Origin: Streptomyces sp. NBC_01264
GTDB lineage: Bacteria; Actinomycetota; Actinomycetes; Streptomycetales; Streptomycetaceae
Reading direction: 5' to 3'
Assembly: GCF_026340675.1 (NCBI RefSeq)
Contig: NZ_JAPEOX010000008.1
Location: 1 to 63,221, forward strand
DNA length: 63,221 bases
The position numbers and the translations under genes are program-made. The notes beneath the pieces were generated by a model that was given only the letters and a program-made list of their open reading frames with translations, ran no database searches and was not told the origin of the DNA. Shown here in pieces: positions 1 to 63,221 of the stretch (the first letter of the stretch is position 1; each line of letters starts with the position of its first letter).

Positions 1-234
1 CTCCTCGTCGCGGAGTTCCGCGGTGATTCTGGGGGCTCCGTAGGTGCCGTCGGAGTCCTGGTGGATCTTGCGTATCCGGGCCGCGAGCCCGGCCTCGACG
101 CTCTGCCTGGCCGCTCTCGCGGCCGCGGTGCGACGCCAGTAGTAAAAGCTCGACCGGGCCAGGCCGAGGATGTCGCAGAGCCGCTTCACGCCGTGACGGC
201 GCTGGTGATCGTCAACGAACTGGTAGCGGTTCAC
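1..234 (-). CDS. IS3-family transposase orfB, N-terminal part only
   Basis: The first 78 codons of an IS3 orfB, starting at a GTG (234-232) that overlaps the orfA stop in a GTGA. It contains the start MNRYQFVDDHQRRHGVKRLC, the usual HTH_21-like region ahead of the catalytic core. The same protein is complete at 59875-60777. The catalytic DDE residues lie outside the window. Expression probably depends on coupling or frameshifting with orfA, as in other IS3 elements. Confidence 0.85.
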   Translation of the reverse strand, partial: MNRYQFVDDHQRRHGVKRLCDILGLARSSFYYWRRTAAARAARQSVEAGLAARIRKIHQDSDGTYGAPRITAELRDEE

Positions 235-536
235 CAGCGCGTCTCCGTCGCGAAATACCGGGCCGCCTTGCGGAGAATGTCCCGTTCTTCCTCGAGCTCG
301 CGGATCCTCTTGCGGGCGGCGGCCAGCTCCGCCTGAACGGCGTCGCCGACGGCCTGCGAGGCGGCCGGCGGTGCGGAGTGGGCGCCAGGTCGGCGGCCGT
401 CGGCGGCCCGGATCCAGTTCCTCAGCGTCTCGGTGTTCACCCCGAGATCAGCGGCGACCGACTTGATCGTCGCTCCCGGCCTCGACCGGTACAACGCGAC
501 CGCGTCCGCCTTGAACTCGGCGGGATAGTGCTTCAT
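231..536 (-). CDS. IS3-family transposase orfA (HTH_Tnp_1 protein)
   Basis: A DNA-binding accessory protein of about 101 residues. The N-terminal helix-turn-helix begins MKHYPAEFKADAVALYRSRP and is followed by a leucine-zipper-like coiled coil (AELAAARKRIRELEEERDIL), the usual IS3 orfA layout. I prefer the ATG at 536 because family members start at M-K-H/P-Y; the frame is open upstream to 593. Its stop overlaps orfB by four bases. It matches 59573-59878 by eye. Confidence 0.85.
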   Translation of the reverse strand: MKHYPAEFKADAVALYRSRPGATIKSVAADLGVNTETLRNWIRAADGRRPGAHSAPPAASQAVGDAVQAELAAARKRIRELEEERDILRKAARYFATETRW

Positions 537-709
537 CCCCACAGGGACTCCGTTCTCCTGGACCATCAAGATCCAAGTGTCTCCGGTGTCCAAAACCTGG
601 GGTCAAGGTCCCAGTGCCGTGTTCAGCGATCGGGGTGCGCCCCCGGGCCCGCATGGTGCCCGGGGCGCGGCCCGGCGTGGCGCCTCACCGGGCTGGCGGT
701 GGCCTCGAC

Positions 710-1033
710 CTATCCTCCGCTGTTGAGTGGGACGCAAGTCACCTCGTCGTCACCCCTGATGGGGATGCTCCCCGGCGGGCAGGGGCCCTGTTGTACCGCT
801 ACCACGCTGAAGGTGTGGCTGGTGCCAGTGACCTGATGCCCATCTCCCGAGCCGAGGTGGAGGTTTCCGTGACCACTTTGATGGTCGCCTTCGACGTGAC
901 TGCCGGTGGTCGTGTGGCTGCTGGTTGGCGGGGTGGGGTCGGGTGTATTGGCGGCAATCGCCTGTCCGGTAGCGAAGCTACCAGTCAGCAGGAGGGTGGG
1001 GATCAGGATTGCCAGTCTGACTGAAGGCTTCAC
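710..1033 (-). CDS. small secreted protein, unknown function
   Basis: 107 residues from a GTG start with an AAGGAAG ribosome site just upstream. The N-terminus is a clear Sec signal: MKPSVR, a hydrophobic stretch LAILIPTLLLTGSFATG, then A-x-A (AIAAN). The mature part is rich in His, Gly, Ser and Thr. It ends in a segment with two cysteines (QQGPCPPGSIPIRGDDEVTC) that could form one disulfide. I do not recognise the family. It resembles the short exported proteins common in Streptomyces and shares architecture, not sequence, with the proteins at 20052-20309 and 20602-21159. It lies between an IS3 remnant and an IS1380 element. Confidence 0.7.
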   Translation of the reverse strand: MKPSVRLAILIPTLLLTGSFATGQAIAANTPDPTPPTSSHTTTGSHVEGDHQSGHGNLHLGSGDGHQVTGTSHTFSVVAVQQGPCPPGSIPIRGDDEVTCVPLNSGG

Positions 1034-1513
1034 AGATGCTTCCTTTTTCGAGTCGGCCGACTAGGGTGCCAGGCACAGAAGATATAGAATTCCCCTTACT
1101 GCCTAGATGAAGAATGCGACTCGCAGACCGGTCTGCCACACGATCGGGTGAACCGTTCTGACTTCCTGCCGGTGATTTGTTGGCCGGCGATCAGTTGCTC
1201 GTGGTTCTGTGTCAGCGTAGTAGGCTGCCTCGAACTCGGTGGGGCTGAAACATGCCCAGAATCGAGTGCAGCCGCGAAAGACGGGGCCGTGTCCGCGTGC
1301 TTGCTTGAGTGCACCGCCCCGCCTCGATCGTTCACGTGCGCGCGCCGGCGTAGGTGGTTCGGCTGGGTGTCTGCTTCCTGATGGTTTGTTCTGTGGGTTG
1401 GCTGCCGCGGGGTAGGCCGGTGGGCCGCGTGTCGTCGCGGGTGTCGTCGGCGTCCACTCGCCGAGGGTGCTGCGGGTCTCCTCCTTCCGGTGGGTGGGGC
1501 GGCGGCGTGCTGG
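1034..1513. other. intergenic stretch without a supported gene
   Basis: Between the secreted protein start and the IS1380 transposase stop. The open frames here are weak high-GC shadows. The stretch near 1463-1490 resembles 62828-62860 (GAGGGTGCTGCGGGTCT), so it may hold an old mobile-element end. No clear RNA gene or terminator is seen. Confidence 0.4.
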
Positions 1514-2911
1514 TCAGCCGGGGTCGGGCAGGGCCTGGACCCGTTCCCATGCGGCGACGACATGGTGGGAGGCGGGCCAGGCAGGGTCGAGCTTGAGTTC
1601 GCGGCGGCGGGCGTGGTCGGTCAGCTTGGCGGGGACGTCGAGCAGGTCGGTGCGGACGGCGGCGGGCTCGGCACGGGCAAGGCGCCCGTCGAGTGCGAGC
1701 AGTTGCAGCCAGGACAGCAGGTCCATGGCCAGGGCGAGCAGGGTGCACCAGGCCTGGTTGAGGGCGAACTTGAACGATGGCAGCCGCAGTAGGGTCAGCG
1801 CCTTTGACCTGCGGATCCCGGACTCCACGTGCGCGTGGGCCCGGTGGCGTGCGTCCAGCCACTGCAGTTGCCGGCCGACGGTGTTCGTGGCGATCACGGT
1901 GTACCGGAACCCGGTCGTCTGCTCGTAGGGCTTGAGGTCCTTGGTGTACTTGGGGTGGACGGGCTCGCGACGGATGATGATCCGCAGGCCCGGTGGCCAG
2001 CCCGAGAGGCCGAGGAGGTCGGTGATCTCGACCAGGGCGGCGTCCTGGCGGGGGTCGCCCTTTGCGTCGAGCGCGGGCGTCCACGCTTTCTCGGGGACCT
2101 TGGCCAGGCCGGTCCAGAAGTCCTCGTCCCGGCTCCAGCCGACCGAGTACTCCCAGGTGTTGGCCTTGTTGCCACCACCGGAGGTGATCCAGGCGAGCCA
2201 CTCCTTCGTTGCGCCGGCGCCGTCGGCGCGGAAGAGGACCTTCCTACGGCGGCGGGTCGGCAACTGCCGCACCGCCTCCGTGGAGACCTCGATGTGGTCT
2301 TCGGCGGTGTTCGCGCCCGCACTGCCGGGCCGGAGCCGGCACACCAGGTGCTCGTCGGTGTTGTCCAGGAACACCAGCAGCGGGTGCAGGCCGAAACCCT
2401 TGCGGTGCGGCTCGGCACCCTCCTTGTCCGAGTGCGCGGGCACGAAGGAAGCATCGACGTCCAGCACACTCCATCCGGTCAGCGGCCTGCCGTCCACGCG
2501 TATCCACGGGAAGCCGCCCGGGCGAAGGTCAAGCAGGTCATGGACGCGAGAGCGGACCTTCGCCCGCGCCGAGGTAATCTTCGCCAGCTGGACCGGGCCG
2601 ATCGCGTCCAGTGTCCGGTACAGCGTCGAGGCCGAGGCCGGCCGGCCCAGCACCAGCGCCGCCTGCCGCATCACCGCGATCCCGGCGATCGAACGCGCGC
2701 CCAGCAGCACCGCACACGCGGCGGACACCAGCACCCCACCCCGGTCATGGACCGGATGGAAGCCCCGCCGCACCAACGCGCCGCTGAGCGCGCCGGTCAG
2801 CCCGATCTTGTCCGCCAGACGCCGCACCGGCACGATCCCGGCCTTGCCCACCAGCTTCCGTCCGCCCGCCGACAGCGACAGGCCCTCCGACCACTCGGTA
2901 AGCTCCGACAC
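1514..2911 (-). CDS. IS1380-family transposase
   Basis: A DDE transposase of 465 residues, close to the usual IS1380 length. Recognisable segments are the N-terminal GLSLSAGGRKLVGKAGIVPV, the first acidic region LTGWSVLDVDASFVPAHSDK, the second LFRADGAGATKEWLAW, and the C-terminal block with ARHRAHAHVESGIRRSKALT. I chose the GTG at 2911-2909 because an AAGGAGG site sits just upstream, although the frame is open to 2953. That ribosome site lies in one arm of the hairpin at 2915-2982, which suggests translation is restrained. The frame is undamaged. Confidence 0.88.
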   Translation of the reverse strand: MSELTEWSEGLSLSAGGRKLVGKAGIVPVRRLADKIGLTGALSGALVRRGFHPVHDRGGVLVSAACAVLLGARSIAGIAVMRQAALVLGRPASASTLYRTLDAIGPVQLAKITSARAKVRSRVHDLLDLRPGGFPWIRVDGRPLTGWSVLDVDASFVPAHSDKEGAEPHRKGFGLHPLLVFLDNTDEHLVCRLRPGSAGANTAEDHIEVSTEAVRQLPTRRRRKVLFRADGAGATKEWLAWITSGGGNKANTWEYSVGWSRDEDFWTGLAKVPEKAWTPALDAKGDPRQDAALVEITDLLGLSGWPPGLRIIIRREPVHPKYTKDLKPYEQTTGFRYTVIATNTVGRQLQWLDARHRAHAHVESGIRRSKALTLLRLPSFKFALNQAWCTLLALAMDLLSWLQLLALDGRLARAEPAAVRTDLLDVPAKLTDHARRRELKLDPAWPASHHVVAAWERVQALPDPG

Positions 2912-2914
2912 CCG

Positions 2915-2982
2915 AAGGGTGCCTCCTTCCCACGATGATCCAGCCCTCAGCAAGCCAGATCATCACAGGTCGAGGCACCCTT
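2915..2982. repeat. hairpin in the IS1380 transposase leader
   Basis: An 11-base perfect inverted repeat, AAGGGTGCCTC at 2915-2925 and GAGGCACCCTT at 2972-2982. Nested inside it is a second repeat, GATGATC with GATCATC. The transposase ribosome site lies in the proximal arm. Confidence 0.8.
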
Positions 2983-3147
2983 CCTCGCTACTCTCACGCT
3001 CTGTCACCAACACCGACCCCTACGGTGAATTCATGAGGCCAGGAACTGCTGTCCGACACGGCAGCTGTAGTTCCGTCGTTGTCGCTGTTCAGGGACTTGC
3101 TGGGGTGGGTGCAGGCATGGGTATGGCCACCGTGATCATGAACGTTT

Positions 3148-4524
3148 GTGACGACGTATCGAGACGCGGTGGCCGTGGAGGCCACGGTAGCCGAGAAGGC
3201 GTGGGGCGAGGCCTTCGGAAGGGCGATGAGTGTGGTCGCGGGCTGTTTCGTGCGGCGTGAGGCACGGGCGACGGCGGCGGAGCTGGTCACGGGGCTGTTG
3301 CTCGAGGTGGACACGCGGAACTGCTGGACTCTCGGGCAGGCGTTGGGACATCCGGGGCCGCACCGGTTGCAGCATCTGCTGTCCCGGGCCCGGTTCGATC
3401 ACGATCTGGCCCGCAGGGAGATCGCCGGTCTGCTTGCCGGTGAACTCGCCGGGCAGGAAGTGGTGCTGGTGGTGGACGAGACGGGCGATGCGAAGTCGTC
3501 CACGGACTGCGTGGGGGCCGGCAGGCAGTACTCGGGGGCGATCGGCGGTGTGGGTCTGTGCCAGGTGGCGGTCCACCTGGCGGCGGTCACCTCGACCACG
3601 AAGATGATCCTTGACCGGGCCCTGTACCTCCCGGCGGACTGGGCCGCGGACGAGGAACGCCGCCAGATGGCCGGGGTGCCGGAGCACGTCACCTTCGCGA
3701 CGAAACCGCAGCAGGCACTGGCCATGGTCACCGACGCACTCGCCACGGGGATCGAGGCCCGCTGGTTCGCGGGCGACGAGGTGTACTGCGGACGCGAACT
3801 GCGCCGGGGCATACGCGCGCTGGATCTCGGCTACGTGGTCGGTATCCCGGCTTCGTACCAGGTCACCGACGGGGCCGGCCACCGGCGGGAGGCCCGCAAA
3901 CTGGTCAACAGGGTGCGGCCCGGGCAGTGGATGCGCCGGCAGACCGGGCATGGCACCAAGGGCACCCGGGAGTACGACTGGGCCTGGCTCGACGTCCGCC
4001 CCGACGACACTCCCGACGAGAACGAGAACGAGAACGAGAACGAGAACGGGGCCGGGGCCGGGGCCGGGACGAGTGTGTTGGTCGCGCGGCGGCACCGCTA
4101 CACCGGTGAGGTGTCCTTCTTCCGCTGCTGGGCGCCCGGCGACGTTTCGCTGGCCACGCTGGTGGAAGTGATCTGCCGCAGGTGGCGCATCGAGGAAGCC
4201 TTCCAGCTCGGCAAGGGCTTCACCGGACTCGACCAGGGCCAGGTGACCTGCTGGAACTCCTGGATGCGCTGGTCACTGTTCTCCCTGATCGCCGCCGCCG
4301 TCCTCGCCCTCACCACCGCAGCCGTCCACGAAGACTCCGAGCCGCCGCCCGGACTCGTCCCGCTGACCTGCCCCGAGCTCATCCGTCTCCTCCGGGCCCT
4401 TGTGCTACCCCCACCAGCCCGCGACCGTGACCACGTCCTGCACTGGATCGCCTGGCGGCGCCACCACCAAGCCGTCGCGACCACCCGCCACCAGCAACGA
4501 CACCACCGCCACGATCAGCCCTGA
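3148..4524 (+). CDS. IS701-family transposase
   Basis: 458 residues from a GTG start. The DDE-type core includes the first acidic motif VVLVVDETGDAKSS, typical of IS701 (V-D-D/E-T), then EARWFAGDEVYC and, near the C-terminus, RRWRIEEAFQLGKGFTGLDQ carrying the glutamate. Between the second and third motifs is a low-complexity linker of five Glu-Asn and three Gly-Ala units encoded by hexanucleotide repeats. A second, C-terminally truncated copy at 51134-52135 has a longer linker. Confidence 0.9.
   Translation: MTTYRDAVAVEATVAEKAWGEAFGRAMSVVAGCFVRREARATAAELVTGLLLEVDTRNCWTLGQALGHPGPHRLQHLLSRARFDHDLARREIAGLLAGELAGQEVVLVVDETGDAKSSTDCVGAGRQYSGAIGGVGLCQVAVHLAAVTSTTKMILDRALYLPADWAADEERRQMAGVPEHVTFATKPQQALAMVTDALATGIEARWFAGDEVYCGRELRRGIRALDLGYVVGIPASYQVTDGAGHRREARKLVNRVRPGQWMRRQTGHGTKGTREYDWAWLDVRPDDTPDENENENENENGAGAGAGTSVLVARRHRYTGEVSFFRCWAPGDVSLATLVEVICRRWRIEEAFQLGKGFTGLDQGQVTCWNSWMRWSLFSLIAAAVLALTTAAVHEDSEPPPGLVPLTCPELIRLLRALVLPPPARDRDHVLHWIAWRRHHQAVATTRHQQRHHRHDQP
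4018..4065 (+). repeat. hexanucleotide tandem repeats in the IS701 transposase, 5 + 3 units
   Basis: Five GAGAAC units (4018-4047) followed by three GGGGCC units (4048-4065), all in frame, encoding (EN)5(GA)3. The homologous site at 51182-51265 has 8 and 6 units. Confidence 0.95.
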
Positions 4525-4545
4525 ACCAGAACTACAGCTGCCGTG

Positions 4546-4606
4546 ATCGACGGCCCGCCACAAGTACTTCTGCACCCCGTTGACCTTGATAAAGACCTCG
4601 TCGAGG
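4546..4606 (-). mobile_element. IS6-family internal fragment
   Basis: 61 bp of an IS6 transposase on the minus strand, encoding the region around KYLWRAVD and DEVFIKVNGV. It is trapped between the IS701 right end and the next IS6 element. Confidence 0.8.
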
Positions 4607-5473
4607 GGCACTGTCACGTTGTCGGCGGCGTGATCGTTTGATTGCGCGTCAGGGTGTGCCAGGGCCTGGTAGAGGGCGTAATTCAGGCCGCGGCAAGCAG
4701 GCTCCTCGTGCTGCCGGTGATCTGGTTCCAGACGGTGAAGCGGATCATCATCTCGAAGCGGTGGCCGCCGGCGGTCATCAGGTGCCGGTGGGGCCGGAAG
4801 TGGGGTGAGATCCCGGTGAACGCGGCCAGGAACCGTTGCGCCCCACCCGGGCTGCGGAACCCTTTCATCGCGCGTTCCCGCTGCCTCGTTGGCTGGTGGG
4901 AGTTCTCGGCCCGGTTGTTCAAGCCCTTGTGGGCACGGTGCTCCACGGAGGGCATCACTTCCCGGTGCGCCGCCCCGTACGACCTCAGCTTGTCGGTCAC
5001 GACCACCCGGGGCACCTGCCCGGTGGAGGTGAGGAGCCGACGGAAGAAACGCCTGGCCGCAGCCTTGTCACGCCGGCTCTGGACCAGGATGTCCAGGACG
5101 TTTCCGTCGGCATCGACGGCCCGCCACAAGTACTTCTGCTTCCCGCCGATCTTGATGAACACCTCGTCGAGATGCCACTTGTCGCCGGGCTGCGGGCGCC
5201 TGCGGCGCAGCGCGTTGGCGTAGGCCTGGCCGAACTTCAGACACCACCGGCGGATGCTCTCGTACGAGACGATCACGCCCCGCTCGAGCATCATCTCCTC
5301 CACCTCACGGAAGCTGAGGGGGAAGCGGAAGTACAGCCACACACAGTGCGAAATGATCTCCACCGGGTAACGGTGATTCGCATACGACGGCGTGCTGGAC
5401 GACACGAACCCCACCCCTCACCGGACGGACAACCCGAAGATCACCTCACCCTGCCCCGACAACGTGACAAGGC
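4607..5473 (-). mobile_element. IS6-family element (type a), complete
   Basis: About 867 bp bounded by GGCACTGTCACGTTGTCGG on the left and CCGACAACGTGACAAGGCC on the right. It carries an intact transposase and is nearly identical to the copy at 45252-46118. No matching 8-bp target duplication flanks it, so one side has been rearranged. Confidence 0.92.
4683..5414 (-). CDS. IS6-family transposase (type a)
   Basis: 243 residues, the normal IS6/IS26 length. The N-terminal helix-turn-helix is followed by a DDE catalytic core: D83 in KWHLDEVF, D141 in RVVVTDKLRSY and E170 in NNRAENSHQ, then the conserved QPTRQRERAMKGFRS block. IS6 enzymes move by replicative cointegrate formation or targeted conservative integration, which fits the many copies and rearrangements here. 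The frame is intact. Confidence 0.93.
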   Translation of the reverse strand: MGFVSSSTPSYANHRYPVEIISHCVWLYFRFPLSFREVEEMMLERGVIVSYESIRRWCLKFGQAYANALRRRRPQPGDKWHLDEVFIKIGGKQKYLWRAVDADGNVLDILVQSRRDKAAARRFFRRLLTSTGQVPRVVVTDKLRSYGAAHREVMPSVEHRAHKGLNNRAENSHQPTRQRERAMKGFRSPGGAQRFLAAFTGISPHFRPHRHLMTAGGHRFEMMIRFTVWNQITGSTRSLLAAA

Positions 5474-5506
5474 CCGGTCAAGCCCTCTAGGGGACAGGCG
5501 ACCGGA

Positions 5507-5701
5507 TCAGTCCCCGGTGCGGGGTGGGCGCCGCGGGCCTTCCGCAGAAGCAGGACCCAGCAGTACCAGGAGATGACGCAGCTGGCTCTTCAGCTCCTCC
5601 TGGCCCTTCTCGAGCTGGTTCAGGGACACGGTGTGGCGGGCGAGGGTGATGGTGTGCTCGGTCTGCCGGTCGATGATCTGTTCAAGCTTCACGTTGATCA
5701 T
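5507..5701 (-). CDS. small coiled-coil protein, plasmid-type hypothetical
   Basis: 64 residues starting MINVKLEQIIDRQTEHTITL with an AGGA ribosome site about nine bases upstream. Heptad-like Leu/Ile spacing through residues 5-50 (KLEQII, TLARHTVSLNQLEKGQEELKS) predicts a coiled coil. The basic Pro/Arg tail is probably disordered. It may share a transcript with the ORF at 5825-6055. I do not recognise the family. Confidence 0.55.
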   Translation of the reverse strand: MINVKLEQIIDRQTEHTITLARHTVSLNQLEKGQEELKSQLRHLLVLLGPASAEGPRRPPRTGD

Positions 5702-5824
5702 GCGGTGTCCTACTGGCCGATCGGGCCTTCGGGCAGGGGCCTCCTGCTGGTGGTGGGCCTCCAGTGTGGCTGACCGGGTCCGGGATTCCGCGTTGATCGC
5801 CGTGGCCTCGGGCCGGAGTGGACG

Positions 5825-6055
5825 CTATGTTCGGGCCGCCGCCGCTTTGTAGGCGTTGACTCCTTGTTCGAGGGTCGTGGCCGTAAACCCCAGCATCCGT
5901 GGATGATCAGCGAGCACCCGGACCAGCCCTCGGTCGGGACGCTGTGTCTCGACTCTCCTCAGCAGGCCGACCACCTGGCCGGCCAGGTCCGCGGCGTCAC
6001 GGTGGATCGGCGCCTGGCGCTGTAGCACGGTGAACAGCGACTGGCTGGACATCAC
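5825..6055 (-). CDS. small hypothetical protein
   Basis: 76 residues, start MMSSQSLFTVLQRQAPIHRD. A predicted helical protein of ordinary soluble composition with no motif I recognise. It sits upstream of the coiled-coil ORF on the same strand with a 123-bp gap. The IS6 element at 6085 lies just upstream and may have removed its promoter. Coding status is likely but not certain. Confidence 0.45.
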   Translation of the reverse strand: MMSSQSLFTVLQRQAPIHRDAADLAGQVVGLLRRVETQRPDRGLVRVLADHPRMLGFTATTLEQGVNAYKAAAART

Positions 6056-6084
6056 ACCCCCGGCGTCCCGAACTGCGTCAAGGG

Positions 6085-6939
6085 GGCGTTGTCACGTTGT
6101 CGGTGGTGTGATCGTCTGGGGGCGTGAGGAAGCCGTCGGCGGCTGGTTGTTCAGGCCGCGGCGGGCATGCCGGCGACGCCGGTGATCTGGTTCCAGATGG
6201 TGAAGCGGACGGTCATTTCGAGGCGGTGGCGGCGGGCGGTCATGAGGTGGCGTCCGGTTCGGAAGTGGGGTGAGATCCCGGTGAACGCGGACAGGAAGCG
6301 TTGCGCCCCGCCGATGCTGCGGAAGCCTTTCATCGCGCGTTCCCGCTGCCTGGTGGGCTGGTGCGAGTTCTCCGCCTGGTTGTTCAAACCCTTGTGGGAG
6401 CGGTGCTCCACCGAGGGCATCACTTCCCGGTGCGCGGCCCCGTACGACTTCAGCTTGTCGGTGACCACCACCCTGGGCACCTGCCCGGTGGAGGTGAGGA
6501 GCCGGCGGAAGAAGCGCCTGGCCGCAGCCTTGTCACGGCGATTCTGGACGAGGATGTCGAGGACGTTGCCGTCGGCGTCCACGGCCCGCCACAGGTACTT
6601 CTGCACCCCGGCGATCTTGATGAAGACCTCGTCGAGGTGCCATTTATCGCCGGGCTGTGGACGCCGCCGGCGCAGGCTGTTGGCGTAGCCCTGGCCGAAC
6701 TTCAGGCACCACCGGCGGATGGTCTCGTACGAGACGATCACACCCCGCTCGAGCATCATCTCCTCGACCTCACGGAAGGAGAGCGGGAAGCGGAAGTACA
6801 GCCACACACAGTGCGAAATGATCTCCACCGGGTAGCGGTGATTCTTGTACGACGGCACCACAGACGACACGAACCCCACCCCTCCCGGACACCCACAACC
6901 CCAAGATCATCCCAGACCGCCGAACAAGGTGACAGTGCC
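6085..6939 (-). mobile_element. IS6-family element (type c), complete
   Basis: Ends are GGCGTTGTCACGTTGTCGG (left) and CAAGGTGACAGTGCC (right). It carries an intact 242-codon transposase and sits in a type-b IS6 copy whose 5' half survives at 6940-7349; the 3' half is gone. Confidence 0.88.
6151..6879 (-). CDS. IS6-family transposase (type c)
   Basis: 242 residues with the same DDE core as type a (WHLDEVF, VVVTDKLKSYG, NNQAENSHQPTRQ). The N-terminus is MGFVSSVVPSYKNHRYPVE. The frame is open throughout and looks functional. It differs from type a at scattered positions, so it is a separate lineage rather than a recent copy. Confidence 0.92.
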   Translation of the reverse strand: MGFVSSVVPSYKNHRYPVEIISHCVWLYFRFPLSFREVEEMMLERGVIVSYETIRRWCLKFGQGYANSLRRRRPQPGDKWHLDEVFIKIAGVQKYLWRAVDADGNVLDILVQNRRDKAAARRFFRRLLTSTGQVPRVVVTDKLKSYGAAHREVMPSVEHRSHKGLNNQAENSHQPTRQRERAMKGFRSIGGAQRFLSAFTGISPHFRTGRHLMTARRHRLEMTVRFTIWNQITGVAGMPAAA

Positions 6940-7349
6940 GTCGCGGCGGTTCTGCAGCAGGATGTCGAGGACGTTCCCGTCCTGGTCGACGGCACGCCAC
7001 AAGTACTTCTGCACCTTGTTGATCTTGACGAAGACCTCGTCCAGGTGCCATTTGTCGCCCGGCTGCGGGCGGCGCCGGCGCAGCGCGCCGGCGTAGGCGG
7101 GGCCGAACCGGCGGGTCCACTGGTGGACCGTCTCGTAAGACACCTCGACGCCCCGCTCGAGCATCAGCTCCTCGACCTCACGCAGACTCAGACCGAAGCG
7201 GTGGTACAGCCACACGCAGTGGCTGATGATCTCCGGCGGGAAGCGGAAACCCCGGTACGACACCGTCTCCACGAGCAGCCCCTCCAGCAACCCCGACCAG
7301 ACAGATGATCATCCCACCGAGCGACACCCCCACTCAACCTGACAACGCC
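6940..7349 (-). pseudogene. IS6-family element (type b), 5' remnant
   Basis: The 5' part of a type-b transposase (start region LLVETVSYRGFRFPPEIISH at 7290 down to ILLQNRRD at 6943) plus its terminal repeat ending in CTCAACCTGACAACGCC at 7349. The catalytic second Asp and Glu are lost. Confidence 0.88.
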
Positions 7350-7539
7350 CCTTGCGCCTCAGTGGGCCATGCAAGGCCAGGAATGGATCGAGGACTTGAT
7401 CCCAGACAGGGAGTGGCTGACGTACTGAGCTGTTTCGACCTGACGGAAGGTTGGGCGTGCGGCCCCAGCGGCGGAGATGAAGAGAGCTCCTGGTAGACGG
7501 GTTCACGACCAAGATCACCAGTCCGCCAGGAGCTTTCTC
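7350..7539. other. IS5 leader region
   Basis: No gene. Near 7478-7537 there is an inverted repeat (AGAGCTCCTGG with CCAGGAGCTTTCTCT) whose right arm carries the AGGAG ribosome site for the following transposase. Confidence 0.5.
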
Positions 7540-8292
7540 TTGCTTGTCTACCCGTCCGCTATCGACCTGTCCAGCCGCACCCTGCGCCACCTCTCCGGTC
7601 TTCTCGCAGGTCACCGCCGCCGCATCGGCTCCCGCTGGCGTCGCCTGACCTGCGGCCGGCAGGCCCTGCTCGTCATGGCTCACCTGCGCTGCGGCGACAC
7701 CTACGCGCGCCTCGCAGCAGGCTTCCGCATCGGGATCGCCACGGCTTTCCGCTACATACGCGAGGCCGTCGACCTCTTGGCCGCCCTTGCGCCCACGCTG
7801 GAACAGGCCATGGAGACCGTGCGGAAGAAGGCGTACGTGATCCTCGACGGCACCGTGCTGCCGATCGACCGCATCGCCGCCGACCGCCCGTACTACTCGG
7901 GGAAGAAGAAGCACCACGGGATGAACGTGCAGGTCCTCGCAGATCCAGCCGGCCGTCTCATCTGGGCCTCGGACGCGCTACCCGGGGCCGTGCACGATCT
8001 GACCGCGGCCCGGATCCACGGGATTCCCGCTGCCCTCGCCGCCGACGCCATCAAGTGCTGGGCCGACAAGGCGTACCAGGGCGCAGGACCTGCCGTCCGC
8101 GTCCCGTTCCGGGGCAAGAATCAGCGTGGCTGGCGCCGACGTCACAACCGCAACCATGCCAAGATCCGCGGCCTCGGCGAACGCGCCATGGCCACTCTCA
8201 AATACTGGCGGCTCCTGCGGAAGCTCCGCTGCAGCACCACCCGGATCACCGCCACTGTCCGAGCCGTCGTCGCCCTTGAACTCGCCGCCTGA
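7540..8292 (+). CDS. IS5-family transposase (DDE_4 / HARBI1-like)
   Basis: About 250 residues from a TTG start placed just after CCAGGAG; the frame is open to 7477. Core motifs are KKAYVILDGTVLPIDRI (first Asp), KHHGMNVQVLADPAG, CWADKAYQGAG (second Asp) and a C-terminal KIRGLGERAMATLK with the glutamate. The product is a full-length DDE transposase of the Streptomyces IS5 type. It separates the type-b IS6 remnant from the truncated integrase and may have cut the latter's 3' end. Confidence 0.85.
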   Translation: MLVYPSAIDLSSRTLRHLSGLLAGHRRRIGSRWRRLTCGRQALLVMAHLRCGDTYARLAAGFRIGIATAFRYIREAVDLLAALAPTLEQAMETVRKKAYVILDGTVLPIDRIAADRPYYSGKKKHHGMNVQVLADPAGRLIWASDALPGAVHDLTAARIHGIPAALAADAIKCWADKAYQGAGPAVRVPFRGKNQRGWRRRHNRNHAKIRGLGERAMATLKYWRLLRKLRCSTTRITATVRAVVALELAA

Positions 8293-8406
8293 TCAAGATG
8301 GAAAAGGCTCACTATCTCCGCCAACCGCTGGAACGCAGACACTTCGAGCCCGAGCGATGTCGGCGATCGGCACCGTTCAATGCTGACACGACCAAGCTCA
8401 GGGTAG

Positions 8407-9486
8407 TCACAACCCTCGGATGAAACTTTCCGGCACATCCGACAAGGCTGCCAACTGATCAATATGAGATGCGCGGAGCGATTCCAGCGTCAACTCGGCT
8501 GGTAATCCGGCTTCTTGCAGATAGCCGATAAACCGATTCTTGATGTCTCGAGAATGCAGCCGGCCGCCACGCTCTGTTACCCACAGTGCATCCTGGCCAG
8601 ACGCTCCGCAGTTCGGGCGCACACTGACAATGTAGTCTTGGAGCGCTTCTACCGCCCAGGGTCTCACGCTGCGAACCGCCCTCCACCGAGTGGATCCCTT
8701 CACTCGATTCCCCCACTGGACCCTCAAGAGGCCATAATTTCCGAGATCCGGGGCAGAGGGGTCTTCGGAGAAATCTTCCAGGTTGAGATTGCAGCACTCA
8801 CGGCGGCGTAGCCCCCAGCCGTATGCAACCTTGAAGAAGGTTGCATCTCTCTGGGCTGCAAAAAATCCCTTTCTGGCATTCAGTGCAATATCCGAGGAAA
8901 TGCGGTCGCAGCATTCAAAGAATACTCGCAGCTCTTCATCCGTAAATGCGCGGATGCTTTGAGGCTTCGCCAGAAGGGCCGACGTGTTCCATTCGTGGCA
9001 GATCTGAGCGGGCTTCATATCGAATCGGAATTCACACTCTGAACTCCACCCCTGCGAAGGAGATGTGACATAGTCGACAAACGATCTCACGCTCACCTGA
9101 TGTGCACGCAAAGTCGCGCCGGAAAGCTTCTCCCTCTCGGAGAGATGGTTCATCCAGCTACTCAGGTCTTCGGCAGTCCATTCCCAAGGCCATTTTCCTG
9201 TGAAGGTGATCAGCCGGCGCACATGTGTCAGCTTGCTACGGACTGTGTTCCCATTCAAGCCGATCTCAGCGGACTGATACAGGGCGAACTGCGCAGCCAT
9301 CGCCGCGAAAAAGTCCTCCGGCGCCTCGGTGTCGCCCCGACTGGCCAGCCCTTTGCCTGCGTACACCCTGCTACCTCGTTCCGGCTTCGGGTGGAATCCG
9401 GGTTCGGCCACCGATTCGCCGCCTGTGACTATCGATGCCTTGTTCGGCGAAGGAGCGCGTACATCGTGGCGCCGACCGCCATGCAA
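8407..9486 (-). CDS. tyrosine recombinase, C-terminally truncated
   Basis: About 359 codons. The N-terminal SAM-like DNA-binding domain contains GNTVRSKLTHVRRLITFTGK and TLRAHQVSVRSFVDYV. The catalytic domain shows the first arginine in VAYGWGLRRRECCNLNLEDF and a box-II-like LESLRASHIDQLAALSDVP. The frame then stops after SFIRGL, before the G-H-x and catalytic Tyr regions, so the enzyme should be inactive. The start is uncertain: the frame overlaps the next gene's 3' end, and a GTG near 9411 would remove most of the overlap. Family members in Streptomyces sit on plasmids and in terminal regions. Confidence 0.7.
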   Translation of the reverse strand: MHGGRRHDVRAPSPNKASIVTGGESVAEPGFHPKPERGSRVYAGKGLASRGDTEAPEDFFAAMAAQFALYQSAEIGLNGNTVRSKLTHVRRLITFTGKWPWEWTAEDLSSWMNHLSEREKLSGATLRAHQVSVRSFVDYVTSPSQGWSSECEFRFDMKPAQICHEWNTSALLAKPQSIRAFTDEELRVFFECCDRISSDIALNARKGFFAAQRDATFFKVAYGWGLRRRECCNLNLEDFSEDPSAPDLGNYGLLRVQWGNRVKGSTRWRAVRSVRPWAVEALQDYIVSVRPNCGASGQDALWVTERGGRLHSRDIKNRFIGYLQEAGLPAELTLESLRASHIDQLAALSDVPESFIRGL

Positions 9487-10034
9487 GACAGTAGCGCCCC
9501 GACGGCCAGCTCCATCACGCTTATTCTCCCCACGCTTCCACCCAGACCTCCCTGGACGCCAGCCGGCGCCTGGGGCGGGGAACCTGTGGCACGGGAAGGT
9601 GGGATCTTAGTGGGAGAAGCGGAACTAGTGGCGCGAGGAGGGGAACTCGACAGGGATGTAGAACTGGTCGTCGGCTGCGTGGAAGCGCCACCACTGATAG
9701 CTAGATTCACCGATTCGGTCACTCCGCCGCATGTGAAATCGACCGAATATAGCGCACCGGGCCTGGCATCCGCATAGATGCGTACAGATTTACTTGTTCC
9801 GCGAGAGATGGCCACAGTATCGAACACCGCAGAATACACCTCGGTCTCCGCGTAATCACAGTTGCTGACGGAGATCTTGGCCTGACCTCCCGGAGCGACT
9901 GTCGACGGCGTGATGACGATGTCAGCGGACTGAGCAGCTGCGGCCTGACCGCCCCAGGCAAGTAGACACAACATGAAACTGCCGGTAACGACGCTCGACA
10001 AGAATGGCCCTGAAACGGGTACGGCCATGGGCAT
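9429..10034 (-). CDS. secreted, C-terminally membrane-anchored protein
   Basis: 201 residues. An N-terminal signal (hydrophobic VVTGSFMLCLLAWGGQAAAA) is followed by a roughly 90-residue beta-rich domain opening with ADIVITPSTVAPGGQAKISV and containing two cysteines (SNCDY, FTCGG). Next come a Ser/Thr/Pro stalk, a hydrophobic segment (LAVGALLSCMAVGATMYALL) and a basic tail RRTRHR, a typical anchored Streptomyces surface protein layout. A GGAGA site precedes the first ATG; the second Met, two codons on, is also possible. Function unknown. Confidence 0.75.
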   Translation of the reverse strand: MPMAVPVSGPFLSSVVTGSFMLCLLAWGGQAAAAQSADIVITPSTVAPGGQAKISVSNCDYAETEVYSAVFDTVAISRGTSKSVRIYADARPGALYSVDFTCGGVTESVNLAISGGASTQPTTSSTSLSSSPPRATSSASPTKIPPSRATGSPPQAPAGVQGGLGGSVGRISVMELAVGALLSCMAVGATMYALLRRTRHR

Positions 10035-10591
10035 TCTCCATCCTCGGACGAGCTTTCGGAACAGTACCTATCGTCTGCTCGGTGAACAGCTTTCATGCTA
10101 TGCGCGGTAGGGGTGACCCGACATCTGAGGGGTACGAATGGGGCATAGAGCCAGGGCTGGGGCAGCCTGCCTACGAGGCAGCCACCGAGCCACCAGCGCC
10201 GCTGGCCACGGGGTGCGCGGAGAGGACGGTGGCTCCTCACCGAGACCGTCGTCGGCCCAGTCGAGGAGGTTGCCGTCCTCGACGCGTACCTCGATACACC
10301 ATCGTCCAAGGATGTCGACCCGCTCCGGCCTGGGCACGTCTGCGAGCGGCACGGTGCCGGGCATGGCTTGTCGTATATGAACGTGGTGCACTTGATGCCG
10401 CCTTGGGCGGCCGCTGGGTCTCCTCGGACATTGCGTGTCTCCCCTCCTTCTCAGAAACGCTCCTTTCCCGGAGCAAGATCAAGAACAGTCGACGGGAGTG
10501 GTCCGGATCGCGGATTTACTGTCACAACTCGTTCTCACTCAAAAGTGGAATGGGGTGCGTTCTGGGAATTGTTTGTGACAGCATTCGGGTC
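10035..10591. other. intergenic region upstream of the serine recombinase
   Basis: A minus-strand frame at 10098-10391 (start MHHVHIRQAMPGTVPLADVP) may be a decayed gene, but it has no good ribosome site. The last 80 bp before the recombinase carry the TGTCACAA/TTGTGACA repeat listed separately. Confidence 0.4.
10520..10580. promoter_or_regulatory. candidate res or operator site of the serine recombinase
   Basis: TGTCACAA at 10520-10527 and its exact complement TTGTGACA at 10573-10580, 45 bp apart and ending 11 bp before the recombinase ATG. The position fits resolvase-type recombinases, which bind sites upstream of their own gene. No footprint-like core is proven. Confidence 0.45.
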
Positions 10592-11584
10592 ATGACGGAC
10601 CCTCAAACCGCACTCGCGTCCGAAGCGGATGACGTCGAGCGCCACTCCTGCCCGCGCTGTCACGCATCGTCAGGCTCACCCTGCCGCTCGCGTTCCGGGG
10701 CAGTCGCCGGGACTTATCACACCGGCCGCTTCACGAAGGTGCCCCGGCTCGGGAAACTGCTGCGGGTGCCGACCCCGGCCGACCGGGGTCCGGGGCAGCC
10801 GTGGCGGCCCGGCACGCCGGCGCCCGCGCCCATCGACCCGGACACCCCGAGCGCGGACATCCGCATCGGCTACGCCCGCTGCTCGACCCTGACCCAGGAA
10901 CTCCAGAGCCAGCTGGACGCGCTCGCCGCGAAGAGCATCCCCCGGGACAAGATCTTCTCCGAGAAGATCAGCACCCGCGTACGGGTCCGCCCGAAGTTCG
11001 AGGCCGCGCTCGCCGCGGCGAGGGAGATCAAGGCGCACGCCCCGCACTGCCGGGTGATCTTCACGGTTTACGAGATGAAGCGACTCGGGCGGGACGCCGC
11101 CGAGCTGACCGCGCTCGCCGACCACCTCGCCGCCCACGGCCTGGTCCTGGAGATGCTCGCAGGGCCCCTCGCCGGGATCTACGACCCCACCGGCCACGGC
11201 CGCCTCCTGTTCGCGTTCTTCGCCGCGATGGCGGAGACCGAACGGGAGAACATCCGGGAATCGACCCTCGAAGGGCTCGACACCGCGGCCCGCAAGGGCA
11301 AGCACGGCGGCCGGCCTCCCGTCATCACCGACGACATGCTCCACACCGTCCTGCGCCGCCGCGCGGGCGGCGAGAGCGTCGAGCAGATCCAGCCCGACCT
11401 GATCATCCCCACCGGCAAGCGCAAGGGACGGAACCCGAGCCTGTCGAGCATCTACCGGGCCCTGGCCGAGCACGAGAAACGACAGGCATACCCGGAGGCC
11501 ATCACCGCGGCACACGCCGACTTCGCCGCCCTCCAGACCGTCGGCAGCATCCCGGGCCAGACGGCAGGGAGCATGAGCGCATGA
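10592..11584 (+). CDS. serine recombinase (resolvase family) with N-terminal Cys motif
   Basis: 330 residues. Residues 1-90 form an extension with CPRCHASSGSPC (possible zinc knuckle) and a GTYHTGRFTKVPRLGKLL segment. The resolvase catalytic domain then begins IRIGYARCSTLTQELQSQLD with the nucleophilic serine, followed by KISTRVRVRPKFEAAL, YEMKRLGRDAAEL, FAFFAAMAETERENIRE, and a C-terminal HTH (GGRPPVITDDML). The ATG at 10592 is chosen over the long upstream frame because the preceding sequence is non-coding in character. It overlaps the next gene by ATGA. The probable role is resolution or site-specific recombination of a mobile element. Confidence 0.85.
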   Translation: MTDPQTALASEADDVERHSCPRCHASSGSPCRSRSGAVAGTYHTGRFTKVPRLGKLLRVPTPADRGPGQPWRPGTPAPAPIDPDTPSADIRIGYARCSTLTQELQSQLDALAAKSIPRDKIFSEKISTRVRVRPKFEAALAAAREIKAHAPHCRVIFTVYEMKRLGRDAAELTALADHLAAHGLVLEMLAGPLAGIYDPTGHGRLLFAFFAAMAETERENIRESTLEGLDTAARKGKHGGRPPVITDDMLHTVLRRRAGGESVEQIQPDLIIPTGKRKGRNPSLSSIYRALAEHEKRQAYPEAITAAHADFAALQTVGSIPGQTAGSMSA

Positions 11585-11763
11585 TCTACGGCATCCGCCG
11601 CACGAAAGGCGCTCCAGTGTTGGGCGCACTGCCCGGCCAGGACGGCCCCTTCGGCCGGCGGCCCGCGGCCGACGAGGACGACCGCACGGACACCACCATC
11701 AAGGAGCCAGCCACCACGGACGGGAACGCTCACAGTCCGGTAGAACAGCCGAGCCCCTTCTAA
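11581..11763 (+). CDS. small protein coupled to the serine recombinase
   Basis: 60 residues, starting at the ATG of an ATGA shared with the recombinase stop, so it is probably translationally coupled. Sequence begins MIYGIRRTKGAPVLGALPGQ and becomes acidic and Thr/Pro rich. No family recognised. Confidence 0.5.
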   Translation: MIYGIRRTKGAPVLGALPGQDGPFGRRPAADEDDRTDTTIKEPATTDGNAHSPVEQPSPF

Positions 11764-11873
11764 TCGAAGGCCTACCCCGTCAGGGCTTCAAGATCATCCC
11801 ACTGCCCCTTTTGAGCTCACCTTGGCTGGACCCCGTCTAAGTCAGACGAAGGACACATCCCGGAGGCACAGGC

Positions 11874-12065
11874 TTGATCCGCATCTGTGTGCGCTGCGAC
11901 CGCGCCATTGTCGGCGACGCGAAAACCGTTCCCGTGGACTCCACCTCCGGGTCGCGGCCGGATAGATACATCCACCTGCCTGGCGACCTGCCTGGCGACG
12001 CGGACTGCACCCCCGCCGAAGGCGCCGACAGTGAACCCTCCTGCTGGATCTCCGATTCAACGTGA
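11874..12065 (+). CDS. Streptomyces-type hypothetical protein with CxxC
   Basis: 63 residues from TTG with a GGAGG site at good distance. Sequence begins MIRICVRCDRAIVGDAKTVP; the CVRC pair plus later cysteines (DADCTPAE, PSCW) suggest metal binding. The stop overlaps the next start (GTGA), giving a two-gene coupled unit. Confidence 0.65.
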   Translation: MIRICVRCDRAIVGDAKTVPVDSTSGSRPDRYIHLPGDLPGDADCTPAEGADSEPSCWISDST

Positions 12066-12256
12066 CGCCGACCAGCCCCGACGACCTGCCGCCCGTTCCG
12101 CCGGAGGCCGGCTGCCCTGACTGTGATCTCTACCTCGCCGCCATGAAGGGCATCCTCGCCGACTGGCATCCCGGTGACCGGCCTCTCCCTCTGGCAAGCG
12201 AGCTCGGAGCCGCCCTCGCCATATTCAGCGAACACTTCGACCAGCATTTGCAGTGA
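12062..12256 (+). CDS. Streptomyces-type hypothetical protein with CPDC
   Basis: 64 residues from a GTG that overlaps the upstream stop. It contains GCPDCDLYLAAMKGILADW and a C-terminal helix ending FSEHFDQHLQ. This pair resembles short conserved hypothetical proteins common in Streptomyces genomes. Function unknown. The next IS6 end starts 30 bp downstream. Confidence 0.65.
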   Translation: MTPTSPDDLPPVPPEAGCPDCDLYLAAMKGILADWHPGDRPLPLASELGAALAIFSEHFDQHLQ

Positions 12257-12286
12257 CGGTTGGCGGACGTCTGTAACCCTCTCGGA

Positions 12287-12433
12287 GGCACTGTCACGTT
12301 ATTGGCCGTGCAGCTGGCTGATGGTGCGTCAGGGCAGGAGGGGGGCGTCTCCGTCGTCGCTCAGGTGGTGGCGGGCACGCCGACGGCGCCGGTGATGTGG
12401 TTCCAGATGGTGAAGCGGAGGGTCATCTCGAAG
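12287..12433 (-). mobile_element. IS6-family 3'-end remnant
   Basis: Starts with GGCACTGTCACGTTATTGG and contains the last codons of a minus-strand IS6 transposase (FTIWNHITGAVG region). It is cut by the next IS6 end at 12434. Confidence 0.8.
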
Positions 12434-12980
12434 GGCACTGCCACCTTGTCCGGCGGTCTGGGATGATCTTCGGGTTGTCGGTGTCCGGGAGGGGTGGGGT
12501 TCGTGCCGTCTGTGGTGCCGTCGTACAAGAATCACCGCTACCCGGTGGAGATCATTTCGCACTGTGTGTGGCTGCACTTCCGCTTCCCCCTCTCCTTCCG
12601 CGAGGTCAAGGAGATGATGCTCGAGCGGGGTGTGATCGTCTCCTACGAGACCATCCGCCGGTGGTGTCTGAAGTTCGGCCAGGCCTACGCCAACGCGCTG
12701 CGCCGCAGGCGCCCACAGCCCGGCGATAAATGGCACCTCGACGAGGTCTTCATCAAGATCGGCGGGGCGCACAAGTACCTGTGGCGGGCCGTGGACGCCC
12801 ACGGCAACGTCCTCGACATCCTCGTCCAGAGCCGCCGTGACAAGGCTGCGGCCAGGCGCTTCTTCCGCCGGCTCCTCACCTCCACCGGGCGGGTGCCCAG
12901 GGCGGTGGTCACCGACAAGCTGAAGTCGTACGGGGCCGCGCACCGGGAAGTGATGCCGTCGGTGGAGCACCGCTCCCATA
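12434..12980 (+). pseudogene. IS6-family element, 5' part
   Basis: The left end GGCACTGCCACCTTGTCCGG and codons from MGFVPSVVPSYKNHRYPVE through VMPSVEHRSH, then cut by the next IS6 terminal repeat. First two catalytic Asp present, Glu lost. Confidence 0.88.
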
Positions 12981-13849
12981 GGCCTTGTCACGTTGTCGGG
13001 GCAGGGTGAGATGATCTTCGGGTTGTCCGTCCGGTGAGGGGTGGGGTTCGTGTCGTCCAGCACGCCGTCGTATGCGAATCACCGTTACCCGGTGGAGATC
13101 ATTTCGCACTGTGTGTGGCTGTACTTCCGCTTCCCCCTCAGCTTCCGTGAGGTGGAGGAGATGATGCTCGAGCGGGGCGTGATCGTCTCGTACGAGAGCA
13201 TCCGCCGGTGGTGTCTGAAGTTCGGCCAGGCCTACGCCAACGCGCTGCGCCGCAGGCGCCCGCAGCCCGGCGACAAGTGGCATCTCGACGAGGTGTTCAT
13301 CAAGATCGGCGGGAAGCAGAAGTACTTGTGGCGGGCCGTCGATGCCGACGGAAACGTCCTCGACATCCTCGTCCAGAGCCGGCGTGACAAGGCTGCGGCC
13401 AGGCGTTTCTTCCGTCGGCTCCTCACCTCCACCGGGCAGGTACCCCGGGTGGTCGTGACCGACAAGCTGAGGTCGTACGGGGCGGCGCACCGGGGAAGTG
13501 ATGCCCTCCGTGGAGCACCGTGCCCACAAGGGCTTGAACAACCGGGCCGAGAACTCCCACCAGCCAACGAGGCAGCGGGAACGCGCGATGAAAGGGTTCC
13601 GCAGCCCGGGTGGGGCGCAACGGTTCCTGGCCGCGTTCACCGGAATCTCACCCCACTTCCGGCCCCACCGGCACCTGATGACCGCCGGCGGCCACCGCTT
13701 CGAGATGATGATCCGCTTCACCGTCTGGAACCAGATCACCGGCAGCACGAGGAGCCTGCTTGCCGCGGCCTGAATTACGCCCTCTACCAGGCCCTGGCAC
13801 ACCCTGACGCGCAATCAAACGATCACGCCGCCGACAACGTGACAGTGCC
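12981..13849 (+). mobile_element. IS6-family element (type a), full length with damaged transposase
   Basis: Bounded by GGCCTTGTCACGTTGTCGG and CCGACAACGTGACAGTGCC. It is full length, but its transposase has a frameshift. Confidence 0.9.
13041..13773 (+). pseudogene. IS6-family transposase (type a), frameshifted
   Basis: Identical by eye to the type-a enzyme up to YGAAHR. An extra G (GCACCGGGGAAGTG near 13490 against GCACCGGGAAGTG in intact copies) then shifts the frame. The remaining 92 codons, with the catalytic Glu, continue from about 13498 in another frame. Confidence 0.92.
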
Positions 13850-13927
13850 AACGGAACCCCTTCATCGCGCGTTCCCGCTGCCTCGTCGGCTGATGTGAGT
13901 TCTCGGCCCGGTTGTTGAGTCCCTTGT
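13850..13927 (-). mobile_element. IS6-family (type b) 3' fragment left of IS1182 copy A
   Basis: 78 bp encoding HKGLNNRAENSHQPTRQRER-like sequence on the minus strand, abutting IS1182 at the HKG codons. It is the inverted match of 15787 onward. Confidence 0.85.
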
Positions 13928-15786
13928 GGATCCTGCTGGCCAAATGTGGGGGGCAGTCAGGCCGTGAGGGTGAGGTCAAGTCTCGCGAGGTGACTGGTGC
14001 GGGTGTGGTCGAGGGGTTGGTTGTTCCACCAGGCGTCGAGGCGGATGAGGTTGAGGGCGACGGCGGAGTAGACGTGTTCGAGGTGGGTCTTCGCGAGGCC
14101 GCGATAGCGGGCCCTGCGGTTACCGGTGACGGCTGTGGCCTGGCGGATGGTGCCCTCGACGCCGGCGCGCAGGGCGTATGTGGTCTGCCAGTCGGCGTCC
14201 TGCTGGGCGGCGTGGTTCGTGTTGATCAGTTCCTGCAGGTCCCGTGGGCGCAGGGTGAGCTGGCGGCCCTGGCGTGTGGCGTCGGTGCATGCCGCTCTGA
14301 CCGGGCAGGGGCCGCAGTCGGCCTCGTCGAAGCGGACCGCGATCCCTTCGCGGCCGTGTTGCCGGGCCGGGCTCCAGAACCTGCTGGTGGCGCCCTGGGG
14401 GCAGGTGGCTTGCTCGGCGTCCCAGTCGATGGTGAAGGCTTCGCGCTGGTAACCGGCGTTCTCCCGGTCCTGGCGGGAGGTGCCCGCCAGGAGCGGTGCG
14501 ACCAGGGTGATCCCGAAGGCGGCCCGGGCCCCGGCGAGGAGTTCCGCGCTTGCGTAGCCGGAGTCGAGGTAGTGCTCGGCGGGCAGCAGGCCCCGGTCGG
14601 CGAGGGCCCGGTGGACGGGCTCGACCAGCTTCACATCGGGCACGGTCGCGTCCGTGGTCGCGACATGTGTGATCACGTTCGGGATGTCCGGACGCGCCCG
14701 GCGTCCCGGCCGCGGGGTCCCTCCGCCGGGCCGGGGCCGCTGGCAGACCTCGCTGATGTGCAGTTTGTACCCGGTCCAGTGTAGGGCGTTCTTGGTGCCG
14801 TTGCGGGCGTCGAGGTCGTAGGGCGAGGCCAGGCGCAGTCTGCCGGGCGGGAGACCCTCCTTGTCCGCCTCCCGCCGCTTGACCACCTCCCGCCCGTCGC
14901 CGCCGGTGGTGACCAGGTAGTTCTGCACAGTGATCCGGCGCAGGACCTGGACCGCGGGCAGCTCGCGCAGCCACAGGGGCGAGTGAGGGTTGTGGACCGC
15001 CCGCAGCAGGGCCACCGCGTCACGGCCGTAGTCCAGTACGAGTTCGTCCCGCTTGGCTTTGGAGCTGGCGGGACGCCAGCTCTCGTCGATGCGCCGCCCG
15101 TAGCGGCGGTTCCACCCACGGACGTCCACGGCCTGCGCCACCCAGTGCGGGGCCGCGGCGGACAGCGCCTCCAGCGCGGCCCGCACCGACTCCCCGCACA
15201 GCTCGAGGCGGTTCAGGTCCCGCACCGCCGCCAGCACGTGGGTGGAGTCGGTCCGCTGCTTACCCCCAGCCTTGACCAGGCCCTTGCCCTTCAATGCCGC
15301 CAGCAGCAGATCCAGTACCCGCTCCTCCAGGCCGTGCTCGACCACCCGGGTGCGGAACTCCGAGAGCACCGAGGCATCGAAGCCGACGTCCTCCAACTCC
15401 AGGCCAAGGCAGTACTTCCACGACAGGTCGAACCGGACCCGGTGGGCGGCGGCGCGGTCGGTCAGGTTCTCCGCCATCTGCAGCACCGTCACCATCGCCA
15501 GCCGCCCCGGCGACCAGCCCCGCCGGCCCCGCAGACCGAACGCCCCGGCGAACTCGGCATCCGCGAACAGCCCGCCCAGCTCATCCCGCACCCGCATAGC
15601 CAACGGCGGCGCCCCACGACCAGCCACCGCCCGCGCGACCCGCACCGTCACCTCAGGGACCTCGGGCCACTGCTCCGGCAGCAACGACATGACTCCCACC
15701 CCACCAGCCGGGAACGACAGAACCGGCCACCACCATGCCAACCGCCCGCCCTCACCGCAGGACACGACATTTGGCCAGCAGGATCC
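13928..15786 (-). mobile_element. IS1182-family element, copy A
   Basis: Ends GGATCCTGCTGGCCAAATGT and its complement. Both flanks are 3' halves of type-b IS6 in opposite orientation, unlike copies B, C and D. The left end lacks the CGTGTCC extension seen next to the right end, consistent with distinct left and right termini. Confidence 0.92.
13957..15690 (-). CDS. IS1182-family transposase
   Basis: 577 residues from ATG with a GTGGGAG ribosome site; the frame is open to 15765. The N-terminal DUF772-like domain (MSLLPEQWPEVPEVTVRVAR, GRRGWSPGRLAMVTVLQMAE) precedes a DDE core: KQRTDSTHVLAAVRDL (first Asp), LLPAEHYLDSGYASAELLAG (second Asp) and ALRAGVEGTIRQATAV (Glu). A four-cysteine cluster (DCGPCPVRAAC plus ATC) lies between. 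The translation equals that of copies B-D. Moves by cut-and-paste. Confidence 0.93.
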   Translation of the reverse strand: MSLLPEQWPEVPEVTVRVARAVAGRGAPPLAMRVRDELGGLFADAEFAGAFGLRGRRGWSPGRLAMVTVLQMAENLTDRAAAHRVRFDLSWKYCLGLELEDVGFDASVLSEFRTRVVEHGLEERVLDLLLAALKGKGLVKAGGKQRTDSTHVLAAVRDLNRLELCGESVRAALEALSAAAPHWVAQAVDVRGWNRRYGRRIDESWRPASSKAKRDELVLDYGRDAVALLRAVHNPHSPLWLRELPAVQVLRRITVQNYLVTTGGDGREVVKRREADKEGLPPGRLRLASPYDLDARNGTKNALHWTGYKLHISEVCQRPRPGGGTPRPGRRARPDIPNVITHVATTDATVPDVKLVEPVHRALADRGLLPAEHYLDSGYASAELLAGARAAFGITLVAPLLAGTSRQDRENAGYQREAFTIDWDAEQATCPQGATSRFWSPARQHGREGIAVRFDEADCGPCPVRAACTDATRQGRQLTLRPRDLQELINTNHAAQQDADWQTTYALRAGVEGTIRQATAVTGNRRARYRGLAKTHLEHVYSAVALNLIRLDAWWNNQPLDHTRTSHLARLDLTLTA

Positions 15787-16107
15787 ACAAGGGACTCAAC
15801 AACCGGGCCGAGAACTCACATCAGCCGACGAGGCAGCGGGAACGCGCGATGAAGGGGTTCCGTTCCGTCGGCGCAGCCCAACGGTTCCTGGCCGCGTTCA
15901 GCGGCATCTCACCCCACTTCAGACCCCGACGCCACCTCCTCACCGCCACCGGCTACCGCACCGAAATGATCACCCGCTTCGCCATCTGGGACCAGATCAC
16001 CGGCACCGCAGGCCTGCCCGCGGCCACCTGAAACAGACACCACTACCACGGCCAGACACGTCCCGAACCAGAAGATGCCCCCGAGAATCACTCAACCTGA
16101 CAACGCC
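15787..16107 (+). pseudogene. IS6-family (type b) 3' half right of IS1182 copy A
   Basis: Codons from HKGLNNRAENSHQPTRQRER to the stop at 16031, then the terminal repeat ending CTCAACCTGACAACGCC. The 5' half is absent here. Confidence 0.88.
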
Positions 16108-16601
16108 CTCTGTGGCTCTCGGCGATCCGCGACGCCTTCTCCCGCCGGGTGGTCGCCTGGGAGACTTCCGCCCGCGCGGACGCCGACCTGGTGCTGACCA
16201 CCCTGGAGTACGCCCTCGCGTCCCGCGAGGTCGAGCCCGGCCAGCTGATTCATCACGCGGACCACGGCTGTCAATACACGTCTATCAAGCTCACAACCCG
16301 GCTAATGAGAGCTGGAGTTGAAGCGTCCATGGGCTCGATCGGCGACTCATACGATAACGCTCTCGCGGAGAACCTCTGGATGCTCATCAAAACCGAGGGC
16401 CTCCGTGGCCGGACCTTCACCACCCGGGCTGAGGCGAACCTCGCGCTCTTCGAGTACATCGATGGCTTCTACAACTCCCGTCGCATCCAGGAACGGCTCG
16501 GCTTCCTCAGCCCGATCGAGTACGAAGAGAAGCACTACGCCAACCAGGCGACGGCCGAACCAGCGAACCTGAACACCCGTCAACCCCTCCTGACCAGCTA
16601 A
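16108..16601 (+). pseudogene. IS3-family transposase orfB, C-terminal fragment
   Basis: Begins mid-gene exactly at the IS6 end. Contains the second catalytic Asp region HHADHGCQYTS and the Glu region DNALAENLWMLIKTE, ending in RIQERLGFLSPIEYEEKHY. This IS3 lineage differs from the one at 59.5 kb. The first Asp and N-terminus are lost. Confidence 0.85.
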
Positions 16602-16731
16602 TCAGCAACTCCCGAACAACGGGGGAACCTCATATTGACGGATATATGAGGGATGGAACCGGGAGTGTGCCGTTTCACCCGCCTGCTGCTGAGGAATAGT
16701 CAGACCGGGCCAGTAGGCGGGCCTTCCTGAA

Positions 16732-16850
16732 GGCACTGTCACCTTGTTCGGCGGTCTGGGATGATCTTCGGGTTGTGGGTGTCCGGGTGGGGTGGGGGTT
16801 CGTGTCGTCTGGGGTTCCGTCGTACGCGAATCACCGCTACCCGGCCGAGG
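16732..16850 (+). mobile_element. IS6-family 5'-end remnant
   Basis: The left end GGCACTGTCACCTTGTTCGG and the first codons (VPSYANHRYP), cut at 16851 by another IS6 terminal repeat. Confidence 0.82.
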
Positions 16851-16929
16851 GGCGCTGTCACGTTGTCGGTGGTGTGATTGTTTGATGGCGCGTCAGGGTG
16901 TGCCGAGGTCTTCCGTGGCCCGCTGCTCA
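16851..16929 (-). mobile_element. IS6-family 3'-end remnant
   Basis: Starts GGCGCTGTCACGTTGTCGG and retains only the non-coding 3' tail, up to the IS5 element boundary. Confidence 0.7.
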
Positions 16930-17059
16930 GAGCCTGGTGATCAAGGGCTAGTCAGTGCGGGGTGCCCCGCACTGGCGGGTGATCGTTTCCCTGCGGTGGG
17001 TGCCGAGGAGGGTTCCGGAGAAGCATCGAGCTGGTTCCGAGTGGACGTGGGAGGTCTCG

Positions 17060-17581
17060 ATGGTGTCCGTGATGTCGTTGATGACGGCGAAGGCCGAGCT
17101 GGCGCGAGGGAAGGCGACGGAGTGGCAGTCGCTGCTCGTGGAGGCCCAGGAGCAGGTGGATCACTGGCTGGCGGAGGCTGCGGCGGAAGAGGACGCGGTG
17201 CGCCGGTTGCGCCTTGCGCTTGAGGAGCGTGCGGAACTGGCTGAGGTAGCGGCCTCGTTGAGCCCGGTCGTGACGGAGGTCGACGAGGTGGCTGACGCGG
17301 TCGGCGCTCTCGCGCCGGTCCGGACAGCAGCGCTGAGGACGGCCCAGGGGCCCGCGCTGACGGTGGCTGGTCCGATCGCCGCGTGGGAGCCGGGACGGGA
17401 CGAGGAGGTGCTGCCCGGGATGTATCGGGCAGCGCTGGCGGTCGTGCGGGAGTCGGAGGGGGCGGTGATGGCCCGGCAGGTGGCCGAGCGGCTGGGCTGG
17501 GAGTCGAGTCCGGCGCGTCAGCAGCGGGCACGGGATGTGTGTTCCCGGCTCGCGGCGGGGGTGGATCGTGAAGCGGGGTGA
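17060..17581 (+). CDS. coiled-coil/winged-helix passenger protein of the IS5 element
   Basis: 173 residues from an ATG preceded by GGGAGG. Residues 1-80 (MTAKAELARGKATEWQSLLV, AEEDAVRRLRLALEERAELA) predict a long charged coiled coil. Residues 105-170 (MYRAALAVVRESEGAVMARQ, ERLGWESSPARQQRARDV) look like a small winged helix. It faces the transposase with only 8 bp between the two stops. Related short proteins occur in Streptomyces, but I cannot name the family. A regulatory role for the element is an inference. Confidence 0.7.
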   Translation: MVSVMSLMTAKAELARGKATEWQSLLVEAQEQVDHWLAEAAAEEDAVRRLRLALEERAELAEVAASLSPVVTEVDEVADAVGALAPVRTAALRTAQGPALTVAGPIAAWEPGRDEEVLPGMYRAALAVVRESEGAVMARQVAERLGWESSPARQQRARDVCSRLAAGVDREAG

Positions 17582-17589
17582 CGGGAAGT

Positions 17590-18600
17590 TCACCAGGCTG
17601 CCCGGCTGACGCCGCGGTTGCCGCGGTCGGCAGGGCCGGCGAGGCGGCGGCTCATCTGGATGCCTGCGGCGAGGAGGACGAACGTGGCGTGATGGTCGGG
17701 GCGGCGTTCGTAGTCGCGCACGCAGCGGCGCCGCCGGGTGATCCACGCGAGTGATCGTTCCACGATCCACCGCTTGGCGATGACCTTGAAGCCCTCGCCC
17801 TTGCGGCGGCCGGGGTGGTCGGGAATCTCCAGGTCCAGGCCGAGGGTGCGCCGGGCCCAGGGGGCGAGTTCGCCGTCGTAGCCGTGATCCGCCCAGACCT
17901 TGGTGACCCGCCGGAACAGCAGGGTGAGGCGGTGGAAGAGGGCCATCGCGGCGGTCCGGTCGTTCATGTCGGCGCCGGTGACAGCGACCAGCAGGATCAG
18001 GCCGAGGGTGTCGACGACGATATGCCGCTTGCGGCCGTTGACCTGCTTGCCGCCGTCGAAGCCCCGGCTCGAGGCGCCGACGGTCTCGGCCGCCTTCACG
18101 GACTGCGCGTCGATGATCGCGGCGGTCGGCTGCTCGGACCGGCCGGCCTTCACCCGGATCTTCTTCACCAGCGCGGAGTGGATCTGCGCGAACACGTTCT
18201 GACGCACCCAGCGGCGGAAGAAGTCGAAGACCTTGCGCGGCGGCGGGAACGGTTCGGGCAGCGCCCGCCACTTGCCGCCGTTGTCGGCGAGATAACGCAG
18301 CGCGTCCAACATCCGCCGATGGCAGTACTCCTCGGGCCGGCCCCCGCGTCCCTCCAGCCACGGTGGCGACGGGATCACGCCGCGCACCGCATCCCACTCG
18401 GTGTCGGTCATGTCCGTCTCGAAGGCACGCTCGTGCTCGGGCGCCCAGGACGGCACGTTCCCGAAACGGCATGGCAGACACGCGCACGTGCGGGTGGTGA
18501 AGTTGGCGGCGGGCACGGCGAGTTGGTAGAACTGCGGCACAGGGGTCCTCCGGAGTGTTTCGTCGCAACGAATAGCTCTCCAGAGGGCCCCTTCTCTCAT
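17590..18600 (-). CDS. IS5-family transposase
   Basis: Up to 336 residues; the core begins at the internal MTDTEWDAVRGVIPSPPWLE (ATG at 18411), an alternative start. The DUF4096-like N-terminal domain ends with PPPRKVFDFFRRWV. DDE motifs: AAIIDAQSVKAAETV (Asp), KVWADHGYDGELAPW (Asp) and KRWIVERSLAWITRRRR (Glu). The frame is intact and inside well-defined terminal repeats, so it may be active. Confidence 0.88.
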   Translation of the reverse strand: MREGALWRAIRCDETLRRTPVPQFYQLAVPAANFTTRTCACLPCRFGNVPSWAPEHERAFETDMTDTEWDAVRGVIPSPPWLEGRGGRPEEYCHRRMLDALRYLADNGGKWRALPEPFPPPRKVFDFFRRWVRQNVFAQIHSALVKKIRVKAGRSEQPTAAIIDAQSVKAAETVGASSRGFDGGKQVNGRKRHIVVDTLGLILLVAVTGADMNDRTAAMALFHRLTLLFRRVTKVWADHGYDGELAPWARRTLGLDLEIPDHPGRRKGEGFKVIAKRWIVERSLAWITRRRRCVRDYERRPDHHATFVLLAAGIQMSRRLAGPADRGNRGVSRAAW

Positions 18601-18657
18601 GCCTCACGAACCCCGAAAACTCCCACCCGAACACCAGAGCCCCTGATCACCAGGCTC

Positions 18658-18904
18658 TCAGCTCAGGCGGGGCACCGGCCGCGAACCGGGCGATGGACGC
18701 CAAGGTGGCAGCGCCGCCCAGGACAGCGACGGTGCACAGAGCCAACAGCGCGCCGAGGCGATACCGGCGCCCCTGCCGCCGACGCGGATCGGGCAAGGTC
18801 TCCAGCACCTCGGCAAGATCGCTCAGCCCCTCGGACCCGACGGCCGGCAGGTCCGCAATGCGGGCATGGTGGCAGGACAGAACTTCGATCGTGGAAAATG
18901 ACAT
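18658..18904 (-). pseudogene. ISAs1-family transposase, N-terminal fragment
   Basis: About 80 codons, start MSFSTIEVLSCHHARIADLP. It includes the family N-terminal motif LPDPRRRQGRRYRLGALLAL and LGGAATLASIARF, then is cut by the IS5 element. The C-terminal counterpart may be the plus-strand fragment at 19225-19788. Confidence 0.82.
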
Positions 18905-19063
18905 ACGGACGCGACCCCTGAACGATCAATGGCTTCGACACCTTGATCATCAGAGGTCGCGTCCTTCGTGCGTCCACCAGACCCCATCAGGCCGAACACA
19001 CACGATCAGAGCTAACCACTCATCTCGACAGACGAGAACGCTTCAGCCCTGCCCCTGAATGAG

Positions 19064-19224
19064 GGCGCTGTCACCTTATCGATGCATGACATGGACGCGT
19101 CAGTAGATCTTTCGGCGAGCGCCCCGGATCGCGTCGTCGGGCGAGAGATTTTCCGTGGCGGACACCTCGGAGGCGCCCAGATTTTCTGACGTGGTCACGC
19201 CAATTTCGATAACGTGACAGTGCC
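19064..19224. mobile_element. 161-bp non-coding element with IS6-like ends (MITE candidate)
   Basis: The left end GGCGCTGTCACCTTATCGA and the right end, read inverted, GGCACTGTCACGTTATCGA, form imperfect terminal repeats. The interior is about 120 bp and encodes nothing I can support. A similar right end occurs at about 27795-27841. It sits between two ISAs1 fragments. Confidence 0.6.
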
Positions 19225-19788
19225 TTCTACACCCAGCGCGAACACGCAAAATGGCTGGTCGAGGCGAAGAACGCCCACTACCTGATGGTCGTCAAGGGCA
19301 ACCAGCCGAACCTCCACGCGGCCATCAAGGCCCTGCCGTGGAAGGAGGTGACCGCCCGCCGCTACGACCGCGAGACCGGACACGGCAGACGCGAGACCCG
19401 ATCGATACGCACCCTCACCGTCACCGGCCTCGACCTGGACTTCCCCCACATCGTCCAGGCCGTGAAAATCCTGCGGCACCGCACCGACCTCAAGACCGGC
19501 CGCGTCACCCGACAGACCATCCACGCCATCACCAGCATGACGTCGGCACAGGCATCACCACAGGTCATCGGCCGTATCGCCCGAGCACAGTGGGGCATCG
19601 AAGCCGTCCACCACGTCAGGGACACCACCTTCGCCGAGGACGCCTCCAAGATCCGCACCGGCCACGGACCAGCCAACATGGCCACCCTGAGAAACCTCGC
19701 GATCAACACCCTCCGCGAGACCTCCTACACCCCGTTCACCCGCCCCCTCGACCTCCTCGGACTGCCCCTAACCTGCAACGCAACATGA
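19225..19788 (+). pseudogene. ISAs1-family transposase, C-terminal fragment
   Basis: About 187 codons from EAKNAHYLMVVKGNQPNLHA through QWGIEAVHHVRDTTFAEDAS, carrying the family C-terminal Glu region. Compared with 52733-52936 it lacks 33 bp (DAGHHNIAAGL), removed in frame between two CTCCGCGA repeats, and its natural stop is altered. The N-terminus is lost to the MITE-like element. Confidence 0.85.
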
Positions 19789-19797
19789 TCAACACGA

Positions 19798-19981
19798 CTA
19801 TGAATTAACCCTGAGCCGGGAGCGGATCTCCGGCGAAATGCTCAGCCCGCCGGCCTGCAGTTCCTTGACGGCGGCGTCCATGTAGAGGGTGTTCCACCAG
19901 ACCACCGCGTTCAGTGCCATGCCCAGCACCCCCAGCTGATCCTCCATCCCCTCCCGGTAGGCGTGCCTGAGCTCGCCGAGC
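19798..19981 (-). pseudogene. Tn3-family transposase, C-terminal fragment
   Basis: About 60 codons: ELRHAYREGMEDQLGVLGMA then LNAVVWWNTLYMDAAV, the highly conserved end of Tn3 TnpA with the catalytic-Glu helix region. Cut on the right by an IS6 end. It could be the missing tail of either Tn3 gene at 57.6-62.5 kb, but this is unproven. Confidence 0.82.
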
Positions 19982-20045
19982 GGCGCTGTCACGTTGTCGG
20001 GGTGGGGTGGAATGATCTTCAGGTGTCCGTGTGGGGCGGGGGTGT
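19982..20045 (+). mobile_element. IS6-family end remnant
   Basis: Starts GGCGCTGTCACGTTGTCGG and continues with the non-coding leader (AATGATCTTCAGGTGTCCG). No coding part remains. Confidence 0.65.
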
Positions 20046-20051
20046 CGGCCG

Positions 20052-20309
20052 TCAGGCGATGTGGCACAGGGGTGTGGCGCCGGTGTGGCAGACCGCGGCT
20101 GCGGGAGCGGGCATGGTCGTGCCGTTTCGGGTGATGTGCCCGGGATCTGCCGTGATGTGGTCGCCTGCGGCGACGATGATGGTGATATCCGGTGCGGTGC
20201 TGCTCTTCCAGGAATCAGAGATGGTGTCTGCGGAGGCGGAGTGAGCGCCGACGATCGCCAGTGCCATCGTTGTGGTGGCCGCGAGGGTGCGCAGAGTCAT
20301 AATCAACAT
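20052..20309 (-). CDS. small secreted protein, unknown
   Basis: 85 residues (or 82 from the second ATG, MTLRTL). Sec signal: MTLRTLAATTTMALAIVGAH then SASAD as the cleavage region. The roughly 55-residue mature domain contains TIIVAAGDHITADPGHITRN and two cysteines near the end (AAVCHTGATPLCHIA). Ribosome site weak. Similar in style to other short exported Streptomyces proteins. Confidence 0.65.
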   Translation of the reverse strand: MLIMTLRTLAATTTMALAIVGAHSASADTISDSWKSSTAPDITIIVAAGDHITADPGHITRNGTTMPAPAAAVCHTGATPLCHIA

Positions 20310-20601
20310 GGAGAATCCCCAATCCGTTGGCGGGTGCTGCTTGATGAGACCGCCCTACATGATTCCGCTGCCATGGCCGACAGTTCGCCCGACGCGACCG
20401 GCGTACGGGAGTGAACCCCGGTCACCTTGTTGACCTGCCGTCACCTCGGATAGGGACATCTCACCCCTTCCGGGCACCGATAGGTCTGCTCTTGACTCCA
20501 AAGCGACTGTCAACGGTGTGCCTCCGACACACGAACTCCATCCCGCAGAAGGATCGAGACTCCACGGCCGGGATGCCGGCCACACTGCGGGGAGAAGACT
20601 G

Positions 20602-21159
20602 ATGTCTGCAGGCAGGATTGCTGTGACTGTTCTCGCGTCGAGCGTGGTGCTCGTTGCCGGTGCACCTTCGGCCGGAGCCGATCAGATCCGCGATACGCCG
20701 GTCTCGCGTATGTGCCTGATCTACAACATCGGCAACTTCAACAATCTCGCCTGCGAGAAGGTACTCACGGCCCCCTCCCCCGGGAGCGGGAACGCCGCCA
20801 GCACCACCGATACTCCGGCCCTTCCGACCGTTTCCTCTTACACCATCCGCAACAACACCACCGACCTCACCTTGGTGCACGTCCAGGAATCCGGCACCCT
20901 CCTGCCCGCAGGAACCGACCACCGCATCGAACCGGGCACCCTCCTCACCCGGCAGGCCGAAGACAACGCGACAGCCACCACCGACGCCACCGTCGAATAC
21001 AGCCTCCACACCGTCACCGGCACCGACCTCGGACACCTCACCATCACCATGGACAACGGCCGAATCACCAGCTGCACCACCACTGCCCCCACCACAGGCT
21101 GCACCTTCGACACCAACACCACCACCATCACCCACCAAACACCCCAAGGCCAGGGCTGA
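20602..21159 (+). CDS. secreted protein, unknown
   Basis: 185 residues from ATG with a GGGGAGAAG site; an upstream in-frame extension to 20518 is unlikely. Signal peptide: MSAGRIAVTVLASSVVLVAG then SAGAD. The mature protein is rich in Thr, Asn and Asp and predicted beta (YTIRNNTTDLTLVHVQESGT, GTDLGHLTITMDNGRITSCT), with four cysteines. A cell-wall or extracellular role is likely; no enzymatic motif is seen. A hairpin terminator follows at 21228. Confidence 0.72.
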   Translation: MSAGRIAVTVLASSVVLVAGAPSAGADQIRDTPVSRMCLIYNIGNFNNLACEKVLTAPSPGSGNAASTTDTPALPTVSSYTIRNNTTDLTLVHVQESGTLLPAGTDHRIEPGTLLTRQAEDNATATTDATVEYSLHTVTGTDLGHLTITMDNGRITSCTTTAPTTGCTFDTNTTTITHQTPQGQG

Positions 21160-21227
21160 CCTTGTCGTTTATGGTCCGATGTCGAACGCGACTCGCACTT
21201 GGTCGGCGTTTTCGCAGCTCAGCGGAC

Positions 21228-21244
21228 GCGAAGGCGGCCTTCGC
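21228..21244. terminator. hairpin terminator
   Basis: Perfect 7-bp stem GCGAAGG/CCTTCGC with a CGG loop, 69 bp after the secreted-protein stop. No long T-run follows, as is common in Streptomyces. Confidence 0.6.
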
Positions 21245-21865
21245 TTGATCCTGGGCTCCGTCACAGAGCGGATCAGCGCGAAGGCCGTGGTCATGAGTCT
21301 GATGGAGCAGGACGGGCGTTGTCAGGTTGAGTGGGGGTGTCGCTCGGTGGGATGATCATCTGTCTGGTCGGGGTTGCTGGAGGGGCTGCTCGTGGAGACG
21401 GTGTCGTACCGGGGTTTCCGCTTCCCGCCGGAGATCATCAGCCACTGCGTGTGGCTGTACCACCGCTTCGGTCTGAGTCTGCGTGAGGTCGAGGAGCTGA
21501 TGCTCGAGCGGGGCGTCGAGGTGTCTTACGAGACGGTCCACCAGTGGACCCGCCGGTTCGGCCCCGCCTACGCCGGCGCGCTGCGCCGGCGCCGCCCGCA
21601 GCCGGGCGACAAATGGCACCTGGACGAGGTCTTCGTCAAGATCAACAAGGTGCAGAAGTACTTGTGGCGTGCCGTCGACCAGGACGGGAACGTCCTCGAC
21701 ATCCTGCTGCAGAACCGCCGCGACGAGGCCGCGGCCAGGCGTTTCCTCCGGAAACTGATGAAGAAGACCCGCTCGGTGCCCAGAGTGATCATCACCGACA
21801 AGCTCCGCTCCTACGGAGCCGCCCACCGCATGGTGATGCCCTCGGTGGAACACCGCTCCCACAAG

Positions 21866-23724
21866 GGATCCTGCTGGCCAAATGTCGTGTCCTGCGGTGA
21901 GGGCGGGCGGTTGGCATGGTGGTGGCCGGTTCTGTCGTTCCCGGCTGGTGGGGTGGGAGTCATGTCGTTGCTGCCGGAGCAGTGGCCCGAGGTCCCTGAG
22001 GTGACGGTGCGGGTCGCGCGGGCGGTGGCTGGTCGTGGGGCGCCGCCGTTGGCTATGCGGGTGCGGGATGAGCTGGGCGGGCTGTTCGCGGATGCCGAGT
22101 TCGCCGGGGCGTTCGGTCTGCGGGGCCGGCGGGGCTGGTCGCCGGGGCGGCTGGCGATGGTGACGGTGCTGCAGATGGCGGAGAACCTGACCGACCGCGC
22201 CGCCGCCCACCGGGTCCGGTTCGACCTGTCGTGGAAGTACTGCCTTGGCCTGGAGTTGGAGGACGTCGGCTTCGATGCCTCGGTGCTCTCGGAGTTCCGC
22301 ACCCGGGTGGTCGAGCACGGCCTGGAGGAGCGGGTACTGGATCTGCTGCTGGCGGCATTGAAGGGCAAGGGCCTGGTCAAGGCTGGGGGTAAGCAGCGGA
22401 CCGACTCCACCCACGTGCTGGCGGCGGTGCGGGACCTGAACCGCCTCGAGCTGTGCGGGGAGTCGGTGCGGGCCGCGCTGGAGGCGCTGTCCGCCGCGGC
22501 CCCGCACTGGGTGGCGCAGGCCGTGGACGTCCGTGGGTGGAACCGCCGCTACGGGCGGCGCATCGACGAGAGCTGGCGTCCCGCCAGCTCCAAAGCCAAG
22601 CGGGACGAACTCGTACTGGACTACGGCCGTGACGCGGTGGCCCTGCTGCGGGCGGTCCACAACCCTCACTCGCCCCTGTGGCTGCGCGAGCTGCCCGCGG
22701 TCCAGGTCCTGCGCCGGATCACTGTGCAGAACTACCTGGTCACCACCGGCGGCGACGGGCGGGAGGTGGTCAAGCGGCGGGAGGCGGACAAGGAGGGTCT
22801 CCCGCCCGGCAGACTGCGCCTGGCCTCGCCCTACGACCTCGACGCCCGCAACGGCACCAAGAACGCCCTACACTGGACCGGGTACAAACTGCACATCAGC
22901 GAGGTCTGCCAGCGGCCCCGGCCCGGCGGAGGGACCCCGCGGCCGGGACGCCGGGCGCGTCCGGACATCCCGAACGTGATCACACATGTCGCGACCACGG
23001 ACGCGACCGTGCCCGATGTGAAGCTGGTCGAGCCCGTCCACCGGGCCCTCGCCGACCGGGGCCTGCTGCCCGCCGAGCACTACCTCGACTCCGGCTACGC
23101 AAGCGCGGAACTCCTCGCCGGGGCCCGGGCCGCCTTCGGGATCACCCTGGTCGCACCGCTCCTGGCGGGCACCTCCCGCCAGGACCGGGAGAACGCCGGT
23201 TACCAGCGCGAAGCCTTCACCATCGACTGGGACGCCGAGCAAGCCACCTGCCCCCAGGGCGCCACCAGCAGGTTCTGGAGCCCGGCCCGGCAACACGGCC
23301 GCGAAGGGATCGCGGTCCGCTTCGACGAGGCCGACTGCGGCCCCTGCCCGGTCAGAGCGGCATGCACCGACGCCACACGCCAGGGCCGCCAGCTCACCCT
23401 GCGCCCACGGGACCTGCAGGAACTGATCAACACGAACCACGCCGCCCAGCAGGACGCCGACTGGCAGACCACATACGCCCTGCGCGCCGGCGTCGAGGGC
23501 ACCATCCGCCAGGCCACAGCCGTCACCGGTAACCGCAGGGCCCGCTATCGCGGCCTCGCGAAGACCCACCTCGAACACGTCTACTCCGCCGTCGCCCTCA
23601 ACCTCATCCGCCTCGACGCCTGGTGGAACAACCAACCCCTCGACCACACCCGCACCAGTCACCTCGCGAGACTTGACCTCACCCTCACGGCCTGACTGCC
23701 CCCCACATTTGGCCAGCAGGATCC
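21866..23724 (+). mobile_element. IS1182-family element, copy B
   Basis: Ends as in copy A. It is flanked by CACAAGG on both sides, the apparent target duplication (5-7 bp, ambiguous because element tips and target share bases). Same orientation as the host IS6. Confidence 0.93.
21962..23695 (+). CDS. IS1182-family transposase
   Basis: 577 residues with the same translation as copy A, including the three acidic motifs and the DCGPCPVRAAC cysteine cluster. The ATG is preceded by GTGGGAG. The frame is also open in-phase from the upstream IS6 fragment, so a read-through fusion is possible but not needed. Confidence 0.93.
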   Translation: MSLLPEQWPEVPEVTVRVARAVAGRGAPPLAMRVRDELGGLFADAEFAGAFGLRGRRGWSPGRLAMVTVLQMAENLTDRAAAHRVRFDLSWKYCLGLELEDVGFDASVLSEFRTRVVEHGLEERVLDLLLAALKGKGLVKAGGKQRTDSTHVLAAVRDLNRLELCGESVRAALEALSAAAPHWVAQAVDVRGWNRRYGRRIDESWRPASSKAKRDELVLDYGRDAVALLRAVHNPHSPLWLRELPAVQVLRRITVQNYLVTTGGDGREVVKRREADKEGLPPGRLRLASPYDLDARNGTKNALHWTGYKLHISEVCQRPRPGGGTPRPGRRARPDIPNVITHVATTDATVPDVKLVEPVHRALADRGLLPAEHYLDSGYASAELLAGARAAFGITLVAPLLAGTSRQDRENAGYQREAFTIDWDAEQATCPQGATSRFWSPARQHGREGIAVRFDEADCGPCPVRAACTDATRQGRQLTLRPRDLQELINTNHAAQQDADWQTTYALRAGVEGTIRQATAVTGNRRARYRGLAKTHLEHVYSAVALNLIRLDAWWNNQPLDHTRTSHLARLDLTLTA

Positions 23725-23984
23725 ACAAGGGACTCAACAACCGGGCCGAGAACTCACATCAGCCGACGAGGCAGCGGGAACGCGCGATGAAGGGGTTCCG
23801 TTCCGTCGGCGCAGCCCAACGGTTCCTGGCCGCGTTCAGCGGCATCTCACCCCACTTCAGACCCCGACGCCACCTCCTCACCGCCACCGGCTACCGCACC
23901 GAAATGATCATCCGCTTCGCCATCTGGGACCAGATCACCGCCACCGCAGGCCTGCCCGCGGCCACCTGAAACAGACACCACTAC

Positions 23985-24612
23985 TGATCTTTGATGCCGT
24001 GTTTGATGATCTGGGCAGGTTCGGTATGCCGGGTGTATGGGGACTCGAACTCGTGCGTCGTTGAGCCCAGTTGATTTGGAGCGGCGACGTTTGCAGGCGG
24101 CTGATTTATTCGAACAGGGGATGCGGCAGAGCAAGGTCGCCCAGATGCTCGGGGTGACGCCGCAGGCGGTCAGCCTGTGGCGGCGGGCCTGGGCTGAGGG
24201 CGGCCGTCGGGCCCTGCTGTCCAGGGGGCCGGGCGGCAGTTCGTATCTGAGCGCGGAGCAGGAGCGGGAGCTGGAGGGTCTTCTGCGGGCGGGGCCGACG
24301 GCGTACGGCTGGGAGGATCAGCGGTGGACCCTGGCCCGGGTCGGGGTCCTGATCGAGGAGCGGTTCAAGGTCCGCTACGAGGTCTCCGGGGTGTGGCGGC
24401 TGTTGGACCGTCTGGGCTGGTCGTGGCAGGTGCCGAAGGTGCGGGCCGTGGAGCGTAGCGAGGAGGCGATTGCCGCATGGCGCACGGAGACGTGGCCGGC
24501 GGCCTCCCATCCGCGCAGGTCACAGCCGCAGGCGGGTGGGTCTGCTTCGAGGACGAGGCCGGAGCCTGGCTGAACGGGCCCATCCGCCGCACCTGGGGCA
24601 AGGCCGGGCAGA
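23985..24612 (+). pseudogene. IS630-family transposase, 5' portion (copy 1)
   Basis: The left end CTGATCTTTGATGCCGTG follows a TA, the usual IS630 target. The ORF from 24037 encodes the HTH part (LFEQGMRQSKVAQMLGVTPQ, AVSLWRRAWAEGGRRALLSR) and a winged linker (VRYEVSGVWRLLDRLGWSWQ). The GGWVCFEDEAG motif with the first catalytic Asp is in another frame. Cut by IS6 at 24613. Confidence 0.85.
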
Positions 24613-24933
24613 GGCGTTGTCAGGTTGAGTGATTCTCGGGGGCATCTTCTGGTTCGGGACGTGTCTGGCCGTGGTAGTGGTGTCTGTTTCAGGTGGCCGC
24701 GGGCAGGCCTGCGGTGGCGGTGATCTGGTCCCAGATGGCGAAGCGGATGATCATTTCGGTGCGGTAGCCGGTGGCGGTGAGGAGGTGGCGTCGGGGTCTG
24801 AAGTGGGGTGAGATGCCGCTGAACGCGGCCAGGAACCGTTGGGCTGCGCCGACGGAACGGAACCCCTTCATCGCGCGTTCCCGCTGCCTCGTCGGCTGAT
24901 GTGAGTTCTCGGCCCGGTTGTTGAGTCCCTTGT

Positions 24934-26792
24934 GGATCCTGCTGGCCAAATGTCGTGTCCTGCGGTGAGGGCGGGCGGTTGGCATGGTGGTGGCCGGTTC
25001 TGTCGTTCCCGGCTGGTGGGGTGGGAGTCATGTCGTTGCTGCCGGAGCAGTGGCCCGAGGTCCCTGAGGTGACGGTGCGGGTCGCGCGGGCGGTGGCTGG
25101 TCGTGGGGCGCCGCCGTTGGCTATGCGGGTGCGGGATGAGCTGGGCGGGCTGTTCGCGGATGCCGAGTTCGCCGGGGCGTTCGGTCTGCGGGGCCGGCGG
25201 GGCTGGTCGCCGGGGCGGCTGGCGATGGTGACGGTGCTGCAGATGGCGGAGAACCTGACCGACCGCGCCGCCGCCCACCGGGTCCGGTTCGACCTGTCGT
25301 GGAAGTACTGCCTTGGCCTGGAGTTGGAGGACGTCGGCTTCGATGCCTCGGTGCTCTCGGAGTTCCGCACCCGGGTGGTCGAGCACGGCCTGGAGGAGCG
25401 GGTACTGGATCTGCTGCTGGCGGCATTGAAGGGCAAGGGCCTGGTCAAGGCTGGGGGTAAGCAGCGGACCGACTCCACCCACGTGCTGGCGGCGGTGCGG
25501 GACCTGAACCGCCTCGAGCTGTGCGGGGAGTCGGTGCGGGCCGCGCTGGAGGCGCTGTCCGCCGCGGCCCCGCACTGGGTGGCGCAGGCCGTGGACGTCC
25601 GTGGGTGGAACCGCCGCTACGGGCGGCGCATCGACGAGAGCTGGCGTCCCGCCAGCTCCAAAGCCAAGCGGGACGAACTCGTACTGGACTACGGCCGTGA
25701 CGCGGTGGCCCTGCTGCGGGCGGTCCACAACCCTCACTCGCCCCTGTGGCTGCGCGAGCTGCCCGCGGTCCAGGTCCTGCGCCGGATCACTGTGCAGAAC
25801 TACCTGGTCACCACCGGCGGCGACGGGCGGGAGGTGGTCAAGCGGCGGGAGGCGGACAAGGAGGGTCTCCCGCCCGGCAGACTGCGCCTGGCCTCGCCCT
25901 ACGACCTCGACGCCCGCAACGGCACCAAGAACGCCCTACACTGGACCGGGTACAAACTGCACATCAGCGAGGTCTGCCAGCGGCCCCGGCCCGGCGGAGG
26001 GACCCCGCGGCCGGGACGCCGGGCGCGTCCGGACATCCCGAACGTGATCACACATGTCGCGACCACGGACGCGACCGTGCCCGATGTGAAGCTGGTCGAG
26101 CCCGTCCACCGGGCCCTCGCCGACCGGGGCCTGCTGCCCGCCGAGCACTACCTCGACTCCGGCTACGCAAGCGCGGAACTCCTCGCCGGGGCCCGGGCCG
26201 CCTTCGGGATCACCCTGGTCGCACCGCTCCTGGCGGGCACCTCCCGCCAGGACCGGGAGAACGCCGGTTACCAGCGCGAAGCCTTCACCATCGACTGGGA
26301 CGCCGAGCAAGCCACCTGCCCCCAGGGCGCCACCAGCAGGTTCTGGAGCCCGGCCCGGCAACACGGCCGCGAAGGGATCGCGGTCCGCTTCGACGAGGCC
26401 GACTGCGGCCCCTGCCCGGTCAGAGCGGCATGCACCGACGCCACACGCCAGGGCCGCCAGCTCACCCTGCGCCCACGGGACCTGCAGGAACTGATCAACA
26501 CGAACCACGCCGCCCAGCAGGACGCCGACTGGCAGACCACATACGCCCTGCGCGCCGGCGTCGAGGGCACCATCCGCCAGGCCACAGCCGTCACCGGTAA
26601 CCGCAGGGCCCGCTATCGCGGCCTCGCGAAGACCCACCTCGAACACGTCTACTCCGCCGTCGCCCTCAACCTCATCCGCCTCGACGCCTGGTGGAACAAC
26701 CAACCCCTCGACCACACCCGCACCAGTCACCTCGCGAGACTTGACCTCACCCTCACGGCCTGACTGCCCCCCACATTTGGCCAGCAGGATCC
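24934..26792 (+). mobile_element. IS1182-family element, copy C
   Basis: Flanked by CCTTGTG repeats, the complement of CACAAGG: the same target as copies B and D, but the element lies antiparallel to its host IS6. Confidence 0.93.
25030..26763 (+). CDS. IS1182-family transposase
   Basis: 577 residues, translation identical to copies A, B and D, all motifs intact. ATG with GTGGGAG upstream. Four unchanged copies in one 63-kb window point to recent multiplication or gene conversion. Confidence 0.93.
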   Translation: MSLLPEQWPEVPEVTVRVARAVAGRGAPPLAMRVRDELGGLFADAEFAGAFGLRGRRGWSPGRLAMVTVLQMAENLTDRAAAHRVRFDLSWKYCLGLELEDVGFDASVLSEFRTRVVEHGLEERVLDLLLAALKGKGLVKAGGKQRTDSTHVLAAVRDLNRLELCGESVRAALEALSAAAPHWVAQAVDVRGWNRRYGRRIDESWRPASSKAKRDELVLDYGRDAVALLRAVHNPHSPLWLRELPAVQVLRRITVQNYLVTTGGDGREVVKRREADKEGLPPGRLRLASPYDLDARNGTKNALHWTGYKLHISEVCQRPRPGGGTPRPGRRARPDIPNVITHVATTDATVPDVKLVEPVHRALADRGLLPAEHYLDSGYASAELLAGARAAFGITLVAPLLAGTSRQDRENAGYQREAFTIDWDAEQATCPQGATSRFWSPARQHGREGIAVRFDEADCGPCPVRAACTDATRQGRQLTLRPRDLQELINTNHAAQQDADWQTTYALRAGVEGTIRQATAVTGNRRARYRGLAKTHLEHVYSAVALNLIRLDAWWNNQPLDHTRTSHLARLDLTLTA

Positions 26793-27343
26793 CTTGTGGG
26801 AGCGGTGTTCCACCGAGGGCATCACCATGCGGTGGGCGGCTCCGTAGGAGCGGAGCTTGTCGGTGATGATCACTCTGGGCACCGAGCGGGTCTTCTTCAT
26901 CAGTTTCCGGAGGAAACGCCTGGCCGCGGCCTCGTCGCGGCGGTTCTGCAGCAGGATGTCGAGGACGTTCCCGTCCTGGTCGACGGCACGCCACAAGTAC
27001 TTCTGCACCTTGTTGATCTTGACGAAGACCTCGTCCAGGTGCCATTTGTCGCCCGGCTGCGGGCGGCGCCGGCGCAGCGCGCCGGCGTAGGCGGGGCCGA
27101 ACCGGCGGGTCCACTGGTGGACCGTCTCGTAAGACACCTCGACGCCCCGCTCGAGCATCAGCTCCTCGACCTCACGCAGACTCAGACCGAAGCGGTGGTA
27201 CAGCCACACGCAGTGGCTGATGATCTCCGGCGGGAAGCGGAAACCCCGGTACGACACCGTCTCCACGAGCAGCCCCTCCAGCAACCCCGACCAGACAGAT
27301 GATCATCCCACCGAGCGACACCCCCACTCAACCTGACAACGCC

Positions 27344-27652
27344 TTCGGGGTCAAGGCCCGAGAACCGCTCACGCTCCCCGGTCCCGGCATCGACTCGCTT
27401 GTCGTTCACGCGCGGCGCGGCCACCTCGACAGGTCCCGCGGCCGTGGCAACCGACCGGGGCCGGTGACGGCCGTTGCGGACCACCAACCGCCGCCCGGCC
27501 TCGTCCCGCTCGCTGGTGAGTTCGGCTATGTACTGCTCGACCTCGGCCTCAAGGGCGGCGGCGAGCATCCGCCTCGCGCCTTCCCGGACGATCTCGTCGA
27601 TCAGAGAGGTACCGCTCTCGGTGGTGCCGTCTTCGGTGACTACGCTGAGCAC
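27344..27652 (-). pseudogene. IS256-family transposase, N-terminal fragment
   Basis: About 100 codons: SLIDEIVREGARRMLAAALE, AEVEQYIAELTSERDEAGRR and LVVRNGRHRPRSVATAAGPV, the Mutator/IS256 N-terminal pattern ending near the PR-N-D-K motif. Cut at 27344 by the IS6 end. Confidence 0.85.
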
Positions 27653-27841
27653 GGGCGTGCCTTCCCAGCCCGCGCGACACCGCGGGCCTACTCGGTGACC
27701 TTGAGTCGATCACCCGGGAAGGTACGCCCTCCACATCCCACGAGGCACCCCACCCCGGGCCGATCCACAGGTTCCGAGCATTGCTCGGCTCGGCCAGATT
27801 TCCCGCCACGTGCACGCCATTTTTCATAATGTGACAGCGCC
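27653..27841. other. mobile-element end remnant without a gene
   Basis: Includes about 27795-27841, whose right tip (CATAATGTGACAGCGCC) resembles the right end of the MITE candidate at 19064-19224 in sequence and spacing. No coding potential is supported. Confidence 0.5.
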
Positions 27842-28049
27842 CGCCCTCGCCCATCAACCGCAGCCCCTCACCAGCCAGAACCTTCTCGGTGGCCAGCACC
27901 GCCAGCTCGTCAAGCAGCGGCAGGCTCAGCCCGTTCGCCGACGGCCCGGTCTTCGACATCCTCACGCCGGCACCCTGGGCGCCGCCCCCGACCTCGGCAA
28001 GCGACACACCAGCCGCCGCCTCGATCGAGTGATCAACGGTCCTGCTCAT
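27842..28049 (-). pseudogene. N-terminal fragment of an unassigned, possibly IS256-type, protein
   Basis: About 69 codons from MSRTVDHSIEAAAGVSLAEV through LLDELAVLATEKVLAGEGLR, cut by the element end at 27841. The LLxEL...VLxGEGLxLxGEGG pattern hints at an IS256-like or similar transposase N-terminus, but I am not sure. It lies 48 bp from the mevalonate kinase stop. Confidence 0.5.
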
Positions 28050-28096
28050 CAGGTGACTCCTTCGGGGAAGCTCACACCTGATTCATGACACAGCCA

Positions 28097-29005
28097 TCAC
28101 AAGGTGAGCGGTGGTAGATATGTTGTGAAGGTGGATACCCCCGCTGAGTTCAGAGCGGCTTCGATCTGTGGTGCGCGGGCTGGCTCTGGTGCGAGGGCGA
28201 TGAAGGCACCCCCGCCTCCCGCCCCCGTGAGTTTGGCTCCTATGGCTCCCGCTGCCCGCGCTGTGTTGATCGCGCTATTGGTAGACGGCGTTGCAAGGCC
28301 GAGAGAGTGAAGGTGGGAGTGTGCCGCGTTCATCAATTGGCCGAGAGCGGCGATGTCGCCGCCGGTAATGGCAGTGCGGGCGAGGGTTGCGAGGGTGCCC
28401 AGTTCGGTCATGGATCTTTCAACCAGAGGTGCGTTTCGAGCGGTCTCCGCCTCGATTGTGGTAGTGGAAGTGGAGGTGGACCGCCGCTCTGTTGTGAGGC
28501 CTATCACAAGTGCGAACTCACGAGGGATGGCCAGGGGATGCATGGCTGGAATGGTGGTTGGCTGATACCAGATCAGGCCAGTGTGCAGCACCGTGCAGAC
28601 GTCCAAGCCGGATGACCTGCCGTGGAAGACACACTCGATTTCAGTTGCCATGCGCAGCAGGTCTGTCTGACTGAGCTCTGCTGCATGCAGATTGGCGATC
28701 GCGCGCACCAGGGCGACGCTCAGCGCGGCAGAGCTGCCGAGGCCGGCACCGGCCGGCAGCGCGGAGCGGATGCGAATGCTGATGTTGCGTTCGTCCATGT
28801 GGAAGAAGGCCGTGGCAAGTTGCACGGCTTGCCTTAGTTTCGGGTCTCGGCAGCGGGGGCGGCGGGCGCTGTGGGTTGTGCTTGAGGCAGTTAGCGTCAT
28901 GCCGATGGGAAGGGAGGCGGCGATGGCGGGCTGCCCGTGAAGCACGGCGTGCTCGCCCAGCAGGATGGCTTTCCCCGGAACATATTGCATGCTCTTGACT
29001 GTCAT
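28097..29005 (-). CDS. mevalonate kinase
   Basis: 302 residues; last gene of the mevalonate operon. Phosphorylates mevalonate with ATP. GHMP-kinase motifs: SMQYVPGKAILLGEHAVLHG at the N-terminus, the ATP loop SALPAGAGLGSSAALSVALV, the acidic/Ser region CVFHGRSSGLDVCTVLHTG, and motif 3 IGAKLTGAGGGGAFIALAPE. Length is normal for bacterial enzymes. The ATG (29005-29003) shares ATGA with the HMG-CoA reductase stop, so translation is probably coupled; the long upstream frame to 29353 is a shadow. It could in principle prefer another GHMP substrate, but the pathway context is strong. Confidence 0.9.
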   Translation of the reverse strand: MTVKSMQYVPGKAILLGEHAVLHGQPAIAASLPIGMTLTASSTTHSARRPRCRDPKLRQAVQLATAFFHMDERNISIRIRSALPAGAGLGSSAALSVALVRAIANLHAAELSQTDLLRMATEIECVFHGRSSGLDVCTVLHTGLIWYQPTTIPAMHPLAIPREFALVIGLTTERRSTSTSTTTIEAETARNAPLVERSMTELGTLATLARTAITGGDIAALGQLMNAAHSHLHSLGLATPSTNSAINTARAAGAIGAKLTGAGGGGAFIALAPEPARAPQIEAALNSAGVSTFTTYLPPLTL

Positions 29006-30291
29006 GTTCGGGTCTGGTCCGCGTGCGACTGGTGGGTGGCGTACCGCTGGTGGAGTGCCATGTGGCCGCGCTGGATGCCTTCTGTCGTCAGGGCGCGAAG
29101 GGCTGCGAGGTTCTGTGCCAGCCCGACGGCGGCCATGACGGTCGCGAGTTCTCTGGCGCTGCTGATACCCATCAGTTTCAGCGAAAGGGCGGCGCGGGGG
29201 TTGGCTTGGATTCGTCTTCCGACGGTGCCTACGACGATGGGTGCCTCGAAGCGGCCGCGAAGCTGTCCGCTCTCGTGGTGCCAGGTCGTTACCGGCTGGT
29301 AGCTCCCAGTGTGTGCCGCGAAGGCGTGTACTCCGGCTTCTATGGCCCGCCAATCCTGGCCGGTGGCCAGTGCGACCGCGTCGATGCCGTTCATGACGCC
29401 CTTGTTGTGGGTCGCTGCGCGATGTGTGCTCATCGTTGCCAGCAGCGATGCCTGGGCGATGCGTTCCGCGCTTTCGGAGGCGTCGTGGTCCCGGCTTGCC
29501 AGGAACCGGTCGGGAATGTCGACGTGTGCATGTGCCATGCGGTGGTCGGCAAGGTTGGAGATGATCCTCACGCCAAGGGTTCCTCCGGTCACGGCCACCA
29601 CTTCAGGGGCTATGTCTTCCAGCAGGGAGTTGACGGCGTTGGCTCCCATGGCGTCGCCCACATCAATGATGAAGGTCACCAGTAGGCTGCCGTCCGGCAG
29701 CGCTTGGGCGGTCACGCGACAGGCGCCGCATCCTCTGGCCACCATGCGCGGTTGCAGGTGGCGTGCTTCGGCGAGCAGTCGGGCCGAGGCGTTGTGCACC
29801 CGGGTCGCCGAGGCGTTTGCGTCGGAGAGATCGGTGATGTGGATCTGCCCTGGCATCAAGGCTGGGTCGGCGTCAGCAGAGATGCCGCCGCAGCTCCGAG
29901 TGAGTCTGGCGGCGTGCGACGCGGCGGCTACTACGGACGGTTCTTCGATCACCATGGGCACGATGACGTCGGTTCCGTTAATCACGAAGTTGACTGCGAG
30001 CGCGTACGGCAGCCCATATACCGCCACGGCATTTTCGATCATGGTGTCGGCATGGGTGAGCGGGAGTGGCGCGTCGGATTGCAGTAGTTGCCGCTCCTCA
30101 GGGGTCAGGCTCGCCATGTCGGTCAGCCAATCGACCCGGCTACCCAAGGGCAGACGGTGGAAGCCGGGGTAGCGCGATGTCCGGCCGTTGGCTGGAGATG
30201 CTGCGCGGCGGCTTGCAGGTTGGGCGGACCGCGTGCTGGAAGCGGTGTCCTCAGGGGCTGGATCATCACTACGGGTGTGTTGGTTCCTCAT
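29002..30291 (-). CDS. hydroxymethylglutaryl-CoA reductase, class II
   Basis: 429 residues. Reduces HMG-CoA to mevalonate. By alignment to the Pseudomonas mevalonii enzyme the catalytic set is present: E86 (MIENAVAVYGLPYALAVNF), K297 (THNKGVMNGIDA), D313 (ALATGQDWRAIEAG) and H410 (IQRGHMAL), plus DVGDAMGANAVN (D213-N218). These spacings and the absence of the class I ENVIGY-type pattern make it class II. The first 40 residues are a low-complexity extension. The ATG at 30291 overlaps the phosphomevalonate kinase stop (ATGA), so I reject the upstream frame to 30627. Cofactor preference (NADH or NADPH) cannot be read safely. Confidence 0.9.
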   Translation of the reverse strand: MRNQHTRSDDPAPEDTASSTRSAQPASRRAASPANGRTSRYPGFHRLPLGSRVDWLTDMASLTPEERQLLQSDAPLPLTHADTMIENAVAVYGLPYALAVNFVINGTDVIVPMVIEEPSVVAAASHAARLTRSCGGISADADPALMPGQIHITDLSDANASATRVHNASARLLAEARHLQPRMVARGCGACRVTAQALPDGSLLVTFIIDVGDAMGANAVNSLLEDIAPEVVAVTGGTLGVRIISNLADHRMAHAHVDIPDRFLASRDHDASESAERIAQASLLATMSTHRAATHNKGVMNGIDAVALATGQDWRAIEAGVHAFAAHTGSYQPVTTWHHESGQLRGRFEAPIVVGTVGRRIQANPRAALSLKLMGISSARELATVMAAVGLAQNLAALRALTTEGIQRGHMALHQRYATHQSHADQTRT

Positions 30292-31355
30292 TGCGCGTGC
30301 CCTGATTCCGGATGTGGTGGTGCTCCCGATCGTGTGGCAATCGGCGGCTGGGTGGGTGCTGTCCTGCCTTTCCGTACCACGCGCACGCCGCGTAGGTCCG
30401 GCGAGAGGTGCAGCGGACTGACTCCGACTTGCTTCCATGCCGAGCGGAGAGCAGCTGATTGCGCAGAGGAGAAGCAGAGGGCGATTACGCAGTCTCCCCC
30501 TACTGCTCCGGATCCCTTGACTGCTGTGGTAGCTGCCTTGGAAGCTCTGACCAGCTTGGAGACCTGGACGTGGGTTGGTAGCTGAAGATCCTGAGCCAGG
30601 TCGTCCAGCAGTTCGCCATAGCGGCAAACGGCATTACCGAGGTCCGTTCGCTGATGCTGCTCGAACGCGCACCAGAAGTCTCTCAGGACGGTATGCATAC
30701 GATCGAGGTGACGCCGACGGTTGGGGAGGCGGTCGAATGCAGCGAGGCCAGCCAACGTAGGCGTTTCCACACCGGTCCAGGCAGCGGAGATGGTGAGCTC
30801 GGGGGGCGGGGCAACGTGAGCGACGTGTGGGGTGTGGTCTCGCAATTGGTAGCCGAGCCACCCACCAAATACGGTCGCCGCCACGTCGGCTCCGCTGCCC
30901 AGGCCGTGTTGGTGCTCACGGTGCACGGCGAGCGACAGGTCGAAGAGCCGGCTACGCGTGAGCGGATTCTCCAGGTCGTGGCCGGCTGTAGCGGCCAGAG
31001 CCCCCATGATCGCTACGACGCTGGCGGCGCTGCCGCCGAGTCCGACCTTGCGGTGGCCGTGGCGGCCGTGCGCCTGAACGGTCAGGTGCCGGGGCGACGG
31101 TTGAACGAAAGCATGGGCACCCCGGTCAACAGCGGCCACCAGCAGACCAGCACCCGAGGCGAGTTTCCCCGCGGTACCAAGGGGGGCATCCACACCGAGG
31201 TCTGGGGCGGCGAGCCACCACCCTTGGGGGCAAGGCGAGCTGAAGCACTCGATGCCGCTGTCCATCGCCACCACCAGGGCACGATCTCCGTGAAGCACCG
31301 CGTACTCGCCGACCACGAGCAGTTTGCCCGGTGCATAGACGCGCACTTCATCCAT
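30288..31355 (-). CDS. phosphomevalonate kinase
   Basis: 355 residues. Converts 5-phosphomevalonate to the diphosphate. GHMP signatures: MDEVRVYAPGKLLVVGEYAV with LHGDRALVVAMDSGIECF, the ATP loop RKVGLGGSAASVVAIMGALA, HQHGLGSGADVAATVFGGWL (the actinobacterial and eukaryotic PMK-type G-S-G-x-D-V), and C-terminal AVKGSGAVGGDCVIALCFSS. The start overlaps the decarboxylase stop by 8 nt. Between a decarboxylase and an HMG-CoA reductase, its assignment is secure. Confidence 0.9.
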   Translation of the reverse strand: MDEVRVYAPGKLLVVGEYAVLHGDRALVVAMDSGIECFSSPCPQGWWLAAPDLGVDAPLGTAGKLASGAGLLVAAVDRGAHAFVQPSPRHLTVQAHGRHGHRKVGLGGSAASVVAIMGALAATAGHDLENPLTRSRLFDLSLAVHREHQHGLGSGADVAATVFGGWLGYQLRDHTPHVAHVAPPPELTISAAWTGVETPTLAGLAAFDRLPNRRRHLDRMHTVLRDFWCAFEQHQRTDLGNAVCRYGELLDDLAQDLQLPTHVQVSKLVRASKAATTAVKGSGAVGGDCVIALCFSSAQSAALRSAWKQVGVSPLHLSPDLRGVRVVRKGRTAPTQPPIATRSGAPPHPESGHAQ

Positions 31356-32379
31356 GGTCCTGGCCCGTCAGCGGCGCTTGCGTAGGTCGGGGCGGGGTGA
31401 ATGCTGACTCTGCCCAGGACGGCGGTTGTGAAAGCACGCGCGGGGCGCCACCCGGCCGAGAGCGCAGCACCCGCGACACCCCGGGCACAGCGGCCACGGC
31501 GGCGGCGACTGCATCACCGGAGCCGGGCTCACAGAGAATCTTGACTTGCGGGCCGGCATCGATCGAGAAGAACGCCATCAGGCCGCCAGCCCGCAAGTGC
31601 CACACTTCGCGGATGACTGCGACAGTGGCAGGCTCCCAGTACAAGAGAGGTGGGTCCGCCCCCAGGGCGGAGGCGTGCATACGCAGCGCATTACGTTCGA
31701 CCGCCAGGCCGATCGACTTCAGGTCCTTGCCGAGCACACCTGCTATGACCTCGGACAGGTCTTGAGCACCGGCCGCCAGCCAGGCCTTGTAGAAGGGAGA
31801 CGTGGAGGCGGTGCGAAGCATCCCGTCCCGTGAGGACGTGTGCTTGACCCCCTCTCGGGTGATTGCGATCACGACTTCCAGTGGCCAGTGCTCCGCAGGC
31901 GCGACCTGGGCCACGCTCTCGCGCTCCCCTGGCCGCCACAGTACGAAGCCGCCCAGGAGCGAGCGGCAGGCCGATCCTGAGCCCGCGCGGGCCAGCTCAG
32001 CCAGCTCGGCGCCACCTGGTGCAGGGTGCACCATGCTCCCGAGTGCGGTGGTGAGTGCCGCGTAGGCGGACGCTGACGAAGCAAGACCCGCCGCTACTGG
32101 GAAGTTGGAAGTGATGACCACGTCGAGGGCGTCACTGATGCCCAGCTGGCGGCGGGCATGGGAGACGAACCGCGCCAGGCCATCCGTGGGCCCGGGCGGA
32201 CTCCACCTACAGCTGCCACTTGCTCCTGAACCTGGCCCCTGGTGCCTTTGGACCCCTGCGAAACTGCTCAGGCCGTCCAGGGTCACGGACAGGCTCGCGC
32301 CCGCGGCGTCGTGACCGCTCGCCCCCTTGCCCCAGTACTTGACCAGGGCCAGGTTGGAACTGGCCGTCGCCCAGGTCAC
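31348..32379 (-). CDS. mvaD: diphosphomevalonate decarboxylase
   Basis: 343 residues from GTG. Performs the ATP-dependent decarboxylation of mevalonate diphosphate to isopentenyl diphosphate. The N-terminus VTWATASSNLALVKYWGKGA contains the diagnostic KYWGK. The ATP-binding loop is ITSNFPVAAGLASSASAYAA, followed by SGSACRSLLGGFVLW and the C-terminal KILCEPGSGDAVAAAVAAVP. The GTG at 32379 is part of a GTGA with the stop of the upstream 112-residue gene and places KYWGK at residues 14-18, normal for the family. The ATG at 32436 would add 19 unusual residues. Confidence 0.9.
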   Translation of the reverse strand: MTWATASSNLALVKYWGKGASGHDAAGASLSVTLDGLSSFAGVQRHQGPGSGASGSCRWSPPGPTDGLARFVSHARRQLGISDALDVVITSNFPVAAGLASSASAYAALTTALGSMVHPAPGGAELAELARAGSGSACRSLLGGFVLWRPGERESVAQVAPAEHWPLEVVIAITREGVKHTSSRDGMLRTASTSPFYKAWLAAGAQDLSEVIAGVLGKDLKSIGLAVERNALRMHASALGADPPLLYWEPATVAVIREVWHLRAGGLMAFFSIDAGPQVKILCEPGSGDAVAAAVAAVPGVSRVLRSRPGGAPRVLSQPPSWAESAFTPPRPTQAPLTGQDHG

Positions 32380-32714
32380 AGCTCGCCGACTTGCATGACG
32401 AATGCCTCCAGAGCCCAGCGTCGATTGGCTCCGCATGCCCCCGGTCCCTGTGTGAGCGAGGCGGATGACTCATTGTCCTCGGCTGGACGGGAGACCTCCT
32501 GCTCTGAGATGAATGAGGAAAGGAGCTTGTCAAATGGGTGAGGAACTGGCGCCAATCCCGACGCGTCGTCCGTAACAGTGCCGAGTTCATCGGCAACCGA
32601 CTGTAGCCAAACTGAACGAAACGCAGAAAAACCACGGTCGCTGGCTGGAAACGCCAGGCTCATCTGCACATACTCATTGACGATCGTGCGCTCGACGTCG
32701 TCTACCCACGACAT
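32376..32714 (-). CDS. unknown 112-residue protein, first gene of the mevalonate operon
   Basis: A strong AAGGGAGG site precedes the ATG by seven bases, and the stop is fused to the mvaD start (GTGA), so it is translated and probably sets the operon's expression. Sequence begins MSWVDDVERTIVNEYVQMSL and continues AFPASDRGFSAFRSVWLQSV, VPHPFDKLLSSFISEQEVS, with a hydrophilic Ser/Glu-rich stretch before a helical end RRWALEAFVMQVGEL. No signal peptide, membrane span or metal motif. I recognise no family; it is not a known mevalonate enzyme. Possibilities include a regulatory subunit or a prenyltransferase remnant, but nothing in the sequence proves either. Confidence 0.75.
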   Translation of the reverse strand: MSWVDDVERTIVNEYVQMSLAFPASDRGFSAFRSVWLQSVADELGTVTDDASGLAPVPHPFDKLLSSFISEQEVSRPAEDNESSASLTQGPGACGANRRWALEAFVMQVGEL

Positions 32715-33081
32715 CTTGAGCCTCCCTTCCGATGGAGGAAGAAGATCTTCAATCGGCGCTCATTGAGCTTCTCATCTGGCCCTGAGCAGGGTCTCAATCG
32801 CTTCCACTGTACAGTCGAAGCATCTCCTGTAGGCCCATCCGGGCCGTGACTTGTAACGGTACGTCGCGGCGCATGAGTTCGCATTCCGCTGCACTACGGC
32901 TATAACTCCCCGAGGTCGAATGGTGCCTACGGGTTTACGGACGGCACAACGGCGTACACCGGCTAACGGCCGGCTCGCCAAGCGGACGCAGCTACCGCGT
33001 CGTAGCATAGTGGTAGGCCAATTTCAGTTGGGGCGATCTCCCAATATTCGATTCAGGGCTGCCCAGTCTAAGGGAGGCGGA
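32715..33081. promoter_or_regulatory. divergent control region between the mevalonate operon and the terpene genes
   Basis: 367 bp between outward-facing starts. Both genes have nearly the same ribosome site (AAGGGAGG or AGGGAGG). A near-perfect 20-bp palindrome lies at 32801-32820. I cannot place -10/-35 boxes confidently. No regulator gene is present within the cluster itself. Confidence 0.65.
32801..32820. promoter_or_regulatory. candidate operator palindrome
   Basis: CTTCCACTGTACAGTCGAAG: a 10-bp perfect core ACTGTACAGT extended to 20 bp with one mismatched pair. It is 87 bp from the operon start and 262 bp from the cyclase start, a plausible binding site for a dimeric repressor or activator. 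Confidence 0.5.
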
Positions 33082-34095
33082 ATGCCTGCCATTCGAAATT
33101 TGGACAAGTTCTCAGACGTTCCATGGTGCCCTTTCCCTTCACTGGTCAACTGCCACGCAGAGCAGGTTGACATGCTGAGCTTTACCTGGCTGGAGGAGAG
33201 GCGTCTCCTCGAAGGGCACCCAGATAAAATGGAAAGAATTAAAAGTCAGCACAGCGGAGTTCTCGCGGCTCGGACCAACCCCGAAGTGAACGCGGAAATG
33301 CTGGGCATTTTGTCCGACTGGTATATGTGGCTGTTCGCGTTCGACGACGGATATTGCGAGGCTGCGGAACACGGCGGGCAGTCTAAGACAATGGCTCGCG
33401 CGACGGCGCTCCTGGCGCGTGTGATCGACTCTGGTCTGCCACCCCACGAGACACCAGCGCCGATACAAAACTACGCCTCCGCACTAAGGGAAATCCAGGA
33501 GCGGATTCGTACCCGGGCATCGTCTTCGCAACTTGCTCGATGGGAGACAGCGGTCCGCGACTACCTCGCCGCGCAGGTATGGGAAGCCGCGAACAGAGAA
33601 TCCGAAACAGTCCCTGGCGTTTCTGAATACGTGGCGATGCGCCGCCACGCGGGTGCCACCTACACGTGCTTGGGACTCATAGACATCGCGGCAGGCTACG
33701 AGATCGCGCCTGCTTTTTTCGATAGTCCGGCACTCCGAAGCCTCAACGACATGACGGCAAACCTTGTCAGCTGGGACAACGACCTATATTCGTACGCTAA
33801 AGAAAAGGTCGACGACCGCGGTCGTCATAACCTCATCGAGGTCATTTCGAGGCAGAACCACTTGGCCCCGCAAGATGCCAAAGAAAAAGCGGTGGAGATC
33901 CGCTCCCGCGAAATGAAGCGATTCATAGACGCAAGCGCAGACCTTTGCGCCCGTGCTGACTCTTCTGTAAGTAGATATGTGCGGAGTCTCGGGCTATGGC
34001 TGCGGGGCCACATTGACTGGTCCCGTACGAGTTCGCGATTTGATGTACCGAGAGCCGATCGGGTGGCACAAGAATTTGGCGGCGAACAGACGTGA
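33082..34095 (+). CDS. class I terpene cyclase (sesqui/diterpene synthase family)
   Basis: 337 residues from ATG after AGGGAGG; the upstream open frame to 32920 has no site. Alpha-helical terpene synthase with the metal motif FAFDDGYCE (D88, D89, E93: DDxxxE type) and the NSE triad NDLYSYAKE (N233, S237, E241). An arginine at R187/R188 lies 46 residues before the triad, matching the diphosphate sensor of bacterial cyclases. The usual C-terminal Arg-Tyr pair appears as SRF. It ionises a prenyl diphosphate with Mg2+ and cyclises it; substrate length and product cannot be told. It overlaps the P450 by GTGA. Its codon use is visibly less GC-rich than the IS genes. Confidence 0.9.
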   Translation: MPAIRNLDKFSDVPWCPFPSLVNCHAEQVDMLSFTWLEERRLLEGHPDKMERIKSQHSGVLAARTNPEVNAEMLGILSDWYMWLFAFDDGYCEAAEHGGQSKTMARATALLARVIDSGLPPHETPAPIQNYASALREIQERIRTRASSSQLARWETAVRDYLAAQVWEAANRESETVPGVSEYVAMRRHAGATYTCLGLIDIAAGYEIAPAFFDSPALRSLNDMTANLVSWDNDLYSYAKEKVDDRGRHNLIEVISRQNHLAPQDAKEKAVEIRSREMKRFIDASADLCARADSSVSRYVRSLGLWLRGHIDWSRTSSRFDVPRADRVAQEFGGEQT

Positions 34096-35444
34096 CTGGC
34101 ATCCACCTTCTTCGTGGCACTTCGGGTGCGCCAGTCGCCCCAGGGCGTCTGCCCCTGGTGGGGCACTTGCTCCCTCTCATGAGGCATCCCATCCAGTTTC
34201 TCCAAGCACTGGAACGCCTCGGCCCGGTCGTCAAGATATATCTATGGCGGCGACCTGTCTACGTGCTCACCACTCCCGAACTTGTCCGCACTCTCCTCGT
34301 GCAGGATGCGGCGAAAGTGGAGAAGGGATTTGTATTCGATAAGGCGCGCCCACTGCTAGGGAATGGGTTGTTCATTTCCGAGGGTGCCGCCCATCTGCAT
34401 CAGCGACGGCTTGTCCAGCCAGCGTTCCACCAAGACAGAATCCATATGTACACAAATAAGATGGCCGCTCAAGCTTCACTGGCAGTGCGGCGTTGGGAGC
34501 CTGACAGGCCTATAGAACTGATCGAGAACATCCACGAACTCACTCGGGACATCGTCCTGGAAGCGCTTTTCGCCGCACATCTGAGCCCGGATCAAAAGGA
34601 TCGAATCCTTCAGGCTGCTCCCGTGGTTCTCGGCGGCTTCATTCGCCGAGCACTTTACCCGTCATCCGTGATCGAGAAAATACCCACACCGGCCAATAGG
34701 GGCTTTGACGCCGCCGTCCGGGCCTTGCGACATACTGTGGACGAGATAGTCACACAAGCGAGCCAAGGAGAACCGGCAGAAGAGACATTGTTGTCTTTGC
34801 TGCTGTCCGTAAGGGATGACGCAGGTCAGCCGATGAGCCCGGTTCAGATTCGCGACGAGGCAGTCTCCGTGCTGTTGGCCGGCACCGAGACGTCCGCCAC
34901 GTCCCTCGCATGGCTGTTCTACGAACTCGCCCGCCGTCCAGAATTGCAAGACGAAATTGCCGAAGAAATCAAGACCGTCATCAGCGAAGACGGCGTGACG
35001 TGGCGTGAAATTCCTGACCTTGCGCTCATGGGAGCAGCGCTCAACGAAACCCTTCGGCTGCACACCCCAAACTGGATCCTCATGCGCCGTGCGGTGCTTC
35101 CCTTGCGCTACGCCGGCGTGTCGCTCGCCCTTGGCTCTGACATCCTTTTCAGCCTTACCACGCTGCACCGAGACCCACGTCACTATCCAGATCCATTCCG
35201 ATTCGATCCCGAACGTTGGCAGCGGGACAGTACCAAATCGCCGAAACTCTTCATGCCGTTTGCTGCAGGTCCGCACAAATGTATCGGTGACTCATTCGCC
35301 TGGGCAGAAATGATGGTCATCGCCGTTACTGTTCTCACTAGATGGCGTATCACCCTCGTAGCGCCTGACTCGGTCCGCGAAACAGCCAACTCAGCCACCG
35401 TGCGTCCCGATGGTCTACGGGTCACCCTCCACCGAAGAAATTAA
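34092..35444 (+). CDS. cytochrome P450, terpene-oxidising type
   Basis: 450 residues from the GTG that overlaps the cyclase stop. Diagnostic motifs in order: oxygen-binding I-helix LLAGTETSATSLAW (A263-T267), K-helix ETLR (E319-R322), PERF-like FDPERW, and the heme loop FMPFAAGPHKCIGDSFAWAE with ligand C397. The N-terminal PVAPGRLPLVGHLLPLMRHP resembles the pentalenene-oxygenase group (CYP183-like) by eye. It is predicted to hydroxylate the cyclase product, possibly repeatedly at one methyl as in that group. No ferredoxin or reductase is encoded nearby. A 20-bp gap separates it from the methyltransferase. Confidence 0.92.
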   Translation: MTGIHLLRGTSGAPVAPGRLPLVGHLLPLMRHPIQFLQALERLGPVVKIYLWRRPVYVLTTPELVRTLLVQDAAKVEKGFVFDKARPLLGNGLFISEGAAHLHQRRLVQPAFHQDRIHMYTNKMAAQASLAVRRWEPDRPIELIENIHELTRDIVLEALFAAHLSPDQKDRILQAAPVVLGGFIRRALYPSSVIEKIPTPANRGFDAAVRALRHTVDEIVTQASQGEPAEETLLSLLLSVRDDAGQPMSPVQIRDEAVSVLLAGTETSATSLAWLFYELARRPELQDEIAEEIKTVISEDGVTWREIPDLALMGAALNETLRLHTPNWILMRRAVLPLRYAGVSLALGSDILFSLTTLHRDPRHYPDPFRFDPERWQRDSTKSPKLFMPFAAGPHKCIGDSFAWAEMMVIAVTVLTRWRITLVAPDSVRETANSATVRPDGLRVTLHRRN

Positions 35445-35464
35445 CCGCCGGCGCCGGAGAGAAT

Positions 35465-36274
35465 ATGAACAGCGAGTCCTATATCTTGAGGTCAGCCCAC
35501 ACCGAAGAGCTGCAGAGGTTGTCAGAATTTTCTCGCATATACGACCCCGGCACGCATCGATTTTTGCGTGAAATCGGCATCAGACCAGACTGGCAGTGCC
35601 TCGAAGCAGGCGCCGGCACCGGCACCATAGCAGCGTGGCTGGCGTCATTCGTTGGCATAGGCGGATCGGTCTTGGCCACCGACACCAAACCAGCCTTGCT
35701 GGAGAATGCCGCGAAAGATCATGAGTTCACCGCAATTTACCACGACCTCACGCAGGACTCGCTAGCTGAGAACGCCTACGACCTGGTGCACTGTCGAGCA
35801 GTACTGGAACATCTAGACAGCGCCGACCAGGCGTTCCACTCCCTTGCTGGGGCAACGAACGCGGGGGGCTGGCTCGTCATCGAATCCCACGACCTGTCAC
35901 CCTCCTCGATCGACTTGGTCTGCCGTCATACGCGCAGCGACCTGGCTCCGACCGTCTCCAAATTTCTTGAGCTCGGAGCACAGGCCATGAGTCGATTCGG
36001 CGCAACACCAGAATACGGAAGCAAGTTGCTCCACAATTTTCTCGATGCCGGGTTCATCGAATTGACGCTGGAGACGCACGCCTATCCGTTCGCAGGGGGA
36101 GCGGAAAGCCTGTTCTCCCTCAGTCTTTCCCAAGTCGAAGAAGCACTGCTCGGAAGTGGCGCAATGACGCAATCGGAATATGAAGAAGCGCTGGCGGTCT
36201 TCAATAATCCCGATTCAGAATTTCTCACCCCCCTTCTCGTCAGCGTCCGAGGGCGGGCCCCCACCCGCAGCTGA
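35465..36274 (+). CDS. SAM-dependent methyltransferase (class I)
   Basis: 269 residues from ATG with a GGAGAG site. Rossmann-type fold: motif I QCLEAGAGTGTIAAWLASF (E47-G53), the acidic end of strand 2 LATDTKPALLENA, and motif IV-like YDLVHCRAVLEHLDSADQAF. It starts SYILRSAHTEELQRLSEFSR, like UbiE/Methyltransf_11 small-molecule enzymes. Co-directional with the cyclase and P450, so it probably O-methylates a hydroxyl or acid introduced by the P450. Methylation of the prenyl diphosphate before cyclisation (as in 2-methylisoborneol or sodorifen pathways) is an alternative. Last gene before IS630. Confidence 0.88.
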   Translation: MNSESYILRSAHTEELQRLSEFSRIYDPGTHRFLREIGIRPDWQCLEAGAGTGTIAAWLASFVGIGGSVLATDTKPALLENAAKDHEFTAIYHDLTQDSLAENAYDLVHCRAVLEHLDSADQAFHSLAGATNAGGWLVIESHDLSPSSIDLVCRHTRSDLAPTVSKFLELGAQAMSRFGATPEYGSKLLHNFLDAGFIELTLETHAYPFAGGAESLFSLSLSQVEEALLGSGAMTQSEYEEALAVFNNPDSEFLTPLLVSVRGRAPTRS

Positions 36275-36460
36275 AACGGGCGAACGAGATGGCGGATTCA
36301 ACCGGTCAGCGCAAAGAGTCCTGTGAGATGGCGTACTGATCTTTGATGCCGTGTTTGATGATCTGGGCAGGTTCGGTATGCCGGGTGTATGGGGACTCGA
36401 ACTCGTGCGTCGTTGAGCCCAGTTGATTTGGAGCGGCGACGTTTGCAGGCGGCTGATTTA

Positions 36461-37444
36461 GACCGACCGGCAAATGGATCACTTGAGGCGTCGGGTGGTG
36501 GGGCGGTCGGCCCAGCGGTAGCGGCTCGTTGCTCGACGGATGAGCATGCGGAGCGTGACGAGGGCGGCGGCCAGGTACAGGTAGAAGTCCACGATGCTGC
36601 CGCTCTTCTCTGTGCAGCGCCGCAGCTTGCCGTAGTCGTTCATCCACGAGTGCGTGCGCTCGACCACCCAGCGCTTGCCGGCTTGGATCGGGGCTGGCAC
36701 GCCCTTACGCGCGATCTCGGCCGTGAATCCCAACTCGGCTATAAGCGCACGGGACGTGGTGCTGTCGTAGCCGCGGTCGAGGTTGACGTTGACCGCCGTC
36801 GGCATTGCGCCGACCTGTGCCTTCGCCGCCTCCAGGGTGGGGCCCAGCAGGGGTGAGTCGTGCCGGTTCGCGCCGGCGGAGACGATTCCGATCGGGACAC
36901 CGCAGGCGTCGGAGGCGACCGAGCGTTTCAGTCCTTGCTTGCCCCGGTCGACCGGGGAGCGTCCCGCCTTCTCACCGCCGGACGGGGCCTTGGTGATGCA
37001 GCCGTCCACCGAGATCTCGCCCAGCCCGAGACCGATCATCCGGTCGTGCGCCTCGAGAGCCAGTGCGTGGACCTTCTCGGATATCCCCAGTTCAGACCAC
37101 TCCTTGACGCGGCGTCTGATGGTGCGGTCGGAGCATCCGGGGGTGGAGATGCGCTCGTAGCCTGAGCCGTGGACCAGCGCGAGCACGACGTGCTCGAAGA
37201 CCGTCCGGTCAGCGATCCGGCGGCGGTGGCAGCCCAGCGGGTGGTCCGCAGCGAACTCTCGCCGGGCGGGCAGGAGTGCGGAGAACTGGTCCCAGAGGGG
37301 TTCGAGCAGGCAAGATGGCAGCGCGGGCACGGCCGTCCTTCGTGATCACTGAGCGTAGAGAACTCCATGATCACGTGGACCCGTGCCCGCACTGCATCCA
37401 CCGCGCTCGATCACTCGACAGAGGCTGCCTATTGCCGGTCGGTC
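36461..37444 (-). mobile_element. IS5-family element inserted in IS630
   Basis: 984 bp with perfect 13-bp inverted repeats GACCGACCGGCAA/TTGCCGGTCGGTC and a TTA target duplication (36458-36460, 37445-37447). The uninterrupted sequence is visible in copy 1 near 24104. Confidence 0.93.
36479..37330 (-). CDS. IS5-family transposase
   Basis: 283 residues. Motifs: LGEISVDGCITKAPSGGEKA (first Asp), VNVNLDRGYDSTTSRALIAE (second Asp) and KRWVVERTHSWMNDYGKLRR (Glu), the IS5/IS427-like arrangement. Intact frame and intact ends with a clean target duplication: the least altered mobile element in the window and likely a recent arrival. Confidence 0.92.
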   Translation of the reverse strand: MPALPSCLLEPLWDQFSALLPARREFAADHPLGCHRRRIADRTVFEHVVLALVHGSGYERISTPGCSDRTIRRRVKEWSELGISEKVHALALEAHDRMIGLGLGEISVDGCITKAPSGGEKAGRSPVDRGKQGLKRSVASDACGVPIGIVSAGANRHDSPLLGPTLEAAKAQVGAMPTAVNVNLDRGYDSTTSRALIAELGFTAEIARKGVPAPIQAGKRWVVERTHSWMNDYGKLRRCTEKSGSIVDFYLYLAAALVTLRMLIRRATSRYRWADRPTTRRLK

Positions 37445-38712
37445 TTATTCGAACAGGGGATGCGGCAGAGCAAGGTCGCCCAGATGCTCGGGGTGACGCC
37501 GCAGGCGGTCAGCCTGTGGCGGCGGGCCTGGGCTGAGGGCGGCCGTCGGGCCCTGCTGTCCAGGGGGCCGGGCGGCAGTTCGTATCTGAGCGCGGAGCAG
37601 GAGCGGGAGCGGGAGCTGGAGGGTCTTCTGCGGGCGGGGCCGACGGCGTACGGCTGGGAGGATCAGCGGTGGACCCTGGCCCGGGTCGGGGTCCTGATCG
37701 AGGAGCGGTTCAAGGTCCGCTACGAGGTCTCCGGGGTGTGGCGGCTGTTGGACCGTCTGGGCTGGTCGTGGCAGGTGCCGAAGGTGCGGGCCGTGGAGCG
37801 TAGCGAGGAGGCGATTGCCGCATGGCGCACGGAGACGTGGCCGGCGGCCTCCCATCCGCGCAGGTCACAGCCACAGGCGGGTGGGTCTGCTTCGAGGACG
37901 AGGCCGGAGCCTGGCTGAACGGGCCCATCCGCCGCACCTGGGGCAAGGCCGGGCAGACCCCGGTGCTACGGCTGTCCGGGAAACGCAACGACAAGATCAG
38001 CATGGTCGCGTGGATCTGCTTCAAGGAGGGCACGGAGCCCCGGATGATCTATGCGGTCAAGCCGTCGGGCGGCTACACGAAGAAGGACTTCCCACGCTTC
38101 CTCGCCCTGCTCCACCGCCGGCTGGACGGCCCGGTCACCCTCGTCTGGGACAACTACTCCAGCGGCCTTGTCACGTTGTCGGGGCAGGGTGAGATGATCT
38201 TCGGGTTGTCCGTCCGGTGAGGGGTGGGGTTCGTGTCGTCCAGCACGCCGTCGTATGCGAATCACCGTTACCCGGTGGAGATCATTTCGCACTGTGTGTG
38301 GCTGTACTTCCGCTTCCCCCTCAGCTTCCGTGAGGTGGAGGAGATGATGCTCGAGCGGGGCGTGATCGTCTCGTACGAGAGCATCCGCCGGTGGTGTCTG
38401 AAGTTCGGCCAGGCCTACGCCAACGCGCTGCGCCGCAGGCGCCCGCAGCCCGGCGACAAGTGGCATCTCGACGAGGTGTTCATCAAGATCGGCGGGAAGC
38501 AGAAGTACTTGTGGCGGGCCGTCGATGCCGACGGAAACGTCCTCGACATCCTCGTCCAGAGCCGGCGTGACAAGGCTGCGGCCAGGCGTTTCTTCCGTCG
38601 GCTCCTCACCTCCACCGGGCAGGTACCCCGGGTGGTCGTGACCGACAAGCTGAGGTCGTACGGGGCAGCGCACCGGGAAGTGATGCCCTCCGTGGAGCAC
38701 CGTGCCCACAAG

Positions 38713-40571
38713 GGATCCTGCTGGCCAAATGTCGTGTCCTGCGGTGAGGGCGGGCGGTTGGCATGGTGGTGGCCGGTTCTGTCGTTCCCGGCTGGTGGGG
38801 TGGGAGTCATGTCGTTGCTGCCGGAGCAGTGGCCCGAGGTCCCTGAGGTGACGGTGCGGGTCGCGCGGGCGGTGGCTGGTCGTGGGGCGCCGCCGTTGGC
38901 TATGCGGGTGCGGGATGAGCTGGGCGGGCTGTTCGCGGATGCCGAGTTCGCCGGGGCGTTCGGTCTGCGGGGCCGGCGGGGCTGGTCGCCGGGGCGGCTG
39001 GCGATGGTGACGGTGCTGCAGATGGCGGAGAACCTGACCGACCGCGCCGCCGCCCACCGGGTCCGGTTCGACCTGTCGTGGAAGTACTGCCTTGGCCTGG
39101 AGTTGGAGGACGTCGGCTTCGATGCCTCGGTGCTCTCGGAGTTCCGCACCCGGGTGGTCGAGCACGGCCTGGAGGAGCGGGTACTGGATCTGCTGCTGGC
39201 GGCATTGAAGGGCAAGGGCCTGGTCAAGGCTGGGGGTAAGCAGCGGACCGACTCCACCCACGTGCTGGCGGCGGTGCGGGACCTGAACCGCCTCGAGCTG
39301 TGCGGGGAGTCGGTGCGGGCCGCGCTGGAGGCGCTGTCCGCCGCGGCCCCGCACTGGGTGGCGCAGGCCGTGGACGTCCGTGGGTGGAACCGCCGCTACG
39401 GGCGGCGCATCGACGAGAGCTGGCGTCCCGCCAGCTCCAAAGCCAAGCGGGACGAACTCGTACTGGACTACGGCCGTGACGCGGTGGCCCTGCTGCGGGC
39501 GGTCCACAACCCTCACTCGCCCCTGTGGCTGCGCGAGCTGCCCGCGGTCCAGGTCCTGCGCCGGATCACTGTGCAGAACTACCTGGTCACCACCGGCGGC
39601 GACGGGCGGGAGGTGGTCAAGCGGCGGGAGGCGGACAAGGAGGGTCTCCCGCCCGGCAGACTGCGCCTGGCCTCGCCCTACGACCTCGACGCCCGCAACG
39701 GCACCAAGAACGCCCTACACTGGACCGGGTACAAACTGCACATCAGCGAGGTCTGCCAGCGGCCCCGGCCCGGCGGAGGGACCCCGCGGCCGGGACGCCG
39801 GGCGCGTCCGGACATCCCGAACGTGATCACACATGTCGCGACCACGGACGCGACCGTGCCCGATGTGAAGCTGGTCGAGCCCGTCCACCGGGCCCTCGCC
39901 GACCGGGGCCTGCTGCCCGCCGAGCACTACCTCGACTCCGGCTACGCAAGCGCGGAACTCCTCGCCGGGGCCCGGGCCGCCTTCGGGATCACCCTGGTCG
40001 CACCGCTCCTGGCGGGCACCTCCCGCCAGGACCGGGAGAACGCCGGTTACCAGCGCGAAGCCTTCACCATCGACTGGGACGCCGAGCAAGCCACCTGCCC
40101 CCAGGGCGCCACCAGCAGGTTCTGGAGCCCGGCCCGGCAACACGGCCGCGAAGGGATCGCGGTCCGCTTCGACGAGGCCGACTGCGGCCCCTGCCCGGTC
40201 AGAGCGGCATGCACCGACGCCACACGCCAGGGCCGCCAGCTCACCCTGCGCCCACGGGACCTGCAGGAACTGATCAACACGAACCACGCCGCCCAGCAGG
40301 ACGCCGACTGGCAGACCACATACGCCCTGCGCGCCGGCGTCGAGGGCACCATCCGCCAGGCCACAGCCGTCACCGGTAACCGCAGGGCCCGCTATCGCGG
40401 CCTCGCGAAGACCCACCTCGAACACGTCTACTCCGCCGTCGCCCTCAACCTCATCCGCCTCGACGCCTGGTGGAACAACCAACCCCTCGACCACACCCGC
40501 ACCAGTCACCTCGCGAGACTTGACCTCACCCTCACGGCCTGACTGCCCCCCACATTTGGCCAGCAGGATCC
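38713..40571 (+). mobile_element. IS1182-family element, copy D
   Basis: CACAAGG duplicated at both edges, same site as copies B and C, but the host is a type-a IS6 here. Confidence 0.93.
38809..40542 (+). CDS. IS1182-family transposase
   Basis: 577 residues, identical in translation to copies A-C; ATG with GTGGGAG. All catalytic motifs present. Confidence 0.93.
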   Translation: MSLLPEQWPEVPEVTVRVARAVAGRGAPPLAMRVRDELGGLFADAEFAGAFGLRGRRGWSPGRLAMVTVLQMAENLTDRAAAHRVRFDLSWKYCLGLELEDVGFDASVLSEFRTRVVEHGLEERVLDLLLAALKGKGLVKAGGKQRTDSTHVLAAVRDLNRLELCGESVRAALEALSAAAPHWVAQAVDVRGWNRRYGRRIDESWRPASSKAKRDELVLDYGRDAVALLRAVHNPHSPLWLRELPAVQVLRRITVQNYLVTTGGDGREVVKRREADKEGLPPGRLRLASPYDLDARNGTKNALHWTGYKLHISEVCQRPRPGGGTPRPGRRARPDIPNVITHVATTDATVPDVKLVEPVHRALADRGLLPAEHYLDSGYASAELLAGARAAFGITLVAPLLAGTSRQDRENAGYQREAFTIDWDAEQATCPQGATSRFWSPARQHGREGIAVRFDEADCGPCPVRAACTDATRQGRQLTLRPRDLQELINTNHAAQQDADWQTTYALRAGVEGTIRQATAVTGNRRARYRGLAKTHLEHVYSAVALNLIRLDAWWNNQPLDHTRTSHLARLDLTLTA

Positions 40572-40896
40572 ACAAGGGCTTGAACAACCGGGCCGAGAAC
40601 TCCCACCAGCCAACGAGGCAGCGGGAACGCGCGATGAAAGGGTTCCGCAGCCCGGGTGGGGCGCAACGGTTCCTGGCCGCGTTCACCGGAATCTCACCCC
40701 ACTTCCGGCCCCCACCGGCACCTGATGACCGCCGGCGGCCACCGCTTCGAGATGATGATCCGCTTCACCGTCTGGAACCAGATCACCGGCAGCACGAGGA
40801 GCCTGCTTGCCGCGGCCTGAATTACGCCCTCTACCAGGCCCTGGCACACCCTGACGCGCAATCAAACGATCACGCCGCCGACAACGTGACAGTGCC

Positions 40897-41098
40897 CGAT
40901 GCCCCGCTCGAGCATCATCTCCTCGACCTCGCGGAAGGAGAGGGGGAAGCGGAAGTACAGCCACACACAGTGCGAAATGATCTCCACCGGGTAGCGGTGA
41001 TTCTTGTACGACGGCACCACAGACGACACGAACCCCACCCCTCCCGGACACCGACAACCCAAAGATCATCCCAGACCGCCGAACAAGGTGACGGTGCC
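40897..41098 (-). mobile_element. IS6-family (type c) 5'-end fragment
   Basis: Encodes VVPSYKNHRYPVEIISHCVW through MMLERGI on the minus strand plus the terminus CAAGGTGACGGTGCC. It abuts the IS6 at 40896 on the left. Confidence 0.82.
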
Positions 41099-41199
41099 AT
41101 CCGAAGCCGTGCGGTCCACCGGGGAGCAACGAACCAGAGAGCGACCACGATGTAGAGACCGGTTGCCCAGTGAGGTTCTGCGAAGACATCTTTCAGCAT
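41099..41199 (-). pseudogene. truncated small membrane protein gene
   Basis: A possible start MLKDVFAEPHWATGLYIVVA with one hydrophobic span (GLYIVVALWFVA) and then basic residues, cut after about 34 codons by the IS6 end. Weak ribosome site. It resembles one-span plasmid proteins but is too short to assign. Confidence 0.4.
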
Positions 41200-41422
41200 G
41201 AGCAGATCGTCCCGCCCGGCAGTGACATCGCAGGCCGAGTCCCCTCGTCTTCATGCCCCGGCCCACCTCCCTGACACGGAACACAGGTCCGGAGAACTCA
41301 GGCGCCCGCTTCGGGGCTGCGGCGAATATACTGGGGTCACCAAGTTGCTCAGGCACGAATGGCCCCCACCGATGGTGGGGGCCATTCACTTGTCCGCGGA
41401 CGGACGGTGGGATGCCCCGTCC
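41200..41422. other. non-coding region with a perfect hairpin
   Basis: ATGGCCCCCACC at 41358-41369 and GGTGGGGGCCAT at 41374-41385 form a perfect 12-bp stem with a 4-base loop. This is probably the terminator of the leftward replicon operon, whose last stop is at 41423. Confidence 0.6.
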
Positions 41423-41839
41423 TCAGGCGACCTGCAGCTTCGGCCTGCCCGTCGGGGCCGGCGGGGCCTGGTGGTACGTCGGCAGCTTCAGGTTCGGCAG
41501 GTCCCCCGCCTGGATGCGGGTGAGGGCCGCGCGGAACGCCGCCTCCATCGCCTCCGGCGAGTCGTACTTAGCCGCCAGCGGGTGGAGCCGGTACGAGTTG
41601 CCCGTGCGCTCCTCGCTGGGCGGCCGCAGCACGATGTTCAGGTCGCACAGCGGCGCCATGAGCCCGCTGATGGCCTGCGGGGTGACCCCGTACTCGGCGG
41701 CCATGTCCTTCTGCCGGACCGGCAGCGTTCCCCCGAAGTCGCTGCGGGAGACGAGGTACTGGAGGAACTTGACGGCGGACCCTGACAGCGGCAGGGCCCA
41801 GATGCGCTCCGCAACGATCGGAGACATGACGTTAGCCAT
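41423..41839 (-). CDS. winged-helix DNA-binding protein of the replicon
   Basis: 138 residues from ATG with GAGGAAGG upstream. A MarR/winged-helix-like core: LSGSAVKFLQYLVSRSDFGG, LPVRQKDMAAEYGVTPQAIS (recognition helix) and GLMAPLCDLNIVLRPPSEER (wing), with a Pro-rich tail. Third gene of a coupled leftward operon after the RepL-like gene; its ATG overlaps the stop of the 40-codon ORF. It may be a second replication protein or copy-number regulator (inference from position). Confidence 0.75.
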   Translation of the reverse strand: MANVMSPIVAERIWALPLSGSAVKFLQYLVSRSDFGGTLPVRQKDMAAEYGVTPQAISGLMAPLCDLNIVLRPPSEERTGNSYRLHPLAAKYDSPEAMEAAFRAALTRIQAGDLPNLKLPTYHQAPPAPTGRPKLQVA

Positions 41840-41954
41840 GGGGGGACAGCCTTCCTCGTGAACGGTCGCCTGTGTACGGGCCGTACGGGCCGTGCTTGCT
41901 GCTGGACGTGCCGTACCGGCTGTACGGGCCGTACTGGTCTTGCAGCGCTATCAC
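41832..41954 (-). CDS. 40-residue Tyr-Gly-Pro-repeat ORF in the replicon operon
   Basis: The GTG at 41954 shares GTGA with the upstream stop, and the TAA at 41834-41832 lies inside the downstream gene's first codons. The encoded peptide contains QYGPYSRYGTSSSKHGPYGP and YTGDRSRGRL: four Tyr-Gly repeats from a GTACGG-rich DNA repeat. It may be a real coupled peptide, a translational bridge, or a repeat array in DNA that happens to be open. Confidence 0.5.
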   Translation of the reverse strand: MIALQDQYGPYSRYGTSSSKHGPYGPYTGDRSRGRLSPHG

Positions 41955-42652
41955 CCGGTCCTCTTCCTGGTGCCGAAGCTCTCGTCGACCCCGAAGTCGA
42001 GCTCCAGCTCCTCCTGATGGGCGCCTTCCGGCCCCATCGCGTACGGGAACGCCTCCGGGTCGTGCGCGTGCTTCTCGGCAATGTCGGCGAGCACCTCGTG
42101 CTGCGCCGTGCTGTTGCCGTGGAACCACAACCGCACGTTGATCTGGATCCGGCCGTTGCCGGCCTTCTCCACCCAGTTGTAGCCGCACAGCGCCTGGACC
42201 GCACGGTTGACCGTGGAACGCGTGATCATCTTGCCGCCCTTCTGGCCGGCGACCTTGTTCAGTCCGTCCGTGATCTCCTGCTGCGTGTACGGGGTGATGC
42301 CGGTGCCCGGCACCTGTCCCCCGGCCACGAAGAGGAACACGCACAGCTGGGACTTGGTGATGCTGTTCGCGACGGCCAGCTGCGCCAACAGCTGCGTGAA
42401 CCAGTTGCTGGCCAGGCTGTATCCGGCACCCCCGGCCATGTCGTGGACGGCCTTCGGGTCTGCCGCGTACTCGAAGTGGACTCCCTTGAGCCGACGACGG
42501 CCGCTGGGGTCGGTGGCCTCGGCCACCTTCTCCCCGAGCTGCTGACCGAGGACAGCCAGGATGTCGCCGTACTCGGCTTCGTTCCCCTCGGCAGTGGGGA
42601 CGGGGACAGGCCGGGGCCCGCGCCGACGACGGGCGGGCGGATCAGATGTCAC
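41951..42652 (-). CDS. plasmid replication initiator-like protein (RepL-type winged helix)
   Basis: 233 residues. The start is set by a textbook AACAAGGAGG five bases before GTG 42652; the frame is open to 42733 but has no site there. After a basic Pro/Arg N-terminus come NWFTQLLAQLAVANSITKSQ, LCVFLFVAGGQVPGTGITPY, TQQEITDGLNKVAGQKGG and ITRSTVNRAVQALCGYNWVE, a winged-helix fold with the T-Q-x-E-I ... S-T-V-x-R-A pattern of RepL-like initiators, then acidic C-terminal residues. Repeats and a dyad lie just upstream, as expected for a rep gene next to its origin. The family assignment is by pattern only. Confidence 0.65.
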   Translation of the reverse strand: MTSDPPARRRRGPRPVPVPTAEGNEAEYGDILAVLGQQLGEKVAEATDPSGRRRLKGVHFEYAADPKAVHDMAGGAGYSLASNWFTQLLAQLAVANSITKSQLCVFLFVAGGQVPGTGITPYTQQEITDGLNKVAGQKGGKMITRSTVNRAVQALCGYNWVEKAGNGRIQINVRLWFHGNSTAQHEVLADIAEKHAHDPEAFPYAMGPEGAHQEELELDFGVDESFGTRKRTG

Positions 42653-42696
42653 AGGACCTCCTTGTTGCTCAGGCGGTCCGAGACTATCCAAAAAAT

Positions 42697-42709
42697 CAAG
42701 CAGAGCTTG
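42697..42709 (-). terminator. attenuator-like hairpin in the rep leader
   Basis: CAAGC-TCT-GCTTG followed on the minus strand by ATTTTTTGG, 45 bp upstream of the rep start. An intrinsic-terminator shape inside a leader suggests transcriptional attenuation of rep. Confidence 0.5.
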
Positions 42710-42779
42710 TCTTTTGGTACGTCGGCGCGTCAAAAGTAGCCCCTACGTGGAGTCTCTGTGGGGCCCTGTTCGACCGGGG

Positions 42780-43020
42780 AAGCAAAAGTACACGGTACGT
42801 GTAGTTATTTTTCGAGCAAGCCCCAAAAGTACACGACTCCTTGACTTACATGTGTCGTGATGGCGACACATTCGGGCTTCCGAGCGTTCGAGCCGAGGGT
42901 CGATCGACGGCCTTGGTCCGACTCTCTGACCTGCGGCGATCCGGAGCCTGTTGGCGCTCCCAGAAAGTACACCGGTGTTTGAGTTTTCCGCGGAATGTGC
43001 TCGCCAGGTACACATTCCGG
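42780..43020. repeat. candidate replication origin: GTACAC repeats and dyads
   Basis: AAAAGTACAC at 42784-42793 and 42825-42834, AAAGTACAC at 42964-42972 (extended to the palindrome ACACCGGTGT), and GTACAC at 43008-43013. Local composition is less GC-rich than the surroundings. Iteron-like, directly upstream of the RepL-like gene. Confidence 0.55.
42990..43019. repeat. 9-bp perfect inverted repeat in the candidate origin
   Basis: CGGAATGTG (42990-42998) and CACATTCCG (43011-43019) with a 12-base loop that contains part of a GTACAC repeat. Confidence 0.75.
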
Positions 43021-43589
43021 AGCACCAAAGGTGTCCTGGGGAACACATACCCTTCGACAAACCAGCAGGTCAGAGGCTTAAAAACGCCGAGCCCTCTTAC
43101 TAAAGAGCGCAACTGGACCGACGGCACCAGCACACACCCCACCTCGCGCAGCGTCGGCTGCGGGAGGTGCTGGCTGGTGGTGCATCACCAGCGAAGTGCT
43201 CCTCGCGACACACTCCTGCTCCCCAGCACTGAGGGTGCAAGGCACGCTCCGTTCCCCACGGTTGTCTCGATTCTTCCGCCCCGACCTGCCGCTGCTCCGA
43301 CCCATCTCCGACCGGTACCACCGAAAGTCAGCCACGACGATGCCGTCCGTCGAACGAGCACGCACGCGTATGCACGGCAACCCATTCCCGGTTCTCGCCA
43401 CGATGCAATGTCTTGCGAACCTGACCGAACCCGCCGGCCGCCAATGTTCCCCAGCTACTCCGTCGGGGCACCGGAAGCCCCTCAGGGCTGAGGAGCTGCC
43501 GACCCCCGCGCACTTCAACCGAACAGGTACCTGGGCGGGTGGTTCGGTCATTGCGGATGAGATCAGCCAAAAAACGACCCACAGAACGG
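43021..43589. other. region between the candidate origin and the IS110 fragment
   Basis: Open frames on both strands here lack ribosome sites and look like shadows. No RNA gene or repeat is identified; possibly part of the replication region or decayed coding sequence. Confidence 0.35.
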
Positions 43590-43951
43590 TGCCTGAGGCC
43601 CCCGATCTCTCAGACGTCTTGGACCTGGGCGACGAGGTGACCTGGGGCATCAACCTGGCCGACGGCGGAGCCGCCCTGGCCATCACGATCCTCCTCAACC
43701 ACGACCAGCCGGTGCTCTACCTCTCCGGCCGTGCCATCAACCGTGGGTCCGACGGCTACCGGGGTGAAGGCAAGACCGATGCCAAAGATGCAGCCGTCAT
43801 CGCCGACCAGGTCCGTGTCCGGCGGGATCTGCAGCACTTACGGATTGGCGATGCGATTGCCGCCGATCTCAAAATCCTCACGGGCCGGCGCATGGACCTG
43901 GTCGCCGACCGCACCCGCACCGTCAACCGCCTCCGAGCTCAGCTGAGGTGA
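43590..43951 (+). pseudogene. IS110-family transposase, N-terminal DEDD fragment
   Basis: PDLSDVLDLGDEVTWGINLA, DGGAALAITILLNHDQPVLY, EGKTDAKDAAVIADQVRVRR and GRRMDLVADRTRTVNRLRAQ match the IS110 DEDD domain (the K-T-D-A-K-D motif). It lacks the true N-terminus and ends at a stop created at the join with IS3; the C-terminal Ser domain is missing. Confidence 0.85.
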
Positions 43952-44011
43952 TCCCCGCGGTGTGGACACACCTGACAATGGATCTTGTTGATCCTGGAAG
44001 GTGTAGACCAC

Positions 44012-44309
44012 GTGGCAAGGCCCTCGAAGTACAGTGCGGAGTTTCGGTCCGACGCGATCGCGTTGTGGCGGGCTTCGGCCGGCAGGCGGACGTTTCGGGA
44101 CGTCGCGGCAGATCTGAACGTCAACCCCGAGACGCTGCGTACCTGGGTGCGTGACAGCGACGACCGTCCGGCCGCCTCCGGACACCGAGGCCGAGCTGGC
44201 CCGGCTGCAGGCGGAGAACGCCCGGCTGCTGAAGAACGAGAAGGAATGGCATCTCGAGCGGGAGATCCTGCGACGGGCATCCGCCTATTTCGCGCGGGAG
44301 ATGAAGTGA
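44012..44309 (+). pseudogene. IS3-family orfA, frameshifted
   Basis: VARPSKYSAEFRSDAIALWR and VAADLNVNPETLRTWVRDSD start well. The frame breaks near 44165-44180; the coiled-coil part (DTEAELARLQAENARLLKNE and on to the stop at 44309) is in another frame. Confidence 0.82.
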
Positions 44310-44707
44310 AGACCGCCGCTTGGGACTTCGTCTCTGCCCACGCCGAGATGTTCGGCGTCAAGCGGATATGCCGGGTGCTGGAAGTCTCCCGCTCGGGCTA
44401 CTACCGGTGGATCGCCGGCGCCCCGGCGCGGGCGGAGCGGCAGGGCGCCGAGGACGCCCTGGTCAAGGAGATCCGCGAGATCCATGCCGAACACCGCGGC
44501 AACTACGGCGCGCTCCGAGTCCATGCCGAACTGCGCGGCTTCGGCCACACGGTCAACCGCAAACGGGTGGCCAGGCTGATGCGCAAGCACCACATCGTCG
44601 GCCGCCACCTGCGTAGGAGGAAGCGCACCACGATCCGGGACCGCCTCGCGCCGCCGGTAGCGGACCTGGTCCAGCGGGACTTCACCGCTGGCGCGCTGGA
44701 CGAGAAG
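44306..44707 (+). pseudogene. IS3-family orfB, N-terminal half
   Basis: From a GTG overlapping the orfA stop (GTGA): VKTAAWDFVSAHAEMFGVKR, SRSGYYRWIAGAPARAERQG, YGALRVHAELRGFGHTVNRK, up to LVQRDFTAGALD. It ends just before the first catalytic Asp. The complementary C-terminal half lies inverted at 44708-45251. Confidence 0.85.
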
Positions 44708-45251
44708 GGGCCTTGACCCCGAATCCTGAACACGGGTTATGCGGCTGGTGTCAGCGTAGTTGGTGTGAGGTGGAGGGCGTTTTCGAAGGCGATCGGTGAT
44801 CGTTGTCCGAGGCGGGAGTGTCGGCGTCGGGTGTTGTATCGGGTCAGCCATCGGAAGGCGTCGAGTCGGGCTTCGCACTCGTCTGGCCAGCTCTTTCGTC
44901 CCTGCAGGGTTTCGCGTTTGAAGGTCGCGTTGAAGGACTCGGCGAGTGCGTTGTCCGCGCTGGACCCGACCGCGCTCATGCTTCGCCGGACCCCTGCTGA
45001 CCTGCAGGCTTCGGCGAATGCCCTGCTCGTGTACTGGGCTCCGTGGTCGGTGTGCATGATCGATCCGGCAAGGCTGCCGCGCGTGCGGATCGCTGCGGCC
45101 AGGGCGTCGGTGACGAGGTCCGCGCGCATGTGGCCGGCGATCGCCCAGCCGGCCAACCGGCTCGAGGCGAGGTCGATGACGGTCGCCAGGTAGCAGAACT
45201 TCCCGCCGTCGATGGGCAGGTAGGTGATGTCGCCGACGTACTTCGTGTTCG
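44708..45251 (-). pseudogene. IS3-family orfB, C-terminal half with right end
   Basis: From NTKYVGDITYLPIDGGKFCY (first Asp) through IMHTDHGAQYTSRAFAEACR and DNALAESFNATFKRET to the stop at 44737, then the terminus CTTGACCCC. It begins at the codon where the plus-strand half stops, so the two pieces look like one gene split by rearrangement. An IS6 sits at the break on the right. Confidence 0.87.
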
Positions 45252-46118
45252 GGCACTGTCACGTTGTCGGCGGCGTGATCGTTTGATTGCGCGTCAGGGT
45301 GTGCCAGGGCCTGGTAGAGGGCGTAATTCAGGCCGCGGCAAGCAGGCTCCTCGTGCTGCCGGTGATCTGGTTCCAGACGGTGAAGCGGATCATCATCTCG
45401 AAGCGGTGGCCGCCGGCGGTCATCAGGTGCCGGTGGGGCCGGAAGTGGGGTGAGATCCCGGTGAACGCGGCCAGGAACCGTTGCGCCCCACCCGGGCTGC
45501 GGAACCCTTTCATCGCGCGTTCCCGCTGCCTCGTTGGCTGGTGGGAGTTCTCGGCCCGGTTGTTCAAGCCCTTGTGGGCACGGTGCTCCACGGAGGGCAT
45601 CACTTCCCGGTGCGCCGCCCCGTACGACCTCAGCTTGTCGGTCACGACCACCCGGGGCACCTGCCCGGTGGAGGTGAGGAGCCGACGGAAGAAACGCCTG
45701 GCCGCAGCCTTGTCACGCCGGCTCTGGACCAGGATGTCCAGGACGTTTCCGTCGGCATCGACGGCCCGCCACAAGTACTTCTGCTTCCCGCCGATCTTGA
45801 TGAACACCTCGTCGAGATGCCACTTGTCGCCGGGCTGCGGGCGCCTGCGGCGCAGCGCGTTGGCGTAGGCCTGGCCGAACTTCAGACACCACCGGCGGAT
45901 GCTCTCGTACGAGACGATCACGCCCCGCTCGAGCATCATCTCCTCCACCTCACGGAAGCTGAGGGGGAAGCGGAAGTACAGCCACACACAGTGCGAAATG
46001 ATCTCCACCGGGTAACGGTGATTCGCATACGACGGCGTGCTGGACGACACGAACCCCACCCCTCACCGGACGGACAACCCGAAGATCATCTCACCCTGCC
46101 CCGACAACGTGACAAGGC
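45252..46118 (-). mobile_element. IS6-family element (type a), complete
   Basis: 867 bp with both ends. It differs from the copy at 4607-5473 by a single visible base (CATCTCACC against CACCTCACC near the right end). Confidence 0.92.
45328..46059 (-). CDS. IS6-family transposase (type a)
   Basis: 243 residues, the same translation as the 4683-5414 enzyme; D83, D141 and E170 intact. It joins an IS3 half gene to a truncated Fic gene, as expected for IS6-mediated deletion or inversion. Confidence 0.93.
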   Translation of the reverse strand: MGFVSSSTPSYANHRYPVEIISHCVWLYFRFPLSFREVEEMMLERGVIVSYESIRRWCLKFGQAYANALRRRRPQPGDKWHLDEVFIKIGGKQKYLWRAVDADGNVLDILVQSRRDKAAARRFFRRLLTSTGQVPRVVVTDKLRSYGAAHREVMPSVEHRAHKGLNNRAENSHQPTRQRERAMKGFRSPGGAQRFLAAFTGISPHFRPHRHLMTAGGHRFEMMIRFTVWNQITGSTRSLLAAA

Positions 46119-46672
46119 CCCTTGCAGTACTCCCAGGTGTTGCTTGGCATCCCGAGCCACTCCTCGATCGAGGAGAACTCGGGCGCCAGAACGCCGCCGC
46201 GGGCGATCAGCAGGGTCTGCAGGGACCGGGACATACGGCCGTTCCCGTCAGACCAGGGATGGATCTTCACCAGATTCAGGTGTGCCATCGCCGCACGGAT
46301 CAGGACGTGCGCTTCGGCGTCGCCGTCGTTGAGCCAGTCCACCAGTTCGGCCATCAGGCCGGGCACGAGCTCCTGGTCGGGACCGTCGTAGTCGGTTGCG
46401 AGCTCGTCGCCGGGCGCGATGATCCGGATCGAGGTCTTGCGCCACTGGCCGGCGGTGCGCAAGGGGTGATGGTGGCCTTGGAGCATCCAGTGGAGCGCGT
46501 TGAGGAGTTCCTTGCTGTACCGGAAGTCGGCGACGTCGTGGAGTGACTGGATGTACGTCATCGCCTGCTGGTAGGCGAGAGTCTCAGCCTTGTTCTCCTC
46601 GCTGGCGTCGACCTCACGCTCTCCGTCCATCAGGTCCGCGACGTCCTTCGCGTCGACCCGGTAGCCCTCGAT
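46119..46672 (-). pseudogene. Fic-domain protein, C-terminal part (gene split by IS6)
   Basis: Codons IEGYRVDAKDVADLMDGERE onward on the minus strand, with the Fic active site KIHPWSDGNGRMSRSLQTLL (HxxxDGNGRxxR) and the preceding GDAEAHVLIRAAMAHLNLV helix. Fic enzymes AMPylate or otherwise modify proteins. The 5' edge carries ATCGAGGG, the same 8 bp that ends the N-terminal piece at 50268. The 3' edge is cut by the IS6 at 46118 after SSIEEWLGMPSNTWEYCK. Confidence 0.9.
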
Positions 46673-47537
46673 GGCCTTGTCACGTTGTCGGCTGCATGAT
46701 CGTTTGATGGTGTGTCAGGGTGTGGTGGGGCCGGGGCGGGGCTGTGGTTCAGGCCGTGGCGGGCATGCCGGCGGCTCCGGTGATGTGGTTCCAGATCGTG
46801 AAGCGGATGCTCATTTCGAAGCGGTGGCGGCCGGCGGTCATGAGGTGGCGGTGGGGTCTGAAGTGGGGTGAGATCCCGGTGAACGCGGACAGGAACCGCT
46901 GCGCGGATCCTGGGCTGCGGAACCCCTTCATCGCCCGTTCCCGCTGCCTCGTAGGCTGGTGCGAGTTCTCCGCCCGGTTGTTCAACCCCTTGTGCGCACG
47001 GTGCTCCACCGACGGCATCACCTCCCGGTGCGCAACCCCGTACGACTTCAGCTTGTCCGTGACGACCACCCTCGACACTCGCCTGGTCGTGGTGAGGAGC
47101 AGGCGGAAGAAACGCCTGGCCGCAGCCTTGTCACGGCGATTCTGGACCAGGATGTCCAGGACGTTCCCGTCCTGGTCGACGGCCCGCCACAAGTACTTCG
47201 ACGCCCCGTTGATCTTGACGAAGACCTCGTCGAGATGCCATTTATCGCCGGGCTGCGGACGCCGTCGGCGCAGCGCGTTCGCGTAGGCCTGGCCGAACTT
47301 CAGACACCACCGGCGGATGCTCTCGTAGGAGACGATCACGCCCCGCTCGAGCATCATCTCCTCGACCTCGCGGAAGGAGAGCGGGAAGCGGAAGTACAGC
47401 CACACACAGTGCGAAATGATCTCCACCGGGTACCGGTGATTCGCGTACGACGGCACCGCAGACGACACGAACCCCACCCCACCCGGACACCCACAACCCC
47501 AAGATCATCCCAGACCGCCGAACAAGGTGACAGTGCC
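46673..47537 (-). mobile_element. IS6-family element (type f), complete
   Basis: Ends GGCCTTGTCACGTTGTCGG and CAAGGTGACAGTGCC. Nearly identical but inverted relative to 50269-51133. Its right end (46673) abuts the Fic C-terminal piece. Confidence 0.92.
46749..47477 (-). CDS. IS6-family transposase (type f)
   Basis: 242 residues with an intact DDE core (WHLDEVFVKINGA, VVVTDKLKSYGVAH, NNRAENSHQ). It differs from the 50329-51057 enzyme at only a few residues (YANHRY against YKNHRY, RRVSRV against RRVPRV). Confidence 0.93.
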   Translation of the reverse strand: MGFVSSAVPSYANHRYPVEIISHCVWLYFRFPLSFREVEEMMLERGVIVSYESIRRWCLKFGQAYANALRRRRPQPGDKWHLDEVFVKINGASKYLWRAVDQDGNVLDILVQNRRDKAAARRFFRLLLTTTRRVSRVVVTDKLKSYGVAHREVMPSVEHRAHKGLNNRAENSHQPTRQRERAMKGFRSPGSAQRFLSAFTGISPHFRPHRHLMTAGRHRFEMSIRFTIWNHITGAAGMPATA

Positions 47538-47544
47538 CATCAGG

Positions 47545-47566
47545 ACTATGAATCAGCCCTGACTCC
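47545..47566. mobile_element. ISAs1-family end remnant
   Basis: GGACTATGAATCAGCCCTGA resembles the ends seen after ISAs1 fragments at 19797 and 52918 (GACTATGAATTA-CCCTG) and, inverted, 62685-62706. Confidence 0.55.
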
Positions 47567-47616
47567 GGGGGTCACCTCACCCGTGACAGTGCCCCGACAA
47601 CGCGACAGCACCCTCA

Positions 47617-47652
47617 CGAACACCTATTCTTGACTCAAGAAGCTGGTGTTCG
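47617..47652. repeat. 36-bp dyad upstream of the secreted HExxH gene
   Basis: CGAACACC ... GGTGTTCG outer arms (47617-47624, 47645-47652) with inner arms TTCTTGA/CTCAAGAA. Its position 115 bp before the GTG would suit an operator or an upstream terminator. Confidence 0.65.
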
Positions 47653-47766
47653 GTGGTTCCAGGAGCCATATAAGGTGACTCCTTCGGCGATGGCCGTGTG
47701 TGACGGCCGCGGCTATATTCCCCGTCCGTTCAATTTTCCTTCAGCTCAGCAGGAGGAGTAGCCCCT

Positions 47767-48801
47767 GTGGCAAAATTAGGTTTTAAACTCCTCCTTGGCA
47801 AATGCTGCACGCGTTGCCGATACAGTGCCATGGCATTTTTGTCGGCTGCCACTCTGGCAGTCGGGCCCGCGAGCCCAGGAATCCGCTCCTCCGAACTCGT
47901 CATGGCGCAACGCCCATTCTCGCCGACCGATATATCAATGTTCACTCCGGACGTCTATCCGGATTCGCCCCCGATGCAGCCTGCCACAGCAGCGTTCGGT
48001 CAGACAGTAATGCAAAAACTCTCGGAAAGCGTTAAGTCGCGCTGTCCGGGCCGTATCGCTGAAGCGGTCGAGGTGTTTCATGATAGATCGATTTCGAGGA
48101 TTGTTCGAGACGTGCGACTCAAAGCCGCCGTAGCTGCGCTAACATGCACGATCGGAGAACCGTCCGTGTCCCTTCTACGGGAGGCGGGGGCTTTCGGGAG
48201 CGTAAGTTTCGCGAAGCTCCCGGATGGTATTTTGGCGCGATCCGTGCCAGCGGCTCCTAATGACAATGGGCGGCGCGATATCCTCGTAAATGATCGCTAC
48301 AGGTTCGAGGATTTCCGTCTCATTTCCCCGCTAATCTTCCACGAAATCCTGCACCACGACAACAAATCCGGCCCCACTGAAGAGCTCATTTTGCACGCTC
48401 TGGATTCACTCGTGTTCGCCCAGCAGATAATTTCTACCCCACACCTCGCGGCAGCGGGCACGGAACTGACCAGGATCCAAAACACCGTCTTGATGGCGCG
48501 AATCAATAGCGGAATCGACAGTCATCTCACTCTTCGCGCGGCCAATGCTCCGATCTTTCCAAACGGTATTTTCGTTCCAAATTTCTCGGCCTTGTATCCA
48601 GAAGGATCTAATGGAACGCCGGGAAATATCGCCCTAGTTGCCATAATGGGGAATATGCAAAACCCGGAGACGAAGAATTCCATGATCGCAGATTTCGACA
48701 GTGACACGCTGGCCCGCCTTTACGAGAATCAAGGGCTGGCGATTAATCAAATTGTGCGAGCTGCTGTTATTTTGAGGCTTAATGTTGATAACTATTACTG
48801 A
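47767..48801 (+). CDS. secreted protein with HExxHH motif (putative metallopeptidase)
   Basis: 344 residues from GTG, with AGGAGGAG eleven bases upstream. Basic N-terminus, then a hydrophobic stretch (AMAFLSAATLAVGPASPG) acting as signal or anchor. The roughly 290-residue extracellular part contains ISPLIFHEILHHDNKSGPTE: a zincin-type HExxH with an extra His, then a glutamate pair that may supply the third ligand. C-terminus LRLNVDNYY. I do not recognise the family. The fourth codon is TTA (47776-47778), so synthesis probably depends on the bldA tRNA and is developmentally timed. Its codons are less GC-rich than its neighbours', suggesting separate acquisition. Confidence 0.75.
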   Translation: MAKLGFKLLLGKCCTRCRYSAMAFLSAATLAVGPASPGIRSSELVMAQRPFSPTDISMFTPDVYPDSPPMQPATAAFGQTVMQKLSESVKSRCPGRIAEAVEVFHDRSISRIVRDVRLKAAVAALTCTIGEPSVSLLREAGAFGSVSFAKLPDGILARSVPAAPNDNGRRDILVNDRYRFEDFRLISPLIFHEILHHDNKSGPTEELILHALDSLVFAQQIISTPHLAAAGTELTRIQNTVLMARINSGIDSHLTLRAANAPIFPNGIFVPNFSALYPEGSNGTPGNIALVAIMGNMQNPETKNSMIADFDSDTLARLYENQGLAINQIVRAAVILRLNVDNYY

Positions 48802-48885
48802 TCTTCACCTCAGTGCTTGACGGTCATCCCAGCTAATGCCGGACCGGTTCCGGCAAGGAATCCATGCAGGAGGGAGGGTGGCGCT

Positions 48886-49736
48886 GGTGCTGTCACGTTG
48901 TCGGTGGTGTGATCTCTGGGGGCGTGAGGAAGCCGTCGGTGGCTGGTTGTTCAGGCCGCGGCGGGCATGTCGGCGGCGCCGGTGATCTGGTTCCAGATGG
49001 TGAAGCGGACGGTCATTTCGAGGCGGTGGCGGCGGGCGGTGATGAGGTGGCGTCCGGTTCGGAAGTGGGGCGAGATCCCGGTGAACGCGGACACGAACCG
49101 CTGCGCCCCGCCGACGCTGCGGAAGCCTTTCATCGCGCGTTCGCGTTGCCGGGTGGGCTGGTGGGAGTTCTCGGCCCGGTTATTCAAACCCTTGTGGGAG
49201 CGGTGCTCCACCGACGGCATCACCTCGCGGTGCGCGGCCCCGTATGACTTCAGCCTGTCGGTGACGATCACCCGGGGCACCCGCCCGGTGGAGGTGAGGA
49301 GCCGGCGGAAGAAACGCCTGGCCGCGGCCTTGTCACGCCGGTTCTGGACGATGTCGAGGACGTTGCCGTGGGCGTCGACGGCCCGCCACAAGTACTTGTG
49401 CACCCCGTTGATCTTGATGAAGACTCCGTCGAGGTGCCATTTATCGCCGGGCTTGGGGCGCCGTCGGCGCAGCGCGTTCGCGTAGGTCTGGCCGAACTTC
49501 CGACACCAGCGGCGGACCGTCTCATAGGAGACGATGATGCCTCGCTCGAGCATCATCTCCTCGACCTCGCGGAAGGAGAGGGGGAAGCGGAAGTACAGCC
49601 ACACACAGTGCGAAATGATCTCCACCGGGTACCGGTGATTCTTGTACGACGGCACCACAGACGGCACGAACCTCACCCCTCCCGGACACCGACAACCCGA
49701 AGATCATCCCAGACCGCCGGACAAGGTGACAGTGCC
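48886..49736 (-). mobile_element. IS6-family element (type c-like), complete
   Basis: Ends GGTGCTGTCACGTTGTCGG and CAAGGTGACAGTGCC. Confidence 0.9.
48951..49676 (-). CDS. IS6-family transposase (type c-like)
   Basis: 241 residues; one codon shorter than relatives (VLDIVQNRRD instead of VLDILVQNRRD) and with WHLDGVFIKING in place of WHLDEVF. The catalytic Asp is kept but the next Glu is Gly. Frame intact; activity uncertain. Confidence 0.88.
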   Translation of the reverse strand: MRFVPSVVPSYKNHRYPVEIISHCVWLYFRFPLSFREVEEMMLERGIIVSYETVRRWCRKFGQTYANALRRRRPKPGDKWHLDGVFIKINGVHKYLWRAVDAHGNVLDIVQNRRDKAAARRFFRRLLTSTGRVPRVIVTDRLKSYGAAHREVMPSVEHRSHKGLNNRAENSHQPTRQRERAMKGFRSVGGAQRFVSAFTGISPHFRTGRHLITARRHRLEMTVRFTIWNQITGAADMPAAA

Positions 49737-49859
49737 CCCACCTGCAATCGCCACACCGGCCCCAAACTCACGAACCACGGCGACCACACAGCGCAGGCGG
49801 TCCTGGCGTCCGATAGCAGGCCATACCCAACTGCGGGGATAGCCCGAGGACCGGGCAGT

Positions 49860-50106
49860 CTAGTCCGATGCCCTGCCGGGGAAGCGCATGAGTCGACCTA
49901 GCTGTGCTTCCAGGCCATCAAGTTGATCGGCGATGTATTCGTGCTCAGATCCAAACGCGACCAGCTTCTGTGACTGTTCAAGAAATTCCTGCACATGATT
50001 CTTGGGCAGAGAAAGCAAGGCTGCCCCTTCAGGGGATTCGAGCCGAATGAAGGATCGAGGCTCATTCTTTTCGGCACTTTCGTTGTCGCTCCACGTGACA
50101 ACATAG
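49860..50106 (-). pseudogene. hypothetical gene, 5'-truncated
   Basis: About 80 codons: VTWSDNESAEKNEPRSFIRL, LSLPKNHVQEFLEQSQKLVA, FGSEHEYIADQLDGLEAQLG, ending RLMRFPGRASD. Good coding character, but no start codon before the join with the Fic fragment at about 50106; a stop lies just beyond. Function unknown. Confidence 0.55.
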
Positions 50107-50268
50107 GACTCCTGCCCTCGACTCGTCAGACCTCAAGGTCCTGGACGAGGTAAACGGCCTGCGCGACCGGTTGCGCGACGCGGTGCAGCAGGCACCAATG
50201 AAATGGACGCAGGATCTACGCAAGGCGCTGACCGCGAGTGCGATTGCGGCGTCGAACACGATCGAGGG
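50107..50268 (+). pseudogene. Fic-domain protein, N-terminal part (gene split by IS6)
   Basis: About 54 codons: ALDSSDLKVLDEVNGLRDRL, RDAVQQAPMKWTQDLRKALT and ASAIAASNTIEG, the helix leading to the inhibitory/Fic N-terminal region, with no start codon. It ends exactly at ATCGAGGG followed by the IS6 left end and continues in sense with IEGYRVDAKD of the inverted piece at 46672. Confidence 0.88.
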
Positions 50269-51133
50269 GGCACTGTCACCTTGTTCGGCGGTCTGGGATG
50301 ATCTTGGGGTTGTGGGTGTCCGGGTGGGGTGGGGTTCGTGTCGTCTGCGGTGCCGTCGTACAAGAATCACCGGTACCCGGTGGAGATCATTTCGCACTGT
50401 GTGTGGCTGTACTTCCGCTTCCCGCTCTCCTTCCGCGAGGTCGAGGAGATGATGCTCGAGCGGGGCGTGATCGTCTCCTACGAGACCATCCGCCGGTGGT
50501 GTCTGAAGTTCGGCCAGGCCTACGCGAACGCGCTGCGCCGACGGCGCCCGCAGCCCGGCGATAAATGGCATCTCGACGAGGTCTTCGTCAAGATCAACGG
50601 GGCGTCGAAGTACTTGTGGCGGGCCGTCGACCAGGACGGGAACGTCCTGGACATCCTGGTCCAGAATCGCCGTGACAAGGCTGCGGCCAGGCGTTTCTTC
50701 CGCCTGCTCCTCACCACGACCAGGCGAGTGCCGAGGGTGGTCGTCACGGACAAGCTGAAGTCGTACGGGGTTGCGCACCGGGAGGTGATGCCGTCGGTGG
50801 AGCACCGTGCGCACAAGGGGTTGAACAACCGGGCGGAGAACTCGCACCAGCCTACGAGGCAGCGGGAACGGGCGATGAAGGGGTTCCGCAGCCCAGGATC
50901 CGCGCAGCGGTTCCTGTCCGCGTTCACCGGGATCTCACCCCACTTCAGACCCCACCGCCACCTCATGACCGCCGGCCGCCACCGCTTCGAAATGAGCATC
51001 CGCTTCACGATCTGGAACCACATCACCGGAGCCGCCGGCATGCCCGCCACGGCCTGAACCACAGCCCCGCCCCGGCCCCACCACACCCTGACACACCATC
51101 AAACGATCATGCAGCCGACAACGTGACAAGGCC
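50269..51133 (+). mobile_element. IS6-family element (type f), complete
   Basis: Left end GGCACTGTCACCTTGTTCGG at 50269 and right end CCGACAACGTGACAAGGCC at 51133. Inverted partner of 46673-47537. Confidence 0.92.
50329..51057 (+). CDS. IS6-family transposase (type f)
   Basis: 242 residues, all catalytic residues present. It disrupts the Fic gene on its left and truncates an IS701 transposase on its right. Confidence 0.93.
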   Translation: MGFVSSAVPSYKNHRYPVEIISHCVWLYFRFPLSFREVEEMMLERGVIVSYETIRRWCLKFGQAYANALRRRRPQPGDKWHLDEVFVKINGASKYLWRAVDQDGNVLDILVQNRRDKAAARRFFRLLLTTTRRVPRVVVTDKLKSYGVAHREVMPSVEHRAHKGLNNRAENSHQPTRQRERAMKGFRSPGSAQRFLSAFTGISPHFRPHRHLMTAGRHRFEMSIRFTIWNHITGAAGMPATA

Positions 51134-52135
51134 CACCTCACCGGTGTAGCGGTGCCGCCGCGCGACCAACACACTCGTCCCGGCCCCGGCCCCGGCCCCG
51201 GCCCCGGCCCCGGCCCCGTTCTCGTTCTCGTTCTCGTTCTCGTTCTCGTTCTCGTTCTCGTTCTCGTCGGGAGTGTCGTCGGGGCGGACGTCGAGCCAGG
51301 CCCAGTCGTACTCCCGGGTGCCCTTGGTGCCATGCCCGGTCTGCCGGCGCATCCACTGCCCGGGCCGCACCCTGTTGACCAGTTTGCGGGCCTCCCGCCG
51401 GTGGCCGGCCCCGTCGGTGACCTGGTACGAAGCCGGGATACCGACCACGTAGCCGAGATCCAGCGCGCGTATGCCCCGGCGCAGTTCGCGTCCGCAGTAC
51501 ACCTCGTCGCCCGCGAACCAGCGGGCCTCGATCCCCGTGGCGAGTGCGTCGGTGACCATGGCCAGTGCCTGCTGCGGTTTCGTCGCGAAGGTGACGTGCT
51601 CCGGCACCCCGGCCATCTGGCGGCGTTCCTCGTCCGCGGCCCAGTCCGCCGGGAGGTACAGGGCCCGGTCAAGGATCATCTTCGTGGTCGAGGTGACCGC
51701 CGCCAGGTGGACCGCCACCTGGCACAGACCCACACCGCCGATCGCCCCCGAGTACTGCCTGCCGGCCCCCACGCAGTCCGTGGACGACTTCGCATCGCCC
51801 GTCTCGTCCACCACCAGCACCACTTCCTGCCCGGCGAGTTCACCGGCAAGCAGACCGGCGATCTCCCTGCGGGCCAGATCGTGATCGAACCGGGCCCGGG
51901 ACAGCAGATGCTGCAACCGGTGCGGCCCCGGATGTCCCAACGCCTGCCCGAGAGTCCAGCAGTTCCGCGTGTCCACCTCGAGCAACAGCCCCGTGACCAG
52001 CTCCGCCGCCGTCGCCCGTGCCTCACGCCGCACGAAACAGCCCGCGACCACACTCATCGCCCTTCCGAAGGCCTCGCCCCACGCCTTCTCGGCTACCGTG
52101 GCCTCCACGGCCACCGCGTCTCGATACGTCGTCAC
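51134..52135 (-). pseudogene. IS701-family transposase, C-terminally truncated
   Basis: Matches 3148-4524 by eye up to RHRYTGEV, then is cut by the IS6 end; about 125 C-terminal residues with the catalytic Glu are gone. The linker has eight Glu-Asn and six Gly-Ala units, against five and three in copy 1. Confidence 0.92.
51182..51265 (-). repeat. hexanucleotide tandem repeats in the IS701 transposase, 8 + 6 units
   Basis: Six GGCCCC units (51182-51217) and eight GTTCTC units (51218-51265) on the plus strand: the complements of GGGGCC and GAGAAC. Expanded by three units each relative to 4018-4065. Confidence 0.95.
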
Positions 52136-52226
52136 AAACGTTCATGATCACGGTGGCCATACCCATGCCTGCACCCACCCCAGCAAGTCCCTGAACAGCG
52201 ACAACGACGGAACTACAGCTGCCGTG

Positions 52227-52732
52227 TCGATGCCGACGGGAATGTCCTCGACATCCTGGTCCAGAATCGCCGTGACAAAGCTGCGGCCAGGCGTTTCTTC
52301 CGCCGGCTCCTCACCACCACCGGGCAGGTGCCCCGGGTGGTCGTCACCGACAAGCTCCGCTCGTACGGGGCCGCGCACCGGGAGGTGATGCCCTCGGTCG
52401 AGCACCGCTCCCACAAGGGCCTGAACAACCGGGCGGAGAACTCCCACCAGCCAACGAGGCAGCGGGAACGCGCGATGAAAGGATTCCGCAGCCCGGGCGG
52501 GGCGCAAAGGTTCCTGGCCGCGTTCACCGGGATCTCACCCCACTTCCGACCCCACCGGCATCTGATGACCGCCGGCGGCCACCGCTTCGAGATGATGATC
52601 CGCTTCACCGTCTGGAACCAGATCACCGGCAGCACGAGCCTGCTGGCCGCGGCCTGAACCAGCCCCGTCCAGGCCCTGGCACACCCTGACGCGCAATCAA
52701 ACGATCATACCGCCGACAACGTGACAATGCCC
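52227..52732 (+). pseudogene. IS6-family transposase, 3' part
   Basis: From VDADGNVLDILVQNRRDKAA to the stop at 52657, then the terminus CCGACAACGTGACAATGCC. The 5' part is lost at the IS701 insertion. A type-a relative with a short deletion (GSTSLLAAA). Confidence 0.88.
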
Positions 52733-52936
52733 GCCTCCAAGATCCGCACCGGACACGGACCAGCCAACATGGCCACCCTGCGCAACCTCGCGATCAACAC
52801 CCTCCGCGACGCCGGCCACCACAACATCGCCGCCGGACTCCGCGAGACCTCCTACACACCCTTCACCCGCCCACTCGACCTCCTCGGACTCGCCTGACCT
52901 GCACCGCAGCATGATCAACACGACTATGAATTAGCC
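52733..52936 (+). pseudogene. ISAs1-family transposase, 3' end fragment
   Basis: ASKIRTGHGPANMATLRNLA, INTLRDAGHHNIAAGLRETS and YTPFTRPLDLLGLA to the stop, then the end sequence GACTATGAATTAGCCCTG. Retains the 11 residues missing at 19.7 kb. Confidence 0.87.
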
Positions 52937-52966
52937 CTGGGCAGCGACGCAGCCGCAAATTTCGAA

Positions 52967-53845
52967 CTATTCTTCAGGGTCGGATTCCGAAGATTCGCCG
53001 TCTGGAAACTCGAATACTCCCGCATCTCGCAAGGCGGCATAGTGATTCCATTCAGTGGGATCGCCGCCACAGTTTTCAACTGTCATTGAATTAGTGATTG
53101 ACCCGCTGGCGGCTGAATGCACAACTCTTGCGATTGCGTCGCGGTAGCCCTTGCCGATAACCACATTGAGCCCCGGATCGTCAAAGAAAACCTTTTCGTC
53201 GTCATCCAGGCTGGCATAATATCTAAAAATAGCCCAATCGCCATGACCATTATCGACGCAGAAGGATTCGAGATAGAGATTGTGGCGCCAGGAGCGAATC
53301 GCATTCCAGGCCAGCATCTGCACCTTCTTGTCGTCATTCCATCCTGCCCACAATGCCTTCTGGCCATCGTACGATGTGGACAGGATGAAATTCCGCACCT
53401 CCGTGTCGGAGATGGTTCCTTCCGCGATTTCGTCCCCCGTGCATGCCAGCATGTGATAGTTCTTATCGGCTGACTGCCCAACATATCCCAAGACGCCATC
53501 GCACAGGTGGTGGCCGCGGCCGCGGTCTCGGCATCCGGGGATATCATTGCACAGCGGGAGCCTCTGAGCTGTATTATCTCCGATAAAAACTGATGCGAGG
53601 TCGTAATTCAGGGCAACCTGCCAAGCGGCTGCTCCCATTTCGGGTTCGAGTGTATAGAGGATGTAGTTGGGGATAGCCTTGCTGTAGGTGTCGACGACCT
53701 GCGCCTGCCCGGCGAGTGCGCGCATGGCGATCTCGAATGGACAAGCCATTCCCTTCGGGGCGTAAATGTGAACAGATACACCTTCGGGAAGGAAAGTATC
53801 GGCGGTCTCTGGGTCATCCGCATGCCCAATTATGAAAATTGACAT
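52967..53845 (-). CDS. unknown protein, possibly Stv-adhesin-like
   Basis: 292 residues from ATG with AGGAAGG upstream; the frame is open to 54163 but runs through the 74-bp palindrome, so the internal ATG is chosen. It begins MSIFIIGHADDPETADTFLP then EGVSVHIYAPKGMACPFEIA, and later has GCRDRGRGHHLCDGVLGYVG and NYHMLACTGDEI. The G-H ... P-E-G-x-x-V-x-x-Y ... H-x-C-x-G-V ... C-x-G order recalls the putative Stv adhesin domain found in polymorphic-toxin settings, but I hold this loosely. The acidic C-terminus ends SSESDPEE. No signal peptide. Codons are less GC-rich than the IS genes. Confidence 0.65.
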   Translation of the reverse strand: MSIFIIGHADDPETADTFLPEGVSVHIYAPKGMACPFEIAMRALAGQAQVVDTYSKAIPNYILYTLEPEMGAAAWQVALNYDLASVFIGDNTAQRLPLCNDIPGCRDRGRGHHLCDGVLGYVGQSADKNYHMLACTGDEIAEGTISDTEVRNFILSTSYDGQKALWAGWNDDKKVQMLAWNAIRSWRHNLYLESFCVDNGHGDWAIFRYYASLDDDEKVFFDDPGLNVVIGKGYRDAIARVVHSAASGSITNSMTVENCGGDPTEWNHYAALRDAGVFEFPDGESSESDPEE

Positions 53846-54029
53846 ATGGCCTTCCTGAATCAGGGATCTGGAAAATGGAGACACTGGCAAGCCAACTCCC
53901 AAGCGCTCCGCTCTCAGGGTTCCACAAGCCTCGTCCCAGTTACTTCCCTCCAGTCCAGCCGTTCGGGCGGCGTTGAGAAGTAAGCATTCAGAAGGTCGTG
54001 ATGGTCGCGTCCTCGGGGCAGGGTCAATA

Positions 54030-54103
54030 GGGGCTTTGGAGGAGTTACGCCCGAAGGGCGCCCCCGCGGGGGCGCCCTTCGGGCGTAACTCCTCCAAAGC
54101 CCC
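54030..54103. repeat. 74-bp perfect palindrome
   Basis: Two 37-base arms with no loop. The left arm starts GGGGCTTTGGAGGAGTTACG and reaches the centre through CCCGAAGGGCGCCCCCG at 54066; the right arm is its exact complement. It lies between the CocE-type gene and the unknown protein gene, both leftward. Confidence 0.95.
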
Positions 54104-54309
54104 GGATCGGGCCCTGTGACCTGGATGGCTACTGACGGTGACGATATCCTCAGCGCCCGTCAAGGTCAGGGTTGTCCGGATCGAGCTATCTGACGGTTCG
54201 GGAAGTTAGCTCCCACTTGGGCGAACTCACGCCGGTCGCGTCTTGAGCAGTCGTGACCACCCTGCCACCCCTTCTGGCGCCCTTCTGGCCGAGCGGCGGA
54301 GGCCGTGAT

Positions 54310-55977
54310 TCAGGTGGTGGGTGTGATGGGCAACATGATCCGGGTAGGGCGGGCGGCGTCGTGGAACACGGTCTGGCGGGCGGTGCGCATGGTGGTGGCC
54401 TGGTCGCGGCCGGTGTTGAGGTTGCGGTCCCAGCGGGGGAAGCTGCTGGAGGTGATGTGGACCCGCAGGCGGTGGCCGGCGCGGACGAGGGTGCTGGTGG
54501 ACCAGAGATCGATGTGGTGCTCGGCTGCTGTTCCCGGGGTGCCGTAGGTGCGGATGATCCCGTCGGTGATGTTGAGCGACTTCCCGTGGGTGTCGACGTC
54601 GCACAGGCGGGCGACCCAGTCGGTGGAGGGGGCGTCGGTTGCCGCGTGGAGGAGGAGGGTGATCCGACCGGTCACCTCCATGTCTTCCGCGAGGGGCTCG
54701 CTGGTGTAGACGAGGACGTCGGGGCGTGCTTCGATGTCCCGCTGGTCTCGCGGGCCGGCCGGGTAGCCGCTGGCCATGAGCTGGGCCCCGCCATGGGTGG
54801 GCACCGGGTCGGCGGGATCGTAGGTGTAGCGGGCGGTCTCCTCGTCGGGTCGTGGCCTGTGCTGCGACAGACCGCCTCCTGCGTGCAGGTAGAAGGGGGT
54901 TTCCACGCTCCGTGCCAAGGGCCAGCTGTCCTCGTCGCGCCAGCGGTTGGCGCCCATGACGAAGATCTTGACCGGTGCCCCGTCGTCGTTGCGGGGCGTG
55001 TCCGGCTTGAGCCAGCGGTCGAGCCAGTCGAGGCGCAGGGCGGCGAGCGAGGTCTTCAAGTCGAGGAAGGCTCCGCTGGCCGCGGTTCCGCAGTCGACCT
55101 CTCCCACGCTGCTGGCATAGTTGGTGGTGTGTTCCCAGGGTCCCATGACGAGTCTGGCTGGTCGCCCTGCCGCGGCCATCGCCGTGTAGTTGTCGAGGAC
55201 CCCTTGGCAGAAGACGTCGTACCAGCCTCCGATGTGCAGGCTGGGCAGGTGGATGTGCTGGTGCCGGCCGGCTACTCGAGTGTCTTTTGCTGTGTCCGGG
55301 GCGGTGCGGACGCGTTCGTGGCCCAGGTCGGGGACATGGTGGCGGGCGATGACGGGGGACGGGACAGCTGGCAGTTCCCAGTACCCGCGCTGGGCGAGAG
55401 CGTCGAGGTCGCCGACGAGCGCGCTGATCCGGGCCGTGCGTTGTGCGGGGTCGTCGGCATGCTCTCTGGCGAGGAAGTCGACTCCCTGCAGCAGGGACCA
55501 GTACAGGCCCAGTCCCAGTTCGGTGGCGCCGCCACGTGTCCACAGGCCGTCGTGCGGGTCGCACCAGGTAACGCTGGGAGTGAGGACCTTTAGCTCGGGC
55601 GGGCAGCTCGCGGCGGCCATCCATTGCGCGTTGCCGAGGTAGCTGCCGCCGAGCAGGCCGACCGATCCGCTGGATCCCGGCAAGCGTGCGGCCCAGCGCA
55701 CGGAGTCGTAACCGTCGGGTCCCTCGTGGGCCAGTGGGCACCACTCGCCCTCGGACTTGTTGCGTCCCCGGACGTCCTGCAGGACGACGATGTAGCCGTG
55801 CCGGGCCAGTCCAACCGGGTCGAGGACGGCGGGCAGAGCCTGTTTCCCGTATGGTGTGCGAGCCAGTAGTACCGGGAGAACGCCGCCATCGTGCGGGCGG
55901 TAGACGTCTGCGAACAGGACCGCGCCATCGCGCATCGCGGCGGGAAGGTCGAAATCGATTTCCACTCCAGCGGGCAC
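54310..55977 (-). CDS. CocE/NonD-family hydrolase (S15 / Xaa-Pro acylhydrolase type)
   Basis: 555 residues from GTG with GGGAGG upstream. An alpha/beta-hydrolase domain (residues 1-330) with LLARTPYGKQALPAVLDPVG, VLQDVRGRNKSEGEW and the nucleophile motif VGLLGGSYLGNAQ (G-G-S-Y-L-G). The C-terminal jelly-roll domain typical of the family includes ITLLLHAATDAPSTDWVARL, CDVDTHGKSLNITDGI and HRLRVHITSSSFPRWDRNLN. It hydrolyses an ester or amide of unknown identity. Co-directional with a SnoaL-like gene 63 bp upstream. Cytoplasmic by sequence. Confidence 0.88.
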   Translation of the reverse strand: MPAGVEIDFDLPAAMRDGAVLFADVYRPHDGGVLPVLLARTPYGKQALPAVLDPVGLARHGYIVVLQDVRGRNKSEGEWCPLAHEGPDGYDSVRWAARLPGSSGSVGLLGGSYLGNAQWMAAASCPPELKVLTPSVTWCDPHDGLWTRGGATELGLGLYWSLLQGVDFLAREHADDPAQRTARISALVGDLDALAQRGYWELPAVPSPVIARHHVPDLGHERVRTAPDTAKDTRVAGRHQHIHLPSLHIGGWYDVFCQGVLDNYTAMAAAGRPARLVMGPWEHTTNYASSVGEVDCGTAASGAFLDLKTSLAALRLDWLDRWLKPDTPRNDDGAPVKIFVMGANRWRDEDSWPLARSVETPFYLHAGGGLSQHRPRPDEETARYTYDPADPVPTHGGAQLMASGYPAGPRDQRDIEARPDVLVYTSEPLAEDMEVTGRITLLLHAATDAPSTDWVARLCDVDTHGKSLNITDGIIRTYGTPGTAAEHHIDLWSTSTLVRAGHRLRVHITSSSFPRWDRNLNTGRDQATTMRTARQTVFHDAARPTRIMLPITPTT

Positions 55978-56040
55978 GGGAATCCTCCCAGTCGTGTCGG
56001 ACAGCCTCAGGCAGCAGCAAGTGCGCGCACGTCAACGTCG

Positions 56041-56502
56041 TCATTGAGGGACAGGCCGGCGGTTCTCCTTGTCCACGAGACTCAGTTCCAAGGTGACGGT
56101 CTCGAAAATACCGCGCATGGCGGCCATGACAGCGTGATTGTGATAGCCGCGGGCATTGACGATTTGCCCGCCGTGAACGGTCAGGACGAGCACGTTGGCC
56201 GCTTGGAAACTCCGACCGGTAGCGACCACTCTACCGTCGTAGTCATACTCGGCGATGACAATGTCGGGGTTTCCTGTTTCGTGGACCCTGATATTAGTGG
56301 GCCGGAACTCCAGCACACCCCACGTTTCGCGGAGCATGTGGTGAATCGCCTCCCTGCCCTCCAAGGTGGCTGGCTCGGGCAGACAGAGAGGCCAGTGAAC
56401 GACGACGTCCTCCGCATACAGGCGACTGACGGTATCCCAATCCTGATCGCCGAGTGCTGCCAAAAGGTCTAGCGCGACGTCTCGGGGACTCTGGCCGGAC
56501 AT
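56041..56502 (-). CDS. SnoaL-like / NTF2-fold protein
   Basis: 153 residues, ATG preceded by GGAGG. The cone-like NTF2 fold is suggested by ALDLLAALGDQDWDTVSRLY, AEDVVVHWPLCLPEPATLEG, REAIHHMLRETWGVLEFRPT and AEYDYDGRVVATGRSF. The family includes polyketide cyclases, limonene-epoxide-hydrolase-like enzymes and small-molecule-binding proteins, so the reaction is undetermined. It probably forms a unit with the CocE-type hydrolase and, before damage, the alpha/beta hydrolase upstream. Confidence 0.82.
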   Translation of the reverse strand: MSGQSPRDVALDLLAALGDQDWDTVSRLYAEDVVVHWPLCLPEPATLEGREAIHHMLRETWGVLEFRPTNIRVHETGNPDIVIAEYDYDGRVVATGRSFQAANVLVLTVHGGQIVNARGYHNHAVMAAMRGIFETVTLELSLVDKENRRPVPQ

Positions 56503-56793
56503 GCGGACCTCCAGTTTCTGAAGTTTTCATGGGGTCTTTGGGCGGGTCTGCGGCCTCGGAGGCGGATCTCTGCCCTGCGAACGATCTATCCTCGTGCCAG
56601 CCTTCCGCGGTCGCCGCCATTCAAGTAAGCGAGTGCGCGAGTGCCCGGCGGTGATTCGAAACCACATCCGCGGCAAGCCAGGATACGGGGAAAGACCGCT
56701 CCATTTACCGCTCGGACATCTGGCAATGAGTCTCTCGAATCTCTCATGAAGTGGAGTCGGCCGTGACGGGCCGCCCCGGCCGGAAAAGGAGCA

Positions 56794-57510
56794 TCACCGG
56801 GTCACAGAGGGAATCGAGCCGTGCAGCAACTCGGTCAGCTCGGCGAAGGCCGTGCAGACTGCTTGCGGGTTCTCGACCCAGGGAAAATGGCTTCCGCCCT
56901 GGATCGTGCGCTTTAGCACGTGGGGCCGGTCGAAGGTCGCGTCGTCCTGCCACAGACTCTGGTCGACCACGTGGTCCTCGGAGCCGCTCACGATCAGCGT
57001 CGGCAGGCTGCTGCTCTCCGGCTTCCACCGGGCCTGGTAGGTCTCGTCGAAGTTGGCATCCGCCCAGGACACCGCTTCATGGCAGTAGGGAAGACCTTCC
57101 AGCAAGGCACGGCCCGCAGCCAGGCCGTCCTGAGTGAAGTTCCACTGCGCAGCGGTGAGGGTGAGTGCGCGCAGTGCCTCGTCATTCGGGTTTCGCCCGT
57201 AAGCGTCGGCTGCCTCCGCAAGACCTGGGAGGGGGGTGTGCCTCAGCCCACTGGGCGAAGACCGGGCGCCACCCGGCGTGCGGGGCGCTGCTGACCAGGG
57301 CCATCCCGGCAAGCCGCTCCTCCAGCTCGGGGACGGACAGCATGAACATCCCGCCGGTGGAGTGGCCAACCATGACCACCTCGTCCAGTTCCCGGGCCGC
57401 CTCGGCCAGCACGTCCGGCCACCGCCCGTACGGTTGCTCCGGCACCTGCGGCACTCCGCGGTTGGAGCCGTCTCCCGGTAGATGGGGTGCCGGTAAGAAC
57501 TTTGTCACCA
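56794..57510 (-). pseudogene. alpha/beta hydrolase, frameshifted and 5'-truncated
   Basis: The N-terminal piece (LDEVVMVGHSTGGMFMLSVP with nucleophile GHSTGG) is in one frame. It continues to PVFAQWAEAHPP and then shifts at a run of six C (minus strand, near 57230) to GLAEAADAYGRNPNDEALRA, LPTLIVSGSEDHVVDQSLWQ (acid) and IQGGSHFPWVENPQAVC (His). Tn3-type sequence cuts the start near 57510. With one base changed the catalytic triad would be continuous. Confidence 0.85.
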
Positions 57511-57610
57511 GCCGCAAACGACGGTGATCTTGCGAGGGCATCCCTCGTGCGGGTGAGCCTGGGGCCGTACGGCTGCGGTGTGTGAGCCCACGCGAGGACG
57601 ATCTACGAAC

Positions 57611-59502
57611 GTGGCCCGTACCCCGTTGGACTTGGATGAGCTGGTCGAGCACTGGACGCTGCTGAAGGACGAGCAGGTGCTTGTGTCCGGCAAGCGCGGT
57701 GCGACACGCCTTGGCTTTGCCGTGTTGCTGAAGTTCTACACCCAGTACGGCCGGTTTCCCCGGGGCCGGGCGGAGCTGTCTGGCGAGGCCGTGGAGTTCG
57801 TGGCTCGGCAGGTGCAGGTTCCCGCGTCGGAGTTGGGCTTCTACGAGTGGACGGGCCGTACGGTCGAGTACCACCGCGCGCAGATCCGGGGGCACCTCGG
57901 ATTCCGTGAGTGCAGCGTCGCGGATGCAGAGAAGCTGACGGCTCATCTGGCCGAGCACGTTGCGCACAAGGAACGCAGGCCCGAGCAAGTGCGGGTGGAG
58001 TTGCTGACGCGTTGCCGCGTCGAGAGCATCGAGCCGCCTACGCCGGCGCGGTGCGACCGGATCGTGGCGGCTGCCCTGCGGGCGGCCGAGGAAGCGCTGA
58101 CGGCACGGATCTCCTCGCGGCTGACCGCGGAGAGCGTTGAGCGGATTACTGCTCTGGCGGCCGGCGGCGCCGACCAGGACGACGAGGCCGGACCTGGCGA
58201 CGGAGCCATCGACGGCGAGGACGGGCCGCCCGTACTGGGGAAGATCAAGGAAGCGCCGGGCAACGTGAGCCTGGAGACGATGCTCACCGAGATCGACAAG
58301 CTCCTGGCGGTGCGGGCAGTCGGCCTGCCGCCGGATCTGTTCCTCGACGTGGCACCGAAGGTACTGGCCGGCTGGCGGGCTCGGGCCGCGGTGGAGTCGC
58401 CTTCCCATCTGCGGACGCACCCGCTGCCGCTGCGGGTGACGTTGCTGGCCGCACTCCTGCACGAACGCGAGCGGGAGATCACGGACACGCTGGTGGAGCT
58501 GCTGATCTCCACGGTGCACCGGATTGGGGCGCGGGCGGAGAAGAAGGTCACCGAGCAGCTGGTCAACGCGTTCAAGAAAGTGTCGGGCAAGGAGAACATC
58601 CTCTTCAAGCTCGCCGAGGCCTCGCTCGGCGCCCCGGAGGGCACGGTGCGGCAGGTCGTGTTCCCGGCGGTGTCCGGGGGCGAGGCAACGCTGCGGGAGC
58701 TGGTGCACGAGTTCAAGACCCGCGGGCCGGTCTACCGGCGTACGGTGCAGACCACGCTGAAGGCGTCGTACACCAATCACTACCGGCGCGGGCTGATCAA
58801 GCTGCTGGACGTGCTGGAGTTCCGCTCCTCCAACCACGCCCACAGGCCGGTGGTCGAGGCCCTGGCGCTGGTGGCCCGGTACGCGAGCGCCGGGAACACG
58901 ACGTACTACCCGCTGGGCGAGACGGTGCCGGTCCACAAGGCGATGGGAGGCGACTGGGCGGAGGTCGTGCACCGCACCGACAAGCGCGGCCGGCGCCGGG
59001 TGGTGCGCATGGTCTACGAGGTCGTCGCCTTCCAGGCTCTGCGCGATCAGCTCAAGTGCAAGGAGATCTGGGTGGTCGGCGCCGACAGGTGGCGCAACCC
59101 GGATGAGGACCTGCCGCAGGACTTCGAGGCCCGGAGGGCCGAGAACTACCGGGAGCTGCGCAAGCCGCTGGACGCCTCGGTGTTCATCGACGAGCTGCGC
59201 GGACAGATGACGGCCGAGCTGTCCCTGCTGAACGATCAGATGCCCAAGCTGTCCTGGCTGGACATCGCCGAGCGGAAGTCCGGGGCGATCCGGCTCACTG
59301 CGGCCGATGCCCAGCCCGAACCGCGCAACCTGCGCAGGATCAAGGCCGAGGTACAGAAGCGCTGGGGCATCGTGCCACTTGTCGACATGCTGAAGGAGGC
59401 GGTGTTGCGGACCGGCTGCCTGGACGCGGTCACCTCCGTCTCCGGCGGCGGCAGCCTCTCGGCGGAGGTGCTGGCCGAACGCTTGCTGCTGGTCATCGGA
59501 CC
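57611..59502 (+). pseudogene. Tn3-family transposase A, N-terminal two-thirds
   Basis: About 630 codons from GTG: VARTPLDLDELVEHWTLLKD, TRLGFAVLLKFYTQYGRFPR (DUF4158-type N-terminus), then the helical middle (ETMLTEIDKLLAVRAVGLPP, KVTEQLVNAFKKVSGKENIL) up to the DDE domain entrance. Full-length family members are near 1000 residues. The catalytic end is removed by IS3 at 59503. Confidence 0.88.
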
Positions 59503-59572
59503 TTGACCCCAGGTTTTGGACACCGGAGACACTTGGATCTTGATGGTCCAGGAGAACGGAGTCCCTGTGGGG

Positions 59573-59878
59573 ATGAAGCACTATCCCGCCGAGTTCAAGG
59601 CGGACGCGGTCGCGTTGTACCGGTCGAGGCCGGGAGCGACGATCAAGTCGGTCGCCGCTGATCTCGGGGTGAACACCGAGACGCTGAGGAACTGGATCCG
59701 GGCCGCCGACGGCCGCCGACCTGGCGCCCACTCCGCACCGCCGGCCGCCTCGCAGGCCGTCGGCGACGCCGTTCAGGCGGAGCTGGCCGCCGCCCGCAAG
59801 AGGATCCGCGAGCTCGAGGAAGAACGGGACATTCTCCGCAAGGCGGCCCGGTATTTCGCGACGGAGACGCGCTGGTGA
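59573..59878 (+). CDS. IS3-family transposase orfA
   Basis: 101 residues, start MKHYPAEFKADAVALYRSRP, HTH followed by a leucine zipper, same as 231-536. GTGA overlap with orfB. The upstream in-frame ATG at 59516 lies inside the terminal repeat region and is unlikely. Confidence 0.88.
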   Translation: MKHYPAEFKADAVALYRSRPGATIKSVAADLGVNTETLRNWIRAADGRRPGAHSAPPAASQAVGDAVQAELAAARKRIRELEEERDILRKAARYFATETRW

Positions 59879-60777
59879 ACCGCTACCAGTTCGTTGACGA
59901 TCACCAGCGCCGTCACGGCGTGAAGCGGCTCTGCGACATCCTCGGCCTGGCCCGGTCGAGCTTTTACTACTGGCGTCGCACCGCGGCCGCGAGAGCGGCC
60001 AGGCAGAGCGTCGAGGCCGGGCTCGCGGCCCGGATACGCAAGATCCACCAGGACTCCGACGGCACCTACGGAGCCCCCAGAATCACCGCGGAACTCCGCG
60101 ACGAGGAGGGTCCGGTGGTCAACCACAAGCGGGTCGCCAGGATCATGCGGACCATCGGGCTCGAGGGAGTCCGGTTGCGCCGCCGGCACCGCACCACCGT
60201 CGCGGACCAAGCCGCGTCGAAGGCACCGGACCTGATCGGACGCGACTTCACCGCAGCCGACGTCAACAGAAAATACGTCGGCGACATCACATACCTGCCG
60301 GTCAGCGGCGCGAAGCCGCTCTACCTCGCGACCGTCATCGACTTGTGCTCGCGCCGGCTGGCCGGGTGGGCGATCGCCGATCACATGCGAACCGAACTCG
60401 TCATCGACGCCCTGGCGGCAGCCGAGCGGACCCGTGGAAACCTGGCCGGAGCGATCATGCACACGGACCACGGATCCCAATATTCGAGCAGGGCCTTCGC
60501 TGAAATCTGCAGGTCAGCCGGGGTCCGGCAGAGCATGGGCGCGATCGGATCCAGCGCCGACAACGCAGCCGCAGAAAGCTTCAACGCCGCCTTCAAGAGG
60601 GAGACACTCAAAGGCCGCAAAGCCTGGTCGAGCGAGCGCGAGGCCAGGCTGGACGCGTTCCGCTGGCTGACCCGATACAACACCCGCCGCCGACACTCCC
60701 GCCTCGGCCACCGGTCCCCGATCGCCTACGAGAACGACCTCCAGCCAGCTGCAACTACCCTGACCCAAGCCGCATAG
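59875..60777 (+). CDS. IS3-family transposase orfB
   Basis: 300 residues. HTH_21-like N-terminus, then an rve/DDE integrase core: NRKYVGDITYLPVSGAK (Asp), AIMHTDHGSQYSSRAF (Asp) and DNAAAESFNAAFKRETLKGR (Glu), ending with RRRHSRLGHRSPIAYEND. Complete and apparently functional. Confidence 0.92.
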   Translation: MNRYQFVDDHQRRHGVKRLCDILGLARSSFYYWRRTAAARAARQSVEAGLAARIRKIHQDSDGTYGAPRITAELRDEEGPVVNHKRVARIMRTIGLEGVRLRRRHRTTVADQAASKAPDLIGRDFTAADVNRKYVGDITYLPVSGAKPLYLATVIDLCSRRLAGWAIADHMRTELVIDALAAAERTRGNLAGAIMHTDHGSQYSSRAFAEICRSAGVRQSMGAIGSSADNAAAESFNAAFKRETLKGRKAWSSEREARLDAFRWLTRYNTRRRHSRLGHRSPIAYENDLQPAATTLTQAA

Positions 60778-60802
60778 ACGTGTTCAAAATCCGGGGTCAA
60801 GG

Positions 60803-62479
60803 CCCCACCTCCTCGGCGACCTGCGTGAGCTGCTGTTTCAGGTTGTCCACGAACCCGTCGGCGGTACCGGGGATGCCCGCCTGCTCGCAGAACTCCGCCA
60901 CCTGGGACTTCGCTTGACCCCAGGGCAGCAGCATCATGGTCCAGTCGCCGAAGTCCTCGGCCCCGACCACCGCGATGTCCCCGCAACGCAGCTCTTCGAC
61001 GAGGTAGGTGAAGACCATCGCCTCGAAATGCCGGCGCACCAGCATCCCCGGCCGGTCCTTCGCATACACCGTCGTGCGCCACTGCTGCGAGGCGAACGAC
61101 AGGTCCAGGACCTTGGGCGGTACGGGATCCCCGTCGTCTGTCGCTGCCGCAGGGGCCCCGGGCGTGTCGGGAATGAGCTCGCGGGTCAGGTGCCGGTTGG
61201 CAACGGCGTGCTCCAGGGCATCCAGCACGCTGCGATCCCGGGAGGTGGGCACGAAGGTCAGGATCTGGGCCAGTTTGAACATCGTCGGCCGGTCAGGGCG
61301 GAAGAACCGCTCGACCAGAGGCGTCCAGTTCCCGCCCCGATACGCGGACAGGGCTTCGATCTCCGCCAGCTGGGCATCGAAGCCACCACTACCCTCCACC
61401 ACCTCGCGGACACGCTTCACGGCCAACGCCTCGTCCAGGCTCCCCTGCCCACTCAGACCGGCACGCTCGTCGGGACTGTGCTCCTTCAGCACCGTCAGCA
61501 CGTTCCTATAGGAGACCAGCAGCTGCTCGGTGGACGCTTTGTGACGCTGCTCCAGGTCTGCCAGCTCCTCCTGGGCCCGCTTGCCATGCCGCGCCATCCG
61601 CTTGGACAGCATCACCACGAACTCATCACGCACCCGAGCCCTGGCCTTCGCCACCACACACGCGAGCAGCGCGGTCCTGCGCGGCTCGCTGATGTCCAGC
61701 ATCTCGCCGACCGACAGCACCCGGGCCTGCTCCGCGAACGCACTGACCTTGGCGGCAGCGACCCCCTCCACCCACCTCGCAGCGTCACCGAAACCATCAA
61801 CGAGATCGACGCGCTCGCCGTGCTGCCGGAACCTGGACCACGTCGCCCGCCGTCCCGGCTCCTTGATCACATCGAAGGGGCTGCGACGCTCACCGTCCGG
61901 CACCACCAACAACCCCGCCAGACGGGGCCGGGCCGCATCCACCCGCTCGGCGATCCGGGCACAAATCTCACCCTCCACCCGCGTCCTGACCGAGGCCGCC
62001 ATCCGGTCCAGCGTCGAAAAGCCCGGCAGTTCCAGGCCCGCCCGCACAATCTCCTCCAGCGCGACGTTGACCAAGTCCACCACCGAGGCCCGCACCGGGG
62101 CAGCCTCCTCCATCGCGACAGCAGCGATCTTCCGCGCCAGGGCCGGGTCGTACCCCAAGCCCAGGTACTCCCGGATCCAGGAACGGTAGCGCTTCACCGT
62201 CCGCTCCTCAGCCACTGGCGAGACGTCCTCCGGCAGACCAGCCGCAGCACGCACACTGGCAACAACCAGATCCGGAACCTCATCCAGTCCTGGGAAGTAC
62301 CCCAGCCTTCCACAGGACTTCAGCAACACCAGCAGCGTAAGGAGCGACTCCGGACGGCCATGCGTCCGCTTCGCCGCCCACCCGACCTCAGCCTCATCCG
62401 GAATGAAGAACTGCGCCAGCTCACGGTCGGAGATGATCCGCTTGAACCGCGGATACGCCGTCCGCTCCACCGACGCCAC
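60803..62479 (-). pseudogene. Tn3-family transposase B, N-terminal part
   Basis: About 559 codons from GTG 62479 (open to 62557): VASVERTAYPRFKRIISDRE, GRPESLLTLLVLLKSCGRLG (DUF4158), YRSWIREYLGLGYDPALARK, up to WGQAKSQVAEFCEQAGIPGT, before the DDE domain. It is a different Tn3 lineage from gene A and is cut by the same IS3 on its 3' side. Confidence 0.87.
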
Positions 62480-62684
62480 AAACACACCGCCAATCACATG
62501 ATCAGCAACCACAATACCCGTGGTCCCCCACTGACGATCATCACGGACAATCATCAAGCGGCAGACACACGGCGCAGTCAGTTGTCACCCGACGTGTTCA
62601 AGTGGCCCGTTTCGCGCGTATCTCCTCCAGCCCCCAATAGCGCTCGTCCGTTCTTCCGGCAGGACGGTGACGGAGGTCGCCCGG

Positions 62685-62706
62685 GGGTCAGGGCTGATTC
62701 ATAGTC
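62685..62706. mobile_element. ISAs1-family end remnant
   Basis: TCAGGGCTGATTCATAGTCC, the inverse of the remnant at 47545-47566. No transposase coding remains. Confidence 0.5.
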
Positions 62707-62904
62707 CTGACCTCGATTCTTCACTTGCGGTGTGACGCTGGTCGGCTCGGTGGTTTGCCCGTAATGTCCTCTGCCGTTCGAGGATGGGCCGTCGCGTGAC
62801 GCTGCGGGGCGTCGGGTTCCACGGGCCCGAGGGTGCTGCGGGTCTTCTCCTCTGCGGTGTCGTTGGGGTGGTGGCTGTCCGTCAGGTGGGGGATGGGAGT
62901 TGGG
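62707..62904. other. non-coding debris before the final IS6 ends
   Basis: A short segment (62828-62860) resembles 1463-1490. No gene or RNA supported. Confidence 0.35.
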
Positions 62905-63051
62905 GGCACTGTCACGTTGTCGGGCAGGGTGAGATGATCTTCGGGTTGTCCGTCCGGAGAGGGGCCTGATTCGTGTCGTCGAGCATGCCGTCGTACGCGA
63001 ATCACCGGTACCCGGTGGAGATCGTTTCGCACTGTGTGTGGCTGTACTTCC
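62905..63051 (+). mobile_element. IS6-family (type a) 5'-end fragment
   Basis: Left end GGCACTGTCACGTTGTCGG and codons for MPSYANHRYPVEIVSHCVW up to LYF, cut by the next IS6 end at 63052. Confidence 0.85.
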
Positions 63052-63221
63052 GGCACTGTCACGTTGTCGGCGGCGTGATCGTTTGATTGCGCGTCAGGGT
63101 GTGCCAGGGCCTGGTAGAGGGCGTAATTCAGGCCGCGGCAAGCAGGCTCGTGCTGCCGGTGATCTGGTTCCAGACGGTGAAGCGGATCATCATCTCGAAG
63201 CGGTGGCCGCCGGCGGTCATC
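63052..63221 (-). mobile_element. IS6-family (type a) 3' end, continues beyond the window
   Basis: GGCACTGTCACGTTGTCGG then the minus-strand 3' end of a type-a transposase (MIRFTVWNQITGST region), running off the right edge. Confidence 0.88.

Follow-up and report, generated by a model that had tools for sequence, protein, structure and literature searches.

CL190-type mevalonate clusters have a class I HMG-CoA reductase (HMGR) accompanied by HMGS and a type 2 IPP isomerase (IDI2), in a gene order that is likewise taken here as background. A passage of a review places mevalonate genes sometimes inside BGCs (PMC13001223). The window analyzed here is the entire 63221-base contig C8 of a genome that totals 10.67 Mb over 10 contigs and, judging by how the nearest proteins are labeled, is probably of a Streptomyces. 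It contains eight genes that are well supported as a terpenoid cluster. We lean towards reading them as an imported-looking island, in which a sesquiterpenoid pathway is joined by an accessory lower mevalonate operon fed by the rest of the cell; the latter may plausibly be functional and devoted to precursor supply.

Layout, boundaries and composition of the island

The original prediction had described eight ORFs at 28097–36274, and the ORF list and Pfam/NCBIfam matches agreed with their place, strand and order. The minus-strand operon orf112-MDD-PMK-HMGR-MK comprised orf112 (32376..32714), MDD (31348..32379), a divergent PMK of 355 aa (30288..31355), a class II HMGR of 429 aa (29002..30291) and an MK of 302 aa (28097..29005). 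The plus-strand operon consisted of a class I terpene (sesquiterpene-type) synthase of 337 aa (the cyclase; 33082..34095), a cytochrome P450 (34092..35444) and a class I SAM-dependent methyltransferase (MT; 35465..36274). From the coordinates, neighboring genes overlapped by 4 nt at orf112/MDD (given a GTG start for MDD at 32379), PMK/HMGR and HMGR/MK, and by 8 nt at MDD/PMK; the cyclase and P450 also overlapped by 4 nt, followed by a 20-nt gap to the MT. No internal stops occurred in any of the eight frames (the HMGR sequence was checked without its own stop codon), and this tight packing with overlapping ends and intact frames was counted in favor of the preferred reading. Gene content, order, family membership and the intactness of the frames are direct observations. 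Likely starts are the ATG at 33082 for the cyclase, preceded by AAGGGAGG, the ATG at 30291 for HMGR and the ATG at 29005 for MK; for MDD the GTG at 32379 is proposed as the likely start, with the ATG at 32436 also possible. The gene previously listed as unknown is orf112, an orphan at the head of its operon with GGGAGG 5′ of its ATG, which had no Pfam match and no further copy within its own genome, both at E ≤ 1.

The two operons diverge from a 367-bp intergenic region (32715..33081), from which co-regulation might be expected. A 22-nt palindrome at 32800–32821 (10/11 pairs; one of four sites of such quality in 63 kb) is a candidate operator only, and no site with ≤5 mismatches was found in the relatives' loci compared, except in L001 and L121, which are the same place. 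No sigma-70-like promoter was seen in the gap; this, the recurrence of such palindromes in the window and the lack of similar sites in the relatives were counted against the preferred reading. The eight genes contained no TTA codons.

The description of the surroundings as an IS graveyard was apt, since dense direct and inverted repeats flanked both sides. On the left, a repeated IS-like element began at 27360 (in the query) and had eight more copies on C1, C3, C5 and C7, which terminated between 27786 and 27797; at about 27786 it truncated a small minus-strand ORF (27549–28049) 3′ of MK, of which 27787..28049 remains. This remainder had no Pfam match at E ≤ 1, and it may itself be mobile-element DNA because short pieces of 27791–27943 also matched C1, C5 and C6. 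On the right, 36334–36460 duplicated 23982–24108. Only the eight genes and the truncated small ORF lay between the flanking repeats. The repeats were called insertion sequences from transposase-like ORFs judged by eye; many near-identical copies in both orientations, the longest reaching 2.5 kb, lay in 1–27786 and 36334–63221, and the right end of the contig fell inside one of them. Other ORFs in the window included an intact S15-type peptidase/acyl hydrolase amid repeats (54310–55977, minus strand), a resolvase-like ORF (10004–11584, plus strand) and a phage-integrase-like ORF (8407–9486, minus strand) whose GC3 of 0.63 was comparable to that of the terpene half. Plasmid records held no close DNA match to 27900–36400; 37 of them had HMGR relatives and 27 had cyclase relatives, all at <60% identity.

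The eight genes had a GC3 of 0.62–0.77, as against 0.88–0.94 for six genes of a second mevalonate cluster on contig C2, which was counted in favor of the preferred reading. Values differed between the halves (0.69–0.77 for the four mevalonate genes; 0.62–0.66 for cyclase, P450 and MT), which allows for their separate origins and was counted against it. Four control genes of the same contig had 0.63 (the integrase), 0.84, 0.85 and 0.90, so that low GC3 is neither a contig-wide rule nor specific to the island. The cyclase and P450 ORFs of relatives had 0.82–0.94 (6 of 10 listed), and in L116, the contig with a close HMGR relative, the values were 0.86 for MK and 0.84 for HMGR.

The mevalonate operon and a second cluster in the genome

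Three of the four mevalonate enzymes scored above the cut-offs of their families: MK with TIGR00549 (204.7 bits, cut-off 163; PDB match 4hac), HMGR with TIGR00532 (332.5 vs. 259.95) and MDD with TIGR01240 (181.0, cut-off 171; PDB 5v2l). The best match of PMK, TIGR01220, stayed under the cut-off (104.7 vs. 165.7), with PDB matches 3k17 and 1k47. Both this score and its GLGGSAA, which replaces the GLGSSAA of the aligned protein Lin0012, were counted against the preferred reading. Residues 39–417 of HMGR aligned with 6dio and 1qax, which we take to be class II reductases, and by its sequence HMGR is assigned to class II. The motif regions of HMGR, MDD and MK, in which the identity of the catalytic residues is our assumption, aligned with solved enzymes; this counted in favor.

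In a tree of 45 rows (29 of the 120 HMGR matches listed, P0001 included, and 16 loci), HMGR grouped with sequences labeled Streptomyces or Kitasatospora, or left unnamed, in a clade of 15 rows (support 100/98), with P0002 from Streptomyces sp. IBSNAI002 as sister (100/99). The enzyme was rare among the genomes sampled. At E ≤ 1e-40 it was matched in 6 of 394 family genomes, closely only in its own and in G207 (67% identity), the other four standing at 40–44%. At E ≤ 1e-90, matches occurred in 1/70 (G207), 1/392 (its own genome) and 0/393 genomes; the last draw, made with another center and completeness limit, largely repeats the 392-genome draw in the first genomes that it lists and adds little.

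The original prediction presumed that most Streptomyces make isoprenoids by the MEP route, and credited the locus with its own mevalonate operon. This stands for MK, HMGR, PMK and MDD but falls short of the whole pathway: the window yielded no HMGS, IPP isomerase or prenyl synthase, and thus no complete operon with HMGS beside the other four. Nothing better than E 0.09 turned up anywhere in it with queries for type 1 and type 2 isomerases, HMGS and prenyl synthase. As controls in the same search, MDD and MK were strongly recovered, and HMGR reached only E 0.001 because the query was the other (class I) reductase. Genome-wide, there were two HMGRs, one HMGS match above cut-off, on C2, and seven polyprenyl-synthase matches, none of them on C8. 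The C2 cluster (2406000–2425000) is ordered prenyl synthase-MK-MDD-PMK-IDI2-HMGR-HMGS, with 510 bits for HMGS (TIGR01835), 358 for IDI2, 205.5 for MK, 285.5 for MDD and 403.5 for PMK. Its HMGR appears class I-like, with TIGR00533 as best fit, at 283.8 against a curated cut-off of 441.8. Beside the cluster, on the opposite strand, lies a gene resembling beta-ketoacyl-ACP synthase III.

The terpene operon

The expectation of a cluster for an oxidized, probably methylated terpene was supported: the cyclase, P450 and MT genes form what looks like a single operon, with relatives elsewhere. The cyclase matched PF19086 (149.7 bits, cut-off 23.7), and D88, D89, N233, D234, S237, K240 and E241, which presumably form the metal-binding motifs, were invariant in 25/25 aligned sequences (picked from 88 matches), as expected by sequence of a class I terpene synthase. 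It was nearest to FPP cyclases by both sequence and fold, which was counted in favor and suggests a sesquiterpene synthase using FPP; a C15 product is not certain, because a diterpene synthase was close in fold too (9m25, 7y50), which was counted against, and the lists contain sesterterpene synthases as well. 4-epi-cubebol synthase (NF042951) was considered and set aside, at 250.6 bits against a curated cut-off of 500. P0138 from Nonomuraea coxensis, which we assume to be the 1-epi-cubenol synthase NcECS, sits in a clade other than that of the cyclase, and the same product is not implied. For S. lactacystinaeus, a table in one review assigns viridiflorene to synthase BAP82213.1 and also gives ent-viridiflorol for CryA of Crossiella cryophila (PMC11430642), and a passage elsewhere credits the same S. 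lactacystinaeus strain with further synthases (PMC10301674). Viridiflorene is thus a lead only, as the S. lactacystinaeus relative P0126 may differ from BAP82213.1; the relative P0134 comes from Crossiella equi, not Crossiella cryophila.

The P450 matched PF00067 (237.3 bits, cut-off 22.8), with 3dbg as nearest PDB entry and 314 bits to NCBIfam pentalenene oxygenase, below the cut-off of 800. The MT matched PF08241 (47.3 bits, cut-off 21.2). Its fold matches were generic class I enzymes, including O-, S-, N- and aromatic C-methyltransferases, which leaves O- versus C-methylation unsettled; terpene C-methyltransferases of the 2-MIB or sodorifen type were absent among the 50 rows listed per fold search, which excludes nothing. 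Two observations on the MT counted in favor: P0209 and P0210 were sisters (100/99), and P0210 and the cyclase relative P0170 were both labeled Streptomyces sp. NPDC048362, each on a 4143-base contig.

Possible link between the two operons, and known counterparts

In the preferred reading, the cyclase would cyclize FPP, the P450 would oxidize the product and the MT would then methylate it, most simply at the oxygen added by the P450. The accessory operon would convert HMG-CoA to IPP that could feed this product, with HMG-CoA, DMAPP and FPP supplied by the rest of the cell, including the C2 cluster with its HMGS, type 2 isomerase and prenyl synthase. A bolder version, which we put forward tentatively and think on the whole unlikely, is that the island was imported and combines a new pathway to a methylated sesquiterpenoid with a “booster” (HMG-CoA to IPP) that has a class II HMGR and taps host HMG-CoA, so that one cell would have two mevalonate routes differing in reductase class, one of them for a single product.

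The closest terpene counterparts are the cyclase-P450 pairs of genus g14 (Kitasatospora and Streptomyces labels, including P0126), whose cyclases were 56–63% and P450s 60–65% identical to those of the island. The two genes adjoined in 5/5 relatives, in support of the preferred reading. Against it, MK, HMGR, PMK and MDD matched in none of these five cyclase loci (16–18 kb read in each), and the cyclase and mevalonate halves were together in no relative examined. A methyltransferase lay 3′ of the pair in one of the five (L022), as a candidate counterpart only. L116, the single close HMGR locus, is a contig of only 3711 bases and for that reason silent on the pairing of the halves; it has a polyprenyl synthase after MK.

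These data could also fit a chance neighborhood, in which insertion sequences joined two operons of separate function and the mevalonate genes feed other isoprenoids. The cyclase relatives without mevalonate genes, the GC3 of the two halves, the repeats on both sides and the polyprenyl synthase of L116 agree with it; however, the stretch between the repeats is confined to the eight genes and one truncated ORF, and both operons share a single divergent gap, with no repeat DNA separating them, and we regard such a coincidence as rather improbable. That the island is a decaying import, no longer functional after losing HMGS, isomerase and prenyl synthase, is very doubtful: the truncated ORF after MK, the polyprenyl synthase of L116 and type 1 isomerase of L088, the low GC3 relative to C2 and the PMK score would suit it, but all eight frames and the motif regions are kept, and 27601–28110 showed no trace of lost genes, since polyprenyl synthase, isomerase and HMGS queries all failed to match there at E ≤ 1 (the remaining queries gave short matches, best E 0.048).

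If the link proposed in the preferred reading is true, an incomplete mevalonate operon of another reductase class has been drawn into a terpenoid cluster, in a genome that already contains a fuller mevalonate cluster; the dedication of precursor supply to one product becomes testable, and an uncharacterized terpenoid is indicated.

The eight-gene set had been thought perhaps undescribed. Among the listed matches in open full-text literature, no title or abstract opening described the arrangement, which does not establish its absence in print; the order MDD-PMK-HMGR-MK itself also occurs in Rhodanobacter. Within the best 80 of 584 HMGR loci, 23 had a same-strand MK after HMGR, 14 had an IDI2 match before it and MK after it, and six had MDD upstream; the full order was found in one, L088 of Rhodanobacter lindaniclasticus. 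No other gene reached threshold in 52/80, and HMGR lay ≤3 kb from the locus end in 26/80. In L097, PMK was seen between MDD and HMGR once the threshold was relaxed. With L088, this makes the order uncommon in the sample and not unique, and shows that divergent PMKs can be missed. L033, titled Comamonas, had IDI-HMGR-MK-MDD matches at positions identical to those of Myxococcus L030, so its label may be wrong. L088 shares the order on one strand with the present locus, but a type 1 IPP isomerase follows its operon, its HMGR lies elsewhere in the tree, and it has no cyclase, orf112 or MT match.

The likeness to CL190-type clusters is the linkage of mevalonate genes to terpenoid biosynthesis in Streptomyces. 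The window operon is not of that type, having a class II HMGR and the order MDD-PMK-HMGR-MK, with HMGS, IDI and prenyl synthase not found. The predicted difference in gene order extends to reductase class, and a CL190-like cluster, that on C2 (L027), is present in the same genome.
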